Positions 1-64,000 of a stretch of 64,000 nt of DNA are shown piece after piece. Within the stretch, counting starts at the first letter, position 1. Each line of letters begins with the position of its first letter. The notes under the pieces are model-generated. The model was not told where the DNA came from and searched no databases. It saw only the letters and a program-made list of their open reading frames with translations. The DNA is from Arcobacter roscoffensis (GTDB lineage: Bacteria; Campylobacterota; Campylobacteria; Campylobacterales; Arcobacteraceae). Made by a program: the position numbers and the translations under genes. Location of the stretch: NCBI RefSeq assembly GCF_024267655.1, contig NZ_CP100595.1, forward strand, positions 1,550,001 to 1,614,000, read 5' to 3'.

Positions 1-1196
1 AATGATAAAGGCAATTCTATTGTGAAAACAGCTCCTTCAAATTTTTCATTATTATACTCATATCTGCTATTTTTTACTTTTACTTTTCCACACATTGAAT
101 CATGGATGATTTTATACACAATATTTAAACCTAAGCCAACTCCATGTGATTTATGTTTTGTTGTAAAATAAGGTTCAAAAACTTTATTTACAAACTCTGT
201 TTTAATACCACCTGCATTATCTTTTATAAGTATTTCAATTCTATTATTTTCAAGTTTTTTTGTTTCAATAAAAATATACTTAGGAGTGTTTAGTTTTCCT
301 AGCGCATCATTTGAATTTCTTACTATATTTACTATTGCTTGAAATAAGCTATTTGGTAAGTTTTCTAAGACTATATCATCATCTAAATTCATGATTACAT
401 CAATATTATTTTTTGATAAGATGTAATCTTCACATTCAATACATTTTCTTATAGTTTCACTTAAGTTAAAGTTTATAAGTTTTTCTTTGTTTGTATAATC
501 TCTAAATGATTCAATAGTATTTGATAGATCTTGTGTAGTTTTCATTATCATATCAATATTTTTTTTCATATCTTCTTTTTTCATAAGACCTAAATCAATA
601 TTTAAATGCATCCCAGAAGCACATGTTGATATAACTGATAGAGGCTGTCTCCATTGGTGGGCAATATTTCCTATCATCTCTCCTAGTGCAGCCATTTTAC
701 TTTGTTCAATTAGCTCAAGTTGTTGTTTTTCAATTCTTTCTTTTAATTGTATCTCTTTTTGTAAAACTTGATATAAGTCATCATTTACAGCTTGTAGTTG
801 TTTGTTTTTTATAATTACTTCTATATAAAGTTTTAGTTTATTGATAAATTGATGATTGTCTATAGGTTTTGTTAGGTAGTCAATAGCACCAATCTCAAAA
901 CCTTTTTGCTTGAATTCTTCTTCTTTAAATGCTGCTGTTAAAAATATAATAGGAATGTTTTGTGTTTTAGGATTTGATTTTAGATATTTTGCTGTATCAA
1001 AACCATCAAGTCCTGGCATTTGTATATCTAAAATAATAATATCAACATTAGTTTTATATGTGACTTTTAGTGCATCTTCTCCGCTAGAAGCTAGTAATAG
1101 GTTTATATTTTCTAGATATTCATCTATTAAATATTGTAAGGATACTCTATTTGCTTCTACATCATCAACTACTAATACTGTTATATCTTCTTTCAT
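1..1196 (-). CDS. Receiver-histidine kinase protein, 3' end cut by window
   Basis: This is a cytoplasmic receiver-histidine kinase; about 398 codons are visible and the stop lies beyond the left edge. Residues 1-125 form a receiver with the acidic pair D11-D12 and phosphoacceptor D57 in LDIQMPGLDG. A linker coiled coil leads to the kinase core with H180 in the IAHQWRQPLS H-box. An HATPase with VNIVRNSNDA, DNAGG and GVGLGLNI follows. The ATG at 1194-1196 overlaps the stop of the CheB-CheR gene as ATGA, so the two are translationally coupled. It is the third gene of an operon that starts at 6828. The architecture matches the protein at 16275-17393. It probably exchanges phosphate with the 1328-residue hybrid kinase of the operon; that link is inferred from context. 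No membrane segment is seen, so the input probably comes through the receiver. Confidence 0.9.
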   Translation of the reverse strand, partial: MKEDITVLVVDDVEANRVSLQYLIDEYLENINLLLASSGEDALKVTYKTNVDIIILDIQMPGLDGFDTAKYLKSNPKTQNIPIIFLTAAFKEEEFKQKGFEIGAIDYLTKPIDNHQFINKLKLYIEVIIKNKQLQAVNDDLYQVLQKEIQLKERIEKQQLELIEQSKMAALGEMIGNIAHQWRQPLSVISTCASGMHLNIDLGLMKKEDMKKNIDMIMKTTQDLSNTIESFRDYTNKEKLINFNLSETIRKCIECEDYILSKNNIDVIMNLDDDIVLENLPNSLFQAIVNIVRNSNDALGKLNTPKYIFIETKKLENNRIEILIKDNAGGIKTEFVNKVFEPYFTTKHKSHGVGLGLNIVYKIIHDSMCGKVKVKNSRYEYNNEKFEGAVFTIELPLS

Positions 1197-2845
1197 ATTT
1201 TCCTCTTATATATTTTATTTTTTTCATCAATTGTTACATAGTTTAAATTATTGTTTAAAGATTCACTCTCACCTAAAACTAAAAAGCCATAAGAGTCAAG
1301 AGAGTCTTTAAATAAATCAAAAATTCTGTTTTTCAAATCTTTATCAAAATAGATTAAGACATTTCTACAAAAAATTAATTGAAACTCGTTAAGTTTTGAA
1401 TCAAGGGCTAAATTGTGTTTAAAAAACAAAATTTTATCTTTGATACTTTCATCTATTTCTACAAAATCATCATGACTTATAAAGTACTTACTAAAGCTTT
1501 GATTGCCACCTGCTTGGTAATAGTGCTTTAAAAATCTTTCATAACTCTCTTTTGAATAAAGTCCATTCTTTGCATTTTCTAAAATCACATCATTTAAATC
1601 AGTTGCATAAATCAAACTTCTATCAAGTAATCCTAATTCTTTTAAGAAAATTGCAATAGAGTAGGGTTCTTCACCACTACTGCAACCTGCACACCAGATT
1701 TTTATATCTAAATAACTATCAAGTTTTGGAAGGATTTCTTCTTTTAATAATTTGAATACTTTAGGGTTTCTATAAAAAGTGGTAATATTAACAGAAATAT
1801 TTAAAAATAAATCTTTAAATACACTTTTATTATTTAAAACTATTTCTTGAAACTCTTTAAAGTTTTTAGGTTTTAAATTTGAATAAAAAAGATGTATTCT
1901 TCTTTTTATATGATTTTCATTGTATCCACTATAGTCATAGCCATATTTCTCATAAACTTTTTTTAAAAATATTTTTATATCTTTTTTATCAAAAAAATCA
2001 TCATCTATATTAAACTTAATATAATTAACAAGTTGTTCTAAATCTAAAACTTCATCATAAAGTTTAGTGGCAATTGCATTTTCAAGCATAGCTTTTGCTT
2101 CACACTCTTTTGGGTTTTCTATTAAAACTGTTGAGCCATTTTTACTCAAAGATTCTAAACTATCACTACCATCAGCCCCATATCCACAAACTAAAACAGC
2201 AAGTAGGGTGTTTTTATATTCATTTGATAATGACTCAAAACTAGTACTAATAGATGGTCTTGAAAAGTTTCGTTTTTCTTCATCTGTTAAGAAAATAAAA
2301 TTACCAGCAACTATCATATGTTTGCCAGCTGGGGCACAATAAATTGTATTTGACTCAACTTTCATATCAGATTTTGCTTCTACTACATTATAATCATTTG
2401 TATATTTTTGTAGTATCTCATTTAAATGAGTTTTCTTATCTGGTTTTTGATGCATGATAATAAAAATTGAAACTTGCGATTTTGGTAAAGCTTTTATAAT
2501 TTCTATAAATTTAGCCAAACTTCCAGCACTTCCACCGATTGCTATATATTGTAAATTTAATGTCTTGGGTTTGTCATTATATACATCTTTATATTTTAAT
2601 GTAAAACCAAGATTCATTAAATATGTTTTTAGAGTTGTTTCATTTGTAAAAATATCAATTTTATCAACTCTTTTTTTTAGTTCAATTATCAACTCTTTTG
2701 GTATCATTTGAATATTTAGAAAATTTAGTTCAATTTTTTTGCTATCACTATCAAAGTAGTTTATTAAGGTTTTTATATCCTCTTTTTTTATTTTTTGAAC
2801 TATGATTTTTAATACATCCTCATGTCTTTGTGCAACTACATTCAT
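1193..2845 (-). CDS. CheB-CheR fusion: glutamate methylesterase/methyltransferase
   Basis: This 550-residue protein fuses a CheB-type methylesterase to a CheR-type SAM-dependent methyltransferase. Residues 1-90 are a small alpha/beta region without a receiver. Residues 97-280 are the esterase, with Ser106 in GGSAGS, His132 in IIMHQ and the Asp of GYGADGS forming the expected Ser-His-Asp triad. Residues 290-550 are CheR-like, with CSSGEEPYS in the SAM loop and NVLIYFDK near the end. Adding and removing methyl groups on glutamates normally tunes chemoreceptors, but no chemoreceptor, CheA or CheW gene is in the window. Its start overlaps the stop of the giant hybrid kinase (ATGA, 2842-2845) and its stop overlaps the next gene. 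That suggests it modifies a protein of this operon. The absence of the usual CheB receiver means activity control must come from elsewhere. Confidence 0.93.
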   Translation of the reverse strand: MNVVAQRHEDVLKIIVQKIKKEDIKTLINYFDSDSKKIELNFLNIQMIPKELIIELKKRVDKIDIFTNETTLKTYLMNLGFTLKYKDVYNDKPKTLNLQYIAIGGSAGSLAKFIEIIKALPKSQVSIFIIMHQKPDKKTHLNEILQKYTNDYNVVEAKSDMKVESNTIYCAPAGKHMIVAGNFIFLTDEEKRNFSRPSISTSFESLSNEYKNTLLAVLVCGYGADGSDSLESLSKNGSTVLIENPKECEAKAMLENAIATKLYDEVLDLEQLVNYIKFNIDDDFFDKKDIKIFLKKVYEKYGYDYSGYNENHIKRRIHLFYSNLKPKNFKEFQEIVLNNKSVFKDLFLNISVNITTFYRNPKVFKLLKEEILPKLDSYLDIKIWCAGCSSGEEPYSIAIFLKELGLLDRSLIYATDLNDVILENAKNGLYSKESYERFLKHYYQAGGNQSFSKYFISHDDFVEIDESIKDKILFFKHNLALDSKLNEFQLIFCRNVLIYFDKDLKNRIFDLFKDSLDSYGFLVLGESESLNNNLNYVTIDEKNKIYKRKI

Positions 2846-5800
2846 CTATGTTTTTTAGTACTCCAAACTTTTATTAAATTTCCTAAAATATTTAAATCAA
2901 TTGGCTTTGACATATAATCATCAGCTCCAAGACTAATACATTTTTCTCTGTCTTCTTTCATGGCTTTTGCAGTTACAGCAATAATTGGGATATGTTTTAA
3001 GCTATCATCTTCTCTAATTCTCTCCATTGCTTCATAACCATCCATTACAGGCATCATAATATCCATTAAAATTAAATCAACTTTATCATTTTGCTTTAAA
3101 AATTCAATGGCTTCTTGTCCATTAAATGCTGTAAAAGTATTAGCTTCAAATTCTTTTAATGCAGCGTCTAAAACAAAAATATTTTTTATATCATCATCAA
3201 CTATTAAAATATTTGTATCTTTTAAATCTATGGCATCAAAAATTTCATTGTTTGATTCTTCCGGCTCTTCTTCTCTATGTAAAAATAGATTGATTTCATT
3301 TAAAATTCTTTCATTTGAATTTGCTGTTTTAATAATAATACTATTACTATATTCTTGAAGTTTGATTTTATCTTCATAAGAAATATCTCTTCCAGTATAA
3401 ATAATAATTGGAAGATTAGGATGATTATTTTTAATAAATTCACATACTTCATAACCACTTCCATCCATAAGTCCTAAATCAACTACAACCGTATCATAAA
3501 GCTCTTTTTTTACTTCTTCAATAGCTTGTGAAGCTGTCTTAACACCTTTTATATTTACACCCTCACCAACAAGTTCAATTAAAGCTTCTCTTTGTACTTC
3601 ATCATCTTCAACAATAAGTAAGTCTTTGATTTTTTTCTCTTGAAAAGAATCAATTGAAGAAATTACACTATTAATATCTCCATCATATACAGGTTTCTGT
3701 AAGTAACCAATTGCACCTAGTTCTAATGTTTCTTTGTTCTTATCTTTTGAAGATATAATGTGAACAGGTATATTTTTTGTATGAGCTTGAGATTTTAATT
3801 GTTTTAATACATCAATTCCATCCATATCAGGAAGAGTTAAATCTAGTAAAACCCCTTTAATATTATAGTTTTTGATTAAGTCTAAACCAGAAGCTCCATC
3901 ATAAGCAACAAGTACAAAGTTATTGTCTTTTTTAATTTCTTCATAAACAATATCAGCAAAGGCTTCATCATCATCGATAACTAAATAAGCTTCATCATTT
4001 GTATTTATAATGTTTCTATCATCATTAGCTACTTTTTTAGAATTGTTAGTTAAATCTTTTTTTGTCTTTTCATTGCTTTGAAGTTTAAAACTTCCTTCAT
4101 CTTCAAATACAGATTTTGTACTATTTACACTTTCTAAGTTAGGTAAATCAATACTAAAGTTACTTCCTTTTTCCTCTTTTGATTCTAAAGAGATATAACC
4201 ACCAAGTAGTTTTGCTAATTCTCTTGAAATAGATAAGCCAAGTCCAGTACCACCATATTGTCTACTTGTACCACCATCTGCTTGTGTAAAGGCTTTGAAT
4301 ATATCTTCTTGCTTGTTAAGAGGTATTCCAATTCCTGTATCAATTACATTAATTCTAAATTCTTGTGAAAGATCTGACGATGGCTCTATTTTTACAGTAA
4401 TAGAACCTTCTTTTGTAAATTTGAAAGCATTTGAAATAAGGTTTCTTAAAATCTGTAGGATTCTATCTTTATCATTATGTATAATGCTATTATACTCATC
4501 AATAACATTAAACTCTAAACCTTTGTCATTTGCAGTAAAGTCAAAAGTATCTTTTAAATGAGATAATAAATCTTTACTAGAGAAGTTATCTACTATCACT
4601 TCCATTTTTCCAGACTCAACTTTTGATAAATCTAAAATATCATTAATAAGTCTTAATAAATCATTTCCTGAATCAAAAATAGTTTTTGCTTTTTTAATAT
4701 CATCATTATTTAAAGATTTTTTACTATTTTTTTGAAGTAGTGATGAAAGTAGAATAATAGAGTTTAGAGGTGTTCTTAACTCATGACTCATATTTGCCAA
4801 AAATTCAGATTTGTATTTACCTGATTTTGTTAATTCATCAGCTTTTTTCTCTATTTCTTTTTTTGTTTCTTCTAGTTGTTGATTTTGAAGTTTTAAGTTT
4901 TGCTCAGAAATTTTTAGCTGTTGCTGCTGTTCTTCCATGTTGGCATTTGCTTCTTCTAATTGTTGTTGTTGCTCTTCCATATTTGCGTTTGCTTCTTCAA
5001 GTTGAACTTGTTGTTCTTCCATTTGAGCATTTGCTTCTTGAAGTTCTAATTGTTGTTTTTCTAATCTATCATTTGCAACTTTTGTATTTTCAAGTAGTTT
5101 TTGTACTTTGTTAGCTTGAATAGATGTAGCTAATGAAATACAAATAGCCTTAGTAATATTTGATAAAAACTCTAAAGTCTGTTTGTTGAATTCATTAAAT
5201 GAACCTAGTTCAATAACTCCAAATAGTTCGTCATTATAAATCAAAGGAAAAGTATAAGTGTTATATGAGGCTTGAGTTACAGTTCCAGTTGTGATTAGGT
5301 TTTCATCTTTTTTGATATTTTTAAGTAAAATGGCTTCTTTTTGAAAGGCAACTTGTCCTATTACCCCTTGTTTTAAGTCAAATGAAGTTGATAATTCATC
5401 TCTTATTACATGGGCATAACTTGCATATTGTTGAAGTTTTTGTTTATCTTCTTCATAAAAATAAAATACACCAACACCTGCATTTATATAGTTACTTATA
5501 AACTTAATAGACTCATTACTAACATCATTTACAGATTTTAAATTCATTAGTATTTGATTTAGTTGAGTTACCCCATCTTTAATCCAAGCTTCAATATCAC
5601 TTTTTTCAATATTTTCTCTTGTTTTTTCAATACCTTTGTTTACAGCATTACTCATAATACCAATTTCATCATTTGAATCACTATTAAGAAGTTTAACTTC
5701 ATGTGTCTCTTGATTTAAAAACTTGAAGAAGTTTAGTAATCCATCTTGAAAACTACTTAATGAGTTGATTATATATTTTTGAATTACTAAGTAAAGTAAA

Positions 5801-6828
5801 ATCATTATAATTAAAAAAGATACAAGTGTAATTATAATCATTGTATTTCTTAATTCATTTGGTTTTTTTAATATATCTTCTAAATTAATTTCAGAAATCA
5901 CTGCCCATCTTAATTCTTCGTCTATATCAAAGTTTGTATATGAAGATAAAACCTTATTTCCTAGGTAATCTGTAATTACTTTAGTTCCTGTATTTCCTCT
6001 TAAAGCTTCTTTTGCTGCAATTGTGTCAACTCTACCACTTTGAGGATATTTTAAAGAGTTTTCTAAAGAGTGAGTTTTAGGAGACAAAAAACTATCACTT
6101 CTCATATGTAAGTCATCACCTACAAGATAATCTTCATGTGAACTTACATAACCACTTCTATATTTCATAATAGCTTGAATATTTTCATTATCTATTTTAT
6201 AAACTAAAACTGATTTAAATTGATCCTTTATGTAAACAGGTGCTGCGATAAACATACTTGGTTCACCATTCCTAGGTTCATATGCACTCATATCATAAAA
6301 TACAACTCTTTTGTATTTTTTAACTTTTTGCCAAATTTTTGCAAGACCACTTTTTCTAAACTCACCATTTGCTAGATTTGCACCAAAATCGTTTCTTTTT
6401 CCAAAAGTATATAGAACATGCCCTGATTCAGCAGAGATTACATATACATCATCAAAAGGATATGTATCAGTATAACTTTTATAAAAAGCATCCCATTTTG
6501 GAAGTAACTCCTTTACTTTTTTATTATTTACTGGAAATTTACTATAAGGGTCTATGTCTAATTCTTCTTGAACAGCTAAAAACTCTTTTGTTAAATCTTT
6601 AGAGAAACTAGTTTTTGTTAAAAGATATATTTGTTTTTTATATAGTTTAAAAATATCTTCAAGTTGTTTAATCTTTGAATCTCTGACCGATGTTAATTGT
6701 GAATACTTTGATTCTATTAATGTTTCTTTCATTTGATTTATTGAAACAATACCAAGTGTTGAAGCTAAAATTAGAAGTGATAAACCAATAAGAATTATTA
6801 GTTTAAGTTTGATAGAAATATTTTTCAT
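2842..6828 (-). CDS. Giant hybrid histidine kinase: dCache-GAF-HisKA-HATPase-3x receiver
   Basis: This 1328-residue membrane hybrid kinase has a TM segment at about 8-26, a periplasmic double-cache-like sensor to about 330, a second TM at about 330-352 and a HAMP-like stretch. A GAF domain covers about 425-570 and a Glu/Gln-rich coiled coil about 580-670. The HisKA domain has H682 in NMSHELRTP. The HATPase shows NLISNAFKF, DTGIGIP and GGTGLGLSIS. Three receivers start near 948, 1075 and 1208. Each keeps its acidic pair and phosphoacceptor Asp (LLDLTLPDMDG, VVDLGLMDGSG, LMDIMMPVMDG). It heads the operon and overlaps the CheB-CheR gene by ATGA. Three receivers in series suggest a branched or multi-step phosphorelay. 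No Hpt domain is seen in it or nearby. The periplasmic ligand cannot be told from sequence. Confidence 0.93.
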   Translation of the reverse strand: MKNISIKLKLIILIGLSLLILASTLGIVSINQMKETLIESKYSQLTSVRDSKIKQLEDIFKLYKKQIYLLTKTSFSKDLTKEFLAVQEELDIDPYSKFPVNNKKVKELLPKWDAFYKSYTDTYPFDDVYVISAESGHVLYTFGKRNDFGANLANGEFRKSGLAKIWQKVKKYKRVVFYDMSAYEPRNGEPSMFIAAPVYIKDQFKSVLVYKIDNENIQAIMKYRSGYVSSHEDYLVGDDLHMRSDSFLSPKTHSLENSLKYPQSGRVDTIAAKEALRGNTGTKVITDYLGNKVLSSYTNFDIDEELRWAVISEINLEDILKKPNELRNTMIIITLVSFLIIMILLYLVIQKYIINSLSSFQDGLLNFFKFLNQETHEVKLLNSDSNDEIGIMSNAVNKGIEKTRENIEKSDIEAWIKDGVTQLNQILMNLKSVNDVSNESIKFISNYINAGVGVFYFYEEDKQKLQQYASYAHVIRDELSTSFDLKQGVIGQVAFQKEAILLKNIKKDENLITTGTVTQASYNTYTFPLIYNDELFGVIELGSFNEFNKQTLEFLSNITKAICISLATSIQANKVQKLLENTKVANDRLEKQQLELQEANAQMEEQQVQLEEANANMEEQQQQLEEANANMEEQQQQLKISEQNLKLQNQQLEETKKEIEKKADELTKSGKYKSEFLANMSHELRTPLNSIILLSSLLQKNSKKSLNNDDIKKAKTIFDSGNDLLRLINDILDLSKVESGKMEVIVDNFSSKDLLSHLKDTFDFTANDKGLEFNVIDEYNSIIHNDKDRILQILRNLISNAFKFTKEGSITVKIEPSSDLSQEFRINVIDTGIGIPLNKQEDIFKAFTQADGGTSRQYGGTGLGLSISRELAKLLGGYISLESKEEKGSNFSIDLPNLESVNSTKSVFEDEGSFKLQSNEKTKKDLTNNSKKVANDDRNIINTNDEAYLVIDDDEAFADIVYEEIKKDNNFVLVAYDGASGLDLIKNYNIKGVLLDLTLPDMDGIDVLKQLKSQAHTKNIPVHIISSKDKNKETLELGAIGYLQKPVYDGDINSVISSIDSFQEKKIKDLLIVEDDEVQREALIELVGEGVNIKGVKTASQAIEEVKKELYDTVVVDLGLMDGSGYEVCEFIKNNHPNLPIIIYTGRDISYEDKIKLQEYSNSIIIKTANSNERILNEINLFLHREEEPEESNNEIFDAIDLKDTNILIVDDDIKNIFVLDAALKEFEANTFTAFNGQEAIEFLKQNDKVDLILMDIMMPVMDGYEAMERIREDDSLKHIPIIAVTAKAMKEDREKCISLGADDYMSKPIDLNILGNLIKVWSTKKHR
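4912..5037 (-). repeat. Three tandem 14-residue (42-bp) repeats in kinase coiled coil
   Basis: Inside the hybrid kinase gene, three consecutive 42-bp units encode near-identical 14-residue blocks, from about residue 598 to 639. Each block has the pattern EANA-x-MEEQQ-x-QLE or a close variant. Fourteen residues are two heptads, so the repeat preserves coiled-coil phase. The DNA is also repetitive and could change copy number by slippage without shifting frame. Confidence 0.85.
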
Positions 6829-6850
6829 TAATGTAACTCTTTAATTTGTT

Positions 6851-6865
6851 ATTATAATAATTATA
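6851..6865 (-). promoter_or_regulatory. Candidate -10 elements for the hybrid kinase operon
   Basis: On the minus strand two TATAAT hexamers lie at 6851-6856 and 6860-6865, upstream of the ATG at 6828. No good -35 hexamer is seen, which is common for promoters in this phylum. The region is shared with the divergent ABC-F gene. Confidence 0.4.
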
Positions 6866-6987
6866 ACGTAAGTTAAATAATAAACTATTTGATTGGTATC
6901 AAGAGTTTATTAATATTACTTCTAAAATTATTTTTTTATAAAAATAACAAATTTTTTAGTATAAATTATCCATCAGCTTTAATTAGA

Positions 6988-6993
6988 TATAAT
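6988..6993 (+). promoter_or_regulatory. Candidate -10 (TATAAT) of the ABC-F gene
   Basis: TATAAT sits 33 bp before the ATG at 7027, and a Shine-Dalgarno-like TTGGAG at 7011-7016 follows at normal spacing. The -35 region is not recognisable. Confidence 0.5.
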
Positions 6994-7026
6994 CGCCACA
7001 TATTACAGATTTGGAGTTAATTTTAT

Positions 7027-8619
7027 ATGGTACAAGTAGTAAATTTAAAAAAAGCATTCGGAGCAAGAGTGCTTTTTCAAGACATTAATCTTAAACTAGA
7101 TACAGGGAAAAGATATGGTCTAATTGGTGCAAATGGTGCTGGTAAGACTACATTTCTTAAGATTTTAGCAGGTATTGAAGATGCAACAGAGGGTGAAGTT
7201 CAAGTTCAAAATGGTAAAAAAGTAGGAACACTAGAGCAAAATCAGTTTGCATACGAAGAGCATACATTATTTGATACAGTATTATTAGGTAATAAAAGAC
7301 TATATGATGCAATCAAAGAAAAAGAAGAGTTATATATGAGTCCTGAGTTTACTGATGAAGTAAACAACAGATTAGCAGAATTAGAAATTGTTTGTGTTGA
7401 AGAAGACCCAACATATGAATATGATGTAAAGATTACAAAAATCTTAGAAGATTTAGGTTTTCCAGCTTCTCAACAAACTGATTTAATGTCTACATTAACA
7501 GGTGGAGATAAATTTAAGGTTTTATTAGCACAAGTTTTATATCCAAAACCTGATGTTTTATTCCTAGATGAGCCTACGAATAACCTTGATATTGAAACTA
7601 TTGGATGGTTAGAAAACCAGTTACAACACCATGATGGTACTATGGTAGTTATTTCTCACGATAGACACTTTTTAAATGCAGTTTGTACTCATATCCTAGA
7701 TGTAGATTTTAAGAAAATTAGAGAATTTACAGGTACTTATGATGATTGGTACATTGCTTCAACAGTATTAGCAAAACAAGCTCAAACTGATATGAATAAA
7801 AAACAAAAAGAAAAAGAAGAACTAGAAAAATTCATTGCTAGATTCTCAGCAAATGCATCAAAAGCAAAACAAGCTACTTCAAGACAAAAACAACTTGATA
7901 AATTAGATGTTGGTACTATTGAAGTTTCTTCAAGAAGAGACCCATCTATTATCTTTAAACAAAAAAGAGAAGTTGGTAAAGAATTATTAATAGTTAAAAA
8001 TATTTCTAAATCTTATGATGGTCAAACAGTATTAAATGACATTTCATTTACAGTTGAAAAGGGTGATAAAATTGCATTAATAGGACCAAATGGTATTGGT
8101 AAAACTACTTTATGTGAAATTATTGTTCAAAATGTTGAACCTGATAGTGGTGATGTTCATTGGGGAGCAACTATTCAAAATGGTTACTTCCCTCAAAATG
8201 CCACTGATTTAATTTCAGGAGATATTACACTTTATGATTGGTTAAGATCATTTGATAGAGATGCTGATATTAATGAAATTAGAAACTGTTTAGGAAGAAT
8301 GTTATTTAATGGTCAAGAACAAGAGAAAAAAGTTCAGTCTTGTTCAGGGGGAGAAAAACATAGAATGTTCTTATCTAAAATTATGTTAGAGCAACCAAAC
8401 TTTATGGTTTTAGATGAGCCAACAAACCACTTAGACTTAGAAGCAATTATTGCTTTAGGTGAAGGTTTACTTGAGTATCCAGGTTCTGTAGTTTGTGTAT
8501 CACACGATAGGGAATTATTAGATGCATATGCAAATAGAATTATTGAGATTCAAGAAGATGGTTCGATTGTTGATTTCAAAGGAACTTATGAAGATTATAT
8601 AGAATCAAAAAAGGCTTAA
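7027..8619 (+). CDS. ABC-F family ATPase, YbiT-like
   Basis: This soluble protein has two ABC ATPase domains and no membrane segments, as in the ABC-F family of ribosome-associated translation factors. Domain 1 has Walker A GANGAGKTT near residue 37, a signature in LTGGDKF and Walker B plus switch VLFLDEPTNNLD. A charged helical linker at about 240-300 follows, then domain 2 with GPNGIGKTT, CSGGEKH and VLDEPTNHLD. The 530-residue length equals that of E. coli YbiT, the closest subfamily by overall pattern. The first signature is LTGGD rather than LSGGE, but the key Gly pair remains. It probably acts at the ribosomal E site to resolve stalls; this is family knowledge, not seen directly. It stands alone and ends at a strong bidirectional terminator. 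Confidence 0.92.
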   Translation: MVQVVNLKKAFGARVLFQDINLKLDTGKRYGLIGANGAGKTTFLKILAGIEDATEGEVQVQNGKKVGTLEQNQFAYEEHTLFDTVLLGNKRLYDAIKEKEELYMSPEFTDEVNNRLAELEIVCVEEDPTYEYDVKITKILEDLGFPASQQTDLMSTLTGGDKFKVLLAQVLYPKPDVLFLDEPTNNLDIETIGWLENQLQHHDGTMVVISHDRHFLNAVCTHILDVDFKKIREFTGTYDDWYIASTVLAKQAQTDMNKKQKEKEELEKFIARFSANASKAKQATSRQKQLDKLDVGTIEVSSRRDPSIIFKQKREVGKELLIVKNISKSYDGQTVLNDISFTVEKGDKIALIGPNGIGKTTLCEIIVQNVEPDSGDVHWGATIQNGYFPQNATDLISGDITLYDWLRSFDRDADINEIRNCLGRMLFNGQEQEKKVQSCSGGEKHRMFLSKIMLEQPNFMVLDEPTNHLDLEAIIALGEGLLEYPGSVVCVSHDRELLDAYANRIIEIQEDGSIVDFKGTYEDYIESKKA

Positions 8620-8644
8620 TGCCTTTTTCGATATTTGTATTATA

Positions 8645-8680
8645 AAAAAAGGGGATAGATTTTAATCTATCCCCTTTTTT
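8645..8680. terminator. Bidirectional intrinsic terminator
   Basis: A perfect stem pairs GGGGATAGAT (8651-8660) with ATCTATCCCC (8665-8674) around a TTTA loop. It is flanked by A6 at 8645-8650 and T6 at 8675-8680. It lies between the convergent ABC-F and thioesterase genes and reads as a rho-independent terminator on both strands. Confidence 0.95.
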
Positions 8681-8700
8681 ATTTCTTTGAATAATCAAGA

Positions 8701-9174
8701 CTATTTAGCGTGTCTTGATTCCATTCTGATTTCTCTTCTTTTAATAGCGTCGTTATATCTTCTTTTATCATCTTCAGTTTGTAAATCAAGTTTTGGTACA
8801 GGTGTTGGTTTTCCATTTTCATCTACTGAAATCATTGTAAAGTAACATACATTTGTATTTTTAATTGTATGGTCTTTAATGTCTTCTGAAATTACTTTAA
8901 TACCAATTTCCATTGATGTTCTACCTGTGTAGTTTACTGATGCATGGAAAGTAACAAGAGAACCTATTTTTATTGGATTTTTAAATAATACCATATCAAC
9001 TGATAATGTTACTGCATACATTCCTGTATATCTAGCAGCACAAGCATATGCAACATGATCAAGCATTTTTAAAATTTCACCACCATGTACATTTTTTCCA
9101 GAAAAGTTTGCTTTATCTGGAGTCATTAACATTGTCATTGTTAAAGATTTTTCTCTTTTTACTTCTTCGCTCAT
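8701..9174 (-). CDS. Acyl-CoA thioesterase, YciA/hotdog family
   Basis: This 157-residue single hotdog-fold protein is of the YciA/BACH acyl-CoA thioester hydrolase type, which releases CoA from fatty acyl-CoA in the cytoplasm. Seen directly: the conserved N-terminal block PDKANFSG followed by NVHGGEILKMLD, which carries the hotdog helix and active-site region, and the SVDMVLFKNPI and VNYTGRTSMEIG strands typical of the family. The length fits single-domain family members. The C-terminal basic tail (about 140-157) is rich in Arg and Lys. The gene stands alone and is convergent with the ABC-F gene. The exact acyl chain preference cannot be read from sequence. Confidence 0.9.
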   Translation of the reverse strand: MSEEVKREKSLTMTMLMTPDKANFSGKNVHGGEILKMLDHVAYACAARYTGMYAVTLSVDMVLFKNPIKIGSLVTFHASVNYTGRTSMEIGIKVISEDIKDHTIKNTNVCYFTMISVDENGKPTPVPKLDLQTEDDKRRYNDAIKRREIRMESRHAK

Positions 9175-9261
9175 TTGTAACCTCTATAATTAATTATTGT
9201 CAAATTTTGATTTATTATAAAATAAAAGCGTAGTATAAACATAGCAATTTCCAATTTTATG

Positions 9262-9284
9262 TATATAGTTTTTAAAACTATATA
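9262..9284. promoter_or_regulatory. 11-bp-arm palindrome between divergent genes
   Basis: TATATAGTTTT and AAAACTATATA flank a single central T, giving a perfect inverted repeat in the 276-bp intergenic space. It has no T-run placing it as a terminator for either gene, because both genes point away from it. It could be an operator or a promoter-region structure. Confidence 0.45.
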
Positions 9285-9338
9285 AAAAAGTAACATTTTT
9301 ACTCTCAAACTTTATTTTTTCTTATGTTTACGACTTAT

Positions 9339-9361
9339 TAGTGTTAATTATTGTAACACTA
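9339..9361. promoter_or_regulatory. Inverted repeat upstream of kinase gene
   Basis: TAGTGTTA (9339-9346) and TAACACTA (9354-9361) form 8-bp arms around a 7-bp spacer, about 62 bp upstream of a TATAAT at 9423-9428. The spacing suits a transcription factor dimer. The binding protein is unknown. Confidence 0.45.
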
Positions 9362-9422
9362 AAACTCTAGAAAAAAATACTAAAATGTATTAAAATGATA
9401 TTAATTTAATACTATTCAATGT

Positions 9423-9428
9423 TATAAT
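9423..9428 (+). promoter_or_regulatory. Candidate -10 (TATAAT) of kinase 9451
   Basis: TATAAT lies 22 bp before the ATG, followed by AAAAAGGA as ribosome binding site. No clear -35 box is present. Confidence 0.5.
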
Positions 9429-9450
9429 AATCTAAGAAAAAGGATTAGAA

Positions 9451-11307
9451 ATGTCATTTAAATATAGATTTATTGTCTCTTTTGTACTTTTAGAAATATT
9501 TTTTATTTTATTAATCGTAACAGTAAACTTCATTGCAATAAATAATTCTTCAAATAAATTAACAAATCAAAATATTCAATCAAATATTACTTTTATGGAT
9601 GAGCTATTAAAAATTCCACTAAGTATTTATGATATAGCAACTATTGATAACTTAATATTAAAAGCAACGAATTTAAGTTATGTTAATTCAATTGTAGTAT
9701 TAGATTTTCAAAATAAGATTCTTTCAAAAGATTATAATTTTAAGCATTTAAAACTTGATGAGTTTATAAATAAAAATGAGTCTTTTTCTTTTGAAAAAGA
9801 TAATGAATTTTATGAAATTAAAATAGAAAAAATAAAAGAAGAGGAACAACTTCTTGGTACGATGTATATCGTTTTTGACACAAGTGAAAATAAACACTTT
9901 ATTTCAAAAAATAAAAACAATACAATTATGATCATATTAGTTGAGATATTTTTATCAACATTTTTATCGTTTATAATTGGTTCTAAGATTACAAATAAAC
10001 TAACAAGACTTTCAGAAGTAGCTGAGCAAATCGGTAAAAATAAAAACCCAGAAATTCCTTATAAAACATCTAAAGATGAGATGGGTATTCTTGCAAAATC
10101 TCTTAATAAAATGCAAGAAGATTTAATTCAAAGAAGTGATAAGTTAAAAGAATTGGCAGTAACACTAAATAAACAGAAAAATGAATTAATACAAGCACAT
10201 AAAGCCAAAGATGCTTTTTTGGCAAATATGAGTCATGAATTAAAAACACCACTAAATTCAATAAATGTAATATCTGCAATTATGATGAAGAATAAACAAA
10301 ATAGACTTGATGAAGAGTATCAAAAGAACATGACAGTTATAAATAGATGTGGAAAAGACTTACTGTACTTAATCAATGATATTTTAGATATTTCAAAGCT
10401 AGAAGCAAAAGAGATAAAACTTGATTTTACTAAAGTGAGCTTATGTGAATTTATAGGTGAAATTGAAGATATGTTTAGACCTCAAGCAAATGAGAAAAAC
10501 CTTGAGTTTATTGTTTCTTGTGATAAAAGTATTGATTTTGTATCTATTGACAAAAATAGAGTTAATCAAATCATAAAAAATCTTTTAAGTAATGCTTTAA
10601 AATTTACAAGTAAAGGTAAAATCGAACTAATTGTTAGAAATAAAAACAATGAGTTTTTAGAAATTCTAGTAAAAGATGAGGGTATAGGAATTGCACAAAA
10701 TAAATTAGAGCATATATTTGATAGGTTTAAACAAGCTGATTCAACAACTACAAGAAAATTTGGGGGAACTGGACTTGGCTTAGCAATTAGTAAAGAATTA
10801 TCTAATTTAATGGGTGGAGATATAAGTGTTGAGAGTCAAGAAAATATTGGAACAACTTTCATAGCAACTATAAGTATACAAAATAGTTTTAATTCTTTAG
10901 AAACAACAAGGCAAGTAGTTGTAGATGAAAAGTCAAAAGAGTTCTCTATGAATGTTGGCGTAATACAGACTGAAACTAAAATAAATGACATTTATATATT
11001 GAATAACGATCCTGTGGCATTTTTAGGTATTGTTATTGAGTTAAATAAAGACTTCAAAGTAAAACAAGCTACAAATATTGAAAAATTTAAAGAATTAATC
11101 AATGATATAAAAGATGAAGACTTGGTAATTTTAAGTTTAGATAATACAAATATTGATGAAGTAAAAAGTTTAGATTTAAATAATACGGTAGTTGTTTGTG
11201 AGGATTTAAAACTAAGTGAAAATTTAGATAAGCCATATGAAAAACTTTTTGAAAAGAACTCTTTGTTAAAAGAGAATTTATTAACATATATTAAGGATAA
11301 AGCATGA
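9451..11307 (+). CDS. Membrane histidine kinase with C-terminal pseudo-receiver
   Basis: This 618-residue sensor kinase has a TM segment at about 7-30, a short periplasmic domain to about 155, a second TM at about 157-177, HAMP, and HisKA with H262 in NMSHELKTP. The HATPase follows with NLLSNALKF, DEGIGIA and GGTGLGLAIS. The last ~110 residues (from about 510) look like a receiver fold without its phosphoacceptor: DIYILNNDPV replaces the acidic start, VILSLDN stands where the Asp strand should be, and a KP motif (DKPYEKLF) is kept. The stop overlaps the next ATG (ATGA, 11304-11307), coupling it to the receiver protein. It is a close paralogue of the kinase at 14384. The ligand is unknown. Confidence 0.92.
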   Translation: MSFKYRFIVSFVLLEIFFILLIVTVNFIAINNSSNKLTNQNIQSNITFMDELLKIPLSIYDIATIDNLILKATNLSYVNSIVVLDFQNKILSKDYNFKHLKLDEFINKNESFSFEKDNEFYEIKIEKIKEEEQLLGTMYIVFDTSENKHFISKNKNNTIMIILVEIFLSTFLSFIIGSKITNKLTRLSEVAEQIGKNKNPEIPYKTSKDEMGILAKSLNKMQEDLIQRSDKLKELAVTLNKQKNELIQAHKAKDAFLANMSHELKTPLNSINVISAIMMKNKQNRLDEEYQKNMTVINRCGKDLLYLINDILDISKLEAKEIKLDFTKVSLCEFIGEIEDMFRPQANEKNLEFIVSCDKSIDFVSIDKNRVNQIIKNLLSNALKFTSKGKIELIVRNKNNEFLEILVKDEGIGIAQNKLEHIFDRFKQADSTTTRKFGGTGLGLAISKELSNLMGGDISVESQENIGTTFIATISIQNSFNSLETTRQVVVDEKSKEFSMNVGVIQTETKINDIYILNNDPVAFLGIVIELNKDFKVKQATNIEKFKELINDIKDEDLVILSLDNTNIDEVKSLDLNNTVVVCEDLKLSENLDKPYEKLFEKNSLLKENLLTYIKDKA

Positions 11308-11900
11308 AAAAATTTACTATATTAATTATTGATGATATTGAAGATAATATTTATACTTTGAAATTTTTGTTAAATAGTAATTTTGAAGATTTACAGATTC
11401 TAGAAGCAAACAGTGCAAAAGATGCTATTTTTCTGATAATGCAAAATGATGTGGATTTGATTTTAAGTGATATTCAAATGCCTGAAATTGATGGCTTTGA
11501 GTTAGTAGAATATCTTCAATCCGTACCCTCTACAAGTCAAATACCTATAGTTTTAATTACTGGTATTTATCATGATGATATATATAAAAAAAGAGCATTC
11601 TCTCTTTCAAATGAAGTGGTTGATTTTATTAGTAAGCCAATTGATGATGAGATTTTATGTCAGAAACTAAGAGTTTATATTAAGATTTTTGAAGAAAAAA
11701 AGATTACTAAAGAAAATTTACTACAAAAAGATAGATTAATAAAAGACCATAATAAAGTAAATAGTATGCTTGATAATTTAGATAATATAAATGAAGATTT
11801 ACAAGGTATTATAAAACATAGTGATGAATACAAAAAGTTAATGGAAGAAGAGGATTTACTAATAGATTTAGAAGAGGTAGTAGCAAAAAATAAATCTTAG
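11304..11900 (+). CDS. Stand-alone response regulator with coiled C-terminus
   Basis: This 198-residue protein has a receiver at 1-125 with acidic pair D10-D11, phosphoacceptor D56 in LSDIQMPEIDG and the KPID motif. About 70 charged helical residues follow, with no recognised output domain. It matches the receiver of the protein at 16275-17393 closely over the first 130 residues (shared LSDIQMP, ITGIY, SKPIDDE). That paralogue continues into a kinase core, whereas this one stops. It may signal by protein contact or serve as a phosphate sink for the kinase encoded just upstream, with which it overlaps by 4 bp. The gene is convergent with ligA. Confidence 0.88.
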   Translation: MKKFTILIIDDIEDNIYTLKFLLNSNFEDLQILEANSAKDAIFLIMQNDVDLILSDIQMPEIDGFELVEYLQSVPSTSQIPIVLITGIYHDDIYKKRAFSLSNEVVDFISKPIDDEILCQKLRVYIKIFEEKKITKENLLQKDRLIKDHNKVNSMLDNLDNINEDLQGIIKHSDEYKKLMEEEDLLIDLEEVVAKNKS

Positions 11901-11912
11901 CAAAACTAGAGA

Positions 11913-13925
<2,013 letters not shown>

Positions 13926-13944
13926 TTATAAAAATAATACCTTT

Positions 13945-13974
13945 TTGATACTATTTATGATTATTATATTATAA
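13945..13974 (+). promoter_or_regulatory. Candidate promoter of the 13985 kinase operon
   Basis: TTGATA at 13945-13950 could serve as -35 element, with an AT-rich -10 of the TATTAT or TTATAA type at about 13967-13974. AAAGGA directly before the ATG at 13985 is the ribosome binding site. Confidence 0.4.
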
Positions 13975-13984
13975 AGGATTTATT

Positions 13985-14380
13985 ATGAAAAATATGACTC
14001 TTATATTAATAATTTTATTTTCAACTAAAGTTTTCTGTAAAGAGACCGTTACAGTTTACTCATATCACAAAGTTGAACCTATAGTACTAAATAAATTAGA
14101 TAGTTTATCTTTTGATTATGATTTTATAGTAAAAGTAGTTCCTAAAAATAGATTAGATTATATTCTTAAACCATGGAAAGAGAATGAGTGCAAGGATTAT
14201 GTTAGAAGATGTTATCCTAATTGGATAGTTTTAAATAGCAAACCATTTTCATTTAATGAGTTTGAAAAAGATAAATTTTTACATAAACAATTAGCTTTTG
14301 AGAATAAAAAATATATAATAACTAATATTAATAACAGAAAAATAATCCAATTGTTTAATAATTTGGATGTAAAAGAGTAA
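13985..14380 (+). CDS. Small exported protein upstream of sensor kinase
   Basis: This is a 131-residue protein with a clear signal peptide (residues 1-19, hydrophobic core LILIILFST, cleavage after VFC or nearby). The mature ~112 residues have no certain family. The order of motifs (TVYSYHKVEP near the start, KNRLDYIL at about 55, NWIVLNSKPF at about 75) is reminiscent of periplasmic type-3 solute-binding proteins but far shorter. It contains the pair C64/C71. It ends 3 bp before the kinase at 14384, so the two are surely co-transcribed. The best guess is a periplasmic accessory or ligand-binding partner of that kinase; this rests on position only. It could also be a shortened remnant of a solute-binding protein. 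Confidence 0.75.
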   Translation: MKNMTLILIILFSTKVFCKETVTVYSYHKVEPIVLNKLDSLSFDYDFIVKVVPKNRLDYILKPWKENECKDYVRRCYPNWIVLNSKPFSFNEFEKDKFLHKQLAFENKKYIITNINNRKIIQLFNNLDVKE

Positions 14381-14383
14381 ATT

Positions 14384-16273
14384 ATGGGAAAACAAACAAT
14401 TGTTAAAAATTTTAGACATACAATAGGTTTTTTACTATTTAAAAAAATATTTTTAGCATATTTACTATTTGTTGTACTATTTACAAGTTTTCAGATTTAT
14501 ACTGAGTATAACTTTGCAAAAAAATTAATCAAAAAAGATTTAATAAACACAGAACAGTCTTTTAAAACTGTATTAGCTAAAACAGTTTGGGTTTTTGATA
14601 AAAAGAAAATTGATGAACAAGTACAAGCTATTATAGATGCAAAAACAGTAAAGGGAATAGTAATTCTTACACCTTTTAATGAATTTATTTCAGTAAAAGG
14701 AAAAATTTTGCCAAAATTCTCAAAAATTGATAAATTTGTTTTTGAAAACACTACACTAGAAAATATAGAATATGATACAAACTTGATTAGTCATAGTTTT
14801 GAACTAAAAAACTTCGAGAATAAATCTGAAGAAGTTTTAGGAACAGTAACTCTTTTTGTTCCCAAAAATCAAATAGCTGAACTAACACAAGAAGCAATAT
14901 CATTGATTTTAATAAATGTTATTGTTTCAGCTTTAATGTTATGGTTTTTATTTATATATTTTGCGAATAAACTTTTAACTGAACCTTTAAATAAAATGAT
15001 TGAAGCTACAAATGATTATGATGTTCAAGAATTCAATGAGATTAATATAGAATTTGATGATAAAAAACACAATGAACTAAATACTCTAGCTCAAACATTC
15101 AATCAAATGTCAAGAAGAATTAATGAAGCATATATAAATATGAAACAGCTTACGATGATTCAAGATAAGCAAAAACATGATTTAGAAAATGCCAATAAAT
15201 ATAAAACAGATTTTCTTGCAAATATGAGTCATGAACTTAAAACACCACTTAATTCTATAAATGTAATTTCTTCTGTAATGATGAAAAACAAAGATGATAG
15301 TTTAGATCAAAAGCAAGTTCAAAATTTAAAAATCATAAATAACTGTGGTAATGACTTATTATTCTTGATAAATGATGTTTTAGATATTTCAAAACTTGAA
15401 GCAGGGGAGTTGACTTTAGATTATACTCAAGTGAATATGTGTGATTTGATGCATAGTATTAAAGATATGTTTGCCCCTCAAGTTCAAGAGAAAAATTTAG
15501 AATTTGTATTTAATTGTGATAGTAATATAGGGGATGTTTATACAGATCCAAATAGAGTAAAACAAATAATAAAAAATTTACTTAGTAATGCCTTAAAATT
15601 TGTAAAAAATGGTGAAGTTAAACTATTAGTAAAAGATAGTGAAAATAGTGTTGAGATTTTAGTTAAAGACTCAGGTATAGGAATAGCTCAAGAAAAACTA
15701 GACCATATTTTTGATAGATTTAAACAAGCTGATGGAAGCACTACAAGAAAGTATGGAGGTACAGGACTTGGTTTATCTATTTGTAAAGAGCTTTTAGTAT
15801 TACTTGGAGGTGACATCTCTGTGAAAAGTAAAGTAGATGTGGGAAGTATATTTAGAGTTCTAATTCCTAAAAACAAAGAAAAAGTTCAAGCAAATACTAT
15901 AGCAAATGATGAAGTAAGTTTAATGAGTGTTGAAAAAAATATAAATAACAAAATCTTACTTTTAAATAATGACCCAGTTACGTATTTAAGTATTGTAGTT
16001 GAACTTAACAAAGTTTATGAGGTTACGCAAGTAACGAAAGCTTCTGATTTCATAAAAGTAGATAATACTGATGAGTTTAGCTTAACTATATTGGATATTA
16101 GTAAATTAAACGAAAATGAAATAAATAAAACTTTATCTAATGTAAATAATAATATAGTTATTGTCTATGAAAATAATTTAAGTAACTTAGTAAAAGAAAA
16201 AGGTTTTGATTCATTTAAAAAACCTTTTGACAAAGAAAGTTTTATAGAATTTATAAATAATAAAAAGGTTTAA
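14384..16273 (+). CDS. Membrane histidine kinase with C-terminal pseudo-receiver (paralogue of 9451)
   Basis: This 629-residue kinase has a TM at about 22-42, a periplasmic domain to about 165, a second TM at about 170-192, HAMP, H283 in NMSHELKTP, and an HATPase with NLLSNALKF, DSGIGIA and GGTGLGLSI. The last ~110 residues repeat the pseudo-receiver seen in the 9451 kinase: LLLNNDPVTYL, then ILDISKL, then KKPFDKESF. The acidic pair is replaced by NND. It sits between the small exported protein (3 bp upstream) and a receiver-kinase (1 bp downstream), a compact three-gene signalling operon. The shared layout with 9451-11900 points to duplication of the whole kinase-receiver unit. Confidence 0.92.
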   Translation: MGKQTIVKNFRHTIGFLLFKKIFLAYLLFVVLFTSFQIYTEYNFAKKLIKKDLINTEQSFKTVLAKTVWVFDKKKIDEQVQAIIDAKTVKGIVILTPFNEFISVKGKILPKFSKIDKFVFENTTLENIEYDTNLISHSFELKNFENKSEEVLGTVTLFVPKNQIAELTQEAISLILINVIVSALMLWFLFIYFANKLLTEPLNKMIEATNDYDVQEFNEINIEFDDKKHNELNTLAQTFNQMSRRINEAYINMKQLTMIQDKQKHDLENANKYKTDFLANMSHELKTPLNSINVISSVMMKNKDDSLDQKQVQNLKIINNCGNDLLFLINDVLDISKLEAGELTLDYTQVNMCDLMHSIKDMFAPQVQEKNLEFVFNCDSNIGDVYTDPNRVKQIIKNLLSNALKFVKNGEVKLLVKDSENSVEILVKDSGIGIAQEKLDHIFDRFKQADGSTTRKYGGTGLGLSICKELLVLLGGDISVKSKVDVGSIFRVLIPKNKEKVQANTIANDEVSLMSVEKNINNKILLLNNDPVTYLSIVVELNKVYEVTQVTKASDFIKVDNTDEFSLTILDISKLNENEINKTLSNVNNNIVIVYENNLSNLVKEKGFDSFKKPFDKESFIEFINNKKV

Positions 16274-16274
16274 T

Positions 16275-17393
16275 ATGAGTAAATTTTCAGTATTAATAGT
16301 AGATGATGTTCAAGATAATATCTATTCTTTAAAACTTATAATTGAAGACAATTTTGATGTTGATATTTATAGTGCTTTAAGTGCCACGGAAGCTATGGAA
16401 TTACTTATGAAAACAAAGGTTGATTTGATTTTAAGTGATATTCAAATGCCAGATATTGATGGTTTTCAATTTGCCCAGTATTTAAAGTCTGTTGATTCAA
16501 CTAAAAACATACCAATTATATTTATCACAGGGATCTATGATAAAGACGCTTATCAAAAAAAAGGTTATGAAATAGGTGCTGTTGAGTATATCTCAAAACC
16601 TATTGATGAAAATCTTTTAACAGCTAAATTAAAGGTTTATATTGATTTATTTGAAGATAAAAAAAGAGATACAAATGAACTTTCAAAAAAAGAAGAGATA
16701 TTAATACATCAGTCAAAAATGGCAACAATGGGTGAAATGATAGGCGTTATTGCTCATCAATTAAAACAGCCTTTAAATAATATGTCTTTATATTGTTCTG
16801 ATGTAAAAGATTCATATAAACATGGGGAAATTGATGATAACTTTATAGAAGAGTTTGACAAAAATACAAAAGATCAGATTGTTTTTATGAGTGAAACTAT
16901 AAATGACTTTATAAACTTTTTTAATCCCAATAAGACTAAAAAATCTTTCACAATAAAATCTGCAATGGACAAAACTATAAAACTACTTGATAAACAATTG
17001 GTAAATAATAATATTGATTTAAAAGTTCATTTAGGTGAAGAAACAGCTTTTGGAGTAGAAACAGAACTTGAACAAGTTTTTTTAAACTTAATAACAAACG
17101 CTAAAGATGCTTTTGTAGAAAGAGAAATTCAAAATAGACAAATAGCTATAACTTCTATGACAAGAGATAAGTATAGTATAGTTATTATTGAAGATAATGC
17201 AGGTGGAATAAAAGAAGATAACCTTGATAAAATCTTTGACCCATACTACACAACAAAAGATTATGGTACAGGCACTGGTCTTTATATGGTAAAACTTGTA
17301 ATCAAAAGTAGTTTTGGTGGGGATTTAAAAATTCAAAATGGTAAACATGGGGCAAAATTTATAATCGTAGTTCCTAAAAGCAAAATAGCCTAA
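16275..17393 (+). CDS. Receiver-histidine kinase; 3' end is the insertion site of a mobile element
   Basis: This 372-residue cytoplasmic protein has a receiver at 1-125 (D10-D11, D55 in LSDIQMPDIDG, SKPIDEN), a short coil, a kinase core with H161 in IAHQLKQPLN, and an HATPase with NLITNAKDA, EDNAGGI and GTGTGLYMV. It probably receives phosphate from, or passes it to, the kinase just upstream. The last codons overlap a 27-bp repeat (17354-17380) that recurs at 23408-23434. At the far copy the same frame reads on as K-S-K-P-stop. The present C-terminus (K-S-K-I-A) is therefore supplied by the inserted element, and the undisturbed gene would have ended one residue earlier. The change is outside every catalytic motif, so the protein should remain functional. 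Confidence 0.92.
   Translation: MSKFSVLIVDDVQDNIYSLKLIIEDNFDVDIYSALSATEAMELLMKTKVDLILSDIQMPDIDGFQFAQYLKSVDSTKNIPIIFITGIYDKDAYQKKGYEIGAVEYISKPIDENLLTAKLKVYIDLFEDKKRDTNELSKKEEILIHQSKMATMGEMIGVIAHQLKQPLNNMSLYCSDVKDSYKHGEIDDNFIEEFDKNTKDQIVFMSETINDFINFFNPNKTKKSFTIKSAMDKTIKLLDKQLVNNNIDLKVHLGEETAFGVETELEQVFLNLITNAKDAFVEREIQNRQIAITSMTRDKYSIVIIEDNAGGIKEDNLDKIFDPYYTTKDYGTGTGLYMVKLVIKSSFGGDLKIQNGKHGAKFIIVVPKSKIA
17354..17380 (+). repeat. attL: left 27-bp direct repeat of the mobile element
   Basis: A 27-bp sequence starting AAAATTTATAATCG lies in the final codons of the receiver-kinase gene and is repeated without mismatch at 23408-23434. Bases outside the repeat differ on both sides. It reads as the attachment core used by the adjacent tyrosine recombinase. 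Confidence 0.9.
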
Positions 17394-17407
17394 AAATAGG
17401 GCTATTT
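17383..17407 (+). terminator. Element-supplied hairpin after the receiver-kinase gene
   Basis: AAATAGCC (17383-17390) and GGCTATTT (17400-17407) form an 8-bp stem that overlaps the new stop codon. It lies just inside the element and takes the place of the native terminator, now 6 kb away. No strong T-run follows directly, so efficiency is uncertain. Confidence 0.6.
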
Positions 17408-17425
17408 AAAGTGTTTATTTTTTAC

Positions 17426-17456
17426 TGTTCCAAAATTGTACCAGTATTGTTCTATG
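17426..17456. promoter_or_regulatory. Left candidate integrase arm sites (11-bp period)
   Basis: Three related motifs start exactly 11 bp apart: TGTTCCAAA at 17426, TGTACCAGT at 17437 and TGTTCTATG at 17448. The first recurs at the right end of the element (23300 and 23311), again with 11-bp spacing. Direct repeats near both ends, one helical turn apart, are typical of recombinase arm-binding sites. Confidence 0.55.
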
Positions 17457-18525
17457 CATTAAAATAGCTACCTCTAGTCTTTTCATCATTTTTTATGTAT
17501 TTTGCATAAAATGATAAAGTTATATTTGCATTTTTGTGACCTAACATATTTGATACCCATAAAATATCTTCTCCATTAGATATCATTAATGAAGCAAAAG
17601 TATGCCTCATTTGATACAAGTTTCTATATTCGATATCTAATTCTTTTAAAGCTTTTTTCCAATAAACAATTGATAGTTTATTAGCACTATGAAATGGCTT
17701 TTTAAACTTTGTATTAAAAAGATATTCTGAATCAGTTTTATATTTTAAATGACTATTTAAATAGGGTAATAAAACATTTATTATATCAACATCTCTAATA
17801 CTAGATTTTGTTTTAGGAGTACTATCCTTACCTCGATTTCTAGTTGCTCTTACATAAATTGTTTTATTTTCAAAATCAATATTTTCCCATTTTAAGGCTA
17901 AAATCTCTCCAGTTCTCATACCTGTAAAAAAACCTATTGCAAAATAAGCTCTTACTTTTGAAGGCAAAGTATTTAATATACTAAATATTTCCTCTTTTGA
18001 AAAAGGTTTAACCTTTTGTAAGAGTTCAGAAGAAGGGGATTTTATCAAAGTTAAAGGGTTTTTATTAATAATCTCATCTCTAAAGGCATCTTGTAAAATG
18101 CCATGAAATACTACTCTAATATTAGATACATATTTAGGAGAAAACTTTTTTAATAAATCATTTTGCCATAATGTAAGTTCACTAACTTTTAGTGAAGTTA
18201 TTTTCTTCTTTCCAAAATAGGGCAATATATGATATTTAATTACATAATCATAATTAATACGTGTTTGTTCTTTTCTACTACTTGAATGCATCTTCAAACT
18301 AATATCAATCATTTCTTTAACAGTTGGAACAGTTTTGTTTTCAAAGAACTCACCACTATGTACCTTTAAAAGCATTTGTGGAATTATTTGTGTGTCAGCT
18401 AATTTTCTATTAGCTTTACTATCTTCTATATTTAGTGATTTTTTAATCACTTTACCATCTAAACTAAACCTTACCCAAAGTTTTTTCCCTCTAGTGTAAA
18501 GTTTAGGTTGTGTCATTTTAATCAT
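17452..18525 (-). CDS. Tyrosine recombinase (integrase)
   Basis: This 357-residue site-specific recombinase of the phage integrase family moves the element in and out of the chromosome. Residues 1-60 are an AP2-like arm-binding N-terminus (GKKLWVRFSLDGK), about 65-155 the core-binding domain, and 175-350 the catalytic domain. Catalytic residues are R204 (TGMRTGE), a Lys near 238-240, R307-H308 in the MRHTF motif (order H-x-x-R altered to R-H), H330 in LGHKNA and nucleophile Y340 in LSFYAKY. It sits 70 bp inside the left att repeat, as expected. The start at 18525 is preceded by AAAAGGAGAAAC on the minus strand, an excellent ribosome binding site. All catalytic residues are present, so it should be active. 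Confidence 0.95.
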   Translation of the reverse strand: MIKMTQPKLYTRGKKLWVRFSLDGKVIKKSLNIEDSKANRKLADTQIIPQMLLKVHSGEFFENKTVPTVKEMIDISLKMHSSSRKEQTRINYDYVIKYHILPYFGKKKITSLKVSELTLWQNDLLKKFSPKYVSNIRVVFHGILQDAFRDEIINKNPLTLIKSPSSELLQKVKPFSKEEIFSILNTLPSKVRAYFAIGFFTGMRTGEILALKWENIDFENKTIYVRATRNRGKDSTPKTKSSIRDVDIINVLLPYLNSHLKYKTDSEYLFNTKFKKPFHSANKLSIVYWKKALKELDIEYRNLYQMRHTFASLMISNGEDILWVSNMLGHKNANITLSFYAKYIKNDEKTRGSYFNA

Positions 18526-18589
18526 GTGTTTCTCCTTTTGAAAAACACCTTGATTTTAATACTTCTAAACGATTTAATTTTACTATAAT

Positions 18590-18895
18590 TCATATTAAAT
18601 CTTTAATAACATTATTAGCTATTTCTTTTGCATTCATTTTTGTTAATGTATGCATAACCCAGTTATCTAGTTCTAACTTATCAAACAAAACTCTACCAGC
18701 CTTTTTATAGTAGTGTTTACCTTCAATTAAATAGTTGTCTTTTAGTTTATGGATATGCTCTTTTGAATATCCAAGATAATAAGATGCTTCTTTTGTATTT
18801 AGCCATCTTTTCTCACTATTAATCTTTTGTTCTAATATATTTAATTTTTCTAATACTTCATTTATTTTTTCTAAATTCTCAAATGGTATATTCAT
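18590..18895 (-). CDS. Helix-turn-helix protein, excisionase-like
   Basis: This is a 101-residue protein. Residues 1-32 form a predicted coiled helix (ENLEKINEVLEKLN). From about 33 there is a MerR/excisionase-type HTH (WLNTKEASYYLGYSKEHIHKL), followed by HYYKKAGRVLFDKLELDNW, which matches the wing and the usual end of HTH_17 domains. Its place directly upstream of the integrase on the same strand suggests a recombination directionality factor that steers the recombinase towards excision. A role as transcriptional regulator of the element is equally possible. The N-terminal coil suggests that it forms dimers. Confidence 0.8.
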   Translation of the reverse strand: MNIPFENLEKINEVLEKLNILEQKINSEKRWLNTKEASYYLGYSKEHIHKLKDNYLIEGKHYYKKAGRVLFDKLELDNWVMHTLTKMNAKEIANNVIKDLI

Positions 18896-18955
18896 TGTTT
18901 TAATTCTCCTTTGATTATCTGTTTAAGGGAGGGAGTAAATCCCTCAACGCTGTAT

Positions 18956-18974
18956 ATACTTTTTAAAAAAGTAT
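18956..18974 (-). terminator. A/T hairpin at the end of the Rep-like gene
   Basis: ATACTTTTT (18956-18964) and AAAAAGTAT (18966-18974) form a perfect 9-bp inverted repeat that touches the stop codon of the Rep-like gene. It is pure A/T apart from one C-G pair per arm, so termination may be weak. Confidence 0.45.
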
Positions 18975-20323
18975 CAAAAACCTTGTGCCTCATTTGGTGT
19001 AATATCTAATACTAAATTCCTCTTTGTAGCTTCATTTAAAGCAACATAGTAAATATGCTTATCTCTTGAAGATAAATGTTTCTTCTCTTTTGTCTTATCA
19101 AGATAAACAAGTAAGTCATAATCTTGTAATTTAGATACTGTTTCAGTTCTAAGAGGTTTGATTAAATTTCCATCTTCTAATAATCTAAGATTTTCAATTT
19201 GACCATCTTTATTTATAATCTCTACTTCAGTATATCTTTTCCTTAACTCTTTATTTGTTGTAGTTTTATTTAATGACTCTTTTGCATCTTTGTATAGCTC
19301 ATCTAAAAAGTTTGAATCAATATTTAAATTGTTTATAAATGCTTTTCTAATTAAGGCTATATACTCTAATTTGAACTTATAATCATCATATATTGAAATA
19401 GCTCTTTTAACTCTACTTAGAGGTAATTGTATTTGTAAAAAATCTTCTAAGTAATATTCACTCTTTATTTCTTCCCAAATAGCTAAAGTATTAGCTCTAT
19501 GCTTGTTGTTATGTTCAATTGCTTTATTTGATAAAGAGTTAATATCTATTAGTCTAATATCTTCCATAGAAGCTTTAAATAGATTTACTGCATTAGAGAA
19601 TAAATCTTCAATAGTAAAGATATTAAAAGTTTTTAAATATGCTCTATGTAACTCAAACTCAACATTAAAAATCTCATCTTCAATATTAAAGTCATTATTT
19701 AAAAAGTATTCAAACATCAAATCTTTTTTCTTAGACTTTTTTAATTCTTCTTTTTTATTATATAGTCTTAGTTTAAAAGGCTCTTTTCCTACATATAGAG
19801 TTTGCACTTTTGAAGCATTGCCAATTTCACTAATTGTTGAGTATTGTTTTTTTCTTGTACTAAACATCTCTTTTGTAACAAAGCTAAAATCATATTGAAT
19901 AAAACAGTTTAAATCTGCTCTTGTAATTGGATTGAATCCAGTTGTATATTCTTTTAGAAGTTCAACATTAATAAACTCAACTAGTGATTTAATACCTATA
20001 GTATAAATTCCTATACCTTGTAGTTGCACTCTAATATCATTTAAACCTCTGTTTTTATATCTATCTTTAAAACCTATTTTAAAGAATTCATTTATATCTT
20101 TAAACCAATGAAAGCCTTCTGCTTTTCCTAAAAAGTTTAAAGGTGTATCGTTTATGTTTATAATTATGTCATTGTTCTCAAACTCAACATCTTTTTTTTC
20201 AAACTTACCTTTTATTTCTTCTACTTGGTCTAATATTTCAAGATATAAATCATCATAATTTTCATTTGATTCACAGAAGTAATAAAGTGAATCAATACCA
20301 AATAATTTTTTTACTTTACTCAT
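18974..20323 (-). CDS. Replication initiator-like protein (Rep_trans type)
   Basis: This 449-residue protein resembles Rep_trans-family initiators (the group of RstA and relaxase-like plasmid or filamentous phage initiators). It carries the motif block NPITRADLNC (about 131-140; compare R-x-D-L in the family), the LRLYNKKEE segment (about 197) with a candidate nicking Tyr, and NVEFELHRAYLK (about 235-247), which matches the family's third conserved strand. Such proteins nick one strand at a double-strand origin and start rolling-circle replication. The C-terminal ~170 residues are helical and of unknown role. This is pattern recognition without a profile search. It lies two genes upstream of the integrase on the same strand, consistent with an excised circle that can replicate. 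Confidence 0.65.
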   Translation of the reverse strand: MSKVKKLFGIDSLYYFCESNENYDDLYLEILDQVEEIKGKFEKKDVEFENNDIIININDTPLNFLGKAEGFHWFKDINEFFKIGFKDRYKNRGLNDIRVQLQGIGIYTIGIKSLVEFINVELLKEYTTGFNPITRADLNCFIQYDFSFVTKEMFSTRKKQYSTISEIGNASKVQTLYVGKEPFKLRLYNKKEELKKSKKKDLMFEYFLNNDFNIEDEIFNVEFELHRAYLKTFNIFTIEDLFSNAVNLFKASMEDIRLIDINSLSNKAIEHNNKHRANTLAIWEEIKSEYYLEDFLQIQLPLSRVKRAISIYDDYKFKLEYIALIRKAFINNLNIDSNFLDELYKDAKESLNKTTTNKELRKRYTEVEIINKDGQIENLRLLEDGNLIKPLRTETVSKLQDYDLLVYLDKTKEKKHLSSRDKHIYYVALNEATKRNLVLDITPNEAQGF

Positions 20324-20350
20324 TTATTCCCTCTTTATGACGTATAGAAC

Positions 20351-20370
20351 GGGGTATTACTATAAACCCC
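20351..20370. other. G/C-rich hairpin upstream of the Rep-like gene; origin candidate
   Basis: GGGGT and ACCCC pair around a 10-base AT loop, in a very AT-rich background, 28 bp before the start of the Rep-like gene. Rolling-circle origins are often small hairpins beside the initiator gene, so this is a candidate nick region. It could instead be a simple attenuator. Confidence 0.3.
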
Positions 20371-20395
20371 GAACATAAATTTATTTTTTTGTCAC

Positions 20396-20440
20396 GAATA
20401 AGAAAAAACACAGAAGGCTCTCTGTGTTCTTTTCTTATTC
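20396..20440 (-). terminator. Long hairpin directly after the 85-residue gene
   Basis: GAATAAGAAAA-AACACAGA pairs with TCTGTGTTCTTTTCTTATTC in an almost unbroken 19-20-bp stem with a 6-base loop (20415-20420). It begins one base after the stop of the small upstream gene and lies before the Rep-like gene. It can act as a terminator or as an attenuator separating expression of the small protein from Rep. Confidence 0.7.
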
Positions 20441-20698
20441 TTAGACACCATAGAATGAATGTTTTTCTGAAATTATTCCTACTGGAATTTCAACTTCTTT
20501 ATTAACCTTATCTTTGTATAAAGGTATTTTTCCATCAGGAATAGAGATAGTATGAAGTTCTTTTACAATTGAACCATTAGCTCTTTTATTTTCCACTAGA
20601 ACTTGAACTTTTGCTTTTGTATCTATTTCTAAACCTTCTTTATTTTTATACTTACTCTTGTCGATTATATTAAGTAGTATTCCATTGATTTTTAACAT
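20441..20698 (-). CDS. Small beta-rich protein next to Rep; ssDNA-binding candidate
   Basis: This 85-residue protein is predicted to be mostly beta strands (MLKINGILLNIID, TKAKVQVLVE, KEVEIPVGIIS). It is followed by a strong hairpin and then by the Rep-like gene. In filamentous phages and their satellites the initiator is usually accompanied by a small OB-fold ssDNA-binding protein of this size. The position and strand content fit such a role, but I see no diagnostic motif. The ribosome binding site AAAGGG lies just upstream of the ATG on the minus strand. Treat the function as a guess from neighbourhood; the gene itself looks real. Confidence 0.65.
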   Translation of the reverse strand: MLKINGILLNIIDKSKYKNKEGLEIDTKAKVQVLVENKRANGSIVKELHTISIPDGKIPLYKDKVNKEVEIPVGIISEKHSFYGV

Positions 20699-20835
20699 TT
20701 TTTACCCTTTTAGGATTATCTATTTATTAAAATAGAAAGTTAGTAAACGTCTTTACTGTTATATAAATTTATATGACTTATTTGGTCAATTGATAAGGGA
20801 AGTTTAATTTATTTTAATTTTTTAAGAAAGTGATT

Positions 20836-20858
20836 CTCACTAGTAATTGACTAGTGAG
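20836..20858. repeat. Perfect 9-bp-arm hairpin in the element
   Basis: CTCACTAGT (20836-20844) and ACTAGTGAG (20850-20858) enclose AATTG. It lies one base past the stop of the 326-residue gene. On the minus strand it is not followed by a T-run, so it may be a terminator without tail or a ssDNA structure used in replication. Confidence 0.55.
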
Positions 20859-20859
20859 T

Positions 20860-21840
20860 TTATAAGTCTTTAAATATAGGATGTTGTTTATAGTTTCTTT
20901 TTGTTCTAAACTCTAATATTTCTAAATTATTGAAGGTATCTTTTAGTTGAGTTTCTTTTTTTAAATGATTTACATTTAAATTAGATTTAAATTCATAATC
21001 AAAGAATGAGTCCATTAGTGTATTGATATATTCAATTAAACTTTTATCTTTAATAGTTTCTTTTAAATTTAATGAATTACTTATAAAAGTATTGTTTTTA
21101 TAAAAAGAAATACAATAAATTTGACAGCTTTTAAATATATGGGTATCTTCTAATTTTGTAGCAGAGTTTAAATAGGTTTGTTGATTTAAAATAACATTAA
21201 CTAATTTTCTCTCATCGCCAATAAATTTAGGATTTCCTATATTTATACCTTGATACATTACTCTTATATCTAGTGGCTGATTTAGAAAATCTTCATATAA
21301 TGTAACCATTAAATTTGACTCTTTACTATCATTGAAGTTTTGATATTCTTTAAATGTTTTTAATCTTGGAGTAATTGCATCTTTCACAATAGGGTGCGTT
21401 GTTTTAGCAATGCCTTTCTTTATAAAATCTTTTTCTTCCTCCAGATTATTTAAAATTTTTAAAGCATCTAAATGTTCAAATATCTTATTTAACAAAATTG
21501 TTAATCTATATAAAACTTTTTTTTCATTTATAATACATTGTTTGTCAAACAAAGCAAGTTCTTTTAATACTTCTGATTCTTGTTCTTTAAAGTTGTGATT
21601 ATATTGATTTAGAGTATTAGTAAAAACTTTTTCTCTTTGTTTGTCATTTTTTATTATGCATATAGTTTGAGTTATTTTAAACTCTTTAATCATGTTATTC
21701 AAAAAAGAAGAAAAGTCTATTTCATTTTCAAATTCTTTTATCATATTTTCTAAATAGTTAATAAATGCACTTTCCATATCTTTTGTTTTTTTTAATTCAT
21801 TATTAAAATCTTCAATTATTTTTTTTATTGTCAAAAGCAA
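20860..21840 (-). CDS. Unknown 326-residue protein of the mobile element
   Basis: I do not recognise this protein. It is soluble, with no signal peptide or membrane segment. The first ~150 residues are Lys/Glu-rich and helical (IKKIIEDFNNELKKTKDM, LNKIFEHLDALKILNNLEEEKDF). The middle is mixed alpha/beta (DFLNQPLDIRVMYQGINIGNPKFIG, about 185-215), and the end is helical and basic. It is the most upstream gene of the minus-strand half, 60 bp from a divergent plus-strand gene, so the two halves share a regulatory region. A link to replication or to the cargo cannot be judged from sequence. The low G+C is like that of its neighbours. Confidence 0.7.
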   Translation of the reverse strand: MLLTIKKIIEDFNNELKKTKDMESAFINYLENMIKEFENEIDFSSFLNNMIKEFKITQTICIIKNDKQREKVFTNTLNQYNHNFKEQESEVLKELALFDKQCIINEKKVLYRLTILLNKIFEHLDALKILNNLEEEKDFIKKGIAKTTHPIVKDAITPRLKTFKEYQNFNDSKESNLMVTLYEDFLNQPLDIRVMYQGINIGNPKFIGDERKLVNVILNQQTYLNSATKLEDTHIFKSCQIYCISFYKNNTFISNSLNLKETIKDKSLIEYINTLMDSFFDYEFKSNLNVNHLKKETQLKDTFNNLEILEFRTKRNYKQHPIFKDL

Positions 21841-21945
21841 CCTTTAAATGATTTATTGTATTATAGTATTTTTATATTTAATTAAAATATTCTAATATAA
21901 TTGTTAAATGTATTATTTAATAAAATAAATAAATTAAGGAAACAA

Positions 21946-22122
21946 ATGTCAAGACAAGTAAAGATAAAAGTAAGTTTTACAGTAAAAAACAAAGTAAAAG
22001 TCCAAACAAAAGAAATTGAAGTTCCAGTAGATGCAATTAAAAAGAAAGATGATTGTAAAAAATATCTTACTATTCATGAGTACGATGTTGATGAAGTTAT
22101 GAGTTATCAAGAAATAAAATAG
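21946..22122 (+). CDS. Small 58-residue protein of the mobile element
   Basis: The frame is open from a TTG at 21901, but the ATG at 21946 has the ribosome binding site AAGGAAAC and is chosen; it gives 58 residues. The protein is basic at its start (MSRQVKIKVSF) with two likely beta strands (KIKVSFTVKNKVKVQT, EIEVPVDAI) and an acidic C-terminal helix (EYDVDEVMSYQEIK). The charge split could suit a small binding or antidote-like protein, but no family is recognised. It is followed after 23 bp by the 320-residue gene, so they form a two-gene unit. Confidence 0.65.
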   Translation: MSRQVKIKVSFTVKNKVKVQTKEIEVPVDAIKKKDDCKKYLTIHEYDVDEVMSYQEIK

Positions 22123-22145
22123 TTTAGTGAAAAGGAAGATAAGAA

Positions 22146-23108
22146 ATGTATATTGAAGAATTATATGAATTAACTATATGGTTTACTGATGAAGTAATTG
22201 AGAAAAAAGTATTAGATAAATATAGTCAGTTATTGAATAAATTAAAACAAAATTTACAGAATAATAGTATTGCTTATGATTTAGAAAGAACAAATTTATT
22301 TAATAGTTTAAAGGAAATAGATACTAGTTTATTAAATGATGAGCAAAAAAAGTTTTTAGATAGAATAAATGTCTTCAACAAATTAAGTTCTTTAGGTGTA
22401 AAAGAAATAGAAAATATATTATTTAAAAATTCACTAGATATTAAAACTGCCACAAGTAAATTAAATGAATTAATTACAGAATTAAATAAAGGGTCTCAAA
22501 AAATTAGAAATATAAAAACGGGATTAGATGGGATAGTTGAAGTAGAAGATAAAATTAAAGATAAAACAATTATTAGATTAATTTTTGATAATGAAGCAAG
22601 TATTAATAATGTGACGAACTTAAAAAATTGGTCTAATGAATGGTATGAAATATCACGTGGAATAGCAATGATGCACGATGAAGCACCAGAGTCTATAGAG
22701 GTTATAGGAGCTAAAAAAGGTTCTATAATAATAGAATTGGCTACTGTAGCTTTAATAACAGGAACAATATCAAAAATTATTTATGAGATATTGAAAGTTA
22801 TAGAAAAAGTTTATGATATAAGAAAAAAAGCAGAAGAAATAAAGGCATTGAAATTAAATAATCAACAAATAGAAAAAGATTTAGAGAATGAAGCTAGTCA
22901 CGTTGAGGAAGTAGCAATTGAAGATATAGTAGACTTGATAATTAAAAAAACAGAAAAATCTGATGGAGATAAAAAAAATGCTTTGAGAAAATCAATAACT
23001 AATTTATTTAAATTTATGAATAAAGGTGGAAAAATAGAATTTAGTTTACCTCAAAAAATCGATAATAATGAAAGTGAAAAAATAATAGTCATAGTTAAAC
23101 AAAGATAA
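22146..23108 (+). CDS. Unknown 320-residue protein with a membrane-like helix; element cargo
   Basis: I do not recognise the family with certainty. The N-terminal ~190 residues are helical (KYSQLLNKLKQNLQ, KLNELITELNKG). A central block reads NWSNEWYEISRGIAMMHDEAPESIEVIGAKKGSIIIELA, and its end leads into a hydrophobic helix of about 20 residues (IIIELATVALITGTISKIIYEIL, about 193-215). A Lys/Glu coiled coil and a C-terminal mixed region follow. The PESIEVIGAKKGS-hydrophobic helix arrangement looks like a conserved signature and not random sequence. The ribosome binding site is AAGGAAGATAAG. It is the last gene before the right end of the element, the usual place of cargo such as defence or toxin genes. 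That role is inferred from position only. Confidence 0.7.
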   Translation: MYIEELYELTIWFTDEVIEKKVLDKYSQLLNKLKQNLQNNSIAYDLERTNLFNSLKEIDTSLLNDEQKKFLDRINVFNKLSSLGVKEIENILFKNSLDIKTATSKLNELITELNKGSQKIRNIKTGLDGIVEVEDKIKDKTIIRLIFDNEASINNVTNLKNWSNEWYEISRGIAMMHDEAPESIEVIGAKKGSIIIELATVALITGTISKIIYEILKVIEKVYDIRKKAEEIKALKLNNQQIEKDLENEASHVEEVAIEDIVDLIIKKTEKSDGDKKNALRKSITNLFKFMNKGGKIEFSLPQKIDNNESEKIIVIVKQR

Positions 23109-23407
23109 CTATAAGATAAAATTATTTTCATTGTATCTTGTAATTAGGCAAAAATAGTGTTATTTTACAGGCTCTTATTGGGGAATTCATATTTATAGAA
23201 ATTTATGGTTTTTATATCTTTTTTTCATTTCCACATCAAGCGTGCTATTATGAATAATAGTTTATATATTATTTTATCAATATACTTATTAAAAATTAAT
23301 GTTCCAAATATGTTCCAATTAAGTAAATGTTTTACGAGTTTAATTTAAATATTAATGTTTAGAAGTCTTAAAACAAGGTGTTTTATAGTTTTTTAATTTA
23401 TTTTAGT
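23109..23407. other. Non-coding right end of the mobile element
   Basis: Nearly 300 bp without a plausible gene. It contains the two right-end TGTTCCAA motifs and otherwise AT-rich sequence up to the attR repeat. No tRNA-like or strong hairpin structure is seen. Confidence 0.7.
23300..23319. promoter_or_regulatory. Right candidate integrase arm sites (11-bp period)
   Basis: TGTTCCAAA at 23300 and TGTTCCAAT at 23311 are direct repeats one helical turn apart, matching the motif at 17426 near the left end. They lie about 90-110 bp inside attR. Confidence 0.55.
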
Positions 23408-23434
23408 AAAATTTATAATCGTAGTTCCTAAAAG
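23408..23434 (+). repeat. attR: right 27-bp direct repeat of the mobile element
   Basis: This is an exact copy of 17354-17380. Read in the frame of the receiver-kinase gene it gives K-F-I-I-V-V-P-K-S and continues in host DNA as K-P-stop, the likely native end of that gene. Confidence 0.9.
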
Positions 23435-23455
23435 TAAGCCTTAAAGCTTACTTTT
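23430..23455. terminator. Native bidirectional terminator separated from its gene
   Basis: AAAAGTAAGC (23430-23439) and GCTTACTTTT (23446-23455) form a perfect 10-bp stem with a 6-base loop. It contains the stop codons of both the displaced receiver-kinase 3' end (23441-23443) and the minus-strand gene at 23448. Before insertion it would have separated these two convergent genes. Confidence 0.8.
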
Positions 23456-24686
23456 CAAAGCTCTCGTCATATTTTCTTAACTGGGCTTCTCTTACTTCTA
23501 CTAAATTAAGTAGATCATCAACTCTTGTTTGTTTAATTTCTATTTTTTCTTGAAGTTTTTCAATTTCTGCTTTTGCACTTACAAGCTCTTTTGATAATTC
23601 ATTGTATTTTTTAACACCTTTTTCTCTTTCTTCTTTTGAATTTGAAATAATAGCTTTAAGATCTTCAATTTCACTATTTTTAACTTTTAAGTTCTTAATA
23701 ACTTTATCATCTAAACCTAACATTTCATTTTCATAATACTCTATCTGAGTTCTTTGGTCTAGATATTTTTGTTTAGTAGTTTTTAGTTCATTTTCTAAAT
23801 AAGATATTCTATTTTCATATGCTTTTAGATTATTTGAAGATTGAGCAACTTGCAAATTTTTTTCTTTTATATTCGTAATAAGCTTTTTTTGAAATTCTCT
23901 TTTTTGATTTACTTCTTCAGTTGATATAAAACCAATAGAAATATACTCTTCCTTTTCATTTGCTGTTTTAAATATGGTTGATCTTATATAAATTACTTCA
24001 CCATTTTTATCTTCAAACTTTAAATCTTTTTTCCAAGTTTTATCAGTCTTCACTGTTTTCCATAAATCAAGAAGAATATTTTTATCAATGTTTTTACTTA
24101 TTAAAGTATGAAAGTTTTTTTCTATTAACTCTTCTTTAGAATAGGCAATAGTATCACTAAATAGTCTATTAGTGTAAGTTATATCACCTTTTGAATCCAT
24201 TTTAAAAATTGTAGCTACATTATCAATTACTTTTAAGTACTCTTTTAATTCAATATTTTTTTCTTCTATTAATTTTTCAAAATATTTCTTTTCACATACT
24301 TTTTGTATTTTTTCAACTACATCTTCAATATCCACAGGCTTTAAAGCATAATAAGAAGCATTTAGAGATATGGCCTTTAAAAGATATTCCGTTTCAGACC
24401 TAGCTGTTGTGAAAATAATAGGTATTGAATCATTTTTTTCTCTAATTTTTTCAAGCATTTCTATACCATTTAGTTGTGGCATATTTATATCACTTAAAAT
24501 CAAATCAATCTTTGAGTTTTCAAGCAATTTGTCTTCTTGGTACTTCTGTAAGCCTTCTAAACCATTTTTGGCGACAATTACTTCTTTAAATAACCTATTT
24601 AAAACCTTTTCAAGCTGTTTTCTTGCTATCTCTTCATCTTCAACATATAATATAGTTAGATTTTTTAAAAATTCTTTATTAAACAT
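23448..24686 (-). CDS. Response regulator with PAS domain and long coiled coil
   Basis: This 412-residue cytoplasmic protein has a receiver at 8-130 (E17-D18 acidic pair, phosphoacceptor D66 in LSDINMPQLNG, KPVD), a PAS domain at about 150-265 (VIDNVATIFKMDSKGDITYTN), and about 145 residues of heptad coiled coil to the end. There is no kinase, GGDEF or DNA-binding output. It may act as a scaffold or phosphate-gated partner. It is convergent with the receiver-kinase system across the native terminator, and the two were direct neighbours before the element inserted. It stands alone and is divergent from the PAS kinase at 24856, which suggests that the two form a signalling pair. Confidence 0.85.
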   Translation of the reverse strand: MFNKEFLKNLTILYVEDEEIARKQLEKVLNRLFKEVIVAKNGLEGLQKYQEDKLLENSKIDLILSDINMPQLNGIEMLEKIREKNDSIPIIFTTARSETEYLLKAISLNASYYALKPVDIEDVVEKIQKVCEKKYFEKLIEEKNIELKEYLKVIDNVATIFKMDSKGDITYTNRLFSDTIAYSKEELIEKNFHTLISKNIDKNILLDLWKTVKTDKTWKKDLKFEDKNGEVIYIRSTIFKTANEKEEYISIGFISTEEVNQKREFQKKLITNIKEKNLQVAQSSNNLKAYENRISYLENELKTTKQKYLDQRTQIEYYENEMLGLDDKVIKNLKVKNSEIEDLKAIISNSKEEREKGVKKYNELSKELVSAKAEIEKLQEKIEIKQTRVDDLLNLVEVREAQLRKYDESFEK

Positions 24687-24855
24687 GATTAAACCTTTAT
24701 ATAATAGTAATACAAATTACATAAAAGAATTATAATTATATAGATTTTTTTAAAACAAATGAAAAGATAAAATAATTTATCAAAACTTTATAATAAAAGC
24801 GATATTATAAATGATAATATTAAAATAACATAAATGTTGTTTTTTGGAGAATTAC

Positions 24856-26349
24856 ATGCCAATTATAGATAATCTTCTTTTTTACAAGCAAGTATTTGAT
24901 AAATTACAAGTAAGTATTATTGTAATAAATACAAATACTGGTAATATTACAGATGTAAATGAAAGAGCATCAAAACTTTTAAAAATGCCTTGTGAAGAAA
25001 TAAAAGGTATGCATTATTCTCAAATACATCCAAATAGCAATAACTTGCTTTTTGATGAATTTCTAAATGAAACTATTCAAAAACTTTTAAATGAAAAAAA
25101 AGTAGAGGATTTTGAACATTTTATTATAGATTCAAATAAAAAAATTATCCCCATAGAAATCTCTTTTAATCTAATCAATATAGAAGAAAAAAACTATTTA
25201 GTTTTAATGATTAAAGATTTGAGACTAAGAAAACAAAGAGAGAATTTAATCAACTACTACAATAAAGCTCTAGAAAAGTCTTCGAGTTTTCTAGCTTTAG
25301 TAGATAAAAACTATAAGTATTTATCAGTAAATGACTACTATTCAAAAGTTTTTGGTATGAAAAAAGAGAAGTTTATAGGTAAGTCTATGTCTTTTATTTT
25401 TGGTGAAGAGTATTTTAATGAAATAATAAAAGAAAAATTTGATAAAGCTTTAAATGGTGAGTCAATAGAGTTCAACACAACTGTTGATATTAATAAAAAA
25501 ACACACTATTTACAAGTATATTATGAACCATATTATAATAGTGAAAAACATATAGAAAGTGTTGTAGTTCATGTTTATGATATGACTAGATTTAAAGAGT
25601 ATGAAGATGATAATCTAAAAAAAGAAAAACTTCTAATACAGCAATCAAAAATGGCATCTATGGGTGAAATGCTTGAAAATATTGCTCATCAATGGAGACA
25701 GCCTTTATCAGTTATTTCTACTTGTACAAGCGGAATAATGCTTCAAAAAGAGTTTGATACTTTGACTGATGAGATTTTAAATGAATCCTTATCAAATATA
25801 ATGAATACAACAAATTATTTATCTAGTACAATTGATGATTTTAAAAACTTTTTTGAAAGAGATAAGCAAAAAATTGTTTTTAATGTTTCATCAATTATAA
25901 ATAAAACACTAGATTTAGTTGAGATGAGTTTAAGTAGTAATGATATAGATTTAATAAAAGATTTAGATGAAACAATCGATATTGAAAACTATAAAAACGA
26001 ATTAATGCAAGTTTTATTAAATATTGTAAACAATGCAAAAGATGCCTTAATTATAAATAAGCAAGGCTATGAAAACAAAAAACTTATTAAGATTTCTTTG
26101 TATAGAAAAGATGACAAAACAGTAATAGAAATTTTAGATAATGCAAATGGTGTACCAGAAGAGATTCAAGAAAAGATTTTTGAGCCATATTTTACTACAA
26201 AACACCAAAGTCAAGGAACGGGAATAGGGCTTTTTATGACAAGAGAAATTGTTGCAAAACATATGGAAGGTGAAATTAGTATTGAAAATATTAAATTTAC
26301 CTTTGAAAAAGAAGAACAGTTCGGTGCTTTATTTAGAATTGTAATTTAA
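24856..26349 (+). CDS. Cytoplasmic PAS-PAS histidine kinase
   Basis: This protein of about 497 residues has two PAS domains (about 10-130 and 145-255), a short coil, H-box IAHQWRQPLS and an HATPase with LNIVNNAKDA, LDNANG and GTGIGLFMT. No membrane segments are present, so it senses an internal cue such as redox state or a small molecule. The frame is open from a TTG at 24844. The ATG at 24856 is preferred because GGAG (24846-24849) lies 6 bp before it and would be inside the coding region otherwise. The kinase core is a close relative of the one in the gene at the left edge of the window (IAHQWRQPLSVISTC in both). Its divergent neighbour at 23448 is a plausible receiver partner. Confidence 0.9.
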   Translation: MPIIDNLLFYKQVFDKLQVSIIVINTNTGNITDVNERASKLLKMPCEEIKGMHYSQIHPNSNNLLFDEFLNETIQKLLNEKKVEDFEHFIIDSNKKIIPIEISFNLINIEEKNYLVLMIKDLRLRKQRENLINYYNKALEKSSSFLALVDKNYKYLSVNDYYSKVFGMKKEKFIGKSMSFIFGEEYFNEIIKEKFDKALNGESIEFNTTVDINKKTHYLQVYYEPYYNSEKHIESVVVHVYDMTRFKEYEDDNLKKEKLLIQQSKMASMGEMLENIAHQWRQPLSVISTCTSGIMLQKEFDTLTDEILNESLSNIMNTTNYLSSTIDDFKNFFERDKQKIVFNVSSIINKTLDLVEMSLSSNDIDLIKDLDETIDIENYKNELMQVLLNIVNNAKDALIINKQGYENKKLIKISLYRKDDKTVIEILDNANGVPEEIQEKIFEPYFTTKHQSQGTGIGLFMTREIVAKHMEGEISIENIKFTFEKEEQFGALFRIVI

Positions 26350-26379
26350 ATGATAGAATGAAATTTTTAGGAGAGATTA

Positions 26380-26724
26380 ATGAGTTATCTAGATATATGT
26401 GTGATTGGCTGGAACTTAAATGTAATGATGTTCTTAATAAACTTCTTTTTGGCAATAAGAGTAATTTTTGCCCAAGATAGAGATAGACTACAAGAGGAAA
26501 GCTTGGTATTAAAAGAGCTTAAAGAAGAAATGGATAACTACTATCCATATAGAACCCAAACTACCATTATTACTTATTTAGTGCCTTTTACAGCATTTTT
26601 TAGAATGAGTCTAAGATTTATGGAAATGTTTTTTTTCTTTCAAAAAAATAGAGGTTCAAAGATGTTTGACTATATGGTATATAAGTACACAACTGAAATT
26701 AATAAGGCTAAGAATAACCAATAG
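26380..26724 (+). CDS. Small membrane protein, unknown
   Basis: This 114-residue protein has two hydrophobic segments (about 8-30 and 63-86) separated by a charged helix (DRDRLQEESLVLKELKEEMDNYY), plus a basic C-terminal tail. The ribosome binding site TAGGAG precedes the ATG. It follows the PAS kinase by 30 bp and may be co-transcribed with it. No family is recognised. The hairpin-like topology with a cytosolic or periplasmic acidic loop could indicate a regulatory partner, but nothing shows this directly. Confidence 0.7.
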   Translation: MSYLDICVIGWNLNVMMFLINFFLAIRVIFAQDRDRLQEESLVLKELKEEMDNYYPYRTQTTIITYLVPFTAFFRMSLRFMEMFFFFQKNRGSKMFDYMVYKYTTEINKAKNNQ

Positions 26725-26747
26725 TAGGGGATTTTAAGTGAAGTGTA

Positions 26748-26999
26748 TTAATAGACTTCTTTTCTATGTGCTATACGAATTAAAGTGATTAATAGGATAT
26801 TATTTTCTTTATAGTATATTATTCTATAGTCACCTGCACGTTTTCTAAACTTGCCTTTATGTTTACCTTTTAGAGCTTTATCGTTTGTAAAAATACCTTC
26901 TTGTAAATCTTTTATTTTATTTGCTATTATTTGTCTTGATTCCTGATTAAGCTTCATAAACTCTTTTTGAGATGCTTTAACAAATGCAATTTTATACAT
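26748..26999 (-). CDS. RelE/ParE-type toxin
   Basis: This 83-residue protein has the RelE/ParE fold pattern: MYKIAFVKASQKEFMKL at the start, GKHKGKFRKRAGDYRIIYYKE in the middle and LITLIRIAHRKEVY at the end. The R-x-G-D-Y-R-I-I-Y and C-terminal IAHRKEVY motifs are those of RelE-superfamily ribonucleases that cut ribosome-bound mRNA. The basic residues needed for catalysis are present (R53, R60, H79-R80-K81 region). Its start overlaps the antitoxin gene by 8 bp, as is usual for type II modules. No frameshift or truncation is seen, so the pair is probably functional. Confidence 0.9.
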   Translation of the reverse strand: MYKIAFVKASQKEFMKLNQESRQIIANKIKDLQEGIFTNDKALKGKHKGKFRKRAGDYRIIYYKENNILLITLIRIAHRKEVY

Positions 27000-27222
27000 C
27001 TATACCAGCTTTTTTAAATACATCTTCCATTGAAAGCACTTCCATAGATCCTTTTTTAACTTCATCTATTCTTTGATCACTTATCATTTCATCTAGAGTA
27101 TCAAAATAACTACTAATCGCTTTTTCTATTAAATAAGTTCTTGTTCTATCTAATTCAGAAGCATATTCATCAAGGTTTGATAATAACTCTTCATCTAATC
27201 TAATATTAATTGCTTTTTTCAT
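26992..27222 (-). CDS. Ribbon-helix-helix antitoxin
   Basis: This 76-residue protein starts with an RHH DNA-binding domain (AINIRLDEELLSNLDEYASELDRTRTYLIEKAI), where the strand AINIRL pairs in a dimer to contact DNA. The C-terminal ~30 residues (KGSMEVLSMEDVFKKAGIDV) should be the flexible toxin-binding arm. It precedes and overlaps the RelE-type toxin gene. It should repress its own promoter, and dyads in the upstream region are candidate operators. Confidence 0.9.
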   Translation of the reverse strand: MKKAINIRLDEELLSNLDEYASELDRTRTYLIEKAISSYFDTLDEMISDQRIDEVKKGSMEVLSMEDVFKKAGIDV

Positions 27223-27235
27223 TTGACTACCTTTG

Positions 27236-27264
27236 TCTATATATGTAGATACATTTTACTACAT
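27236..27264. promoter_or_regulatory. Candidate operator of the toxin-antitoxin pair
   Basis: Overlapping dyads TCTA-(6)-TAGA (27236-27249) and ATGTAG-(10)-CTACAT (27243-27264) lie 14-42 bp upstream of the antitoxin start. Such short, nested dyads are typical sites for RHH antitoxins. Confidence 0.5.
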
Positions 27265-27341
27265 TAATTTTATTTTGTCAATTTCTCTAAGTTTTTGTTA
27301 TAATATTTTTTAATTTACAATATAGGAAATAAATATAATAT

Positions 27342-28145
27342 ATGAATAATCTAAAAGCACAATTCGAAGGCTTTTATAATACGCCTGCTTTGTTTGAAAC
27401 TCTAAATGATATTAGACAATTTGAATTTGAAGCAATTGAATATAAAAAACATGATTATGCAAAATTTGAGATTTTACAAAAACTTCCTTTGGGAAAAAGA
27501 GTAGAGTACTTTTTTGAAGAGTATATAAAACTATCAAATCGTTATAACCTAATATACAAGAATATCCAAGTAATTGAGAATAAAAATACCTTAGGAGAAC
27601 TAGACTTCATACTGTTTGATAAAAAAACACAGCTGTATTTACATACAGAGCTTGTTTATAAGTTTTATTTGTATGATAATAGTTTCAACGAGGAAATAAA
27701 CAGATATATAGGCCCTAATAGAGATGATACATTACTTAAAAAGCTAGAAAAACTAAAAACAAAACAATTTCCTTTACTTTTTAGAGATGAAACAAAAAAC
27801 TATATAGATATTGATTTAAAGAATGTTTTTCAAAACAGTTGTTTTAAAGCAAATATATTTTTACCTTACAAAAAAGATGTAAAAACATCTTTAATAAATA
27901 AATCTTGCATTAAAGGCTTTCATATTAATATAATTGAGTTTTTAAAATTACCTGAATTTAAAGAGTATAAATATTTTTTACCCCATAGATATGATTGGAT
28001 TTTAGATGCTTCTTCAAGTACTACTTGGAAAAATTATGGTGAAATACAAGAAGAGATTCAAGTCTTTTTAGACTTGAAAAAATCTCCTTTAGTTTGGTTA
28101 AAAAGTCAAACTGATTATAAAGTGTTTTTTATCACTTGGTGGTAG
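27342..28145 (+). CDS. DUF1853 family protein
   Basis: This 267-residue soluble protein is recognised as DUF1853 from the motifs LGKRVEYFFEEYIKL, TLGELDFILFDKKT, HTELVYKFYLY and IGPNRDDTLLKKLEKL, in the order usual for the family. The GELDFILFD ... HTELVYKFYL block, with D and E-x-K-like spacing, resembles the core of PD-(D/E)XK nucleases, so nuclease ancestry is possible, but no activity is established for the family to my knowledge. It stands alone between the toxin-antitoxin pair and pepD and ends one base before the convergent pepD stop. Confidence 0.85.
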   Translation: MNNLKAQFEGFYNTPALFETLNDIRQFEFEAIEYKKHDYAKFEILQKLPLGKRVEYFFEEYIKLSNRYNLIYKNIQVIENKNTLGELDFILFDKKTQLYLHTELVYKFYLYDNSFNEEINRYIGPNRDDTLLKKLEKLKTKQFPLLFRDETKNYIDIDLKNVFQNSCFKANIFLPYKKDVKTSLINKSCIKGFHINIIEFLKLPEFKEYKYFLPHRYDWILDASSSTTWKNYGEIQEEIQVFLDLKKSPLVWLKSQTDYKVFFITWW

Positions 28146-28146
28146 A

Positions 28147-29439
28147 TTACTTATAAATCTCTTCAACAATCTTTTTTACAACTTCATAAACATTTTCAAC
28201 AGACTTTATTGATACTTGCTCTTTTCTTGAGTGTGGAAAGTTTATAGTAGGACCTATTGAAGCTACTTTCAAGTGAGGGTATTTATCTTTAAAGATTGCA
28301 CACTCTAATCCTGCATGAATAGCTTCTAGTGAGGCTTGAGGGTTAATAGTTTGATATATATCTAATACTTTTGAAGTAAACTCATTTACATCAGGTTTCC
28401 AAGCAGGGTATTTCCCATCTGTTCTTACACTAAAACCATGTTCATTTAAAATATTTGTTGTTTCTTCTTTTATAGCTGCTAACTCATTATTTGCCATTGA
28501 TCTTGCACTAAATTCAATTTTAATACTATCAATTGTTGTTGATATGATTGCAATATTTATAGAGTTTTGAACTACATTTAACTCTTCATTTGTAGAAATA
28601 ACCCCTTGTTTAAAATCATAGATGAAATCAATCACCTTATCATCAAATACACTTAAATGCTCACTTTGAGTATCTATTTTAGTAATCTTCATATTTTCAT
28701 GACTAGCAATTGGTTCACAGCTACAAGCTACAATAGCTTTTGCATTTACTGGAATAGAGTTTATTCTCTCTCCACCATTAAAATCTAAAAGCTTTGCATT
28801 TGCTTCTTTTATAGTTTTTGCTACTAGCTTTATGGCATTTGGGATATTTTTATCAATATCAACACCACTATGACCACCTTGAAGCTTAGCTATACTTATC
28901 TCATACAAATCAAGTTTTTCAGTATTAGGAAGAATCTTTTTATTTGAATTTACAGCAAAAATATCTACTCCACCTGCACAACCTATACAAACTTCACCTT
29001 CTTCTTCACTATCAAGGTTTAGCATATAAGGAGCGTTTATTTCTAACTCTAAGTTATTTGCACCAATCAAACCTATTTCTTCATCAGATGTAAATAAATA
29101 CTCAGCATCAACTCCATCATACATAAGGTTTATCATATATGAACAACCAATACCATTATCACTTCCAAGAGTAGAGTTCTTTGCACTTAAAATATCATCA
29201 TTCTGAATGATTTGAGGAACACAATTATCTTCTAAACATACTATGTCATAGTGAGATTGAAATACTATTTTTGCTTGTGAATTTTCTTTTTTACATAAAA
29301 TATTATTATATTTATCTACTAAACATTCATATCCTAAATCTAGCGATATTTTTTTCATGTAGTTTATAAATGCTTCATGAGTTTTTGAACATCTTGGAAT
29401 TGCAGTGATTTCTTTAAAAATTTCTATAACTTTACTCAT
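28147..29439 (-). CDS. pepD: Aminoacyl-histidine dipeptidase PepD
   Basis: This 430-residue cytoplasmic M20 metallopeptidase of the PepD/Xaa-His dipeptidase type hydrolyses unspecific dipeptides and supplies amino acids. Metal and catalytic motifs are in order: SHYDIVCL (first metal His and catalytic Asp), STLGSDNGIG (bridging Asp), FTSDEEIGLIGA (catalytic Glu-Glu), NLDSEEEGEVCIG (metal Asp/Glu), GHSGVDI in the lid domain and a C-terminal HAGLECAIF metal His. The length is somewhat below that of the E. coli enzyme (485 residues). It stands alone, directly convergent with the DUF1853 gene, with no room for a terminator between the two. Confidence 0.93.
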   Translation of the reverse strand: MSKVIEIFKEITAIPRCSKTHEAFINYMKKISLDLGYECLVDKYNNILCKKENSQAKIVFQSHYDIVCLEDNCVPQIIQNDDILSAKNSTLGSDNGIGCSYMINLMYDGVDAEYLFTSDEEIGLIGANNLELEINAPYMLNLDSEEEGEVCIGCAGGVDIFAVNSNKKILPNTEKLDLYEISIAKLQGGHSGVDIDKNIPNAIKLVAKTIKEANAKLLDFNGGERINSIPVNAKAIVACSCEPIASHENMKITKIDTQSEHLSVFDDKVIDFIYDFKQGVISTNEELNVVQNSINIAIISTTIDSIKIEFSARSMANNELAAIKEETTNILNEHGFSVRTDGKYPAWKPDVNEFTSKVLDIYQTINPQASLEAIHAGLECAIFKDKYPHLKVASIGPTINFPHSRKEQVSIKSVENVYEVVKKIVEEIYK

Positions 29440-29516
29440 ATTACACCTTAAATTTTTTAGGTGATTATAACAAAATAAGCTAGGGAAGAGTTTAAAGTAG
29501 GGGGAGTTAAATATAT

Positions 29517-29542
29517 AAACTAAGAGTAAAAACTCTTAGTTT
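29517..29542. terminator. Hairpin terminator of ccsBA
   Basis: AAACTAAGAGT (29517-29527) and ACTCTTAGTTT (29532-29542) form a perfect 11-bp stem with an AAAA loop that includes the ccsBA stop codon. On the minus strand it is followed by an AT-rich stretch. Confidence 0.75.
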
Positions 29543-32289
29543 GTTTTATTAGTTTGTACAGAAATAGGATCTTTCATATTTCTGTTTTTATATGCTAAGG
29601 CAATTGTAATAAATACCATAGAAACTACATAGTAAACCCATGTAGGAATTGGTACAGGATCACCTGTTGCATATGAGTGCATACCTGATAAGTAGAAGTT
29701 TACTCCAAAGTATGTCATTAAAATTGTTGCAAATGCTAAAAGTGAAGCAGTTGAGAATGCAAATGGATTGTTAAGTGGTTTAACAAATCTCATGTGGATT
29801 ACAAAAACATAAGTTATGATTGATACATAAGCCCAAGTCTCTTTTGGATCCCATCCCCAATATCTACCCCAAGATTCATTTGCCCAAATACCACCAAGGA
29901 AGTTACCAATTGTAATAAATGTAACACCGACAATTAAAGCTATTTCATTAATAGCAGTGATATTTTTAATAGTCTCATCTAAATGAGGTCTATTTTTTCT
30001 AAAGATAAACATAATTAATGACATAAATCCTAAGATAGCTCCAAGTCCAAAGAATCCATATGAAGCTGTTAGAATTGATACGTGAATTGTTAACCAATAA
30101 GATTTAAGTACAGGAACAAGATTTGTAATTTGTGGATCAATTCCTGTTAAGTGAGCTGTAAACATAAATATACCAGCAACAATAACAGCAGCACTTAATG
30201 CAAGAAGTGATTTTCTAAAGAAAACAACACCTGCAAATATAGCTGACCAAGATATATATAGAAGTGATTCATATGTATCTGACCATGGTGCATGACCTGA
30301 AATAACCCATCTAAATCCCATTCCAAAAGTATGTGTAGCAAATAACAATGCTAATACAATAAAGAAGAAGAATGTAGTTTTTCTTGGTTTAATATTAGGA
30401 TTAAATACTACAACAAATGCTACTATTAACATAATTAAACCAGTTAAAACATATGCAAGTGTAAGTTTTAAGAAGATATCTAATTCATTAAATAAAATCT
30501 CATTACTAACTTCTGAGTCACTTAACATAACTTCTTTACCAATCTTTTCTTGGTAAAGTTTAATCATATCAAGGAATTTGTCTGCTTGTTCCCAATCACT
30601 TTGAATAACAGAGTTAATAAACCCTCTCGTCATAAGTTCAGCTGCTCTTCCACTTTTTTCTTCAAAAGTTTCCATAGCCTCTAATGGTGCATGCCATGTA
30701 TTTGCTTTATCTTCTGGTTCTGGGAAGATTCTAAATAAGTTACCATTAAAAGTTGCATATGTGATATTAAGTCTTTCATCAAGTCTTACAATATCTTTTT
30801 CATATGTTCCTCTATCTTGAGGTTTAGTAATAGCAGCTTTTTCAGCTTCTTTATTTAAAATATATTTACCATCAATAAAAACTTCTGTAAAAGCAATATG
30901 TTTTCTACTTTCATCAATACCTAAAAACTTTTTTAATTTAGGAGTTTTTACTTTAATAAGTCTAATATCTCTCCACATTTCAGGTCTTGTTAGCATACCT
31001 AAAACGATTTGGTCTGCATTCATTCCAAATAATGATTTTCTACCACTTAATTTAAGAAGGATTTCTCTATTTAGTGTAGATATAGGTTTCATTCTTCCAC
31101 CTTGACTTTGTGTCACAAGTTTAGAGAACTTATCAGCTGTTGCTTTTGATTCTTCTTTAAATTTCTTTAAATAAGCAACTGTATCTTGAGCTTTTACTTC
31201 GTCTTCCATAACTCTTTCTTCAGCGTGTAATGAAGTTGAAGCAAAAGCAAACATACAGGCAATTGCAATAGAAGCTACATTTCTTTGAGCTACATATTTA
31301 GTTAATTTCCAAAATCTTGATTTTTTGTCAAATAGATTCATAACTAAACCAAGTGTCAGTAAGAAGTAACCAAAGTAAGTAGGCCATTTTCCTGGGTCAT
31401 TATTTACAGATAAAACAGTACCTGTTTCATCAGGGAAATATGAACTTTGGAAGAATAAGAAGTTTCCTTCATGTAGTGTTCTATTCATAAAAATCCTATA
31501 ATCATACTCTTTATTATCTTTGATAACTGTAACTTCAGATGCATAAGATGAAGGTGCATTACTACCTGGGTATCTGTCAAGCTGAAAGTCATTTAATTTA
31601 ATAGCAAATGGTAAGAATAGTGTTTTAGAACCATAAGATAAAGTTACTGTTGTATCACCAAATACTAGGTCTCTTTTTAAACCTCTTTGTCCTCTTTGTC
31701 CTGGAAGCTTAATAGTTTGTGTTTTACCATCAATTGTTACATCAACGCTTAAAAGTCCCATTTTAGCAGTACCTTTTTTTGCTAAAAGGTAATCTTTATA
31801 TTTTACATTTACTTTTTTATCATCACTATATAAAATAGTGTGTTCAAAGTCATTAACAAATTTTAGTAAAGATGTAAACTCTTTTTGGTACTCTTTGTAG
31901 TAAGTTGTACCATTTTCTTTAATAGATATTTGTAAGTAAGGCTCTAGTGAACTCATTCTGTTTTCAGTAGTTCCTTCTTTAATTTGCATAATTCCTTCAT
32001 AACCTGCATATCTTGTAATACCAGCAGCAATTAATATAACTACAAATGATGTGTGAAATATAAATCTAGCTTTACTTTTCCACATTTTATATTTAAAAAT
32101 AATACCTGTTAGATTTATTGTAGTTAATACTAGTATTGCTTCATACCAAATATGATTATAAACTAATACTCTTGCAGAAGATGTATCAAAATCATTTTCA
32201 ATAAATGTAGCATAACCAGCTCCAATTGCTAATATAGCTAATAAGATAAGTGTAGTCTTAAAGGAAAATAAGACATTTGTTCCTTTCAA
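29536..32289 (-). CDS. ccsBA: Fused cytochrome c biogenesis protein CcsBA (ResB-CcsA)
   Basis: This 917-residue System II cytochrome c synthase exports haem and attaches it to CXXCH motifs of periplasmic c-type cytochromes. The N-terminal third is ResB/CcsB-like, with four TM segments (starts TTLILLAILAIGAGYATFIEN) and a large periplasmic part. The C-terminal part from about residue 600 is CcsA-like, with about eight TM segments. It holds the haem-binding tryptophan-rich WWD motif NESWGRYWGWDPKETWAY and flanking His residues (SGHAPWSDTYES, THTFGMGFRW, GMHSYATG). The fusion is typical of Campylobacterota. It stands alone and points to a respiration rich in c-type cytochromes. Its C-terminus overlaps its own terminator hairpin. 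Confidence 0.95.
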   Translation of the reverse strand: MKGTNVLFSFKTTLILLAILAIGAGYATFIENDFDTSSARVLVYNHIWYEAILVLTTINLTGIIFKYKMWKSKARFIFHTSFVVILIAAGITRYAGYEGIMQIKEGTTENRMSSLEPYLQISIKENGTTYYKEYQKEFTSLLKFVNDFEHTILYSDDKKVNVKYKDYLLAKKGTAKMGLLSVDVTIDGKTQTIKLPGQRGQRGLKRDLVFGDTTVTLSYGSKTLFLPFAIKLNDFQLDRYPGSNAPSSYASEVTVIKDNKEYDYRIFMNRTLHEGNFLFFQSSYFPDETGTVLSVNNDPGKWPTYFGYFLLTLGLVMNLFDKKSRFWKLTKYVAQRNVASIAIACMFAFASTSLHAEERVMEDEVKAQDTVAYLKKFKEESKATADKFSKLVTQSQGGRMKPISTLNREILLKLSGRKSLFGMNADQIVLGMLTRPEMWRDIRLIKVKTPKLKKFLGIDESRKHIAFTEVFIDGKYILNKEAEKAAITKPQDRGTYEKDIVRLDERLNITYATFNGNLFRIFPEPEDKANTWHAPLEAMETFEEKSGRAAELMTRGFINSVIQSDWEQADKFLDMIKLYQEKIGKEVMLSDSEVSNEILFNELDIFLKLTLAYVLTGLIMLIVAFVVVFNPNIKPRKTTFFFFIVLALLFATHTFGMGFRWVISGHAPWSDTYESLLYISWSAIFAGVVFFRKSLLALSAAVIVAGIFMFTAHLTGIDPQITNLVPVLKSYWLTIHVSILTASYGFFGLGAILGFMSLIMFIFRKNRPHLDETIKNITAINEIALIVGVTFITIGNFLGGIWANESWGRYWGWDPKETWAYVSIITYVFVIHMRFVKPLNNPFAFSTASLLAFATILMTYFGVNFYLSGMHSYATGDPVPIPTWVYYVVSMVFITIALAYKNRNMKDPISVQTNKTN

Positions 32290-32452
32290 AAAAAATCCTT
32301 TCTGTTTTAATTAATGAATGAATTATATTGTTAAGTAGTTAACTATAAGTTAACTAAAAATGAAAATAAATTCATATTTTATTTCATTTGGAAGTATAAC
32401 AAAAGATTAATTTGTTTGACTTGATTTAAGACAATATTTTACTTATTATTCC

Positions 32453-32458
32453 TATAAT
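32453..32458 (+). promoter_or_regulatory. TATAAT immediately upstream of cmoB
   Basis: The hexamer ends 6 bp before the ATG at 32465 and no Shine-Dalgarno sequence is visible. If this is the -10 element, transcription would begin at or next to the start codon, giving a leaderless mRNA. Confidence 0.35.
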
Positions 32459-32464
32459 AACGCT

Positions 32465-33379
32465 ATGAATTTAGAAGAATTACAAAAAAAGAAAGACGAT
32501 TGCAGAAATTGGAAAAATGTTCAGCCTTGGTTTGAGCAATTAAATAAAGCACGAGAGATAAAAACGAAAGAGCTTTTTGTTGATTATGGAGATTGGTTTA
32601 CTATTGGAAAAAGAGAAAACCTTACTCAAGAAGAGTATAATCTAATCGAAGAAACAGCAAAAAAACTTATTCCTTGGAGAAAAGGGCCTTTTAATCTTTT
32701 TGGTTTAGAAATAGATAGCGAATGGCAAAGTAATATAAAATACAATCTAATTAGACCTCACTTTAATTTAAAAGACAAAGTTGTTGCAGATATTGGTTGT
32801 AATAATGGATATTATATGTTTAGAATGCTTGAGGATAAACCAAAAAGACTTATTGGTTTTGATCCTAGTGCTTTAACCTTACATCAATTTGAGTTTATAA
32901 ATCACTTTGTTAAATCAGAAATAGTTTATGAAATGCTTGGGGTTGAACACTTAGAGTATTATAATCATCAATTTGACTTTATTTTTATGCTTGGTGTTTT
33001 ATATCATAGACCAGATCCTGTAGGAACTTTAAAGTCATTAGCAAGAGGCTTAAACTCAAAAGGTGAAATATTAATTGATACTTTTATGATTGATGGAGAA
33101 GAAGAGCTTTGTCTAACACCAAATAAAAGATATTCAAAAATACCAAATATTTATTTTATACCAACAATTCCTGCACTTACAAACTGGCTTCTTAGAGCTG
33201 GATTTGAAAATATTGAAGTTATTGCAACAACAGTTACAACAAATGAAGAGCAAAGAAAAACAAAATGGTCTTTTGATCAAAGCTTAGAAGATTTTTTAGA
33301 TCCAAATGATAGTAGTAAAACTATTGAGGGTTATCCTGCACCTAAAAGAGTATATGTAAAAGCTAGAAAAGTACAATAG
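32465..33379 (+). CDS. cmoB: tRNA U34 carboxymethyltransferase CmoB
   Basis: This 304-residue class I methyltransferase-fold enzyme transfers the carboxymethyl group of carboxy-S-adenosylmethionine to 5-hydroxyuridine-34 of tRNA, forming cmo5U at the wobble position. Diagnostic features are the N-terminal RKGPFNLFGLEIDSEW block, motif I VADIGCNNGYY, IGFDPSALTLHQFEFINHF and the MLGVLYHRPDPVGTL segment near residue 178. E. coli CmoB is 323 residues, so the length is normal. CmoA, which makes the cofactor, is not in the window. The gene ends 2 bp before the convergent GGDEF-like gene. Confidence 0.95.
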   Translation: MNLEELQKKKDDCRNWKNVQPWFEQLNKAREIKTKELFVDYGDWFTIGKRENLTQEEYNLIEETAKKLIPWRKGPFNLFGLEIDSEWQSNIKYNLIRPHFNLKDKVVADIGCNNGYYMFRMLEDKPKRLIGFDPSALTLHQFEFINHFVKSEIVYEMLGVEHLEYYNHQFDFIFMLGVLYHRPDPVGTLKSLARGLNSKGEILIDTFMIDGEEELCLTPNKRYSKIPNIYFIPTIPALTNWLLRAGFENIEVIATTVTTNEEQRKTKWSFDQSLEDFLDPNDSSKTIEGYPAPKRVYVKARKVQ

Positions 33380-33381
33380 AC

Positions 33382-34356
33382 TTAAAAAAGTTCTATTGTA
33401 TCTTCTTCTGAGAGTTCAGCATAGTCAAAAAACTGACTCCTCCCATTATTTTTTGCTTCATATAAAGCAATATCAGCATTTTTTATAGCATCTGTAATTG
33501 TTTCACTAGAATCTGTTTTAAAAGTTTCAAGTCCTATGCAAATAGTTTTTTTCAAAGTTTGCTTTGTAATTGGATTAACTTCAATCTCTACTTTTGCAAA
33601 ACCTTCAATTATTTTTTTAGCAATATCTTCTATTTGCCATTTTGCTGTATTACTTAAAATAGTTACTAAAAATTCATCAGCATTAAGTCTAGCAACCATA
33701 TCAAATTCATTTATATTTGTATGGATTATTTTTGCAAGCTCTACTAAAACTTGATCTGAGATGTCATAATCAAATTCATCTATTACAGCTTTAAAATGAT
33801 CAACACCAATCATAAGAAAATATATCTCTTCTCTTGTATTATTTGAAATAGTAAGATGTTTATTTAAGTTTTCAATTAAATAGTTTCTATTATAAACTTT
33901 AGTAACTGAATCAATAGATGAAGACTCTATAAAGTTTTTCTTTAGAATACCATTTTGAATAATAGGTGAGATTTGAAAAAATGCAGCTTCAATAGTATCA
34001 TATTTAGCTTGCAGTACTTGATAGTGAACATTTGAAGTGGCACTAAAAGATACTGTTGCATTAAGATTAGTATGAGTATTTATAATAAAAAAGTAAGCTC
34101 TATCATCATCAAGATAGAATTCTTTCCCTTTTACTAAAATCTCTTCTTTTGTATTTGAGCTTATATCAATTAGAGAAAATGTTAGATTATCAACACAAAA
34201 AAATTTGTTTAACCAGTCATAAATATCTTCAGCCATTTGAACAATATTTGTTGAATACTGTAGTTGCTCGTATAAATTATAAATACTAACTAAAGATTTG
34301 TAGCTTTCTTCATTTTTCTTTGAGTCTTTTATTAGTTCTAAAATCTTCTCTTTCAT
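33382..34356 (-). CDS. GGDEF-like protein with degenerate active site (copy 2)
   Basis: This 324-residue cytoplasmic protein has an N-terminal ~140 residues resembling a GAF-like sensory region and a GGDEF fold from about 148 (SIDSVTKVYNRNYL ... NGRSQFFDYAE). The signature GGDEF is changed to NADEF (225-229), and the inhibitory-site R-x-x-D five residues before it is NEFD. Both the active site and the allosteric site therefore look lost. A diguanylate cyclase needs the two glycines to hold GTP, so catalysis is unlikely. It follows its paralogue (34367-35272) by 10 bp on the same strand, and the two share long identical segments (DEFDYDIGD-like, TKQTLKKT, ADIALYEAKN), showing tandem duplication. 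Confidence 0.88.
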   Translation of the reverse strand: MKEKILELIKDSKKNEESYKSLVSIYNLYEQLQYSTNIVQMAEDIYDWLNKFFCVDNLTFSLIDISSNTKEEILVKGKEFYLDDDRAYFFIINTHTNLNATVSFSATSNVHYQVLQAKYDTIEAAFFQISPIIQNGILKKNFIESSSIDSVTKVYNRNYLIENLNKHLTISNNTREEIYFLMIGVDHFKAVIDEFDYDISDQVLVELAKIIHTNINEFDMVARLNADEFLVTILSNTAKWQIEDIAKKIIEGFAKVEIEVNPITKQTLKKTICIGLETFKTDSSETITDAIKNADIALYEAKNNGRSQFFDYAELSEEDTIELF

Positions 34357-34366
34357 AATTTAAACC

Positions 34367-35272
34367 TTAAAATAAGTCAATTGTATTGGTATCTTCTTGT
34401 GTATACGTAAAAAATTGACTTCTACCTTTATTTTTTGCTTCATATAAAGCAATATCAGATTTTCTAAAAATTTCATCCATTGATGAAGCATCATCAGGGA
34501 AAATTGCTATACCACAACAAACTGTCTTTTTTAGAGTTTGCTTAGTTTGTTCGTTTACTAATACTTCTTTTTGTGCAAATGCTTCAATAATTTTTTGGGC
34601 TATCATTGAAGCATTTTCATTATCTTGAATGTTCATTAAAATTACTAAAAATTCATCTGAATCAATTCTTAAAATAATATCAGATGTTCTTAAAGTCTCT
34701 TTTAATACATCTGATAAAGCAATAAGTACTTTATCACCTATATTGTAATCAAACTCATCAATTACAGCTTTAAATTGATCAATACCAAATTTTAAAAAAC
34801 CTAAAGTATTTTTTTCTCTAATTGATAAACTTAATAATTTCTCTGCATAGTTTTCTAAATAGTGTCTATTATATAAACCTGTTAAACTATCAATCAAACT
34901 TAAATCTTTTAAAGTATCTTTTAAAAGCTTATTATATAGTGTCTGAGAAAAGGCTTGAAGAGCAAGATTAATCACAAATCTATTCTCAATTATATTTTTA
35001 TCGTCATTTGATGAAACTATAACTCTAATCTTTGTATATTCACTTTGAATTAATTCAAATACACAGTTCTCATGCTCTATTAGTTTATTTGAAGATTTGT
35101 AAAGAATATCTTCTCTATCCTCTTCGCTTGTATCAAGTAGAGTAATCTCAATATCATCAACATTGAATTTTGTTTTTAAATACTCTAATACTTCTACATA
35201 AAACTGTTCTAAAGTTCTTACAAGTTTTAAGTTTTCATTCTCATTTACTATATTTTCACAAACTTGACTCAT
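34367..35272 (-). CDS. GGDEF-like protein, degenerate A-site but intact I-site (copy 1)
   Basis: This 301-residue cytoplasmic protein has an N-terminal region (1-120) of unknown fold and a GGDEF domain from about 126. The signature is DSDEF (204-208), missing both glycines, but an RTSD motif at 195-198 lies exactly five residues before it, the position of the c-di-GMP inhibitory site. Proteins with this combination often serve as c-di-GMP receptors and not as cyclases; that is family knowledge applied here. It is the first gene of a tandem pair, 12 bp downstream of the MBL-fold hydrolase gene and probably in one operon with it. Confidence 0.88.
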   Translation of the reverse strand: MSQVCENIVNENENLKLVRTLEQFYVEVLEYLKTKFNVDDIEITLLDTSEEDREDILYKSSNKLIEHENCVFELIQSEYTKIRVIVSSNDDKNIIENRFVINLALQAFSQTLYNKLLKDTLKDLSLIDSLTGLYNRHYLENYAEKLLSLSIREKNTLGFLKFGIDQFKAVIDEFDYNIGDKVLIALSDVLKETLRTSDIILRIDSDEFLVILMNIQDNENASMIAQKIIEAFAQKEVLVNEQTKQTLKKTVCCGIAIFPDDASSMDEIFRKSDIALYEAKNKGRSQFFTYTQEDTNTIDLF

Positions 35273-35284
35273 CTATATTTACCC

Positions 35285-35887
35285 TTATAATATAATATAT
35301 CTTTCCCATTGTGCTAAGGAATCTAACTCAGCTATTAGTGTAGTTTTATCACCATGTCCAGGGTAAATATGAAAATTTGTATTTTCCCAAGAAAGTATCT
35401 TATTAATACTTTGTTTCATTTGTGCTGCATTTGACATTGGAAAGTCAAATCTTCCAATAGTACCTTTAAATATAAAATCACCTGTAAATAAATGTTCATT
35501 AATTTGAATTGCAGAACATCCTGGCGTATGTCCAGGGAAATGATGAAATTTAATTTTAACACCTGCAATCTCAAACTCTTGGTCTGGTTCAACTTCAATA
35601 TCAGCAATTGAAGAGGGCATTCCAAGTCCATAAGGATCTGTAGTTAATAAAAAACAGTCATCTTTTGGTGTATATAATTTTACATTGTATTCATTTTTAA
35701 CTTCTGTATTTGACCATACATGATCAAAATGTCCATGAGTGTTTAAAACTGCGACAGGATTTGTTACATTTTGTTTTATCCATCTTGCTGCATCTACTCC
35801 TGGATCAATAATTATATCTTTATCATCTATTGTTACTATATAACAATTAGTCTGATAATCGCCCATTGGCTGTACTTTTATATCCAT
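35285..35887 (-). CDS. Metallo-beta-lactamase-fold hydrolase, glyoxalase II-like
   Basis: This 200-residue cytoplasmic hydrolase of the MBL superfamily has the metal motif THGHFDH (H51, H53, D55, H56), a further His in FPGHTPG, the metal-bridging Asp in LFTGDFIF and a final His in YPGHGD. This is the set of a dinuclear zinc or iron site. The size and motif spacing match the small YcbL-like branch of the glyoxalase II group, which act on thioesters such as S-lactoylglutathione. The true substrate is unknown. It appears to head an operon with the two GGDEF-like genes, which may only be proximity. Confidence 0.88.
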   Translation of the reverse strand: MDIKVQPMGDYQTNCYIVTIDDKDIIIDPGVDAARWIKQNVTNPVAVLNTHGHFDHVWSNTEVKNEYNVKLYTPKDDCFLLTTDPYGLGMPSSIADIEVEPDQEFEIAGVKIKFHHFPGHTPGCSAIQINEHLFTGDFIFKGTIGRFDFPMSNAAQMKQSINKILSWENTNFHIYPGHGDKTTLIAELDSLAQWERYIIL

Positions 35888-35939
35888 TTTAAAGCCTTTT
35901 CGCTAAAATATTATCATTATATCATAAAAGAGGTTATAC

Positions 35940-36758
35940 GTGAATTATTTTTCTACATTAGAGCAGGTTTTATTAGCAAATAATCCAAAAGATAAGATTG
36001 AAAAGTTCAAATCTTTTTATAAAAACTTTATAAATAACAATTTTACTTTTGAAAAAGATTATATACCCTATGAACTTAAAGAGCCATCATATATAAGTTT
36101 TTTAAAGATTGTTAAACCAACATCTTTACCTAAAATAAAAAACTTTAAATCCATAGAAGGTAAACAATATTTATTACATACAATCTTACATATCGAATAT
36201 AGTGCAATTGATTTAGCACTTGATGCAGCACTTAGATACAAAGACTTACCCCTAGAATACTATAAAGATTGGTTAGAGGTTGCAGATGATGAGATTAGAC
36301 ATTTTTTAATGTTAGAGGAGTTACTAGCAGAAATAGGTGGTAAATATGGTGACTTTGCCGTGCATAAAAATTTATTTGAAGCTATGGAGACAACACCTGA
36401 ATTTTTAAGAAGAATGGCAGCAGTTCCAAGATATCTTGAAGCAAATGGTTTAGATCAAAATCCAAAAATAATGGAAAAGCTAAAATCAAATAATGATCCA
36501 TTTAATAGAAAAATACTTGATGTTTTAAATATTATTTTAGAAGAAGAAGTTGATCATGTAACAAAAGGCGATGTTTGGTTTAAATACGCATGTGATTTAG
36601 AAAATGTACCTTATGATTCTACTTATTTACAAATAATAGAAGAAGTTTTTCCAGGGTCAACAAAAAGAAAAATGGATTTAAACTTTGAAGCTAGAAAAAA
36701 AGCTGGCTTTTCTTGCGAACTTTTAAAAACTTTATCTAAAAAAGAAGATTGTAATTAA
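35940..36758 (+). CDS. DUF455 ferritin-like protein
   Basis: This 272-residue protein of the DUF455 family has a ferritin-like four-helix bundle. Probable di-iron ligands are visible: E in HIEYSAIDLALDA, E-x-x-H in DDEIRHFLMLEE and E-x-x-x-x-H in EEEVDHVTKGD. It starts at a GTG (35940), preceded by AAGAGG at normal distance; no ATG with a better site lies nearby. The cellular function of the family is not established; the metal site suggests redox or hydroxylase chemistry. Its stop codon lies inside the first Pho-box-like repeat of the downstream phn promoter region. Confidence 0.88.
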   Translation: MNYFSTLEQVLLANNPKDKIEKFKSFYKNFINNNFTFEKDYIPYELKEPSYISFLKIVKPTSLPKIKNFKSIEGKQYLLHTILHIEYSAIDLALDAALRYKDLPLEYYKDWLEVADDEIRHFLMLEELLAEIGGKYGDFAVHKNLFEAMETTPEFLRRMAAVPRYLEANGLDQNPKIMEKLKSNNDPFNRKILDVLNIILEEEVDHVTKGDVWFKYACDLENVPYDSTYLQIIEEVFPGSTKRKMDLNFEARKKAGFSCELLKTLSKKEDCN

Positions 36759-36770
36759 ACTGTAATTATC
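36749..36770 (+). promoter_or_regulatory. Pho-box-like direct repeat 1
   Basis: Two 11-bp units, TTGTAATTAAA and CTGTAATTATC, follow each other. They match the layout of E. coli Pho boxes (CTGTCATAAA-type 7+4 repeats) closely. The site overlaps the stop codon of the preceding gene. Confidence 0.6.
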
Positions 36771-36817
36771 TAATCTAACTACCATAAATACTGCTATTAA
36801 ACAAATTTAACTTTTAG

Positions 36818-36831
36818 CTTGTCTATACAAG
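36818..36831. promoter_or_regulatory. Candidate PhnF operator 1
   Basis: CTTGTCTATACAAG is an imperfect palindrome and the reverse complement of the second site (CTTGTATAGACAA). The TTGT-x-TA-x-ACAA layout fits operators of GntR/HutC-family repressors such as PhnF. Confidence 0.65.
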
Positions 36832-36839
36832 ACTTACAA

Positions 36840-36853
36840 CTTGTATAGACAAC
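36840..36853. promoter_or_regulatory. Candidate PhnF operator 2
   Basis: CTTGTATAGACAAC lies 22 bp from the first site, in the opposite orientation, and abuts the second Pho-box-like repeat. A repressor here would compete with a PhoB-type activator. Confidence 0.65.
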
Positions 36854-36874
36854 TTGTAATCATTGTGTAATTTA
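36854..36874 (+). promoter_or_regulatory. Pho-box-like direct repeat 2 at the -35 position
   Basis: TGTAAT occurs at 36855 and 36866, 11 bp apart, in the units TTGTAATCAT and TGTGTAATTTA. The repeat ends 7 bp before TATACT, the spacing seen in E. coli phoA, where the Pho box replaces the -35 element. Confidence 0.6.
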
Positions 36875-36881
36875 TGTGCTT

Positions 36882-36887
36882 TATACT
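36882..36887 (+). promoter_or_regulatory. Candidate -10 (TATACT) of the phn operon
   Basis: TATACT lies 7 bp downstream of the second Pho-box-like repeat and 12 bp before the third operator site. Transcription would start near 36894. Confidence 0.55.
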
Positions 36888-36899
36888 TCCAACATCAAG

Positions 36900-36913
36900 C
36901 TTGTGTAGACAAG
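36900..36913. promoter_or_regulatory. Candidate PhnF operator 3, at the transcription start
   Basis: CTTGTGTAGACAAG differs from site 2 by two bases and lies just downstream of the expected start point and 16 bp before the phnF start codon. Binding here would block RNA polymerase. Confidence 0.7.
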
Positions 36914-36929
36914 TTAAAAGGCAGTTAAA

Positions 36930-37652
36930 GTGAAGAAAGTTACAAAACCTACATATATAAAACTTTATGAACAAATATTAAAAAGTATTGAATCCAAAGA
37001 GTACAATGTAAGTGAAAAACTACCATCAGAAAATGAATTAGCTAAACAGTTTGATGTAAATAGACATACTGTAAGACAAGCTTTATCTTTATTAAAAGAC
37101 AAAGGGTTTATTTACACAAAAAGAGGAAAAGGAAACTTTATATCAAATATAAAAGTTCCTTATTCAATTACTGATAAAAGCTCTTACTCTTCAAAAATAT
37201 TAGATTTAGGTTACGAGCCAAAAACAAAACTTTTAAGTGCCAATATTGTTGAACCAAGCGAAGATGTAATAAATAACTTAGGATTAAGTAAGAAATTAAA
37301 AGTTATAGAGTTGAAACTTTTAAGATATGCAAATGATTTGCCTATTTCTGTTTCATATTCTTATTTTGATGCATTTATTTATAGAGAGATTATTAACAAC
37401 TTAGATATGGAGCCTTTCTCTTTATATAAAATTTTAAATAAATGTTATCCAAATTTAGAAATTAGGAAAGTTTCAACTGTATTTGAATCTTTAGTTTCAA
37501 CAAAAGAGTTTAGCAAACTACTCATGATGCCTTCAAATTCACCAATTTTAGCAGCTAGTACTTTATCAAAAGACCAAGATGGAAATTTTGTTGAATATGG
37601 AACATCATATTTTAGAGCCGATACTTGTAAAATCAAAGTAGATTTAATTTAA
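36930..37652 (+). CDS. phnF: PhnF, GntR/HutC-family repressor of the phn operon
   Basis: This 240-residue regulator has an N-terminal winged HTH (YEQILKSIESKEYNVSEKLPSENELAKQFDVNRHTVRQALSLL-type region, residues about 8-70) and a C-terminal UTRA ligand-binding domain (about 95-235). It is the first gene of the phosphonate operon and probably binds the three inverted repeats upstream of itself, giving autoregulation. The inducer in other PhnF proteins is not firmly known; a phosphonate or pathway intermediate is likely. It starts with GTG at 36930, with AAAAGG 8 bp upstream. phnC follows after 14 bp. Confidence 0.93.
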   Translation: MKKVTKPTYIKLYEQILKSIESKEYNVSEKLPSENELAKQFDVNRHTVRQALSLLKDKGFIYTKRGKGNFISNIKVPYSITDKSSYSSKILDLGYEPKTKLLSANIVEPSEDVINNLGLSKKLKVIELKLLRYANDLPISVSYSYFDAFIYREIINNLDMEPFSLYKILNKCYPNLEIRKVSTVFESLVSTKEFSKLLMMPSNSPILAASTLSKDQDGNFVEYGTSYFRADTCKIKVDLI

Positions 37653-37666
37653 TTAGGAGATTAATA

Positions 37667-38401
37667 GTGATAAAGATGAAAAACCTAACATTAGGTTATA
37701 AAAAAGAAGAAATCTTAAAAAATGTGGACTTTAAAGTAAAAGAGGGTGAATTTATTGGAATCATTGGACCTAGTGGTGCTGGTAAATCAACACTTTTAAT
37801 GTCAGTTACTGGTGGAATAAAAGTTTTTGATGGAAAGTTTGAAGTTTTAGATTTTGATTTAAATAATATCAAGAAAAAGAACTTAGTTAAATTAAGAGAA
37901 CAAGTTGGAGTTATTTTTCAAGGCTATAACCTAGTTGATAGAATTTCTGTACTTGATAATGTAATTAGTGGAATGTTAAAAGAAATCCCTCTAACAAGAG
38001 CAATAATAAAACTATATAAGAAAAAGGAGTTAAAAAAAGCAAAAGAGTATATGGACATTGTTGATATTACAAAACATTCGATGAAAAGGTGTGATGAACT
38101 TTCGGGAGGACAAAGACAAAGAGTTGCAATAGCTAGAGCTTTAGCCGCAGAACCAAAGATCATTTTAGCTGATGAACCTGTATCTGCTCTTGATCCAAAA
38201 AGTGCAAAAAAGGTTATGGAGATTTTAAGGAAGGTAAACAAAACTTACGGGGTAACTGTAATTGCGAACCTTCATCATTTAGAGTATGCCAAAGAGTATT
38301 GTGACCGAATCGTTGGAGTAAACGATGGTCAAGTTGTCTTTGACGATAAGAGTGAGTTGCTAACTGAAAAGTTAGTTGAAAAAATCTACACAAACAACTA
38401 G
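37667..38401 (+). CDS. phnC: PhnC, phosphonate ABC transporter ATPase
   Basis: This 244-residue ATPase energises uptake of phosphonates. Walker A is GPSGAGKST (residues about 34-42), the Q-loop is VGVIFQGYNLVDR, the signature is ELSGGQRQRVAIARAL and Walker B is IILADEPVSALDP, followed by a switch-like NLHHLEYA (His of the H-loop). PhnC members usually have this NLHH variant. The start is GTG at 37667, with AGGAGA 6 bp upstream; an ATG three codons later is possible. It is encoded between phnF and phnD and partners with PhnE and PhnD. Confidence 0.95.
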   Translation: MIKMKNLTLGYKKEEILKNVDFKVKEGEFIGIIGPSGAGKSTLLMSVTGGIKVFDGKFEVLDFDLNNIKKKNLVKLREQVGVIFQGYNLVDRISVLDNVISGMLKEIPLTRAIIKLYKKKELKKAKEYMDIVDITKHSMKRCDELSGGQRQRVAIARALAAEPKIILADEPVSALDPKSAKKVMEILRKVNKTYGVTVIANLHHLEYAKEYCDRIVGVNDGQVVFDDKSELLTEKLVEKIYTNN

Positions 38402-38431
38402 TGTAAAACAAAAATTAAATTAGGAAATAAA

Positions 38432-39295
38432 ATGAAATTAATTAAAAAACTTACAGTAGCTTCTATAGCTTTAGGATTAGCATCAACATCAATGTTTGCA
38501 CAAGAAAAATGGCCAGAAAAAATTACTTTTGGTGTAATACCTGTAGCTGGTTCAACTTCTATGAAAGAAAACTTCGGACCTTTAACTGATTATTTATCAA
38601 AATCATTAGGTATTAAAGTTGAGATGAAATTAGCTGGAGATTACACAGGTGTAATTACAGGAATGCAACATAAACATATTGATGTAGCTTATTTAGGACC
38701 AAAATCTTATGTTGAAGCTGCAAAAAGAGCTAATGCTGAAGCTTTAGTTGTAGAAGTTGATGGGGAATCAGGGCTTCCAGGATATAGAGGTACGATTATT
38801 ACTAAAAAAGGAAGCGGCTTAAAAAGTTTAGCTGACTTAAAAGGTAAAACTTGGGCATTCACATCATCTCAATCTACATCAGGAACTTTAGTTCCAACAG
38901 TGATGTTCTCAAAAGCTGGAATTAACCCTCAAGAATATTTTTCTAAAGTAGTTTATTCAGGTGGTCATGAGGCTTCTATTTTAACAGTAAAAGCTGGAAG
39001 AATTGATGCAGCTTCTACTAATAATTTAGATTTTAATAGAGGATTAGGAAAACACTGGGAAAAAGATCAATTTAATGTTATCTGGACTTCAGATTTAATT
39101 CCAGGAGCTCCTGTTGCTGCAAGAGCTGATTTACCAACATCACTTAAAATGGCTTTAAAAGGTGCATTTTTATCTTACAACGACCCTAAAGGTTTAGAAA
39201 AACTAAAAAACAAAGGTTTTGTTAAAGGTGATGACTCTGTTTATGATTCTGTAAGAGAATTAATCGAACTAAAAAATAAGTTAAAAAATAAATAA
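38432..39295 (+). CDS. phnD: PhnD, phosphonate-binding periplasmic protein
   Basis: This 287-residue exported binding protein has a signal peptide (residues 1-23, ending in SMFA before QEKWPEK). The mature part has the type-2 periplasmic fold with the family blocks ITFGVIPVAGSTSMKENFGPL, TGMQHKHIDVAYLGPKSYVEA, GKTWAFTSSQSTSGTLVPTVMF and VYSGGHEASILTVKAG. The first Ser/Thr-rich block and the SQSTSG loop form the phosphonate pocket in known PhnD proteins. A stable hairpin follows the gene at 39303-39325, which probably raises the phnD message level over the downstream genes. Confidence 0.95.
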   Translation: MKLIKKLTVASIALGLASTSMFAQEKWPEKITFGVIPVAGSTSMKENFGPLTDYLSKSLGIKVEMKLAGDYTGVITGMQHKHIDVAYLGPKSYVEAAKRANAEALVVEVDGESGLPGYRGTIITKKGSGLKSLADLKGKTWAFTSSQSTSGTLVPTVMFSKAGINPQEYFSKVVYSGGHEASILTVKAGRIDAASTNNLDFNRGLGKHWEKDQFNVIWTSDLIPGAPVAARADLPTSLKMALKGAFLSYNDPKGLEKLKNKGFVKGDDSVYDSVRELIELKNKLKNK

Positions 39296-39302
39296 TTAAA
39301 AA

Positions 39303-39325
39303 AAGTAAGCGTTCTACGCTTACTT
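39303..39325 (+). promoter_or_regulatory. Intercistronic hairpin between phnD and phnE
   Basis: AAGTAAGCG and CGCTTACTT form a perfect 9-bp stem around TTCTA. There is no T-run after it, so it should protect the 3' end of the phnD message and not fully terminate. Confidence 0.7.
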
Positions 39326-39341
39326 AAATAAGGATAATAAA

Positions 39342-40199
39342 ATGAATGTAGAAGAGCTAAAAGCTAAAAGTAGTCCCTTTTCTTTTGGGAAATCAGCAGT
39401 AATTGTAATTTTTTTACTTGTTCTAATTCAAAGTTGGAATGACACAGAAATGAGTTTTTCTTCACTTTATGAGGGTGCTGGTTATATGTCTGAGTATATT
39501 GCTGGTAATCCAAGTATTGAAGGAAGTGGATTTTTCCCACCAAATTTAAATAGTGCTGATTTAATGGTTTATGTATGGTCAATGATAGAGACTATTCAAA
39601 TGGCAGTTGTTGCATTGTTTATATCTATAGTAGTGGCAGTTCCATTATCATATATGAGTTCAAGAAATATCTTAAATATTTTAATTCCAGGTAAAACTCC
39701 AATTCATGAGTTCATAAAAAAAGTGATATATGGAAGTGCTACCTTTGTTGCAAATGTTTTTAGATCAATCAATGAAATTGTATGGGCATTGATTTTTGTA
39801 AGTGCAGTTGGTCTTGGACCAATGGCAGGTATTTTAGCATTAGGTGTGCATACAGCAGGTGTTTTATCAAAGCTTTTAAGTGAGGGAAATGAGTCAATAG
39901 ACCCAGGTCCGGTAGAAGCTTTAACTACAACAGGTGCTGGATTTTTTAAAGTATTAGTTTATGCGGTTATCCCACAAACAATGCCTCATTTTGTTTCTAT
40001 GGCTTTATATAGATTTGAAAGTGATGTAAGAGCAGCTTCAATTCTTGGATTTGTTGGTGCTGGTGGTATTGGTTTTTATCTGTTCGACAAGATGAGAGCT
40101 TTTGAAAATGGTGATGTATGTTCAATCATTATCATTATTGTTTTAACTGTTTGGATACTTGACAAAATTAGTGCAATGATTAGAAAAAGGTTTATTTAA
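39342..40199 (+). CDS. phnE: PhnE, phosphonate ABC transporter permease
   Basis: This 285-residue inner-membrane permease has about six TM segments: one near 16-32, then SMIETIQMAVVALFISIVVAVPLSYMSS, a segment near 138-165, VSMALYRFES, and a C-terminal one. The EAA loop is visible as EALTTTGAGFFKVLVYAVIPQ, the contact site for PhnC. The gene starts at an ATG with AAGGATAAT upstream and its stop overlaps the start of phnG by one base (TAATG at 40197-40201). A single permease gene is present, so the transporter is probably a PhnE homodimer. Confidence 0.94.
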   Translation: MNVEELKAKSSPFSFGKSAVIVIFLLVLIQSWNDTEMSFSSLYEGAGYMSEYIAGNPSIEGSGFFPPNLNSADLMVYVWSMIETIQMAVVALFISIVVAVPLSYMSSRNILNILIPGKTPIHEFIKKVIYGSATFVANVFRSINEIVWALIFVSAVGLGPMAGILALGVHTAGVLSKLLSEGNESIDPGPVEALTTTGAGFFKVLVYAVIPQTMPHFVSMALYRFESDVRAASILGFVGAGGIGFYLFDKMRAFENGDVCSIIIIIVLTVWILDKISAMIRKRFI

Positions 40200-40612
40200 T
40201 GAAAAGAGAAGATATTAATAATTTAGCACAATTAGTGCAATTAGAAAAATTAGAAAAATTATATAAAGAGATTGATAAAGACAATAAGGTTCAAGTTTTA
40301 ACACCTCCTACAGAGCAAACACTTTTAGTTCCTGTAAGAGATCCTATTTCAAATAGTGATTTTTATGCAGGAGAGGTATTAGTAACTTCTACTATTGTAC
40401 AAGTAAATGATACTAAAGGTTGGTCGATGGTTATGGATACAAATGAGAGTTTATCTCTTTATACAGCAGTTATTGATGCTGCTTTTGAAGCAGATATTTT
40501 TAAAGAGAAAATAGTAACTATTTTAGAAGAAGCAAAGAGTCAAGATAGTTTAAATAAAGAGAAAATAAATCAAAAAGTAAACGCTACTAGAGTTTCTTTT
40601 GATTTAATGTAA
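40199..40612 (+). CDS. phnG: PhnG, C-P lyase complex subunit
   Basis: This 137-residue subunit of the carbon-phosphorus lyase core complex (PhnGHIJ) helps form the ribose-1-triphosphonate intermediate. Family features include LLVPVRDPISNSDFYAGEVLVTSTIVQVNDTKGWSMVMD, the conserved centre of PhnG, and a helical C-terminus. It overlaps phnE by one base and precedes phnH by 11 bp. The order phnG-H-I-J-K-L-M is the standard one. Confidence 0.93.
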   Translation: MKREDINNLAQLVQLEKLEKLYKEIDKDNKVQVLTPPTEQTLLVPVRDPISNSDFYAGEVLVTSTIVQVNDTKGWSMVMDTNESLSLYTAVIDAAFEADIFKEKIVTILEEAKSQDSLNKEKINQKVNATRVSFDLM

Positions 40613-40623
40613 GGGAATATTAG

Positions 40624-41160
40624 ATGAATACTGTTGATATAGAAAAACTAAATAGAGATAACTTTAAATCAATGATGAATGCTTTATCAATGCCAGGTAA
40701 GATTGAGAAAATTCAACCTTTATTTGAATCAAATTTGTTGGCAATTGCAAACACACTTTTATACTCAGAAGTTAGCTTTTATTATGAAGGGAATGAAGAG
40801 TTTAATTTAATTGAAGCAATTACAAATTCACAAAATGATCAAGCTGATAATGCAGATTATATTTTTTGTGATGAACTAAATGAGTATTTATTCAATAAAG
40901 GAAAAGTTGGAACATCAAAAGACCCTGAATACTCTTCTACATTTGTTTTTAAGTGTAAAGATTTTAATGGCTTAGAAGTTAAATTGACAGGACCGGGAAT
41001 AGATGGAAGTAAAAAGGTTAACTTACCAATTGACAAATCTTTTGTTGAGTTTTTTAATGAAAAGAACTCTTACTATCCACTTGGAAATGAAGTATTCTTT
41101 TTAAGTCAAGAAGGCGAGATTACAGCAATTTCAAGAACTACAAAAATGGAGGTTTTATAA
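40624..41160 (+). CDS. phnH: PhnH, C-P lyase complex subunit
   Basis: This 178-residue subunit of the C-P lyase core is recognised by the N-terminal FKSMMNALSMPGKIEKI and by KLTGPGIDGSKKVNL (about 120-135), the typical PhnH motif with GPGI. It has the pyridoxal-transferase-like fold of the family without cofactor. It is slightly shorter than E. coli PhnH (194). It sits between phnG and phnI, one base from phnI. Confidence 0.93.
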   Translation: MNTVDIEKLNRDNFKSMMNALSMPGKIEKIQPLFESNLLAIANTLLYSEVSFYYEGNEEFNLIEAITNSQNDQADNADYIFCDELNEYLFNKGKVGTSKDPEYSSTFVFKCKDFNGLEVKLTGPGIDGSKKVNLPIDKSFVEFFNEKNSYYPLGNEVFFLSQEGEITAISRTTKMEVL

Positions 41161-41161
41161 A

Positions 41162-42238
41162 ATGGCTTATTATGCAATAAAAGGTGGAGAAGAAGCTATT
41201 AAAAACTCTCTTGATTTTTATGGTGATATTACAAAAGAATCAGAAAAGTTAGATGATAAAGATTTAATTGAGGGTTTAACTTATTCTATTGATAGAGTAA
41301 TTAGTGAAGGGTCTTTATATACTAAAAAATTAGCAGCACAAGCTATAAAAAGAAGTGCAGGGGATTTACTTAATGCCTCATTTTTCTTAAGAGCTCATAG
41401 AAGTTCTTGTCAAAGAATTGGAATTGCTAAAACTGTTGATATAAATGATATGAGATTAACAAGAAGAATTTCATCAGCGTTTAAAGACATTGAAGGTGGT
41501 CAATTACTTGGGCCTTCAAATGATTATGAAATTAAACTTTTAGTTGATTTAGAAAATATCGAAACAAATATTGAAGAGTATTCTACAAAAGATAATATTA
41601 TCAAATCAGCAATGTCCCCTTTAAGAGAAGATAATCTTATCAAAATCCTTCCAAAAGAAGATAAGCCTTGGGATATTACTAGAAGTTATCCAACTGAGCC
41701 TTATCCAAGAAGTGCTGTTTTACAAGTAATGGCAAGAGCTGAAACAGGTTCTCTTTTATGTGTTGGATATACAACGATGAGAGGTTATGGTGATATTCAC
41801 CCAACAATTGGTGATTTGAGAATTGGTGAGCTTGATATTGAGTTTACTCATCCATTTACAAAAAATGAAGTTAAAGTTGGAAGTATTGAAGCCACTGCTG
41901 TTGAATGTGTAGGTACATTTAATCAAGATGAAGATGGAGATACAAAACTTACAACAGGTTTTGGTTTTTGTTTTGGAAAAAATGAAACAAAAGCTATTTC
42001 TATGTCTATGATAGATTTATCACTTTACAATACTCACTATTCTGTGGGTGGTGAACATATTATTGCAGCTGATTTTGACATGATTATGCACCACTTAGAT
42101 GGGATTGAGTCATTTGGTATGACAAATCACTTTAAATTACCACACTATGTGACATTCCAAACTGATTATCAAATCTTTAAATCAGCACAAAAATATACAG
42201 ATGATAAGAAAGAAGAAGAAAAAGGACTTGCAAAATGA
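41162..42238 (+). CDS. phnI: PhnI, C-P lyase nucleosidase subunit
   Basis: This 358-residue subunit displaces adenine from ATP with phosphonate together with PhnG, PhnH and PhnL. The family start AYYAIKGGEEAIKNS, the block LRAHRSSCQRIGIAKTVDINDMRLTRRISSAF, and MARAETGSLLCVGYTTMRGYGDIHPTIGDLR are all present. Its stop overlaps the phnJ start (ATGA, 42235-42238). The length matches E. coli PhnI (354). Nothing is missing. Confidence 0.95.
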   Translation: MAYYAIKGGEEAIKNSLDFYGDITKESEKLDDKDLIEGLTYSIDRVISEGSLYTKKLAAQAIKRSAGDLLNASFFLRAHRSSCQRIGIAKTVDINDMRLTRRISSAFKDIEGGQLLGPSNDYEIKLLVDLENIETNIEEYSTKDNIIKSAMSPLREDNLIKILPKEDKPWDITRSYPTEPYPRSAVLQVMARAETGSLLCVGYTTMRGYGDIHPTIGDLRIGELDIEFTHPFTKNEVKVGSIEATAVECVGTFNQDEDGDTKLTTGFGFCFGKNETKAISMSMIDLSLYNTHYSVGGEHIIAADFDMIMHHLDGIESFGMTNHFKLPHYVTFQTDYQIFKSAQKYTDDKKEEEKGLAK

Positions 42239-43065
42239 GATATGCATTTTTAGATGAAGAAGCAAAAAAAGAGATTAGAAGATCTATTTTAAAAGCTATT
42301 GCAATTCCTGGATATATTGTAGGTTTTGCATCAAGAGAACTTCCAGTTGCTCGTGGTTGGGGTACTGGTGGATTACAAGTAACACTTGCGATAATAAATG
42401 AAGAAGATACTTTAAAAGTAATTGACCAAGGTTGTGATGGAAGTGTAAATGCTGTAAATATTAGAAATTTTATTAAATCAGTTACAAAAGTTAATACAAC
42501 AACTAAAACACTTGATGCAAGTATAATTCAAACAAGACACAGAGTTCCTGAGATTGACTTACAAGAAGGTCAAACTTTAGTTTATCAAGTACCAATGCCT
42601 GATATTTTAGAAACTGTTGAGCCAAATATATCAAAAGCTAAGCTTTTACATGCAAATGCAGACTACTCTAAGTTATGGGTTTTATTATATGAAGATACAT
42701 CAATGTATGGAGATTCAAGAATATCAAATAGATATCCTGTAATGGTAAATGATAGATATGCAATGGATCCAAGTCCAATTCCAAAATATGATACACCAAA
42801 GCTTAATGATTGCAAAGCTTTACAACTTTTTGGAGCAGGAAGGGAAAAAAAGATTTATGCTATTCCTCCTTATACAAAAGTAGAGCCTTTAAAATTTGAA
42901 GATAGAGAGTTTAAAGTAGAGAACTTTGATGGAAAAGCTTGTGCTAGATGTGGAAGTGTTCATAGCTTCTTAGATGAAGTTTATGATGATGAGGGTAAAG
43001 CAACATATTATTGTAATGATACAGATTATTGTGATACGCAAAAAGAAAAACAAGGAAATAACTAA
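42235..43065 (+). CDS. phnJ: PhnJ, radical SAM carbon-phosphorus lyase
   Basis: This 276-residue catalytic subunit cleaves the C-P bond of 5-phosphoribosyl-1-phosphonate to the alkane and a cyclic ribose phosphate. It is an atypical radical SAM protein whose cluster cysteines lie near the C-terminus. Here they are in CARCGS (about 237-240) and CNDTDYCD (about 262-268). The glycine that carries the protein radical lies in the conserved early region (IPGYIVGFASRELPVARGWGTGGL). With methylphosphonate as substrate the product would be methane. It overlaps phnI by 4 bp and phnK by 1 bp. Confidence 0.96.
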   Translation: MRYAFLDEEAKKEIRRSILKAIAIPGYIVGFASRELPVARGWGTGGLQVTLAIINEEDTLKVIDQGCDGSVNAVNIRNFIKSVTKVNTTTKTLDASIIQTRHRVPEIDLQEGQTLVYQVPMPDILETVEPNISKAKLLHANADYSKLWVLLYEDTSMYGDSRISNRYPVMVNDRYAMDPSPIPKYDTPKLNDCKALQLFGAGREKKIYAIPPYTKVEPLKFEDREFKVENFDGKACARCGSVHSFLDEVYDDEGKATYYCNDTDYCDTQKEKQGNN

Positions 43066-43901
43066 TGATACTAGATATGAGAAATGTCTCTAAGGTTTTT
43101 GGAAAATTTTGTCCAAAATGTTTAGAAACAACAGGCGCAGATTTTAATAGCTCTATTTGTCCTACTTGTAAAAGTGTTGTTGGGGTTAATGATGTAAATT
43201 TAACACTTGCAAACGGAGAGGTTTTAGGAATAGTTGGTGAAAGTGGTAGTGGTAAATCAACACTTTTACAATTAATATATCAAGACCAAAAAGCCTCACT
43301 TGGTGAGATTTTTGTAAGAGATTTTGTAGGAAGAGATGGAAAAAGAAAAAATATTTTAGATGCAAATTTAAATGAACTATCTTTTTTGCGAAACTCTTTA
43401 ATGTCAATGATTTATCAAAACCCAAGACTAGGGCTTAACTATAACTTTTCAGCAGGTGGAAACATAGCTGAAAAAGTTATCATGAGTGGAAATAAAAAAT
43501 ATGATGAGATTAGAGATAGAGCCTTATACTTTTTAGATAAAACTGAGATTCCTACAAGTAGAATTGATGCTTATCCTGAATACTTTTCAGGTGGACAACA
43601 ACAAAGAATTCAAATTTCTAAAGCCTTATCAAGTAATCCAAAAATCTTATTACTTGATGAGCCAACAACTGGTCTTGATTTATCAGTTCAAGCAAAGATT
43701 CTTGATTTAATCAAAGAATTACAGCATGAAATTGGTTTTGCCATGGTAGTTGTATCACATGATTTAGGAGTTATAAAACACTTAACAGATATTACAGTTG
43801 TTATGAAAAATGGACAAATAGTTGAAAGAGGATTAACAGATCAAATCTTAGAAGATCCTCAGCACCCATATACACAGTTATTAGTTTCATCAATACTTTA
43901 A
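43065..43901 (+). CDS. phnK: PhnK, C-P lyase-associated ATPase with Cys4 insertion
   Basis: This 278-residue ABC-type ATPase binds the C-P lyase core. Walker A is GESGSGKST, the signature FSGGQQQRIQIS and Walker B ILLLDEPTTGLD. The N-terminus carries an extra segment with C16-x2-C19 and C32-x2-C35 between the first strand and the VNDVNLTL strand. It looks like a small zinc or iron-sulphur knuckle and is absent from E. coli PhnK (252 residues). The length difference is explained by this insert plus small loops. It overlaps phnJ by one base. Confidence 0.94.
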   Translation: MILDMRNVSKVFGKFCPKCLETTGADFNSSICPTCKSVVGVNDVNLTLANGEVLGIVGESGSGKSTLLQLIYQDQKASLGEIFVRDFVGRDGKRKNILDANLNELSFLRNSLMSMIYQNPRLGLNYNFSAGGNIAEKVIMSGNKKYDEIRDRALYFLDKTEIPTSRIDAYPEYFSGGQQQRIQISKALSSNPKILLLDEPTTGLDLSVQAKILDLIKELQHEIGFAMVVVSHDLGVIKHLTDITVVMKNGQIVERGLTDQILEDPQHPYTQLLVSSIL

Positions 43902-43913
43902 GGATAAAAAGAA

Positions 43914-44603
43914 ATGACACGATTAGAAGTAAAAGATTTAGATAAAACTTTTAAAGTACATACTCAAGGAAGTATTGAAGTTAAGGGTTTCGAAAATATT
44001 GGTTTTGATGTTAAACAAGGTGAGTTTTTATCACTTTTTGGTCCAAGTGGAGCAGGTAAGTCATCAATCTTAAAAACATTATTTAGAACATATACTACTA
44101 CAAAAGGGAATATTGTATTTCATAGAGATAATGGAAATAAGATTGATATTGCAACTGCAACTGAGAGTGAGATTTTAGAGCTTAGAAAGTCTGAAATCGG
44201 TTATGTATCACAGTTTTTACAAATATTACCAAGAATTAGTGCAGTTGATGTTGTAGCTCAACAGCTAATAGTAAAAGGTGAAAGTGAAGAAGTATCAAGA
44301 AACAAAGCAAAAGAAATGTTAGATTATTTATCTATTAGAGAAGAGCTATTTGACTTGTCACCATTGACTTTTTCAGGTGGTGAGCAACAAAGAGTAAATA
44401 TCGCAAAAGGTATTATTGCTCCCAAAAGCTTGCTTTTACTTGATGAACCAACTGCTTCACTGGATAAAACAAATACTATGAAAGTAGTAGAGAAGTTAAA
44501 AGAACTAAAAACACAAGGTGTTGCAATGGTTGGGATTTTTCACGACCTTGAAGCAATGGAAATGATAAGTGATAAGATTTATAAATTAGAGAGAGTTCAA
44601 TAA
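43914..44603 (+). CDS. phnL: PhnL, C-P lyase-associated ATPase
   Basis: This 229-residue ABC-type ATPase is required with PhnG, PhnH and PhnI for the first step of phosphonate activation. It has Walker A GPSGAGKSS, the Q-loop segment IGYVSQFLQILPRISAVDVVAQ (hallmark of PhnL), signature TFSGGEQQRVNIAKGI and Walker B LLLLDEPTASLD. Its stop codon overlaps the start of phnM (TAATG). E. coli PhnL has nearly the same length (226). Confidence 0.95.
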   Translation: MTRLEVKDLDKTFKVHTQGSIEVKGFENIGFDVKQGEFLSLFGPSGAGKSSILKTLFRTYTTTKGNIVFHRDNGNKIDIATATESEILELRKSEIGYVSQFLQILPRISAVDVVAQQLIVKGESEEVSRNKAKEMLDYLSIREELFDLSPLTFSGGEQQRVNIAKGIIAPKSLLLLDEPTASLDKTNTMKVVEKLKELKTQGVAMVGIFHDLEAMEMISDKIYKLERVQ

Positions 44604-45742
44604 TGGAAACAATTTTAAGAAGTAAAAATGTATTAATAAACGAAGAGTTTGTTCCTGCTGATGTGGTAATAAAAGGTGAATTTATAGAAAGAATTGATGA
44701 GTATGAAAAAAATGAAGTAGCAGTTGATTTAGGTGATAAAAAAATTGCTCCTGGTATTGTAGATTTACACTCAGATGCTATTGAAAAAGAGATTGAACCA
44801 AGACATGGGGCTACTTTTCCAGTAGAACTTGCTGTTGCTGAACTTGATAAAAAGCTATCAATGGCAGGTGTTACAACAATGTTTCATGCTATTGGTTTTG
44901 AAGAAAATCCAAAGAAAAAAAGAAGTATTGATTTAGCAATATCTCAAATAGAAGAGATTAACAAAGCAAATGACAAACACTTGGGAGTTGATAACTATGT
45001 TCATGCAAGATTTGAGTTAAGTTGTGATGAAGCAGTTGAGCCTATCAAAGAAGTAATCTCAAAAGGTATGGTAAAACTTGTTTCTCTTATGGATCACTCA
45101 CCTGGGCAAGGTCAATTTAAATCTTTAGAGTCTTTCAAAACTTACTATAGTGCTTATTATGGCTTAGATGATAATGAGGTTCAAGAAGTAGTTGATAAAA
45201 AATTAAACAAAAATGAAGATAAGATTAATGATTTAATTTCTTTTACAAAAAAACATGACTTAACACTTTTAAGCCATGATGATGATTGTATTGAGAAACT
45301 TGATGGACTACTTAATTTAGGTGTTCAAATTTCTGAATTCCCACTTGATTTAGAAGTAGCAAAATATGCTGTTTCAAATGGAATTGCAACAGGTATGGGA
45401 GCTCCAAATATTGTAAGAGGTGGATCTCAAAGTGGTAATATTGCAGCTATTGAACTGGTAAAAGAGGGTGTTTGTAAGTATCTTTGTTCTGATTACCACC
45501 CAACATCTATGCTTCAAGCAGTATATAGAATGAAAGAAGATGCAAATCTTGATATAGCAAAAGGTTTCTCAATGGTAACTTCAACTCCTGCAGCATACGC
45601 TAACTTAGAGGATAGAGGTGAGATAAAGGAAGGAAAAAGAGCTGATATTATTGTAGTTGATGATACACATATCCCAAAAGTAGTGCTTACTTTAAAAGAT
45701 GGTGATTCAATTTACAATGGCATTAGAGGCTTTAAATTATAA
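44603..45742 (+). CDS. phnM: PhnM, ribose-triphosphonate pyrophosphohydrolase
   Basis: This 379-residue amidohydrolase-superfamily enzyme removes pyrophosphate from 5-triphosphoribosyl-1-phosphonate to give the substrate of PhnJ. Metal-site motifs are VDLHSDAIE near residue 50, with the PhnM-typical EIEPRHGATFP right after it, SLMDHSPGQGQ at about 155, LLSHDDD at about 215 and CSDYHPTSML at about 295. All metal ligands are present. It is encoded directly after phnL. A 55-bp gap with a tiny open frame separates it from the acyltransferase gene. Confidence 0.95.
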   Translation: METILRSKNVLINEEFVPADVVIKGEFIERIDEYEKNEVAVDLGDKKIAPGIVDLHSDAIEKEIEPRHGATFPVELAVAELDKKLSMAGVTTMFHAIGFEENPKKKRSIDLAISQIEEINKANDKHLGVDNYVHARFELSCDEAVEPIKEVISKGMVKLVSLMDHSPGQGQFKSLESFKTYYSAYYGLDDNEVQEVVDKKLNKNEDKINDLISFTKKHDLTLLSHDDDCIEKLDGLLNLGVQISEFPLDLEVAKYAVSNGIATGMGAPNIVRGGSQSGNIAAIELVKEGVCKYLCSDYHPTSMLQAVYRMKEDANLDIAKGFSMVTSTPAAYANLEDRGEIKEGKRADIIVVDDTHIPKVVLTLKDGDSIYNGIRGFKL

Positions 45743-45797
45743 GGATTAAAAATGGTTACAATTTATAGAAGTATTTTACACCTAGAGGTTAAATACA

Positions 45798-46436
45798 ATG
45801 ACAAAAATAGAAAATCATAATCCTGAACCAAAGGTAGTATTAGGGAGAAAACCATTTATTTTCCCTAATGCGATTATTGAAAACTGTGAATTTGGCGAAT
45901 ATACGGAGATTAGAGATTTTGTAAACATCACCCATTCTTCAATGGATGACTATTCTTATGTATGTGAATATTCTCAAATTACCAACACTACTATAGGTAA
46001 ATTTGCAAATATCGCTTCAAATGTGCGAATAAACCCAGGGTTTCACCCTTATGAAATGCCTTGTCAACACCACTTTATGTACAGAAGAGAAATGTATGGT
46101 TTTGGTGATGATGATAAAGCATTTTTTAACTATAGAGACATGCAAAAAGTAAACATAGGTCATGATGTTTGGATAGGTCATGGGGCTGTTATTATGCCAG
46201 GAGTTAAGATAGGAAATGGTGCAATTATTGGATCAAATGCTGTTGTAACCAAAGATGTACCCTCATATGCTATAGTAGCAGGTGTAAGTGCTAAAGTACT
46301 TAAGTATAGATTCTCAAAAGATATAATAAAAGCATTAGAGGAAATCTCATGGTGGGATTGGACTCATGATGAGATAAAAGAGCAAATTGAAGACTTAAAA
46401 GATATTAGAGAGTTTATATATAAATATTCAAAATAA
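45798..46436 (+). CDS. Hexapeptide-repeat acyltransferase of phosphonate metabolism
   Basis: This 212-residue left-handed beta-helix transferase is of the type often found in phn operons (TIGR03308-like). Hexapeptide repeats run from about 22 to 75 and 118 to 160 (VNIGHDVWIGHGAVIMPGVKIGNGAIIGSNAVV), with the catalytic-type His of GHGAVI and the HHFMYRREMYGFGDDD loop of the family. It probably acetylates an amino-phosphonate, either to prime it or to detoxify it, a job done by PhnO in E. coli; this is inference. It is encoded 9 bp before phnN. Confidence 0.88.
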   Translation: MTKIENHNPEPKVVLGRKPFIFPNAIIENCEFGEYTEIRDFVNITHSSMDDYSYVCEYSQITNTTIGKFANIASNVRINPGFHPYEMPCQHHFMYRREMYGFGDDDKAFFNYRDMQKVNIGHDVWIGHGAVIMPGVKIGNGAIIGSNAVVTKDVPSYAIVAGVSAKVLKYRFSKDIIKALEEISWWDWTHDEIKEQIEDLKDIREFIYKYSK

Positions 46437-46445
46437 GAAGGTTAC

Positions 46446-46976
46446 ATGGATACAAAAATAGTTTTAATAGTAGGACCAAGTGGAGTTGGTAAAGACACTT
46501 TGTTGAAAAGTGCAAGAAAAGAGTTAAAAGGTGAAGTTAATTTCGTAAGAAGATATATAACTAGAAAGCCTGATAAAAACGAAAAAAACTATTTCCTTGA
46601 TGATTTTGCATTTGAGATATTAAAACATAATAGTTTTTTTGCCTCAACTTGGAATGCTCATGGAAACTACTATGGCATTGCTAAAAATTCTATTAAAAAC
46701 AAGGTAAATGTTATCTCTATTTCAAGATCAAAGATTTCTGATTTTGAAAAATTGTATGATAAGGTTTACACTATTAATATAACTGTTCCTAAAGAAGAGT
46801 TAAGAAATAGACTATTACTAAGAAAAAGAGAATCAATTGAAGAGATTGAGAAAAGACTAAATAGAAGTTATGAAAAAATTGAAGCTAAAAAATTGATTGA
46901 GTTTGACAATAGTAAAGATATTGAGGAAAGCTCAAAAGAGTTTATAAATTTAATAAAAAAGTTATCACTTGAATAA
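46446..46976 (+). CDS. phnN: PhnN, ribose 1,5-bisphosphate phosphokinase
   Basis: This 176-residue P-loop kinase related to guanylate kinase converts ribose 1,5-bisphosphate to PRPP, closing the C-P lyase route. Walker A is GPSGVGKDT (residues about 10-18). VRRYITRKP and FASTWNAHGNYYGI match the substrate-binding blocks of PhnN. Its end overlaps the start of the EEP-family gene by 8 bp. Its presence together with phnP shows that the full route to PRPP is encoded here. Confidence 0.93.
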   Translation: MDTKIVLIVGPSGVGKDTLLKSARKELKGEVNFVRRYITRKPDKNEKNYFLDDFAFEILKHNSFFASTWNAHGNYYGIAKNSIKNKVNVISISRSKISDFEKLYDKVYTINITVPKEELRNRLLLRKRESIEEIEKRLNRSYEKIEAKKLIEFDNSKDIEESSKEFINLIKKLSLE

Positions 46977-47658
46977 AAAAATAAAAGTAGCAACTTTTAA
47001 TATTTGGAAAAATGATGGTGATTTCCCCACTAGAATATATAAGTTAAATGATGAGCTAAGACAAAAAAACTTTGATATTATTTGTTTACAAGAAGACTAT
47101 GAATCAAAAGAGTTTTCAAGTGGTAAACACCTAAATAAAAGCTTGGATTTTAACTATATATCTACAAGAACAAGAACAAAAAAAAGAGATAATAAACTAA
47201 GCAGTTCTAACCTTACTATACTTTCAAAATACAAAATAAAGTTAATAGATGAGATTTTCTTTGAAAAGAATGAAAAAGAAGAAAGAGCTTGTCAAATAAT
47301 CCAAGTAGAAGTAAAAACAAAAAAAATACTTCTTGTTAATACTCATTTATCTCATATAAGTTCAAAACATAGAATCAAACAAATAAAAGCTATCTTAAAT
47401 GCAATAAAACAGTATTATTCTTTTTATGATGTAACTATGTTTTGTGGCGATTTAAATGCTTTTCCAAATTCAAAAGAAATCCAACTTATAAAAGAAAATG
47501 GCTTTTATGATGATAATGTTCAGTTCAGCCATAAAGATGGAGTTATTATAGACTACATTTTTTATAAAAGTGATGAAAATATAAAAGTTTCATCTAAAAT
47601 AGTTTTAAAAGATTATAGTGATCACTACTGCTTACTTAGTACTTTGAGATTTAAATAA
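46969..47658 (+). CDS. Endonuclease/exonuclease/phosphatase-family phosphoesterase in the phn operon
   Basis: This 229-residue cytoplasmic EEP-fold hydrolase has metal and catalytic motifs in order: ATFNIWKNDG (Asn), IICLQEDYES (Glu), LVNTHLSHISS (His), FCGDLNAFPNS (Asp-x-Asn) and the final YSDHYCLLS (Asp-His). The set is complete, so it should be active on a phosphodiester or phosphomonoester. It starts at TTG (46969) inside the end of phnN, a strong sign of translational coupling. EEP proteins are not part of the classical E. coli phn set. Possible roles are release of phosphonate from a diester, such as a lipid or polysaccharide headgroup, or processing of a cyclic ribose phosphate. Confidence 0.85.
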   Translation: MNKKIKVATFNIWKNDGDFPTRIYKLNDELRQKNFDIICLQEDYESKEFSSGKHLNKSLDFNYISTRTRTKKRDNKLSSSNLTILSKYKIKLIDEIFFEKNEKEERACQIIQVEVKTKKILLVNTHLSHISSKHRIKQIKAILNAIKQYYSFYDVTMFCGDLNAFPNSKEIQLIKENGFYDDNVQFSHKDGVIIDYIFYKSDENIKVSSKIVLKDYSDHYCLLSTLRFK

Positions 47659-47667
47659 AGAGAAAAA

Positions 47668-48900
47668 ATGAATATATTTGAAAAGATTATAGAAAAAATA
47701 TTTATAAAAGGAACAGCTAAATCTGTAATAGGTTTAGGTATTACTACAACAATTGGATATGGTACTTTATACTACTCTATATCCATTATGAGTGAAGAAA
47801 TTTCAAGTTATTTTACATGGTCTAAGTCATTTATCTTTGGTATTTTATCACTAGGTATTTTACTTGGAGGATTGATAGCTCCTATAGTTGGTAAAATACT
47901 TGATAAACATGGGGCAAGATGGATTATGAGTTTTGGCTCACTTTTTTGTGCTTTGGGCTTAGTACTTTTAGCATATGTGCAAACAAAATTTCAATTTATC
48001 TTTGCCATACTGTTTTTGGAAATGGTTTCTGTTTTGGTTTTATATGAAGCTGCTTTTGTAGCTTTCTCTCAACTTGCAGGTGTAAAAGCTAGACTTCCTA
48101 TCGTTCAGATTACACTTATGGCAGGTTTTGCATCTACCATATTTTGGCCCTTGATTACTTATTTACTTACTGTTTTTACTTGGAGAGAAGTTTATCAATT
48201 GCTTGCGCTATTTCATATCTTTATAGCTTTGCCTATTCACTTTTTTGTTTTAAAACCAAATATGCTTTTAGATAATAGTTTATTTGAAGATAAAAACTTC
48301 ACTGATTGTATCTGTCTAGAAGGTAAACAAAAGAAGAATTCTTTGATTGTTTTAGCAATAGCTTTTTCACTTTTAGCAATACCTATTACGGCTATGCAAA
48401 CACAATTTTTAGCTATCTTTAAAGGTTTTGGTATGGAGGCTGCAACTACTGTAGCTCTTGGTGCTTTAATAGGTCCTTCACAAGTTGTAGCCAGAGTTAC
48501 AGAACTTAGTTTTGCAAAAAGAATATCACCATTATTTACAGCTATTTCTTCAACTTTTTTGATGTTTTTTGGTTTAATAGCTTTAATTCTTAGTGGTTAT
48601 GATTATTTAGTAGCTTTATTGTTTGTGCTATTATATGGAGCAGGACAAGGACTAAGTGACATAGTAAGAGGAACACTTCCTTTATATCTTTTTGGAAATG
48701 ATGGTTATGGTAAAACTATAGGAAAACTAAACCTTTTCAGACTAATAGTTACCTCAATGGTTCCTTTTGGTTTTGCTTTTGTTTTAGAAAACTTTGGAGT
48801 TAAGATAGCTACAATAGGACTAATAAGTGTGACTTTAATAGCAGTGCTATTACTGCTAAGTATAAAAAATAGTGTAAAAGGAGTAAAAATTGAAGCTTGA
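47668..48900 (+). CDS. Major facilitator superfamily transporter in the phn operon
   Basis: This 410-residue inner-membrane transporter has about 12 TM segments and the MFS loop motif G-x-I-L-D-K-H-G-A-R after TM2 (VGKILDKHGARWIM). A hydrophilic central loop (about 195-215) contains DCICLEGKQKK. It is encoded 9 bp after the EEP gene and overlaps phnP by 11 bp, so it belongs to the operon. It could export a by-product of phosphonate breakdown or import a substrate that needs the EEP enzyme. No substrate can be read from the sequence. Confidence 0.88.
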   Translation: MNIFEKIIEKIFIKGTAKSVIGLGITTTIGYGTLYYSISIMSEEISSYFTWSKSFIFGILSLGILLGGLIAPIVGKILDKHGARWIMSFGSLFCALGLVLLAYVQTKFQFIFAILFLEMVSVLVLYEAAFVAFSQLAGVKARLPIVQITLMAGFASTIFWPLITYLLTVFTWREVYQLLALFHIFIALPIHFFVLKPNMLLDNSLFEDKNFTDCICLEGKQKKNSLIVLAIAFSLLAIPITAMQTQFLAIFKGFGMEAATTVALGALIGPSQVVARVTELSFAKRISPLFTAISSTFLMFFGLIALILSGYDYLVALLFVLLYGAGQGLSDIVRGTLPLYLFGNDGYGKTIGKLNLFRLIVTSMVPFGFAFVLENFGVKIATIGLISVTLIAVLLLLSIKNSVKGVKIEA

Positions 48901-49630
48901 ATTTCTAGGAACTGCTGATAGTGCAGGCTTTCCAGTACATAATTGCCAATGTATGGTATGTACATATCACAGAGACAAAGGACTAAAAAATCTATCAACA
49001 AGTGTATATATCAAAGTAGATAATAATGTAATACTTTTAGATGCAGGAATAGAAGATATATCAAATATCTTTGATGGAAATGATATAAAAGCTGTATTTC
49101 TTACTCACTTTCATGCTGATCATTGTCTAGGGCTTTTAAGACTAAGACACTCAGCTCAAAAAATCAACTGTTTTCACCCAAAAGATGAAAATGGTTTTTC
49201 TGATTTGTTTAAACATAAACACTCAATATGTTATAACGAAATAGAAGAGTTCAAAACTCAAACCATCGATGATATAAGCTTTACAACTATTCCTTTAAAA
49301 CATTCAAAAAACACTTTTGGTTATCTAATAAAAACAAAAAACAAAACCATAGCATACCTAACAGACTGTTCAGGAATAGCAAAAAATAGCCTAGATTTTC
49401 TAAAATCACAAAAAATAGACCTAGCTTTCATAGATGCTTGCTATGATGAAAGAAAAGAAGTAGGAAACCACCTAAACTACAATCAAGCAAGTGATATATT
49501 AGATGAACTAAAAGTAAAAGAGGGTTATTTGATGCACATCTCGCATACAACTTTAGAGTATATATTAAAAAATAAAGTAAAATTGAAGTATAAGTATGTG
49601 AAAACTGGGGATGAGTTTTATTTAGGCTAA
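48890..49630 (+). CDS. phnP: PhnP, phosphoribosyl cyclic phosphate phosphodiesterase
   Basis: This 246-residue MBL-fold phosphodiesterase opens 5-phosphoribosyl-1,2-cyclic phosphate, the product of PhnJ, to ribose 1,5-bisphosphate for PhnN. It begins with the tRNase Z-like FLGTADSAGFPVHNCQC, whose Cys and His residues build the structural zinc site of PhnP (CQCMVCTYH). THFHADH is the dinuclear metal motif, and further ligands are in PLKHSKNTFGY, YLTDCSG and LMHISHTT. It starts at TTG (48890) with a perfect AAGGAG upstream. It ends the phn operon. Confidence 0.93.
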   Translation: MKLEFLGTADSAGFPVHNCQCMVCTYHRDKGLKNLSTSVYIKVDNNVILLDAGIEDISNIFDGNDIKAVFLTHFHADHCLGLLRLRHSAQKINCFHPKDENGFSDLFKHKHSICYNEIEEFKTQTIDDISFTTIPLKHSKNTFGYLIKTKNKTIAYLTDCSGIAKNSLDFLKSQKIDLAFIDACYDERKEVGNHLNYNQASDILDELKVKEGYLMHISHTTLEYILKNKVKLKYKYVKTGDEFYLG

Positions 49631-49657
49631 TGATATAATATTCATAGTATATTATGT

Positions 49658-49663
49658 TATAAT
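49658..49663 (+). promoter_or_regulatory. Candidate -10 (TATAAT) of the nuclease-helicase gene
   Basis: TATAAT lies 27 bp before the TTG start at 49690 in a 59-bp gap after phnP. AGGAAA precedes the start codon. It suggests separate expression from the phn operon. Confidence 0.4.
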
Positions 49664-49689
49664 AATATTAAAACATAGGAAATTTCAAC

Positions 49690-51663
49690 TTGCAAAGATC
49701 TTATTATTCAAATAATATCAATAAATTTACTAAAGAAGACACAAACAAGATTCTTGGTGAACTAGCAAGATATCATAATCATGCTTTAGAAGATTTACAG
49801 AAAAATGCTTGGATAAGACAAATAAAGTTACTAAAACAAGTATTTTTTACTTATACTCATGGATATATTTTTTTTGAATTTGCAATTCCAAGAATGGGAA
49901 AGCGTGTCGATAATGTTATTATTATCAATGATTCAATTTTTGTTATTGAATTTAAAGTTGGCTCAACAACATATGACAATAATGCAATAGAGCAAGTTAT
50001 AGACTATTCACAAGACTTAAAAAACTTTCATGAAGGCAGTCATACTCAAAAGTTATTTCCCATACTTATTGCAACTGAAGCAAAAAGTTTTGAAAATAAA
50101 ATTGAGCAATTACAAGATAAACTATATAAACCATTACTAGCTAATAAAAATTCTTTTTTTAATGTCATAGAAGAATGTTTAAATTTAAGACAAGAATATA
50201 ATATATGTCCATTGTCTTGGAAAGACTCAATATATAAACCAACACCAACTATAATTGAAGCAGCTAAAGCATTATATAAAGGTCATAATGTTCAAGAAAT
50301 TTCAAGATCAGATTCTGGTGCTATTAATTTGTCCATTACAACAAATAAAATTAACCAAATTATAAATAGTTCAAAAAAAACAAATGAGAAATCAATTTGT
50401 TTTATTACAGGTGTTCCTGGTGCAGGAAAAACACTTGCAGGCCTAAATATTGCAAATGAAAGAATGAATATTGATAAAAAGGAACATGCAGTTTTTTTAT
50501 CAGGAAATGGGCCATTAGTTGACGTATTAAGAGAAGCTCTCACAAGAGATGAAGTTAACAATGCAAAAAAGAAAGGGCAAAAGCTAACAAAAAAAGAAGC
50601 TGCAATTAAAACACATGCTTTTATTCAAAACATTCACCATTTTAGGGATGACTCATTAGTTACAGATAAAGCACCTATTGAAAAAGTAGTAGTATTTGAT
50701 GAAGCTCAAAGAGCTTGGGATCAAGAACAAACCAGTTCTTTTATGAAAAGAAAAAAAGGGCAAGATAATTTTGAGTCATCAGAACCGAGGTTTTTAATTG
50801 ATGTAATGAATAGGCATCAAGATTGGTGTACAATAATTTGCTTAATAGGTGGTGGACAAGAGATAAATACGGGTGAGGCAGGATTAGAAGAATGGATTAG
50901 TTCGTTGAAAAATCATTTTCAAGATTGGAATATATATTTATCAAATTCAATAGTAGAAGATAAAAACTACTTGAAAGATAATACATTAAAAGAGTGGTTA
51001 AAAGAAAATACTAATATAAATAAAAACTTACACCTATCTGTTTCAGTTAGATCTTTTCGCTCAGAAAAACTATCTGATTTTGTTCACTCTATTTTAGATA
51101 TTAACACAACAAAGGCTACGAGATTATATAATAACTTTTTAAAAAATGATTATCCTATATTGGTCACAAGAGATTTCGAGAAAGCAAAAAAATGGTTAAA
51201 ATCAAAAGTAATTGGAAGTGAAAGAAGTGGTGTAGTTACTTCATCTGGGGCATATCGTTTAAGGCCATTTGGTATAAATGTAAAAAACCAGATTGATGCC
51301 CCAGTTTGGTTCTTAAATAATAAAGATGATATTAGGTCTTCATACTTCAATGAAGAAGTTGCAACTGAATTTGATATTCAAGGACTAGAACTTGATTGGA
51401 CATGTGTATGCTGGGATGGAGATTTTTATTTTCATAACAACCAATGGGTATTTAGAAAATTTAAGGGTACAAAATGGCAGAATATCAATAAAGAAATAAT
51501 AAAAAGTTATTTATTAAATGCATATAGAGTTTTGCTAACTAGAGCTAGGCAAGGAATGATAATATTTATACCTTATGGATCAATAGATGACAAAACACGA
51601 TTACCAGAATTTTATGATGAAACATTTAATTACATAAAAAGAATTGGGATAGAAGAGATATAA
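49690..51663 (+). CDS. Nuclease-helicase fusion, DUF2075/Schlafen-group-like
   Basis: This 657-residue cytoplasmic protein has an N-terminal ~190 residues resembling a PD-(D/E)XK nuclease: D74 in KRVDNVII and E87-F-K89 in VIEFKVG, preceded by FFEFAIP. From about 230 there is a P-loop helicase-like DUF2075 domain with Walker A TGVPGAGKT (K247 or nearby), Walker B VVVFDEAQRAWD (about 336), a motif-III-like CLIGGGQEINTG, an LSVSVRSFRS motif, and a C-terminal AYRVLLTRARQGMIIFIP typical of superfamily 1. It starts at TTG (49690) with AGGAAA upstream. Proteins with this layout are often found among phage-defence genes, but this one stands alone. Function is inferred. Confidence 0.85.
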   Translation: MQRSYYSNNINKFTKEDTNKILGELARYHNHALEDLQKNAWIRQIKLLKQVFFTYTHGYIFFEFAIPRMGKRVDNVIIINDSIFVIEFKVGSTTYDNNAIEQVIDYSQDLKNFHEGSHTQKLFPILIATEAKSFENKIEQLQDKLYKPLLANKNSFFNVIEECLNLRQEYNICPLSWKDSIYKPTPTIIEAAKALYKGHNVQEISRSDSGAINLSITTNKINQIINSSKKTNEKSICFITGVPGAGKTLAGLNIANERMNIDKKEHAVFLSGNGPLVDVLREALTRDEVNNAKKKGQKLTKKEAAIKTHAFIQNIHHFRDDSLVTDKAPIEKVVVFDEAQRAWDQEQTSSFMKRKKGQDNFESSEPRFLIDVMNRHQDWCTIICLIGGGQEINTGEAGLEEWISSLKNHFQDWNIYLSNSIVEDKNYLKDNTLKEWLKENTNINKNLHLSVSVRSFRSEKLSDFVHSILDINTTKATRLYNNFLKNDYPILVTRDFEKAKKWLKSKVIGSERSGVVTSSGAYRLRPFGINVKNQIDAPVWFLNNKDDIRSSYFNEEVATEFDIQGLELDWTCVCWDGDFYFHNNQWVFRKFKGTKWQNINKEIIKSYLLNAYRVLLTRARQGMIIFIPYGSIDDKTRLPEFYDETFNYIKRIGIEEI

Positions 51664-51688
51664 AAATGTTCGAATGTACTTAATCAAA

Positions 51689-52600
51689 TTATTTTACTAA
51701 CTCATCTCCCAAAGCCTTAGCACTTAGAAAACTTCCTTCTAAGTTTGCTTTCTCGAAGTAGTCTCCACAAAAAGCTAAATCTTTTTCATTATTTAGGTAG
51801 TACTTACTTTTAAGTCCTTCTTTTACAGTTGCATATTTCCAAAGATGTGAAATATGGTATATGGATTTAGGTAGTTTTGTTTTTTGGAAATAGTCTATAT
51901 AGTTGTATATTTGTACTCCTAAATCTTCTTTATTTTTGTCATTGTTATTTGTAGAAAAGCTTTCATTTGAATGAAATACATAACTTGAAAAATCTTTGTA
52001 GTCGTATTTTTCACTATTGTTTACTACTTTTTTAAAGAATTGCGAGCTATATAAATCTTCATTTATTTTGAACTCATTATCATCATGAAGTATAAGTGTT
52101 GCTATTGAATTGTATTTTACTTTTGATAAATCATCGGCTATTTTATCATCTATTTGTATATCCATTTCTAAAACTTGTGGGGCTGGAATAGTTAATATAA
52201 GTAAATCAAAAGCTTCATAACATTTTGACTTTTCATCATACAAATACCATAAAGACTCTTTTTTTATGCACTTTGTTATCTTTGTTTGTTTTATTAAATC
52301 TTTTTTATTTATCATTGAAGAACAAAATTTATTTATACCATTTGTAGGGAAGTATTTGTTTTTCTCTTTTCTTAATATGCCTTTTCTTTCAAATCTATTT
52401 GCAAAGTAAATAAAGTCAGGTTCTTTAGTTTCAAAGTAGGGTGTACCATGATCTACAAACTTATCACCAATATATTTAGTACTTAGTCTTCCTCCACATC
52501 CTCTTGATTTTTCAAAAATTTTAATATCATGATTTTCTTTTCTAAATCTATTATATAAGTAGCATCCACTAAAACCTGCTCCAATTATAGCTATGTTCAT
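51689..52600 (-). CDS. FAD-dependent oxidoreductase, renalase-like
   Basis: This 303-residue flavoprotein has the N-terminal dinucleotide-binding motif IAIIGAGFSGCYL, IFEKSRGCGGRLST (ADP-ribose Glu and the GGR motif of amine oxidase-like proteins), and DHGTPYFE, the renalase-like block. A C-terminal LAFCGDYFEKANLEGSFLSAKALGDEL closes the FAD site. The substrate is unknown; bacterial renalases oxidise isomeric dihydronicotinamides. It follows the UbiB-like gene by 10 bp. Similar oxidoreductases are common in photo-oxidative stress clusters beside lipocalin and TIGR03643 genes, which are also found here. Confidence 0.87.
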   Translation of the reverse strand: MNIAIIGAGFSGCYLYNRFRKENHDIKIFEKSRGCGGRLSTKYIGDKFVDHGTPYFETKEPDFIYFANRFERKGILRKEKNKYFPTNGINKFCSSMINKKDLIKQTKITKCIKKESLWYLYDEKSKCYEAFDLLILTIPAPQVLEMDIQIDDKIADDLSKVKYNSIATLILHDDNEFKINEDLYSSQFFKKVVNNSEKYDYKDFSSYVFHSNESFSTNNNDKNKEDLGVQIYNYIDYFQKTKLPKSIYHISHLWKYATVKEGLKSKYYLNNEKDLAFCGDYFEKANLEGSFLSAKALGDELVK

Positions 52601-52610
52601 AATACTTCCC

Positions 52611-54098
52611 TTACTTGTATATTATTCTTGCAAGTGCAAAAACAAATAGACCTATTGCTATTTCTTTGTAATCTTTATCTAAAAGAAGAATAAAAATTGA
52701 ACTTATCATCAAAGACAAAGATACGAACTTTGGTTTTAGATACTCTTTTACTTCTTTTGTTAGGTACTCCAACTGATTTTGTGAAACTTGTACTTCAAGA
52801 TCACCTTCACTTGCTTGTTTTAAAGTTGATTTTAAATCTTTGATTGTAAAAGGTATATCTTTTATTTCATCGATGATAGTTTCAACTATTGAGTCTTTTG
52901 CTCCAAGAGCTTTTGGAAGATTATCTCTTAAGATAGGTAGAATATCTTTTACACCATTGAAGTTTTCAATATATGTAGTTCCAAGACCTTCGATAATAGC
53001 ACTAACTCTTAAGATATATATCGCATCACTTGGAAGTTTAAAAGGCATATTTCTAGTGCTTTCTAAAACTTCAAAAGCTAGTTCTTGCATAGATTCACTA
53101 TCAAGATTATCATTTGAGAAAATATCAAACATCTTACTTGTAAACTCTGCAAGTTCACTTGTAGGGGCTTCATAGGCAATAGTCCCAAGTCTTTTACTCG
53201 CACTAATATATAGTTCATAGTCTTGTTCATTTGCAGCTTTTATAAGCTCAATAATTGCAACTCTTTTATTATTTGGTACTGTTTTTACCATACCAAAATC
53301 GAGCATAGTTATATTTCCCTCTTTTGTAATAAGAATATTTCCAGGATGAGGATCAGCGTGAAAATAACCTTTTATTAACATTTGAGTTGTATAGAAGCTT
53401 ACTAAGTTTGCGATAATCTTGTTAAAATCTATATTATATTTAAGTATTGATTTTTTATCATCAAACCTAAAGCCTTCTTCATAGCTCATAACAAGAGCAT
53501 CATCACTACAGTATTGCTCGTAAGGTTTTGGAAAGCCTATATTTTCATCTTTATAAGTGTGAGAAAACTTTTTTAAGTTTTGAAGCTCTGTTGTTAAACT
53601 TACTTCTTGTCTTATCATAGATGAAAACTCTACAATTACAGCTTCTATTGAGTTTTTTGTATAATGTGAAAATAGGGGTTTGAATATTTTATTAAAAAAA
53701 GAGATGATATTTATATCAGCAATAACTCTTTGTTTTATTCCCTCACGTCTAAGTTTTACAGCAACTTTTTGTCCATCTTTTAATTTTGCAATATGTACTT
53801 GTCCTATGGATGCAGAAGCAATAGCTTTTTTGTCAAATTTCTTAAAAGGAGTATTTGAAAATGCTCTTTCAAATACCCTTTGGAAACTGTCATCTGACAT
53901 TGTTGGAAGTTGGTCGTGAAGTTCTCTTAATTCACTTAAGTAATCTTCACTAAAAAAATCAGCCCTAGTTGCCAGAACTTGAGCCAATTTTATGAAACTA
54001 GCGCCTAAGCTTATAGTAGTGTTTTTTAAGCCTTTAGGGTCAAGAGGTTTGATCCACATAAAACTCTCTTTTTTCTTAATAACTAAATAAACAGTCAT
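52611..54098 (-). CDS. ABC1/AarF/UbiB-family atypical kinase
   Basis: This 495-residue protein has the ABC1 atypical kinase fold and two hydrophobic segments at its C-terminus (SLSLMISSIFILLL, IAIGLFVFALARII) for membrane anchoring. Family motifs are ASASIGQVHIAKL (Ala-rich loop), VAVKLRREG (Lys), YFHADPHPGNILI (catalytic loop) and LDFGMVKT (metal Asp). The invariant K-x-G-Q motif reads KLAQ at 37-40. The homologues support quinone biosynthesis or lipid homeostasis. Campylobacterota use menaquinone, so a ubiquinone role is unlikely and I give no gene name. It is the second gene of a likely phasin-like, ABC1, oxidoreductase unit. Confidence 0.88.
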   Translation of the reverse strand: MTVYLVIKKKESFMWIKPLDPKGLKNTTISLGASFIKLAQVLATRADFFSEDYLSELRELHDQLPTMSDDSFQRVFERAFSNTPFKKFDKKAIASASIGQVHIAKLKDGQKVAVKLRREGIKQRVIADINIISFFNKIFKPLFSHYTKNSIEAVIVEFSSMIRQEVSLTTELQNLKKFSHTYKDENIGFPKPYEQYCSDDALVMSYEEGFRFDDKKSILKYNIDFNKIIANLVSFYTTQMLIKGYFHADPHPGNILITKEGNITMLDFGMVKTVPNNKRVAIIELIKAANEQDYELYISASKRLGTIAYEAPTSELAEFTSKMFDIFSNDNLDSESMQELAFEVLESTRNMPFKLPSDAIYILRVSAIIEGLGTTYIENFNGVKDILPILRDNLPKALGAKDSIVETIIDEIKDIPFTIKDLKSTLKQASEGDLEVQVSQNQLEYLTKEVKEYLKPKFVSLSLMISSIFILLLDKDYKEIAIGLFVFALARIIYK

Positions 54099-54163
54099 TA
54101 AAAACCTAAAGACTTTATAGACTCTTTTAGGTGAGTAGAGTTTCAGTTTAGAGAAAAAAGTGT

Positions 54164-54427
54164 CTATTTTAGATCCTTTTTTAATTTCTCTAAATCTTTT
54201 TTAGTTACAAGTCCAAGTTCATTAATAGCTTCTTTTAAACTATCTTTGATATGTTTTTTAAACTTCTCTTCTTCGTCTTGTCCCTTTTTCTCCAAAGATT
54301 CTATAAAGCCTTTAACATCAGATGAATCAATCTTACCTTTTTCTTCAAGTTTTTTTAGTTCATCTTCAACTTTATCTTTAATAACAGCTGTTGCACCCAA
54401 ACCTGTAAAAATTAACTCTTTTAACAT
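54164..54427 (-). CDS. Phasin-like small helical protein
   Basis: This 87-residue protein matches the short phasin-superfamily pattern (COG3937-type): LKELIFTGLGATAVIKDKVEDELKKL, a Lys/Glu-rich middle, then INELGLVTKKDLEKLKKDL at the end. The last block, similar to LGLATKEDLEAL, is the hallmark and forms a coiled coil. Such proteins coat granules or act as chaperone-like scaffolds; the true partner here is unknown. It is encoded 65 bp upstream of the ABC1 kinase gene on the same strand, an association common for this family. Confidence 0.8.
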   Translation of the reverse strand: MLKELIFTGLGATAVIKDKVEDELKKLEEKGKIDSSDVKGFIESLEKKGQDEEEKFKKHIKDSLKEAINELGLVTKKDLEKLKKDLK

Positions 54428-54449
54428 CTTAAGTCCTTTTTTTATTTAT

Positions 54450-54480
54450 TTTATACTAAAAGCAGTGCCTTTAGTATAAA
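54450..54480. repeat. 11-bp-arm inverted repeat upstream of the phasin-like gene
   Basis: TTTATACTAAA (54450-54460) and TTTAGTATAAA (54470-54480) flank a 9-base spacer. It lies between two minus-strand genes, with T-rich DNA on its left. It could end transcription of the lipocalin unit or be an operator for the phasin-like gene. Confidence 0.55.
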
Positions 54481-54507
54481 AAAATTGTCATTTCATGAAT
54501 AGCTATA

Positions 54508-54792
54508 TTACCATGGACCTTGAAATCTATCTGGTTTATGATGAACTTTTGTTTTATGTTTTGTAGCTCTTCCATGAACTCTTTTTCTCCATCTTTTAAA
54601 ACCATCTTTACTTAGTAATTTTTTCATTCTTTTTTTGACTTGATTTTCTGTAAGTCCGTATTGAAGGTATATTGCATCAAAAGTTGTTCTGTCTTGCCAA
54701 GCCATTTCTATTAGTCTGTTATCATCAAATTCTTGCATATCACTTTCTAACTCTTTAGGCTTTTTAGGTTTGTGAAGTTTTTTATAGTACAT
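54508..54792 (-). CDS. TIGR03643/DUF2805 family protein
   Basis: This is a 94-residue basic protein of the TIGR03643 (DUF2805) family. The conserved block is IEMAWQDRTTFDAIYLQYGLTENQVKKRMK, followed by KRWRKRVHGRATKHKTK. The helix pattern with ENQVKK resembles a small HTH domain, and the basic tail suits nucleic acid binding. Function is unknown. It is encoded 3 bp after the lipocalin gene, so the two are coupled. In other bacteria the family often sits beside photolyase, lipocalin and oxidoreductase genes. Confidence 0.88.
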   Translation of the reverse strand: MYYKKLHKPKKPKELESDMQEFDDNRLIEMAWQDRTTFDAIYLQYGLTENQVKKRMKKLLSKDGFKRWRKRVHGRATKHKTKVHHKPDRFQGPW

Positions 54793-54795
54793 ATA

Positions 54796-55308
54796 TTAAT
54801 CCTGAATAGTCCATATAAATTTTGAAGCATCAAACTTTAACGCTGGAAGTTTTGCTAAAATATTATTTTTAGTTTCATCACTTATAGTTTTTGTTCTTGA
54901 TAATATCCATAAATATTCTCTATTTGGTGATCCAACAAGTGCATATTTATACTCTTCATCAAGCATTAAAACCCAATAATCCCCATAAAATGGCCTAAAG
55001 AAACTAACTCTTAGTTTACTATTTGTTTCGTCAACTGCATATGCAACACCAGTTGCCTCAGTTTTTTCACCTGTTTTTATTTGAGTACAAGAGTTTATTA
55101 CTTTTATATCGCCATTATCTTTTAAAGAATAGTTTGCTTTTACATTTTTACAACCTTCTTCAAATCTATGCTCGAACCTTGCTATTTCATACCAAGTTCC
55201 AAGATATTTTTGTATGTCAACTTTATTTACTGTCTCTAAAGGAGGATTTTTTGAACTACATCCAAAAAATAAAAATGCAGTAACTAAAAGAATTAATATA
55301 TTTTTCAT
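54796..55308 (-). CDS. Outer-membrane lipocalin (Blc type)
   Basis: This 170-residue lipoprotein has a signal peptide with the lipobox LFFGC (Cys17 after ILLVTAFLFFG), so it is lipid-anchored and probably reaches the outer membrane. The lipocalin signature YLGTWYEIARFEHRFEEGC (about 35-53) and the later blocks RVSFFRPFYGDYWVLMLDEEYKYALVG and LWILSRT are those of Blc-type lipocalins, which bind lysophospholipids and fatty acids. The gene heads a two-gene unit with the TIGR03643 gene. Confidence 0.93.
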   Translation of the reverse strand: MKNILILLVTAFLFFGCSSKNPPLETVNKVDIQKYLGTWYEIARFEHRFEEGCKNVKANYSLKDNGDIKVINSCTQIKTGEKTEATGVAYAVDETNSKLRVSFFRPFYGDYWVLMLDEEYKYALVGSPNREYLWILSRTKTISDETKNNILAKLPALKFDASKFIWTIQD

Positions 55309-55415
55309 GCTTGCCCTTTTTGTTTTTATTTTATATAATATATAAACTCTTTAGTAGGCTCAAAATGTAAGTTCATATCTTAAGATTTACTTAGACTTAT
55401 ATTTGGACGAGGTTT

Positions 55416-55463
55416 GTTTTAGTGGTGCAATTACACGACTAAAACTACAAAAAGCCTTTGTAG
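55416..55463. repeat. Two adjoining hairpins in the 55309-55522 gap
   Basis: GTTTTAGT (55416-55423) pairs with ACTAAAAC (55438-55445), with an inner GTG/CAC pair. The next hairpin, CTACAAA/TTTGTAG (55445-55463), starts at the last base of the first. Both lie in the 213-bp space between the divergent lipocalin and 55523 genes. They could be operators or part of a small RNA. Confidence 0.5.
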
Positions 55464-55522
55464 GCTAAATATGAAGATTTACTATGTTTTATTAGTATTT
55501 AAAACTATAAAAAGGTTGTGTT

Positions 55523-56191
55523 TTGTTCACATCAAATATAAATGAATTAAATTTCTTAGCAAATATCAAAAAAGACAATATTAGTAGTAAAAATGAAGAG
55601 TTTTTAAAAGAAGTTAAAAACTCATTAGATAAAGACTTTAAAACAGATAAAACAACTAGTCTTAGTTTTGAAAATATAAAAAATATTTCACTTGAAGAAA
55701 TAGAGTATCTTTTTGAAAATGAAGAAGATAAACAAATAGCAAAAAACTTAAGACTAGCGACACTTTTTTCAAATGATGAAAATTTATCAAAAGCTATGTT
55801 TAATACAGTACTTGGTAAACCTTTTAATATGGGCTTTACTTTTTTATCAACTAAATATGAAGATAAACACAATTATTTTTCATCACAAAATTCAAATAGC
55901 AGTTTAAGTGACTTACTACATAAAAGTGCAAGTTACAAAATAAATAATGAAAACTTTAAAACAACTGATAAAATACCCCAAGAGCAACTTGATGAAATCT
56001 TACTTGAGATAAACTCTTTTTCTTTTTTAGATACATTAAGCAGTTCTTATAAAAACCAATATGATACTTACAAAGATGAAAATAATGATTATTCATTTTT
56101 GTACAATGACTACTATTTACAATATGAACAACTAAAACAAGAGTATAAAAATGTTCAAAACCAAAATACAAATTTTATAAAGCAGTTTTAA
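55523..56191 (+). CDS. Unknown 222-residue acidic protein
   Basis: I do not recognise this protein. It has no signal peptide or membrane segment, is rich in Asn, Ser, Lys and acidic residues, and has three helical Lys/Glu blocks (about 20-35, 55-80, 195-215). The C-terminal ~50 residues are Tyr/Gln-rich (YDTYKDENNDYSFLYNDYYLQYEQLKQ). The start is TTG, with AAAAGG at normal spacing; the frame has no ATG for a long stretch. Low complexity, Asn/Ser content and lack of neighbours suggest a structural or flagellum-associated role at most as a guess. It converges with the TIGR03915 gene, 6 bp away. Confidence 0.65.
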   Translation: MFTSNINELNFLANIKKDNISSKNEEFLKEVKNSLDKDFKTDKTTSLSFENIKNISLEEIEYLFENEEDKQIAKNLRLATLFSNDENLSKAMFNTVLGKPFNMGFTFLSTKYEDKHNYFSSQNSNSSLSDLLHKSASYKINNENFKTTDKIPQEQLDEILLEINSFSFLDTLSSSYKNQYDTYKDENNDYSFLYNDYYLQYEQLKQEYKNVQNQNTNFIKQF

Positions 56192-56197
56192 ATAGTT

Positions 56198-56938
56198 TTA
56201 AATAAATTCTGTCATATACTTTCTATAAAGTAGGGGAACATAGTTTTTTTGACATTTTTCATTTTTTCGCTCATCTATACTTACAGCTTTGAAAAAGGTA
56301 TTCCATAAGTTTTGAAACATTTGTTCGTCATCAGAAACCTTTGGTTCTTCAAAATCTAAAACTTCTTTTACTCCAATATAATAATCATTTTTTATGAAAG
56401 CCACTTTTCTATTTATATCATGTATTATGTACTTTTGATTATTTAACCTTTTAAAAAAATGCTTACCTAAAAAATATACTACATTAAATTTTGTTTCAAT
56501 TTTTGCATATAAAGTTCCATCTTCTAGCTCTTCAAACCTCGTAAAACCAGTCATTTTATGTACGTGTCTAAATAATTCTTTTTGTAGATTATCTATATAA
56601 AAAACTGAAGAATTGTTTATATTAAAAAGTTCACTTTTGTTTTTAAAGCCATAAATAACAAATGCTAAAAGTTCTAATTCAAACTCTTTTGTGTCACACA
56701 TAAATGTATTAATAATTTTTTCATAAGACTTTTTATCAAATTTTTCTTCAATTGCTTTTAGTACTTTTAGGGCATTTTCTTCATCTGTTTTTATGAGTTT
56801 TATCTCTTCTAAAATCAAGGTTTTAGGTTCACTTCTTAATATTTTATTAGGTTTATACTTTTTATAAAACACCTCATATACAAGACTTAAAAAGCCTTCA
56901 AAACTTCCATCATATTGTAAAATCATCTTATATCTCAC
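56198..56938 (-). CDS. TIGR03915 family protein (putative DNA metabolism)
   Basis: This 246-residue protein starts with the family signature MILQYDGSFEGFLSLVYEVF. The later blocks VHKMTGFTRFEELEDGTLYAKIE (about 130-150), FKRLNNQKYIIHDINR (about 163-180) and a C-terminal RKYMTEF match TIGR03915 (DUF4130). In many bacteria this domain is fused to a uracil-DNA glycosylase-like domain; here that part is absent, since the protein ends at 246. Its start overlaps the end of the radical SAM gene by 11 bp, so the two proteins are made together. The biochemical role is not established; DNA repair or modification is the usual suggestion. Confidence 0.9.
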   Translation of the reverse strand: MRYKMILQYDGSFEGFLSLVYEVFYKKYKPNKILRSEPKTLILEEIKLIKTDEENALKVLKAIEEKFDKKSYEKIINTFMCDTKEFELELLAFVIYGFKNKSELFNINNSSVFYIDNLQKELFRHVHKMTGFTRFEELEDGTLYAKIETKFNVVYFLGKHFFKRLNNQKYIIHDINRKVAFIKNDYYIGVKEVLDFEEPKVSDDEQMFQNLWNTFFKAVSIDERKNEKCQKNYVPLLYRKYMTEFI

Positions 56939-58169
56939 CTGTTATAGCACTATAATCCATATCAAATAAACTTGCTTGAATTATCTTTTTTTTAGGTGGT
57001 TTTACTATTGCTTGTTTAATATCTTCTTTGTAAAAAGCTACATCTTTTTGGTATTTTCCTTTACAAGTTATGAAATATCTAGCTCTTTTTAGAGATATTT
57101 TTAGCTTCTTCAAATCCTCAAAATCTAAACTTTTAAATCTTCTAGCTTTTAGTATTTTAAATACACCTCTTACCCCAATACCTGGAATTCTTAAAAGTTC
57201 ATCCTTGCTTACTTTGTTTATTTCCATAGGAAAATACTGTAGATTTTGTAAAGCCCAAAATGTCTTTGGGTCAACATCTTCATCTAAGTTTGGATTTTGC
57301 TCATCTACTATCTCATCCCAAGTAAAGTCATAAAATCTCAAAAGCCAATCAGCTTGATATAGTCTATGTTCCCTAAGTAATGGTGGTTTTGTTATAATAG
57401 CAGGTAGATTTTTGTCATCATTTACTGGAATATATGCACTATAATACACTCTTTTTAACAAAGCTTTATCATATAAAACTGAGCTTAGTTTTAATATATC
57501 TTTATCACTCTCAGGAGTAGCACCAACTATTAGTTGTGTGCTCATTCCTATGGGTTTTGTATCTTTTTCTAGGCTTATATCTCTTGCATATTTTAAAGGC
57601 TGTAGTACTTTTTCTTTTGTTTTATTTGGAGCTAAAAGCTTTAAAGATTTATTACTTGGTAGTTCTATATTTGAACTTACTCTATTTGCTAAGGATACTA
57701 CTTCACGTATTAGCTCATCACAAGAACCAGGGATTAGTTTCACATGGATATAACCATTAAACTTATACTCAAATCTTAGTATTTTTAAAGCCCTTAGTAT
57801 TAGATTCATAGTATGGTCTTCATCTTTTACAATTCCAGAACTTAAAAAAAGACCTTCTATATAGTTTCTTTTATAAAAGTTTATAGTTATGTCTGCAAGC
57901 TGTCTTGGAGTAAAAGCTTCTCTTCTTATGTCATTTGATTTTCTATTTATACAGTATGAGCAGTCATAAATACAATGATTTGTAAATAAGACTTTAAGTA
58001 ATGATACACATCTTCCATCCGCTGTATAAGTATGACAAATTCCGCTTTTATGAGTAGCTCCTAATTCACCTGTTTTATAGTTACTATCACTTCCACTTGA
58101 ACTACATGAAACATCATATTTTGCCGAATCTGCTAAGACTTCCATCTTTTTGTATATACTATTTTTCAT
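56928..58169 (-). CDS. Radical SAM protein TIGR03916 (putative DNA modification/repair)
   Basis: This is a 413-residue radical SAM enzyme. The cluster motif is C66-x3-C70-x2-C73 in NHCIYDCSYC, followed by the radical SAM barrel (LFLSSGIVKDEDHTM, IHVKLIPG, STQLIVGATPESD). A helix-hairpin-helix follows at about 310-330 (ELLRIPGIGVRGVFKILKARRF), which normally binds DNA backbone. The conserved N-terminal GICHTYTADGRCVSLLKVLFTN is a family marker. It belongs with the overlapping TIGR03915 gene as a fixed pair. The chemistry is unknown: a radical SAM enzyme with a DNA-binding HhH suggests repair of a base lesion or crosslink. Confidence 0.92.
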   Translation of the reverse strand: MKNSIYKKMEVLADSAKYDVSCSSSGSDSNYKTGELGATHKSGICHTYTADGRCVSLLKVLFTNHCIYDCSYCINRKSNDIRREAFTPRQLADITINFYKRNYIEGLFLSSGIVKDEDHTMNLILRALKILRFEYKFNGYIHVKLIPGSCDELIREVVSLANRVSSNIELPSNKSLKLLAPNKTKEKVLQPLKYARDISLEKDTKPIGMSTQLIVGATPESDKDILKLSSVLYDKALLKRVYYSAYIPVNDDKNLPAIITKPPLLREHRLYQADWLLRFYDFTWDEIVDEQNPNLDEDVDPKTFWALQNLQYFPMEINKVSKDELLRIPGIGVRGVFKILKARRFKSLDFEDLKKLKISLKRARYFITCKGKYQKDVAFYKEDIKQAIVKPPKKKIIQASLFDMDYSAITGEI

Positions 58170-58286
58170 TTTGCAATTTTAGTATAAAAAACTACATACA
58201 CTTAAAAATATTTCAAATTGTAATATAATATTTTCAATACCTATTTCTTAATTATTTATAGAAATTGACATGAAATTTGTAAGTTT

Positions 58287-58302
58287 CACTATTCAAATAG
58301 TG
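58287..58302. promoter_or_regulatory. 16-bp palindrome at the -35 position of the YqhD-type gene
   Basis: CACTATT-CA-AATAGTG is a perfect 7-bp-arm palindrome whose right edge is 12 bp before TATAAT at 58315-58320. It covers the expected -35 element, so a bound protein would control access of RNA polymerase. Confidence 0.5.
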
Positions 58303-58314
58303 TATTTTTTATTC

Positions 58315-58320
58315 TATAAT
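58315..58320 (+). promoter_or_regulatory. Candidate -10 (TATAAT) of the YqhD-type gene
   Basis: TATAAT lies 30 bp before the ATG at 58351, and AAAGGAAA serves as ribosome binding site. Confidence 0.5.
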
Positions 58321-58350
58321 ACATAAATTAAAAAATTAAAGGAAATTTCT

Positions 58351-59493
58351 ATGAGTTTTACATACGATTATTATAACCCAACAACTATTCACTTTGGAAA
58401 AGGAAAAATTGAAGCTATAACTAAACATATCCCAAAAGACAATAAAGTCTTGATAGTTTACGGTGGTGGTTCTATCAAAAAAAATGGAGTTTACGACCAA
58501 GTTGTAAAAGCACTTGAATCTTATGAATTCTTTGAGTTTAGTGGAGTTGAAGCAAATCCAACTTATGAGACTATGAACAAAGCAGTTGAAGTAATAAAAG
58601 AAAATAACATCGATTTTGTACTTGCTGTTGGTGGTGGTTCTGTTATAGATGGATGTAAGTATTTAATTGCTGCTTCACAATATGAAGGTGATGCATGGGA
58701 CTTTTTAGATGGAAGTGCTCAAGTTGAAAAAGCTTTACCCTTAGGTGTTGTTTTAACTTTAGCAGCAACTGGGAGCGAATCAAATACAGGTGCAGTTCTT
58801 ACAAAAAGAGAAACAAATGAAAAAAGATTTTTCCACTCAGTTTTATCATTTCCAAAATTTGCAGTTTTAGATCCAAGTGTTATGGCTTCGTTAAGTGATA
58901 AGCAACTTGCAAATGGCTTAGTTGATGCTTTTGTTCATACATGTGAGCAGTATATTACAAAAGCAAATACATCACTTTTACATGATGGTTATGCTCAAAC
59001 TATTTTAAAAGGCTTAGTAACACTAGCTAATGACTGGGAAAATAGAAGAGAACTAGTTTGGTTAGAAAACTTAATGCTTCTAGCAAATCAAGCCTTAAAT
59101 GGTTTTATCGGAACTGGTGTAACACAAGATTGGGCTACACACTTTATAGGACATGAATTAACAGCTTATTATGGAATAGATCATGCAAGAACACTTGCAA
59201 TTGTTCAACCTTCACTTTTAAGAGTGTTAAAAGAAGATAAAAAAGACAAAATCCTAAAAATGGGAACAGAGGTTTTTAATATAAATGAAGATGAAGAAGC
59301 TGTTATTAAAGCTATTGAAAACCTATATGAAAAAGTAGGGATTTCAACAAATCTAAATGATTATGAAATTGATGATAAAGTGATTGAAAATGTACTTTCA
59401 GGACTTAAAATACATGGAATGACAGCTATTGGTGAAAATGCTAATATCACACTAGAAACAAGTGAAAAAATCTTAAAAATGTCTATGAAGTAG
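58351..59493 (+). CDS. Iron-containing alcohol dehydrogenase, YqhD-like aldehyde reductase
   Basis: This 380-residue cytoplasmic group III alcohol dehydrogenase reduces aldehydes with NADPH. Seen: the N-terminal YYNPTTIHFGKG typical of the butanol dehydrogenase/YqhD branch, GGGS at 38-41, AVGGGSVIDG at 92-101, TLAATGSESN, and metal ligands D192 and H196 in VDAFVHTCEQY plus His in FIGHELTAYYGIDHA. In E. coli YqhD protects against toxic short aldehydes, including methylglyoxal and lipid peroxidation products, and is controlled by the AraC-type YqhC. Here an AraC regulator faces it at 59516, which supports the same pairing with changed orientation. Confidence 0.93.
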   Translation: MSFTYDYYNPTTIHFGKGKIEAITKHIPKDNKVLIVYGGGSIKKNGVYDQVVKALESYEFFEFSGVEANPTYETMNKAVEVIKENNIDFVLAVGGGSVIDGCKYLIAASQYEGDAWDFLDGSAQVEKALPLGVVLTLAATGSESNTGAVLTKRETNEKRFFHSVLSFPKFAVLDPSVMASLSDKQLANGLVDAFVHTCEQYITKANTSLLHDGYAQTILKGLVTLANDWENRRELVWLENLMLLANQALNGFIGTGVTQDWATHFIGHELTAYYGIDHARTLAIVQPSLLRVLKEDKKDKILKMGTEVFNINEDEEAVIKAIENLYEKVGISTNLNDYEIDDKVIENVLSGLKIHGMTAIGENANITLETSEKILKMSMK

Positions 59494-59515
59494 ATTCTGT
59501 AAAATAAATTCTTGC

Positions 59516-60382
59516 CTAAAGAGCTATTTTAGCCTCTTTAGGTGGATATCCAAAATACTTTTTAAAATCTTTTGAAAACTGTGATACTGACTCATATCCA
59601 ACTGCATAAGCTGTATTATTAACTTGCATATTCTTCTGTTCTATAAAATCTTTTGCTTTGTTTAATCTGATTTTTTTAATATATTGAAGGGGAGAATAAG
59701 ATGTGATATTTTTAAAGTGAGTATGAAAAGATGAAACACTCATATCCTCTTGCTTTGCTAAAGTAGGAATGTCTAAAGGTTGATTAAAATTATCATGAAT
59801 ACTTTTTAAAGATTTTGATATTTTAGCTTCTTGTTTTTGTTTTAAAAACATTTTATGTAAAAAATGAGAATTACTATTTGTGGCAATTCTGTAGTACAAT
59901 TCTTTTAAAATTGACTCACCTAAAATAGCTGATTCTTCTTTTGATTTAAGTGTTTTTAAAAGTCTTAAAACTATATCCTCTATTTGAGGAGTTACACTAT
60001 CTTGAAATACTCCCATTTGTATTGTCTTACAGTTCTTAGCTTCTTGGTTACTAAGTGATGAAATAATATCAAACATCATCTTTTTATCAATATCAATGGC
60101 TAAGCAAATAAAAGGCTCTTCTTTTGAAGCATAAGTCTCACACTCAAAAGGAAGACTAATAGGAACTACTAAATAGTTATCTTTGTTGTACTCAAAACTC
60201 TTATTTGGTAAATATCCAAGTTTCTTACCTTGCAGTACTAAAATCAAACAAAACTCATAAGTTAATGGTTGTCTTTTTGAATAATCAATTGTCTTAAAAA
60301 GTTTCACGCTATTTATATTTGTTTGATTTATTAACTCATTTTTAATAAGTTTATTTGCTTCTTGTAATATTTCTTTATTCAT
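59516..60382 (-). CDS. AraC-family regulator, YqhC-like
   Basis: This 288-residue regulator has an AraC N-terminal sensing domain (about 20-165, with CLILVLQGKKLGYL and VVPISLPFECETY) and two C-terminal HTH motifs (about 190-285: DIPTLAKQEDMSVSSFHTHFKNITSYSPLQYIKKIRLNKA-type region, then NTAYAVGYESVSQFSKDFKKYFGYPP). AraC_N members of this type commonly act next to aldehyde or alcohol dehydrogenases. It converges with the YqhD-like gene 22 bp away and follows the HD-GYP gene on the same strand by 9 bp. It is therefore probably co-transcribed at the end of the 63998-59516 run. Confidence 0.9.
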   Translation of the reverse strand: MNKEILQEANKLIKNELINQTNINSVKLFKTIDYSKRQPLTYEFCLILVLQGKKLGYLPNKSFEYNKDNYLVVPISLPFECETYASKEEPFICLAIDIDKKMMFDIISSLSNQEAKNCKTIQMGVFQDSVTPQIEDIVLRLLKTLKSKEESAILGESILKELYYRIATNSNSHFLHKMFLKQKQEAKISKSLKSIHDNFNQPLDIPTLAKQEDMSVSSFHTHFKNITSYSPLQYIKKIRLNKAKDFIEQKNMQVNNTAYAVGYESVSQFSKDFKKYFGYPPKEAKIAL

Positions 60383-60391
60383 TTGTAAATA

Positions 60392-61975
60392 TTAATCCTT
60401 AAATGTATCTCTAATTTTTAGAAAATCATCTAAATTATCAAAGAAAATATCTATAAGCTTTGGATCGAAATGCTTAGCTTTTTCTTCTTTAAATAATTTA
60501 AATATCTTTTCATCTTCCCAAGCTTTTTTATAGCACCTATCACTACCTAATGCATCAAATACATCTGCTAAAGCTGTAATTCTTCCATAAATATGTATTT
60601 CCTCACCTTTTAAACCATTAGGGTAGCCTGTACCATCCCACTTTTCGTGGTGTTGTAATGATACTATGGCAGCTGTTCTTAAAAGAGGTCTTGGTGAATG
60701 TTTTAACATATCATAGCCTAGTTTCGCATGTGTATTCATTATTTTTCTTTCATTATCATCAAATCTACCAGGTTTATTTAAAATAGAATCAGGAATAGCA
60801 ACTTTTCCTATATCGTGCATAGGGCTTGCTTGTTTTAAAAGTTCAGCTTCTTTTTTACCTAAACCATATTTTAAAGCTAATAGTTTAGAATATTCAGCAA
60901 CTCTTTTTACATGATTTCCTGTTTCTTTACTTCTACTTTCACCAATTGAGCCCATTGTAAAAACAACTTCTTTTTGAGTGTTTTCAATCTCATTATTTAA
61001 ACTTCTTATTTCTTCTAAGCCTTTATTTACTTCATCTTCAATTTGTTCAAAACTCATAACTACATTCTTGTTAACTTTTATTGATAATATTAAAATAAAT
61101 AATACTGTAAGAACTAAAATAAATAGCACAGTATAATAAAATTTATCAATAAAACTTTCAGATAATCTATCAATATTGTTTTTAGTTTCATTTAAAAGTT
61201 TTGTATTTTTATCTACAATAGAAAATATTTCATTTTCTAAAAAGAGTTCTTTGTTTTTAATCTCATTTAATTGTATTGAGTATAACCCAATCATCTTTGC
61301 AGTTTTGTAGTACTCATTAACTAAGTGATTGTTATCAATAAAACTTAATTCATTTAGCTTTTCAATTTCTTTTAACCACTTATTTAAATACCTTGAATTT
61401 TTATGTTGAAAAAGTGTTTCTTTACTATAATATTTTATATTAGATAAAGTTTTGTAACTTTTTATATCTTTACGCTTTTCAATAATTCTTTCAATCTTAT
61501 TTCTTTGAAGATTTTCATTTGGGTATTTTTTAGCAAAAAGATTTGTAAGCTCAATCTTTTTTGTTTGTATCTTGATAATTTCATCAAAATATTTTTCAAT
61601 TGTTTTTTCGCTCTTTGAGATTTTTTCAAGATTGATTTTTATTTCATCATATTTATGAATATCTTTTATGAAGTTGTCTATAAAGTCTTTAGTAGTGTCG
61701 TTTTTAAATATATCTAGTATCTCTTCAAATTGAAGTTCAAAGCTTACAAAGTCATTTTTGATTTTTTTGATTTCATTTATTGTTTTAGTATTTAGTAAGT
61801 CTTTTACTAAACTATTCATTTTATGTTGCGTATAAACTAAATTTGAGATATTACTCTTTGTTTCATTATTTTCTTTTACTTGATAAAGAGTTAAACTATT
61901 AATCATAAATATTACTATTATTGAGAAAATAATTATTAAAAAACTAAACTTTACTTTTTTCTTTATATTCATCAC
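60392..61975 (-). CDS. Membrane-bound HD-GYP c-di-GMP phosphodiesterase
   Basis: This 527-residue protein has a TM at about 9-30, a helical periplasmic sensor region to about 275, a second TM at about 278-300, a short coil, and an HD-GYP domain at about 340-527. Catalytic motifs are ETGNHVKRVAEY, HDIGKVAIPD (about 387), HHEKWDGTGYP (the HD-GYP signature reads GTGYP) and ALADVFDALGSDRCYK. It should hydrolyse c-di-GMP in the cytoplasm in response to a periplasmic cue. Its start directly follows the stop of the sensor kinase gene, so the three genes form one operon. The periplasmic part is all-helical like chemoreceptor sensors. Confidence 0.93.
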   Translation of the reverse strand: MMNIKKKVKFSFLIIIFSIIVIFMINSLTLYQVKENNETKSNISNLVYTQHKMNSLVKDLLNTKTINEIKKIKNDFVSFELQFEEILDIFKNDTTKDFIDNFIKDIHKYDEIKINLEKISKSEKTIEKYFDEIIKIQTKKIELTNLFAKKYPNENLQRNKIERIIEKRKDIKSYKTLSNIKYYSKETLFQHKNSRYLNKWLKEIEKLNELSFIDNNHLVNEYYKTAKMIGLYSIQLNEIKNKELFLENEIFSIVDKNTKLLNETKNNIDRLSESFIDKFYYTVLFILVLTVLFILILSIKVNKNVVMSFEQIEDEVNKGLEEIRSLNNEIENTQKEVVFTMGSIGESRSKETGNHVKRVAEYSKLLALKYGLGKKEAELLKQASPMHDIGKVAIPDSILNKPGRFDDNERKIMNTHAKLGYDMLKHSPRPLLRTAAIVSLQHHEKWDGTGYPNGLKGEEIHIYGRITALADVFDALGSDRCYKKAWEDEKIFKLFKEEKAKHFDPKLIDIFFDNLDDFLKIRDTFKD

Positions 61976-63337
61976 TTAACCTTTAAAATATATTTTAACT
62001 ATTGTTCCAGTATTTACTTCACTTGTTAACTTGATACTTCCATTGTGGATTTTTACTATTTTTTTACAAATAGCCATTCCAAGTCCTGTTCCACCTGAAT
62101 TTTTGTTTCTACTTTTATCTGTTCTGTAAAACTCTTCAAATATTCTTTCTTGTTCATCTTTAGCAATTCCAATGCCACTATCCTCAACGCTAATTACAGT
62201 TGAGTCATTTTCTTTATAGCAAGAAATCTTTACAATACTTTTTTCAAAACTAAAATTAATAGCATTTTTAATTAGATTTTTAACAGCTATTTTCAATAAA
62301 GATGCATGACCTTTGATTTGACTCATATTAGTAATATTTGTTTTTAGTTGTATATTTTTTGACAGGGCATAAGACTTTAACTCTTCCACAGATTCCAAGG
62401 TAATTTCATCAAGATATATATCAGTATAATTATCAGAAATTGCAGTGTCATTTTTCGCTAAAAATAGTAAATCATCAATAGTATTTTGAATTCTAAGTAC
62501 TTCATCTAAACATACTTCTAAACTGTTTTTGTACTCTTCCTTATCTCTATCTTTTCGAAGAGCTATTTCTATTTCACCTCTTATAATCGTAAGTGGAGTT
62601 TTAAGTTCATGGGATGCATCACTACTAAACTGATTTATTTTTTTAAATGATATTTCCAATCTTTGAAGCAAGTTATTTATTTCATCAATTAATAAATCAA
62701 CTTCATCATTACTATGAAGTTTTTTGACTCTTTGTGATAAATCAGAAGCATTTATTGATTTTAGACTATTTAGTATTTCTTCTATGGGTTTAAATGATTT
62801 ATATATTAAAAAATATCCCCCAGTAATAGAGAAAACAAGAACAATTGGTATTATAAAAATAAGTATATAAAAAAGATTTTCAAGGGTTGAATTTAGTATC
62901 TTATAATCTGTAGCAACTTGTAGAATATACTCTTTATTTTTTATATTAAATACAATGTTTCCTACTATATAGTCGTTTAACTCTTTAAAAACAATTTTAT
63001 CTTTTTGTAATTCATCTTGAAAAACTTTTATATTTGATGGGAAACTAGTAGTATTGATTATTTTTTTGTCTCTGTTGTTTTCAACTAATCTTATATATAA
63101 AGGAGAAAAGTTATACTCTTTTTCTTCATTATATAAATCAAACTGAAGATTAGACTCGTGGTCTAATATATCATCTACAACATCCAAAATTATAACTTTT
63201 AAAGAAGTTTGCATTTTATCTAAAGTCGAAATTTTAAGGGTTTTATAGATTGATAAAGATAGTACAATCAAGATTATAAATTGAATTATTATATTATAAA
63301 ATAAAAGCTTTTTCTTTATTGATAGATTAGTCATCAC
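61976..63337 (-). CDS. Sensor histidine kinase (OmpR-system partner)
   Basis: This 453-residue kinase has a TM at about 12-32, a periplasmic domain to about 150, a TM at about 155-178, HAMP, HisKA with H243 in DASHELKTP, and an HATPase with NLIKNAINF, EDSGIGIA and GGTGLGMAI. The DASHELKTPL H-box and overall size match the CusS/QseC-type group. It overlaps the response regulator gene by 11 bp and precedes the HD-GYP gene without a gap. The likely flow is periplasmic signal to kinase to OmpR-type regulator, with c-di-GMP turnover under the same transcription unit. Confidence 0.93.
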   Translation of the reverse strand: MMTNLSIKKKLLFYNIIIQFIILIVLSLSIYKTLKISTLDKMQTSLKVIILDVVDDILDHESNLQFDLYNEEKEYNFSPLYIRLVENNRDKKIINTTSFPSNIKVFQDELQKDKIVFKELNDYIVGNIVFNIKNKEYILQVATDYKILNSTLENLFYILIFIIPIVLVFSITGGYFLIYKSFKPIEEILNSLKSINASDLSQRVKKLHSNDEVDLLIDEINNLLQRLEISFKKINQFSSDASHELKTPLTIIRGEIEIALRKDRDKEEYKNSLEVCLDEVLRIQNTIDDLLFLAKNDTAISDNYTDIYLDEITLESVEELKSYALSKNIQLKTNITNMSQIKGHASLLKIAVKNLIKNAINFSFEKSIVKISCYKENDSTVISVEDSGIGIAKDEQERIFEEFYRTDKSRNKNSGGTGLGMAICKKIVKIHNGSIKLTSEVNTGTIVKIYFKG

Positions 63338-63998
63338 TTATTTTAAACCCCATTCCTCTTACTGTTTTAATAAGTTTTTTCTCAAAAGGTTTGTCTATTT
63401 TATTTCTTAATCTATAAATATATACATTTATGATATTACTTATATTACTATCTTCCATATTACTTAATGAAGATAAAATAACACTTTCCGATAAGACCTT
63501 ATTTTTGTTTCTAACTAAATATTCTAGTAAAGAAAACTCCTTAGCTGTTAATTCTATTTTTTTACCCGCTCTTTGTATATTTTTTGTTAGTAAATCAAGT
63601 TGTAAATCATCAATAGCAAGTAAAGTTGTTTGAGTTTCAGTCTTAAGTCTTAATTGAACTCTAATTCGAGCTAAAAGTTCATTAAAAGAAAAAGGTTTAG
63701 GAAGATAATCATTAGCACCAATATCAAGACCTTTTATCGTATCTTCTGTGCTATTTTTTGCAGTAAGCATAATAATTGGGGTGTTAATATTTTGTGTTCT
63801 TAATGTTTTACAAACTTCAATGCCATCTTTTATAGGAAGCATTATATCAAGCAATATCACATCATAATCATTTACAGAAGCTAAGTAAATTCCTTCTTCG
63901 CCATCTAAACAATAATCAACACTATAAGACTCTTCTTCAAGACCTTTTTTCAAAAAATTTACTATTTTTATATCATCTTCAACTATTAAAACTTTCAT
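63327..63998 (-). CDS. OmpR-family response regulator
   Basis: This 223-residue DNA-binding regulator has a receiver at 1-120 (E7-D8-D9, phosphoacceptor D50 in VILLDIMLP, T79 in MLTAK, K101 in PKPFSF) and a winged-helix DNA-binding domain at about 130-222 (ELTAKEFSLLEYLVRNKNKVLS, VYIYRLRNKID, RGMGFKI). All phosphotransfer residues are present. It is the first gene of the operon with the sensor kinase and the HD-GYP protein. The ATG at 63996-63998 is two bases from the window edge, so its promoter is not visible. Confidence 0.95.
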   Translation of the reverse strand: MKVLIVEDDIKIVNFLKKGLEEESYSVDYCLDGEEGIYLASVNDYDVILLDIMLPIKDGIEVCKTLRTQNINTPIIMLTAKNSTEDTIKGLDIGANDYLPKPFSFNELLARIRVQLRLKTETQTTLLAIDDLQLDLLTKNIQRAGKKIELTAKEFSLLEYLVRNKNKVLSESVILSSLSNMEDSNISNIINVYIYRLRNKIDKPFEKKLIKTVRGMGFKISDD

Positions 63999-64000
63999 AA

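Follow-up and report, generated by a model that had tools for sequence, protein, structure and literature searches.

The phn locus

The window analyzed here is a 64-kb stretch (positions 1550001–1614000) of a 3.15-Mb, probably Arcobacteraceae-like genome that consists of a single contig. It contains an operon for a C–P lyase, an enzyme able to release methane from methylphosphonate. The operon is opened by phnF (36930..37652, + strand), which encodes a GntR/HutC-family regulator with a UTRA domain. On the same strand follow phnC, D, E, G, H, I, J, K, L and M (37667..45742), recognized by matches to TIGR02315, TIGR03431, TIGR01097, TIGR03292, PF05861 and PF06007, with phnG, phnK, phnL and phnM assigned from gene order together with weaker or family-level matches. 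The operon also includes genes for a hexapeptide acetyltransferase and a phnN-like kinase (45798..46976, + strand; Pfam matches and a phnN orthologue search), and beyond the latter more genes extend as far as a PhnP-like gene of the beta-lactamase fold. The upstream neighbor of the phn promoter is a DUF455 gene (35940–36758 in the list of open reading frames). Two similar tandem GGDEF-type genes are present on the minus strand upstream of the phn region (33382-35272).

Between phnM and the acetyltransferase gene there is a 22-aa open frame, MVTIYRSILHLEVKYNDKNRKS (45752-45820, + strand). It is kept in eight relatives (MVTIYRSILH...), where several codons differ at the third position, and a frame of this type is the first one behind the Pho-box promoter of phnN in genomes that lack phnF (L161, L163, L164, L165). 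The frame possibly encodes an undescribed small protein or a leader peptide.

The phnF product contains a GntR winged helix (PF00392, 63.2 bits) and a UTRA effector domain (PF07702, 84.6 bits). Its top NCBIfam match was TIGR02325 (PhnF), with a score of 140.2 bits that lies below the cut-off of 156.8 and places the protein outside the equivalog. We therefore name it PhnF-like because of its operon context, that is, a gene inside a phn operon with the palindromes in its promoter, and not because of TIGR02325 membership; it is called PhnF below in this sense. A search of the genome with the window PhnF gave one match only at E <= 0.001.

Elements of the phn promoter

Three PhnF-type palindromes lie upstream of phnF, exactly where the preliminary description had placed three inverted repeats: op1 at 36818..36831 (CTTGTCTATACAAG), op2 at 36840..36853 (CTTGTATAGACAAC, with one edge mismatch) and op3 at 36900..36913 (CTTGTGTAGACAAG), none of them assigned to a strand. 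The center of op1 is 22 bp, or about two turns, upstream of that of op2. These are the sole palindromes with at most one mismatch in the 64 kb, where 0.30 would be expected in all, and none of 100 shuffles reached three. The three palindromes are clearly non-random. The 12-bp core TTGTNTANACAA has 7 copies in the 3.15-Mb genome, 3 of which are found within 95 bp in the phn promoter, and a genome search with the core pattern detected no other cluster. A looser operator pattern with 2 mismatches proved useless for finding a PhnF regulon, since its 244 matches, against 155 for the control, were near background.

One base pair downstream of op2, an 11-bp direct repeat, TGTAATCATTGTGTAAT, was found at 36855..36871 (+ strand). 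Its TGTAAT half-sites begin at 36855 and 36866 (TGTAAT-N5-TGTAAT), and a -10 hexamer, TATACT (36882..36887, + strand), follows 10 bp after the repeat; the 7 bp given for this gap in the preliminary description was a miscount. The arrangement is that of a Pho box, with two direct half-sites of 11-bp period that end about 10 bp short of the -10 and replace the -35 element. By convention, a transcription start was predicted from the -10 at about 36894. Relative to it, op3 covers about +7 to +20 and is thus downstream of the predicted start point, which it had been thought to overlap.

Allowing one mismatch, a bare TGTAAT pair has 3 matches in the window against 2.0 expected, and the Pho box plus -10 is expected 0.5 times in the window if 2 mismatches are allowed. 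The bare pair is not rare, and the Pho-box claim therefore needed independent testing. A matrix of the half-sites and the -10, with the spacers left out, was trained solely on pstS promoters of other genomes. It ranked the site at 36855 first on both strands of the window (score 20.8; next 16.4), and the maximum in 100 simulated windows, 19.7, was below this score. A 33-bp matrix from whole pstS promoters had been too specific: the spacers of these orthologous promoters outweighed the rest, and the phn site was missed. The half-site matrix was adopted after this failure had been seen and is somewhat weaker as a test for it; an exact consensus search and the conservation described below stand apart from the matrix. 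The TGTAAT pair is significant only together with its exact spacing, the -10 and the independent training.

The preliminary description had listed two Pho-box-like repeats, TGTAAT pairs spaced 11 bp apart at 36750/36761 and at 36855/36866. Both pairs are present, and for the second the reading as a Pho box stood, as it ranks first with the matrix and is conserved. The first pair (36750..36766, + strand), considered as an upstream secondary Pho box, was rejected. It scored 3.2 (rank 17) as compared to 20.8 for 36855, has no -10 at the right distance, is unconserved and overlaps a coding region. The TGTAAT at 36750–36755 codes for the final two residues (Cys-Asn) of the DUF455 protein and is common to relatives, and the relatives compared lack the copy at 36761. 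The first pair is best regarded as a product of chance.

Pho boxes elsewhere in the genome

The preliminary description had proposed to search the genome for a PhoB/PhosR-like regulator and for the same 11-bp repeats before pst genes, and both were found. The pst region comprises pstS, an EAL/GGDEF-type gene, pstC, pstA, pstB and phoU as well as genes for a response regulator of OmpR type and a histidine kinase. The promoters of pstS (AGTAACCAAAATGTAAC-CTACTCATAT-TATACT) and pstC (TGTAACCATTGTGTAAC-CATCTTTAAT-TATAAT), each with an N10 spacer, have the same 11-bp period and 10-bp gap as the phn promoter (TGTAATCATTGTGTAAT-TTATGTGCTT-TATACT). In the whole genome, GTAAYCNNNNTGTAAY-N10-TANANT has only three exact matches, which are those of pstC, pstS and phn. 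The matches with one mismatch include some that adjoin genes for a PHO4 phosphate transporter, a PhoX-family protein, an acyltransferase/GNAT protein and arsB, the kind of genes to be expected in a phosphate regulon. The match beside the PHO4 gene, which lies across the start of the longest frame and has the opposite orientation, is the weakest of the one-mismatch sites named. The distance from the box to the -10 was 10 bp in all 13 pstS promoters examined, including that of this genome.

The pst-linked regulator scored 175.9 bits on the PhoB model TIGR02154, below the equivalog cut-off of 296.2, and two other regulators of the genome score slightly above it. From its linkage to pst, we infer that the pst-linked regulator is the one that acts at the phn Pho box. 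An OmpR/PhoB-like response regulator with 176.9 bits, against 175.9 for the pst-linked one, is encoded in the window at 63339-63995 (- strand). As a separate observation, the position of the EAL/GGDEF-type gene between pstS and pstC (L075 6902-8635, - strand) suggests that phosphate starvation is linked to cyclic-di-GMP.

Conservation in relatives

Two groups of promoters were compared. The first consists of 18 orthologous phnF promoters, including that of the window, and the other PhnF proteins in this group are 55–80% identical to the window PhnF. The second consists of 7 promoters of a second PhnF type, which is about 30% identical and belongs to a second line of C–P lyase operons. An op2 with at most one mismatch was found 0–1 bp from a Pho box in all 25 phnF promoters. 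In each of the 18 orthologous promoters, the gap is exactly 1 bp from op2 to the Pho box and exactly 10 bp from the box to the -10, and the adjacency of operator and Pho box is seen in 7/7 promoters of the second type with a gap of 0 or 1 bp. The preliminary description had made its proposal depend on conservation of the repeats before the phn operons of relatives, and this conservation was confirmed for the 36855 box (18/18 orthologous promoters) and not for the 36750 pair.

The other two operators are less constant. In 15 of the 18 orthologous promoters, an op3 with at most one mismatch follows the -10 at 12–13 bp, which puts it 60–61 bp from op2; the remaining 3 lack op3. A complete op1 occurs in this genome only; at the 22-bp offset, 14 of the 18 have their best op1-like match, which is mostly a half-site (the right half, CTATACAAG-like). 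The mean information per base was 1.6–1.8 bits in op2, both half-sites and the -10, in contrast to 0.16 bits in the upstream flank and 0.3 bits at the one base that separates op2 from the Pho box.

The composite motif (at most 2 mismatches) was found in 10 of 397 genomes of the phylum. Eight of these are phnF promoters, one is a remnant without phnF and one is a 2-mismatch match inside an open frame; except for the latter, all matches are within the Arcobacteraceae-like family. A reversed control pattern had two matches in the same 397 genomes, and a viral collection contained no exact copy of the motif. In three genomes (G060, G034 and G072), one operator is located exactly between two mirrored, divergent Pho boxes (L138 8742, L139 9142, L140 8497), of which one faces phnF and the other a gene that, judged by sequence only, is aldo/keto-reductase-like.

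Several relatives retain phnN without this phnF or a C–P lyase and serve as a natural control. In G055, G062 and G063, the phnN promoter has retained TGTAATC-N4-TGTAAT-N10-TATA(C/A)T. In G061, it reads TGTAATTAGTTTGTAAT-N10-TATAAT. The first half-site there coincides with the final two codons of the DUF455 gene, as though the operators had been lost through a deletion between two TGTAAT copies. The end of the DUF455 gene can thus serve as half of a Pho box, about 122 bp before phnN (L164). No intact operator was detected before phnN in any of these four genomes; G055 has an op2 with two mismatches and no op3. Four other genomes (G077, G078, G081, G082) have neither a Pho box nor an operator before phnN. 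The presence of the operators thus tracks that of phnF, unlike the presence of the Pho box, which is the pattern expected if two different proteins read the two elements. This control comprises four genomes of one genus, which may not represent independent events.

Proposed control of the operon

We consider it probable, at roughly four chances in five, that the phnF-led C–P lyase operon has its main promoter at 36818-36913 and that this promoter works as an AND gate, with activation by a PhoB/PhosR-type protein and repression by PhnF. At low phosphate, the regulator of the pst operon would bind to 36855-36871, which stands in for a -35 element, and recruit RNA polymerase to TATACT. PhnF would bind to op2, abutting the Pho box, and to op3, just past the start; it would also bind to op1, though less strongly in most relatives. 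Given a start at about 36894, the centers of op1, op2 and op3 would be near −70, −48 and +13. PhnF at op3 could then block initiation or escape, and PhnF at op2 the activator or the polymerase, while the two turns between op1 and op2 would allow side-by-side binding. PhnF would also curb its own synthesis, since phnF is the first gene and the circuit is autoregulatory. A ligand of the UTRA domain, probably a phosphonate or a C–P lyase intermediate, would free the promoter, so that expression would require phosphate starvation and the PhnF ligand.

The preliminary description had already proposed dual Pho-box/PhnF control, and the comparative evidence supports it strongly: boxes before pst genes, a pst-linked regulator and kinase, a layout of Pho box and operators whose spacing and conservation are evident from sequence and comparison, and loss of the operators with phnF. 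Actual binding, repression by PhnF, the nature of its ligand and the start site are what we infer from this evidence. The AND logic would hold for a PhnF ligand that is either a phosphonate or an intermediate of phosphonate breakdown. The preliminary description had named a phosphonate as the releasing signal; the ligand could also be a pathway intermediate or phosphate itself. It is conceivable, though we advance it tentatively, that op2 and the Pho box form a composite element. PhnF would then serve chiefly as an anti-activator, through competition or direct contact with the PhoB/PhosR protein next to it. Such an element could be the reason why the 0-1-bp spacing has been kept over long divergence and why the boxes are mirrored in G060, G034 and G072.

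The choice of ligand matters for the most serious alternative, in which PhnF senses phosphate or a general metabolite of phosphorus status, both regulators report phosphate starvation and the AND gate is only apparent. The DNA layout would fit this equally well, and according to a review PhnF of Mycobacterium smegmatis represses phnDCE, an operon for a phosphate (not phosphonate) transporter that is induced by phosphate limitation (PMC7866108). We nevertheless regard it as rather unlikely: phnF here heads a full C–P lyase operon, and where the C–P lyase genes have been lost, phnF and the operators have been lost too, while the Pho box stays. Moreover, starvation was not enough for phnJ expression in Nodularia, which also needed a suitable phosphonate (PMC5955973); with the comparison confined to expression, this is a precedent for the AND logic and not for this promoter.

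Two further explanations concern the repeats themselves. TTGTAAT and TTGTGTAA look like left operator halves (operator TTGTNTANACAA) and the repeat is directly 3' of op2, which might suggest degenerate PhnF half-sites and a promoter under PhnF alone. We consider this very improbable, because the same repeat with the same -10 spacing precedes pstS, pstC and orphan phnN genes that lack an intact PhnF operator, and because the repeat is direct and not palindromic. Still less credible is a chance occurrence in an AT-rich intergenic region. A one-mismatch TGTAAT pair is indeed expected about twice per 64 kb, and chance does describe the 36750 pair. For 36818-36913, conservation already refutes this explanation, with exact spacing and sequence in the 18 orthologous promoters against an unconserved flank (1.6-1.8 versus 0.16 bits), and the pstS-trained matrix ranked 36855 first.

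Comparison with known systems

The Pho consensus of E. coli has the half-site TGTCAT, a period of 11 bp and a gap of 10 bp to the -10. The half-sites here are TGTAAT, whereas period and gap are alike. The phnCDEFGHIJKLMNOP genes of E. coli are likewise a C–P lyase operon under a Pho box, which is located before phnC and mediates activation by PhoB (PMC7866108, PMC10574752). The E. coli phnF takes fourth place after the phnC promoter, whereas here phnF comes first and its operators flank the Pho box and the -10.

The PhnF operator of M. smegmatis, which we take to be TGGTATAGACCA, resembles TTGTATAGACAA here. The GntR-family PhnF of this species represses phnDCE and has two sites in the promoter region, so that PhnF with promoter sites and an operon induced by phosphate limitation are found there as well (PMC7866108). 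In contrast to the present locus, phnF is divergently transcribed, a C–P lyase is missing and phosphate is transported, and the portion of the description available to us mentions no operator abutting the box of an activator.

In C. jejuni, which belongs to the same phylum as this genome, the PhosR box is presumably GTTTCNAAAANGTTTC, with the half-site GTTTC and the same shape as GTAACCAAAATGTAAC here, where the half-site is GTAAY. The two-component system PhosS/PhosR controls the pst genes (PMC9449129, PMC3197622), and its regulon has been described as mostly phosphate uptake genes, with no mention of a phn operon (PMC9449129).

Each part of the arrangement is thus already known separately. 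In the literature searched, outside of which most subscription journals fall, we found no description of an abutting, spacing-conserved pair of operator and Pho box before a phnF-led C–P lyase operon; the publications found treat the E. coli operon mainly via its Pho box, and the action of PhnF in C–P lyase operons has been little tested. The phn promoter described here renders this action testable. Our analysis also defines a Pho box for this Arcobacteraceae-like family of Campylobacterota and places C–P lyase in the Pho regulon of the family. The promoter is compact, with phosphate starvation and substrate sensing predicted to meet at abutting sites, and the phnF-less genomes provide natural "mutants" of it.
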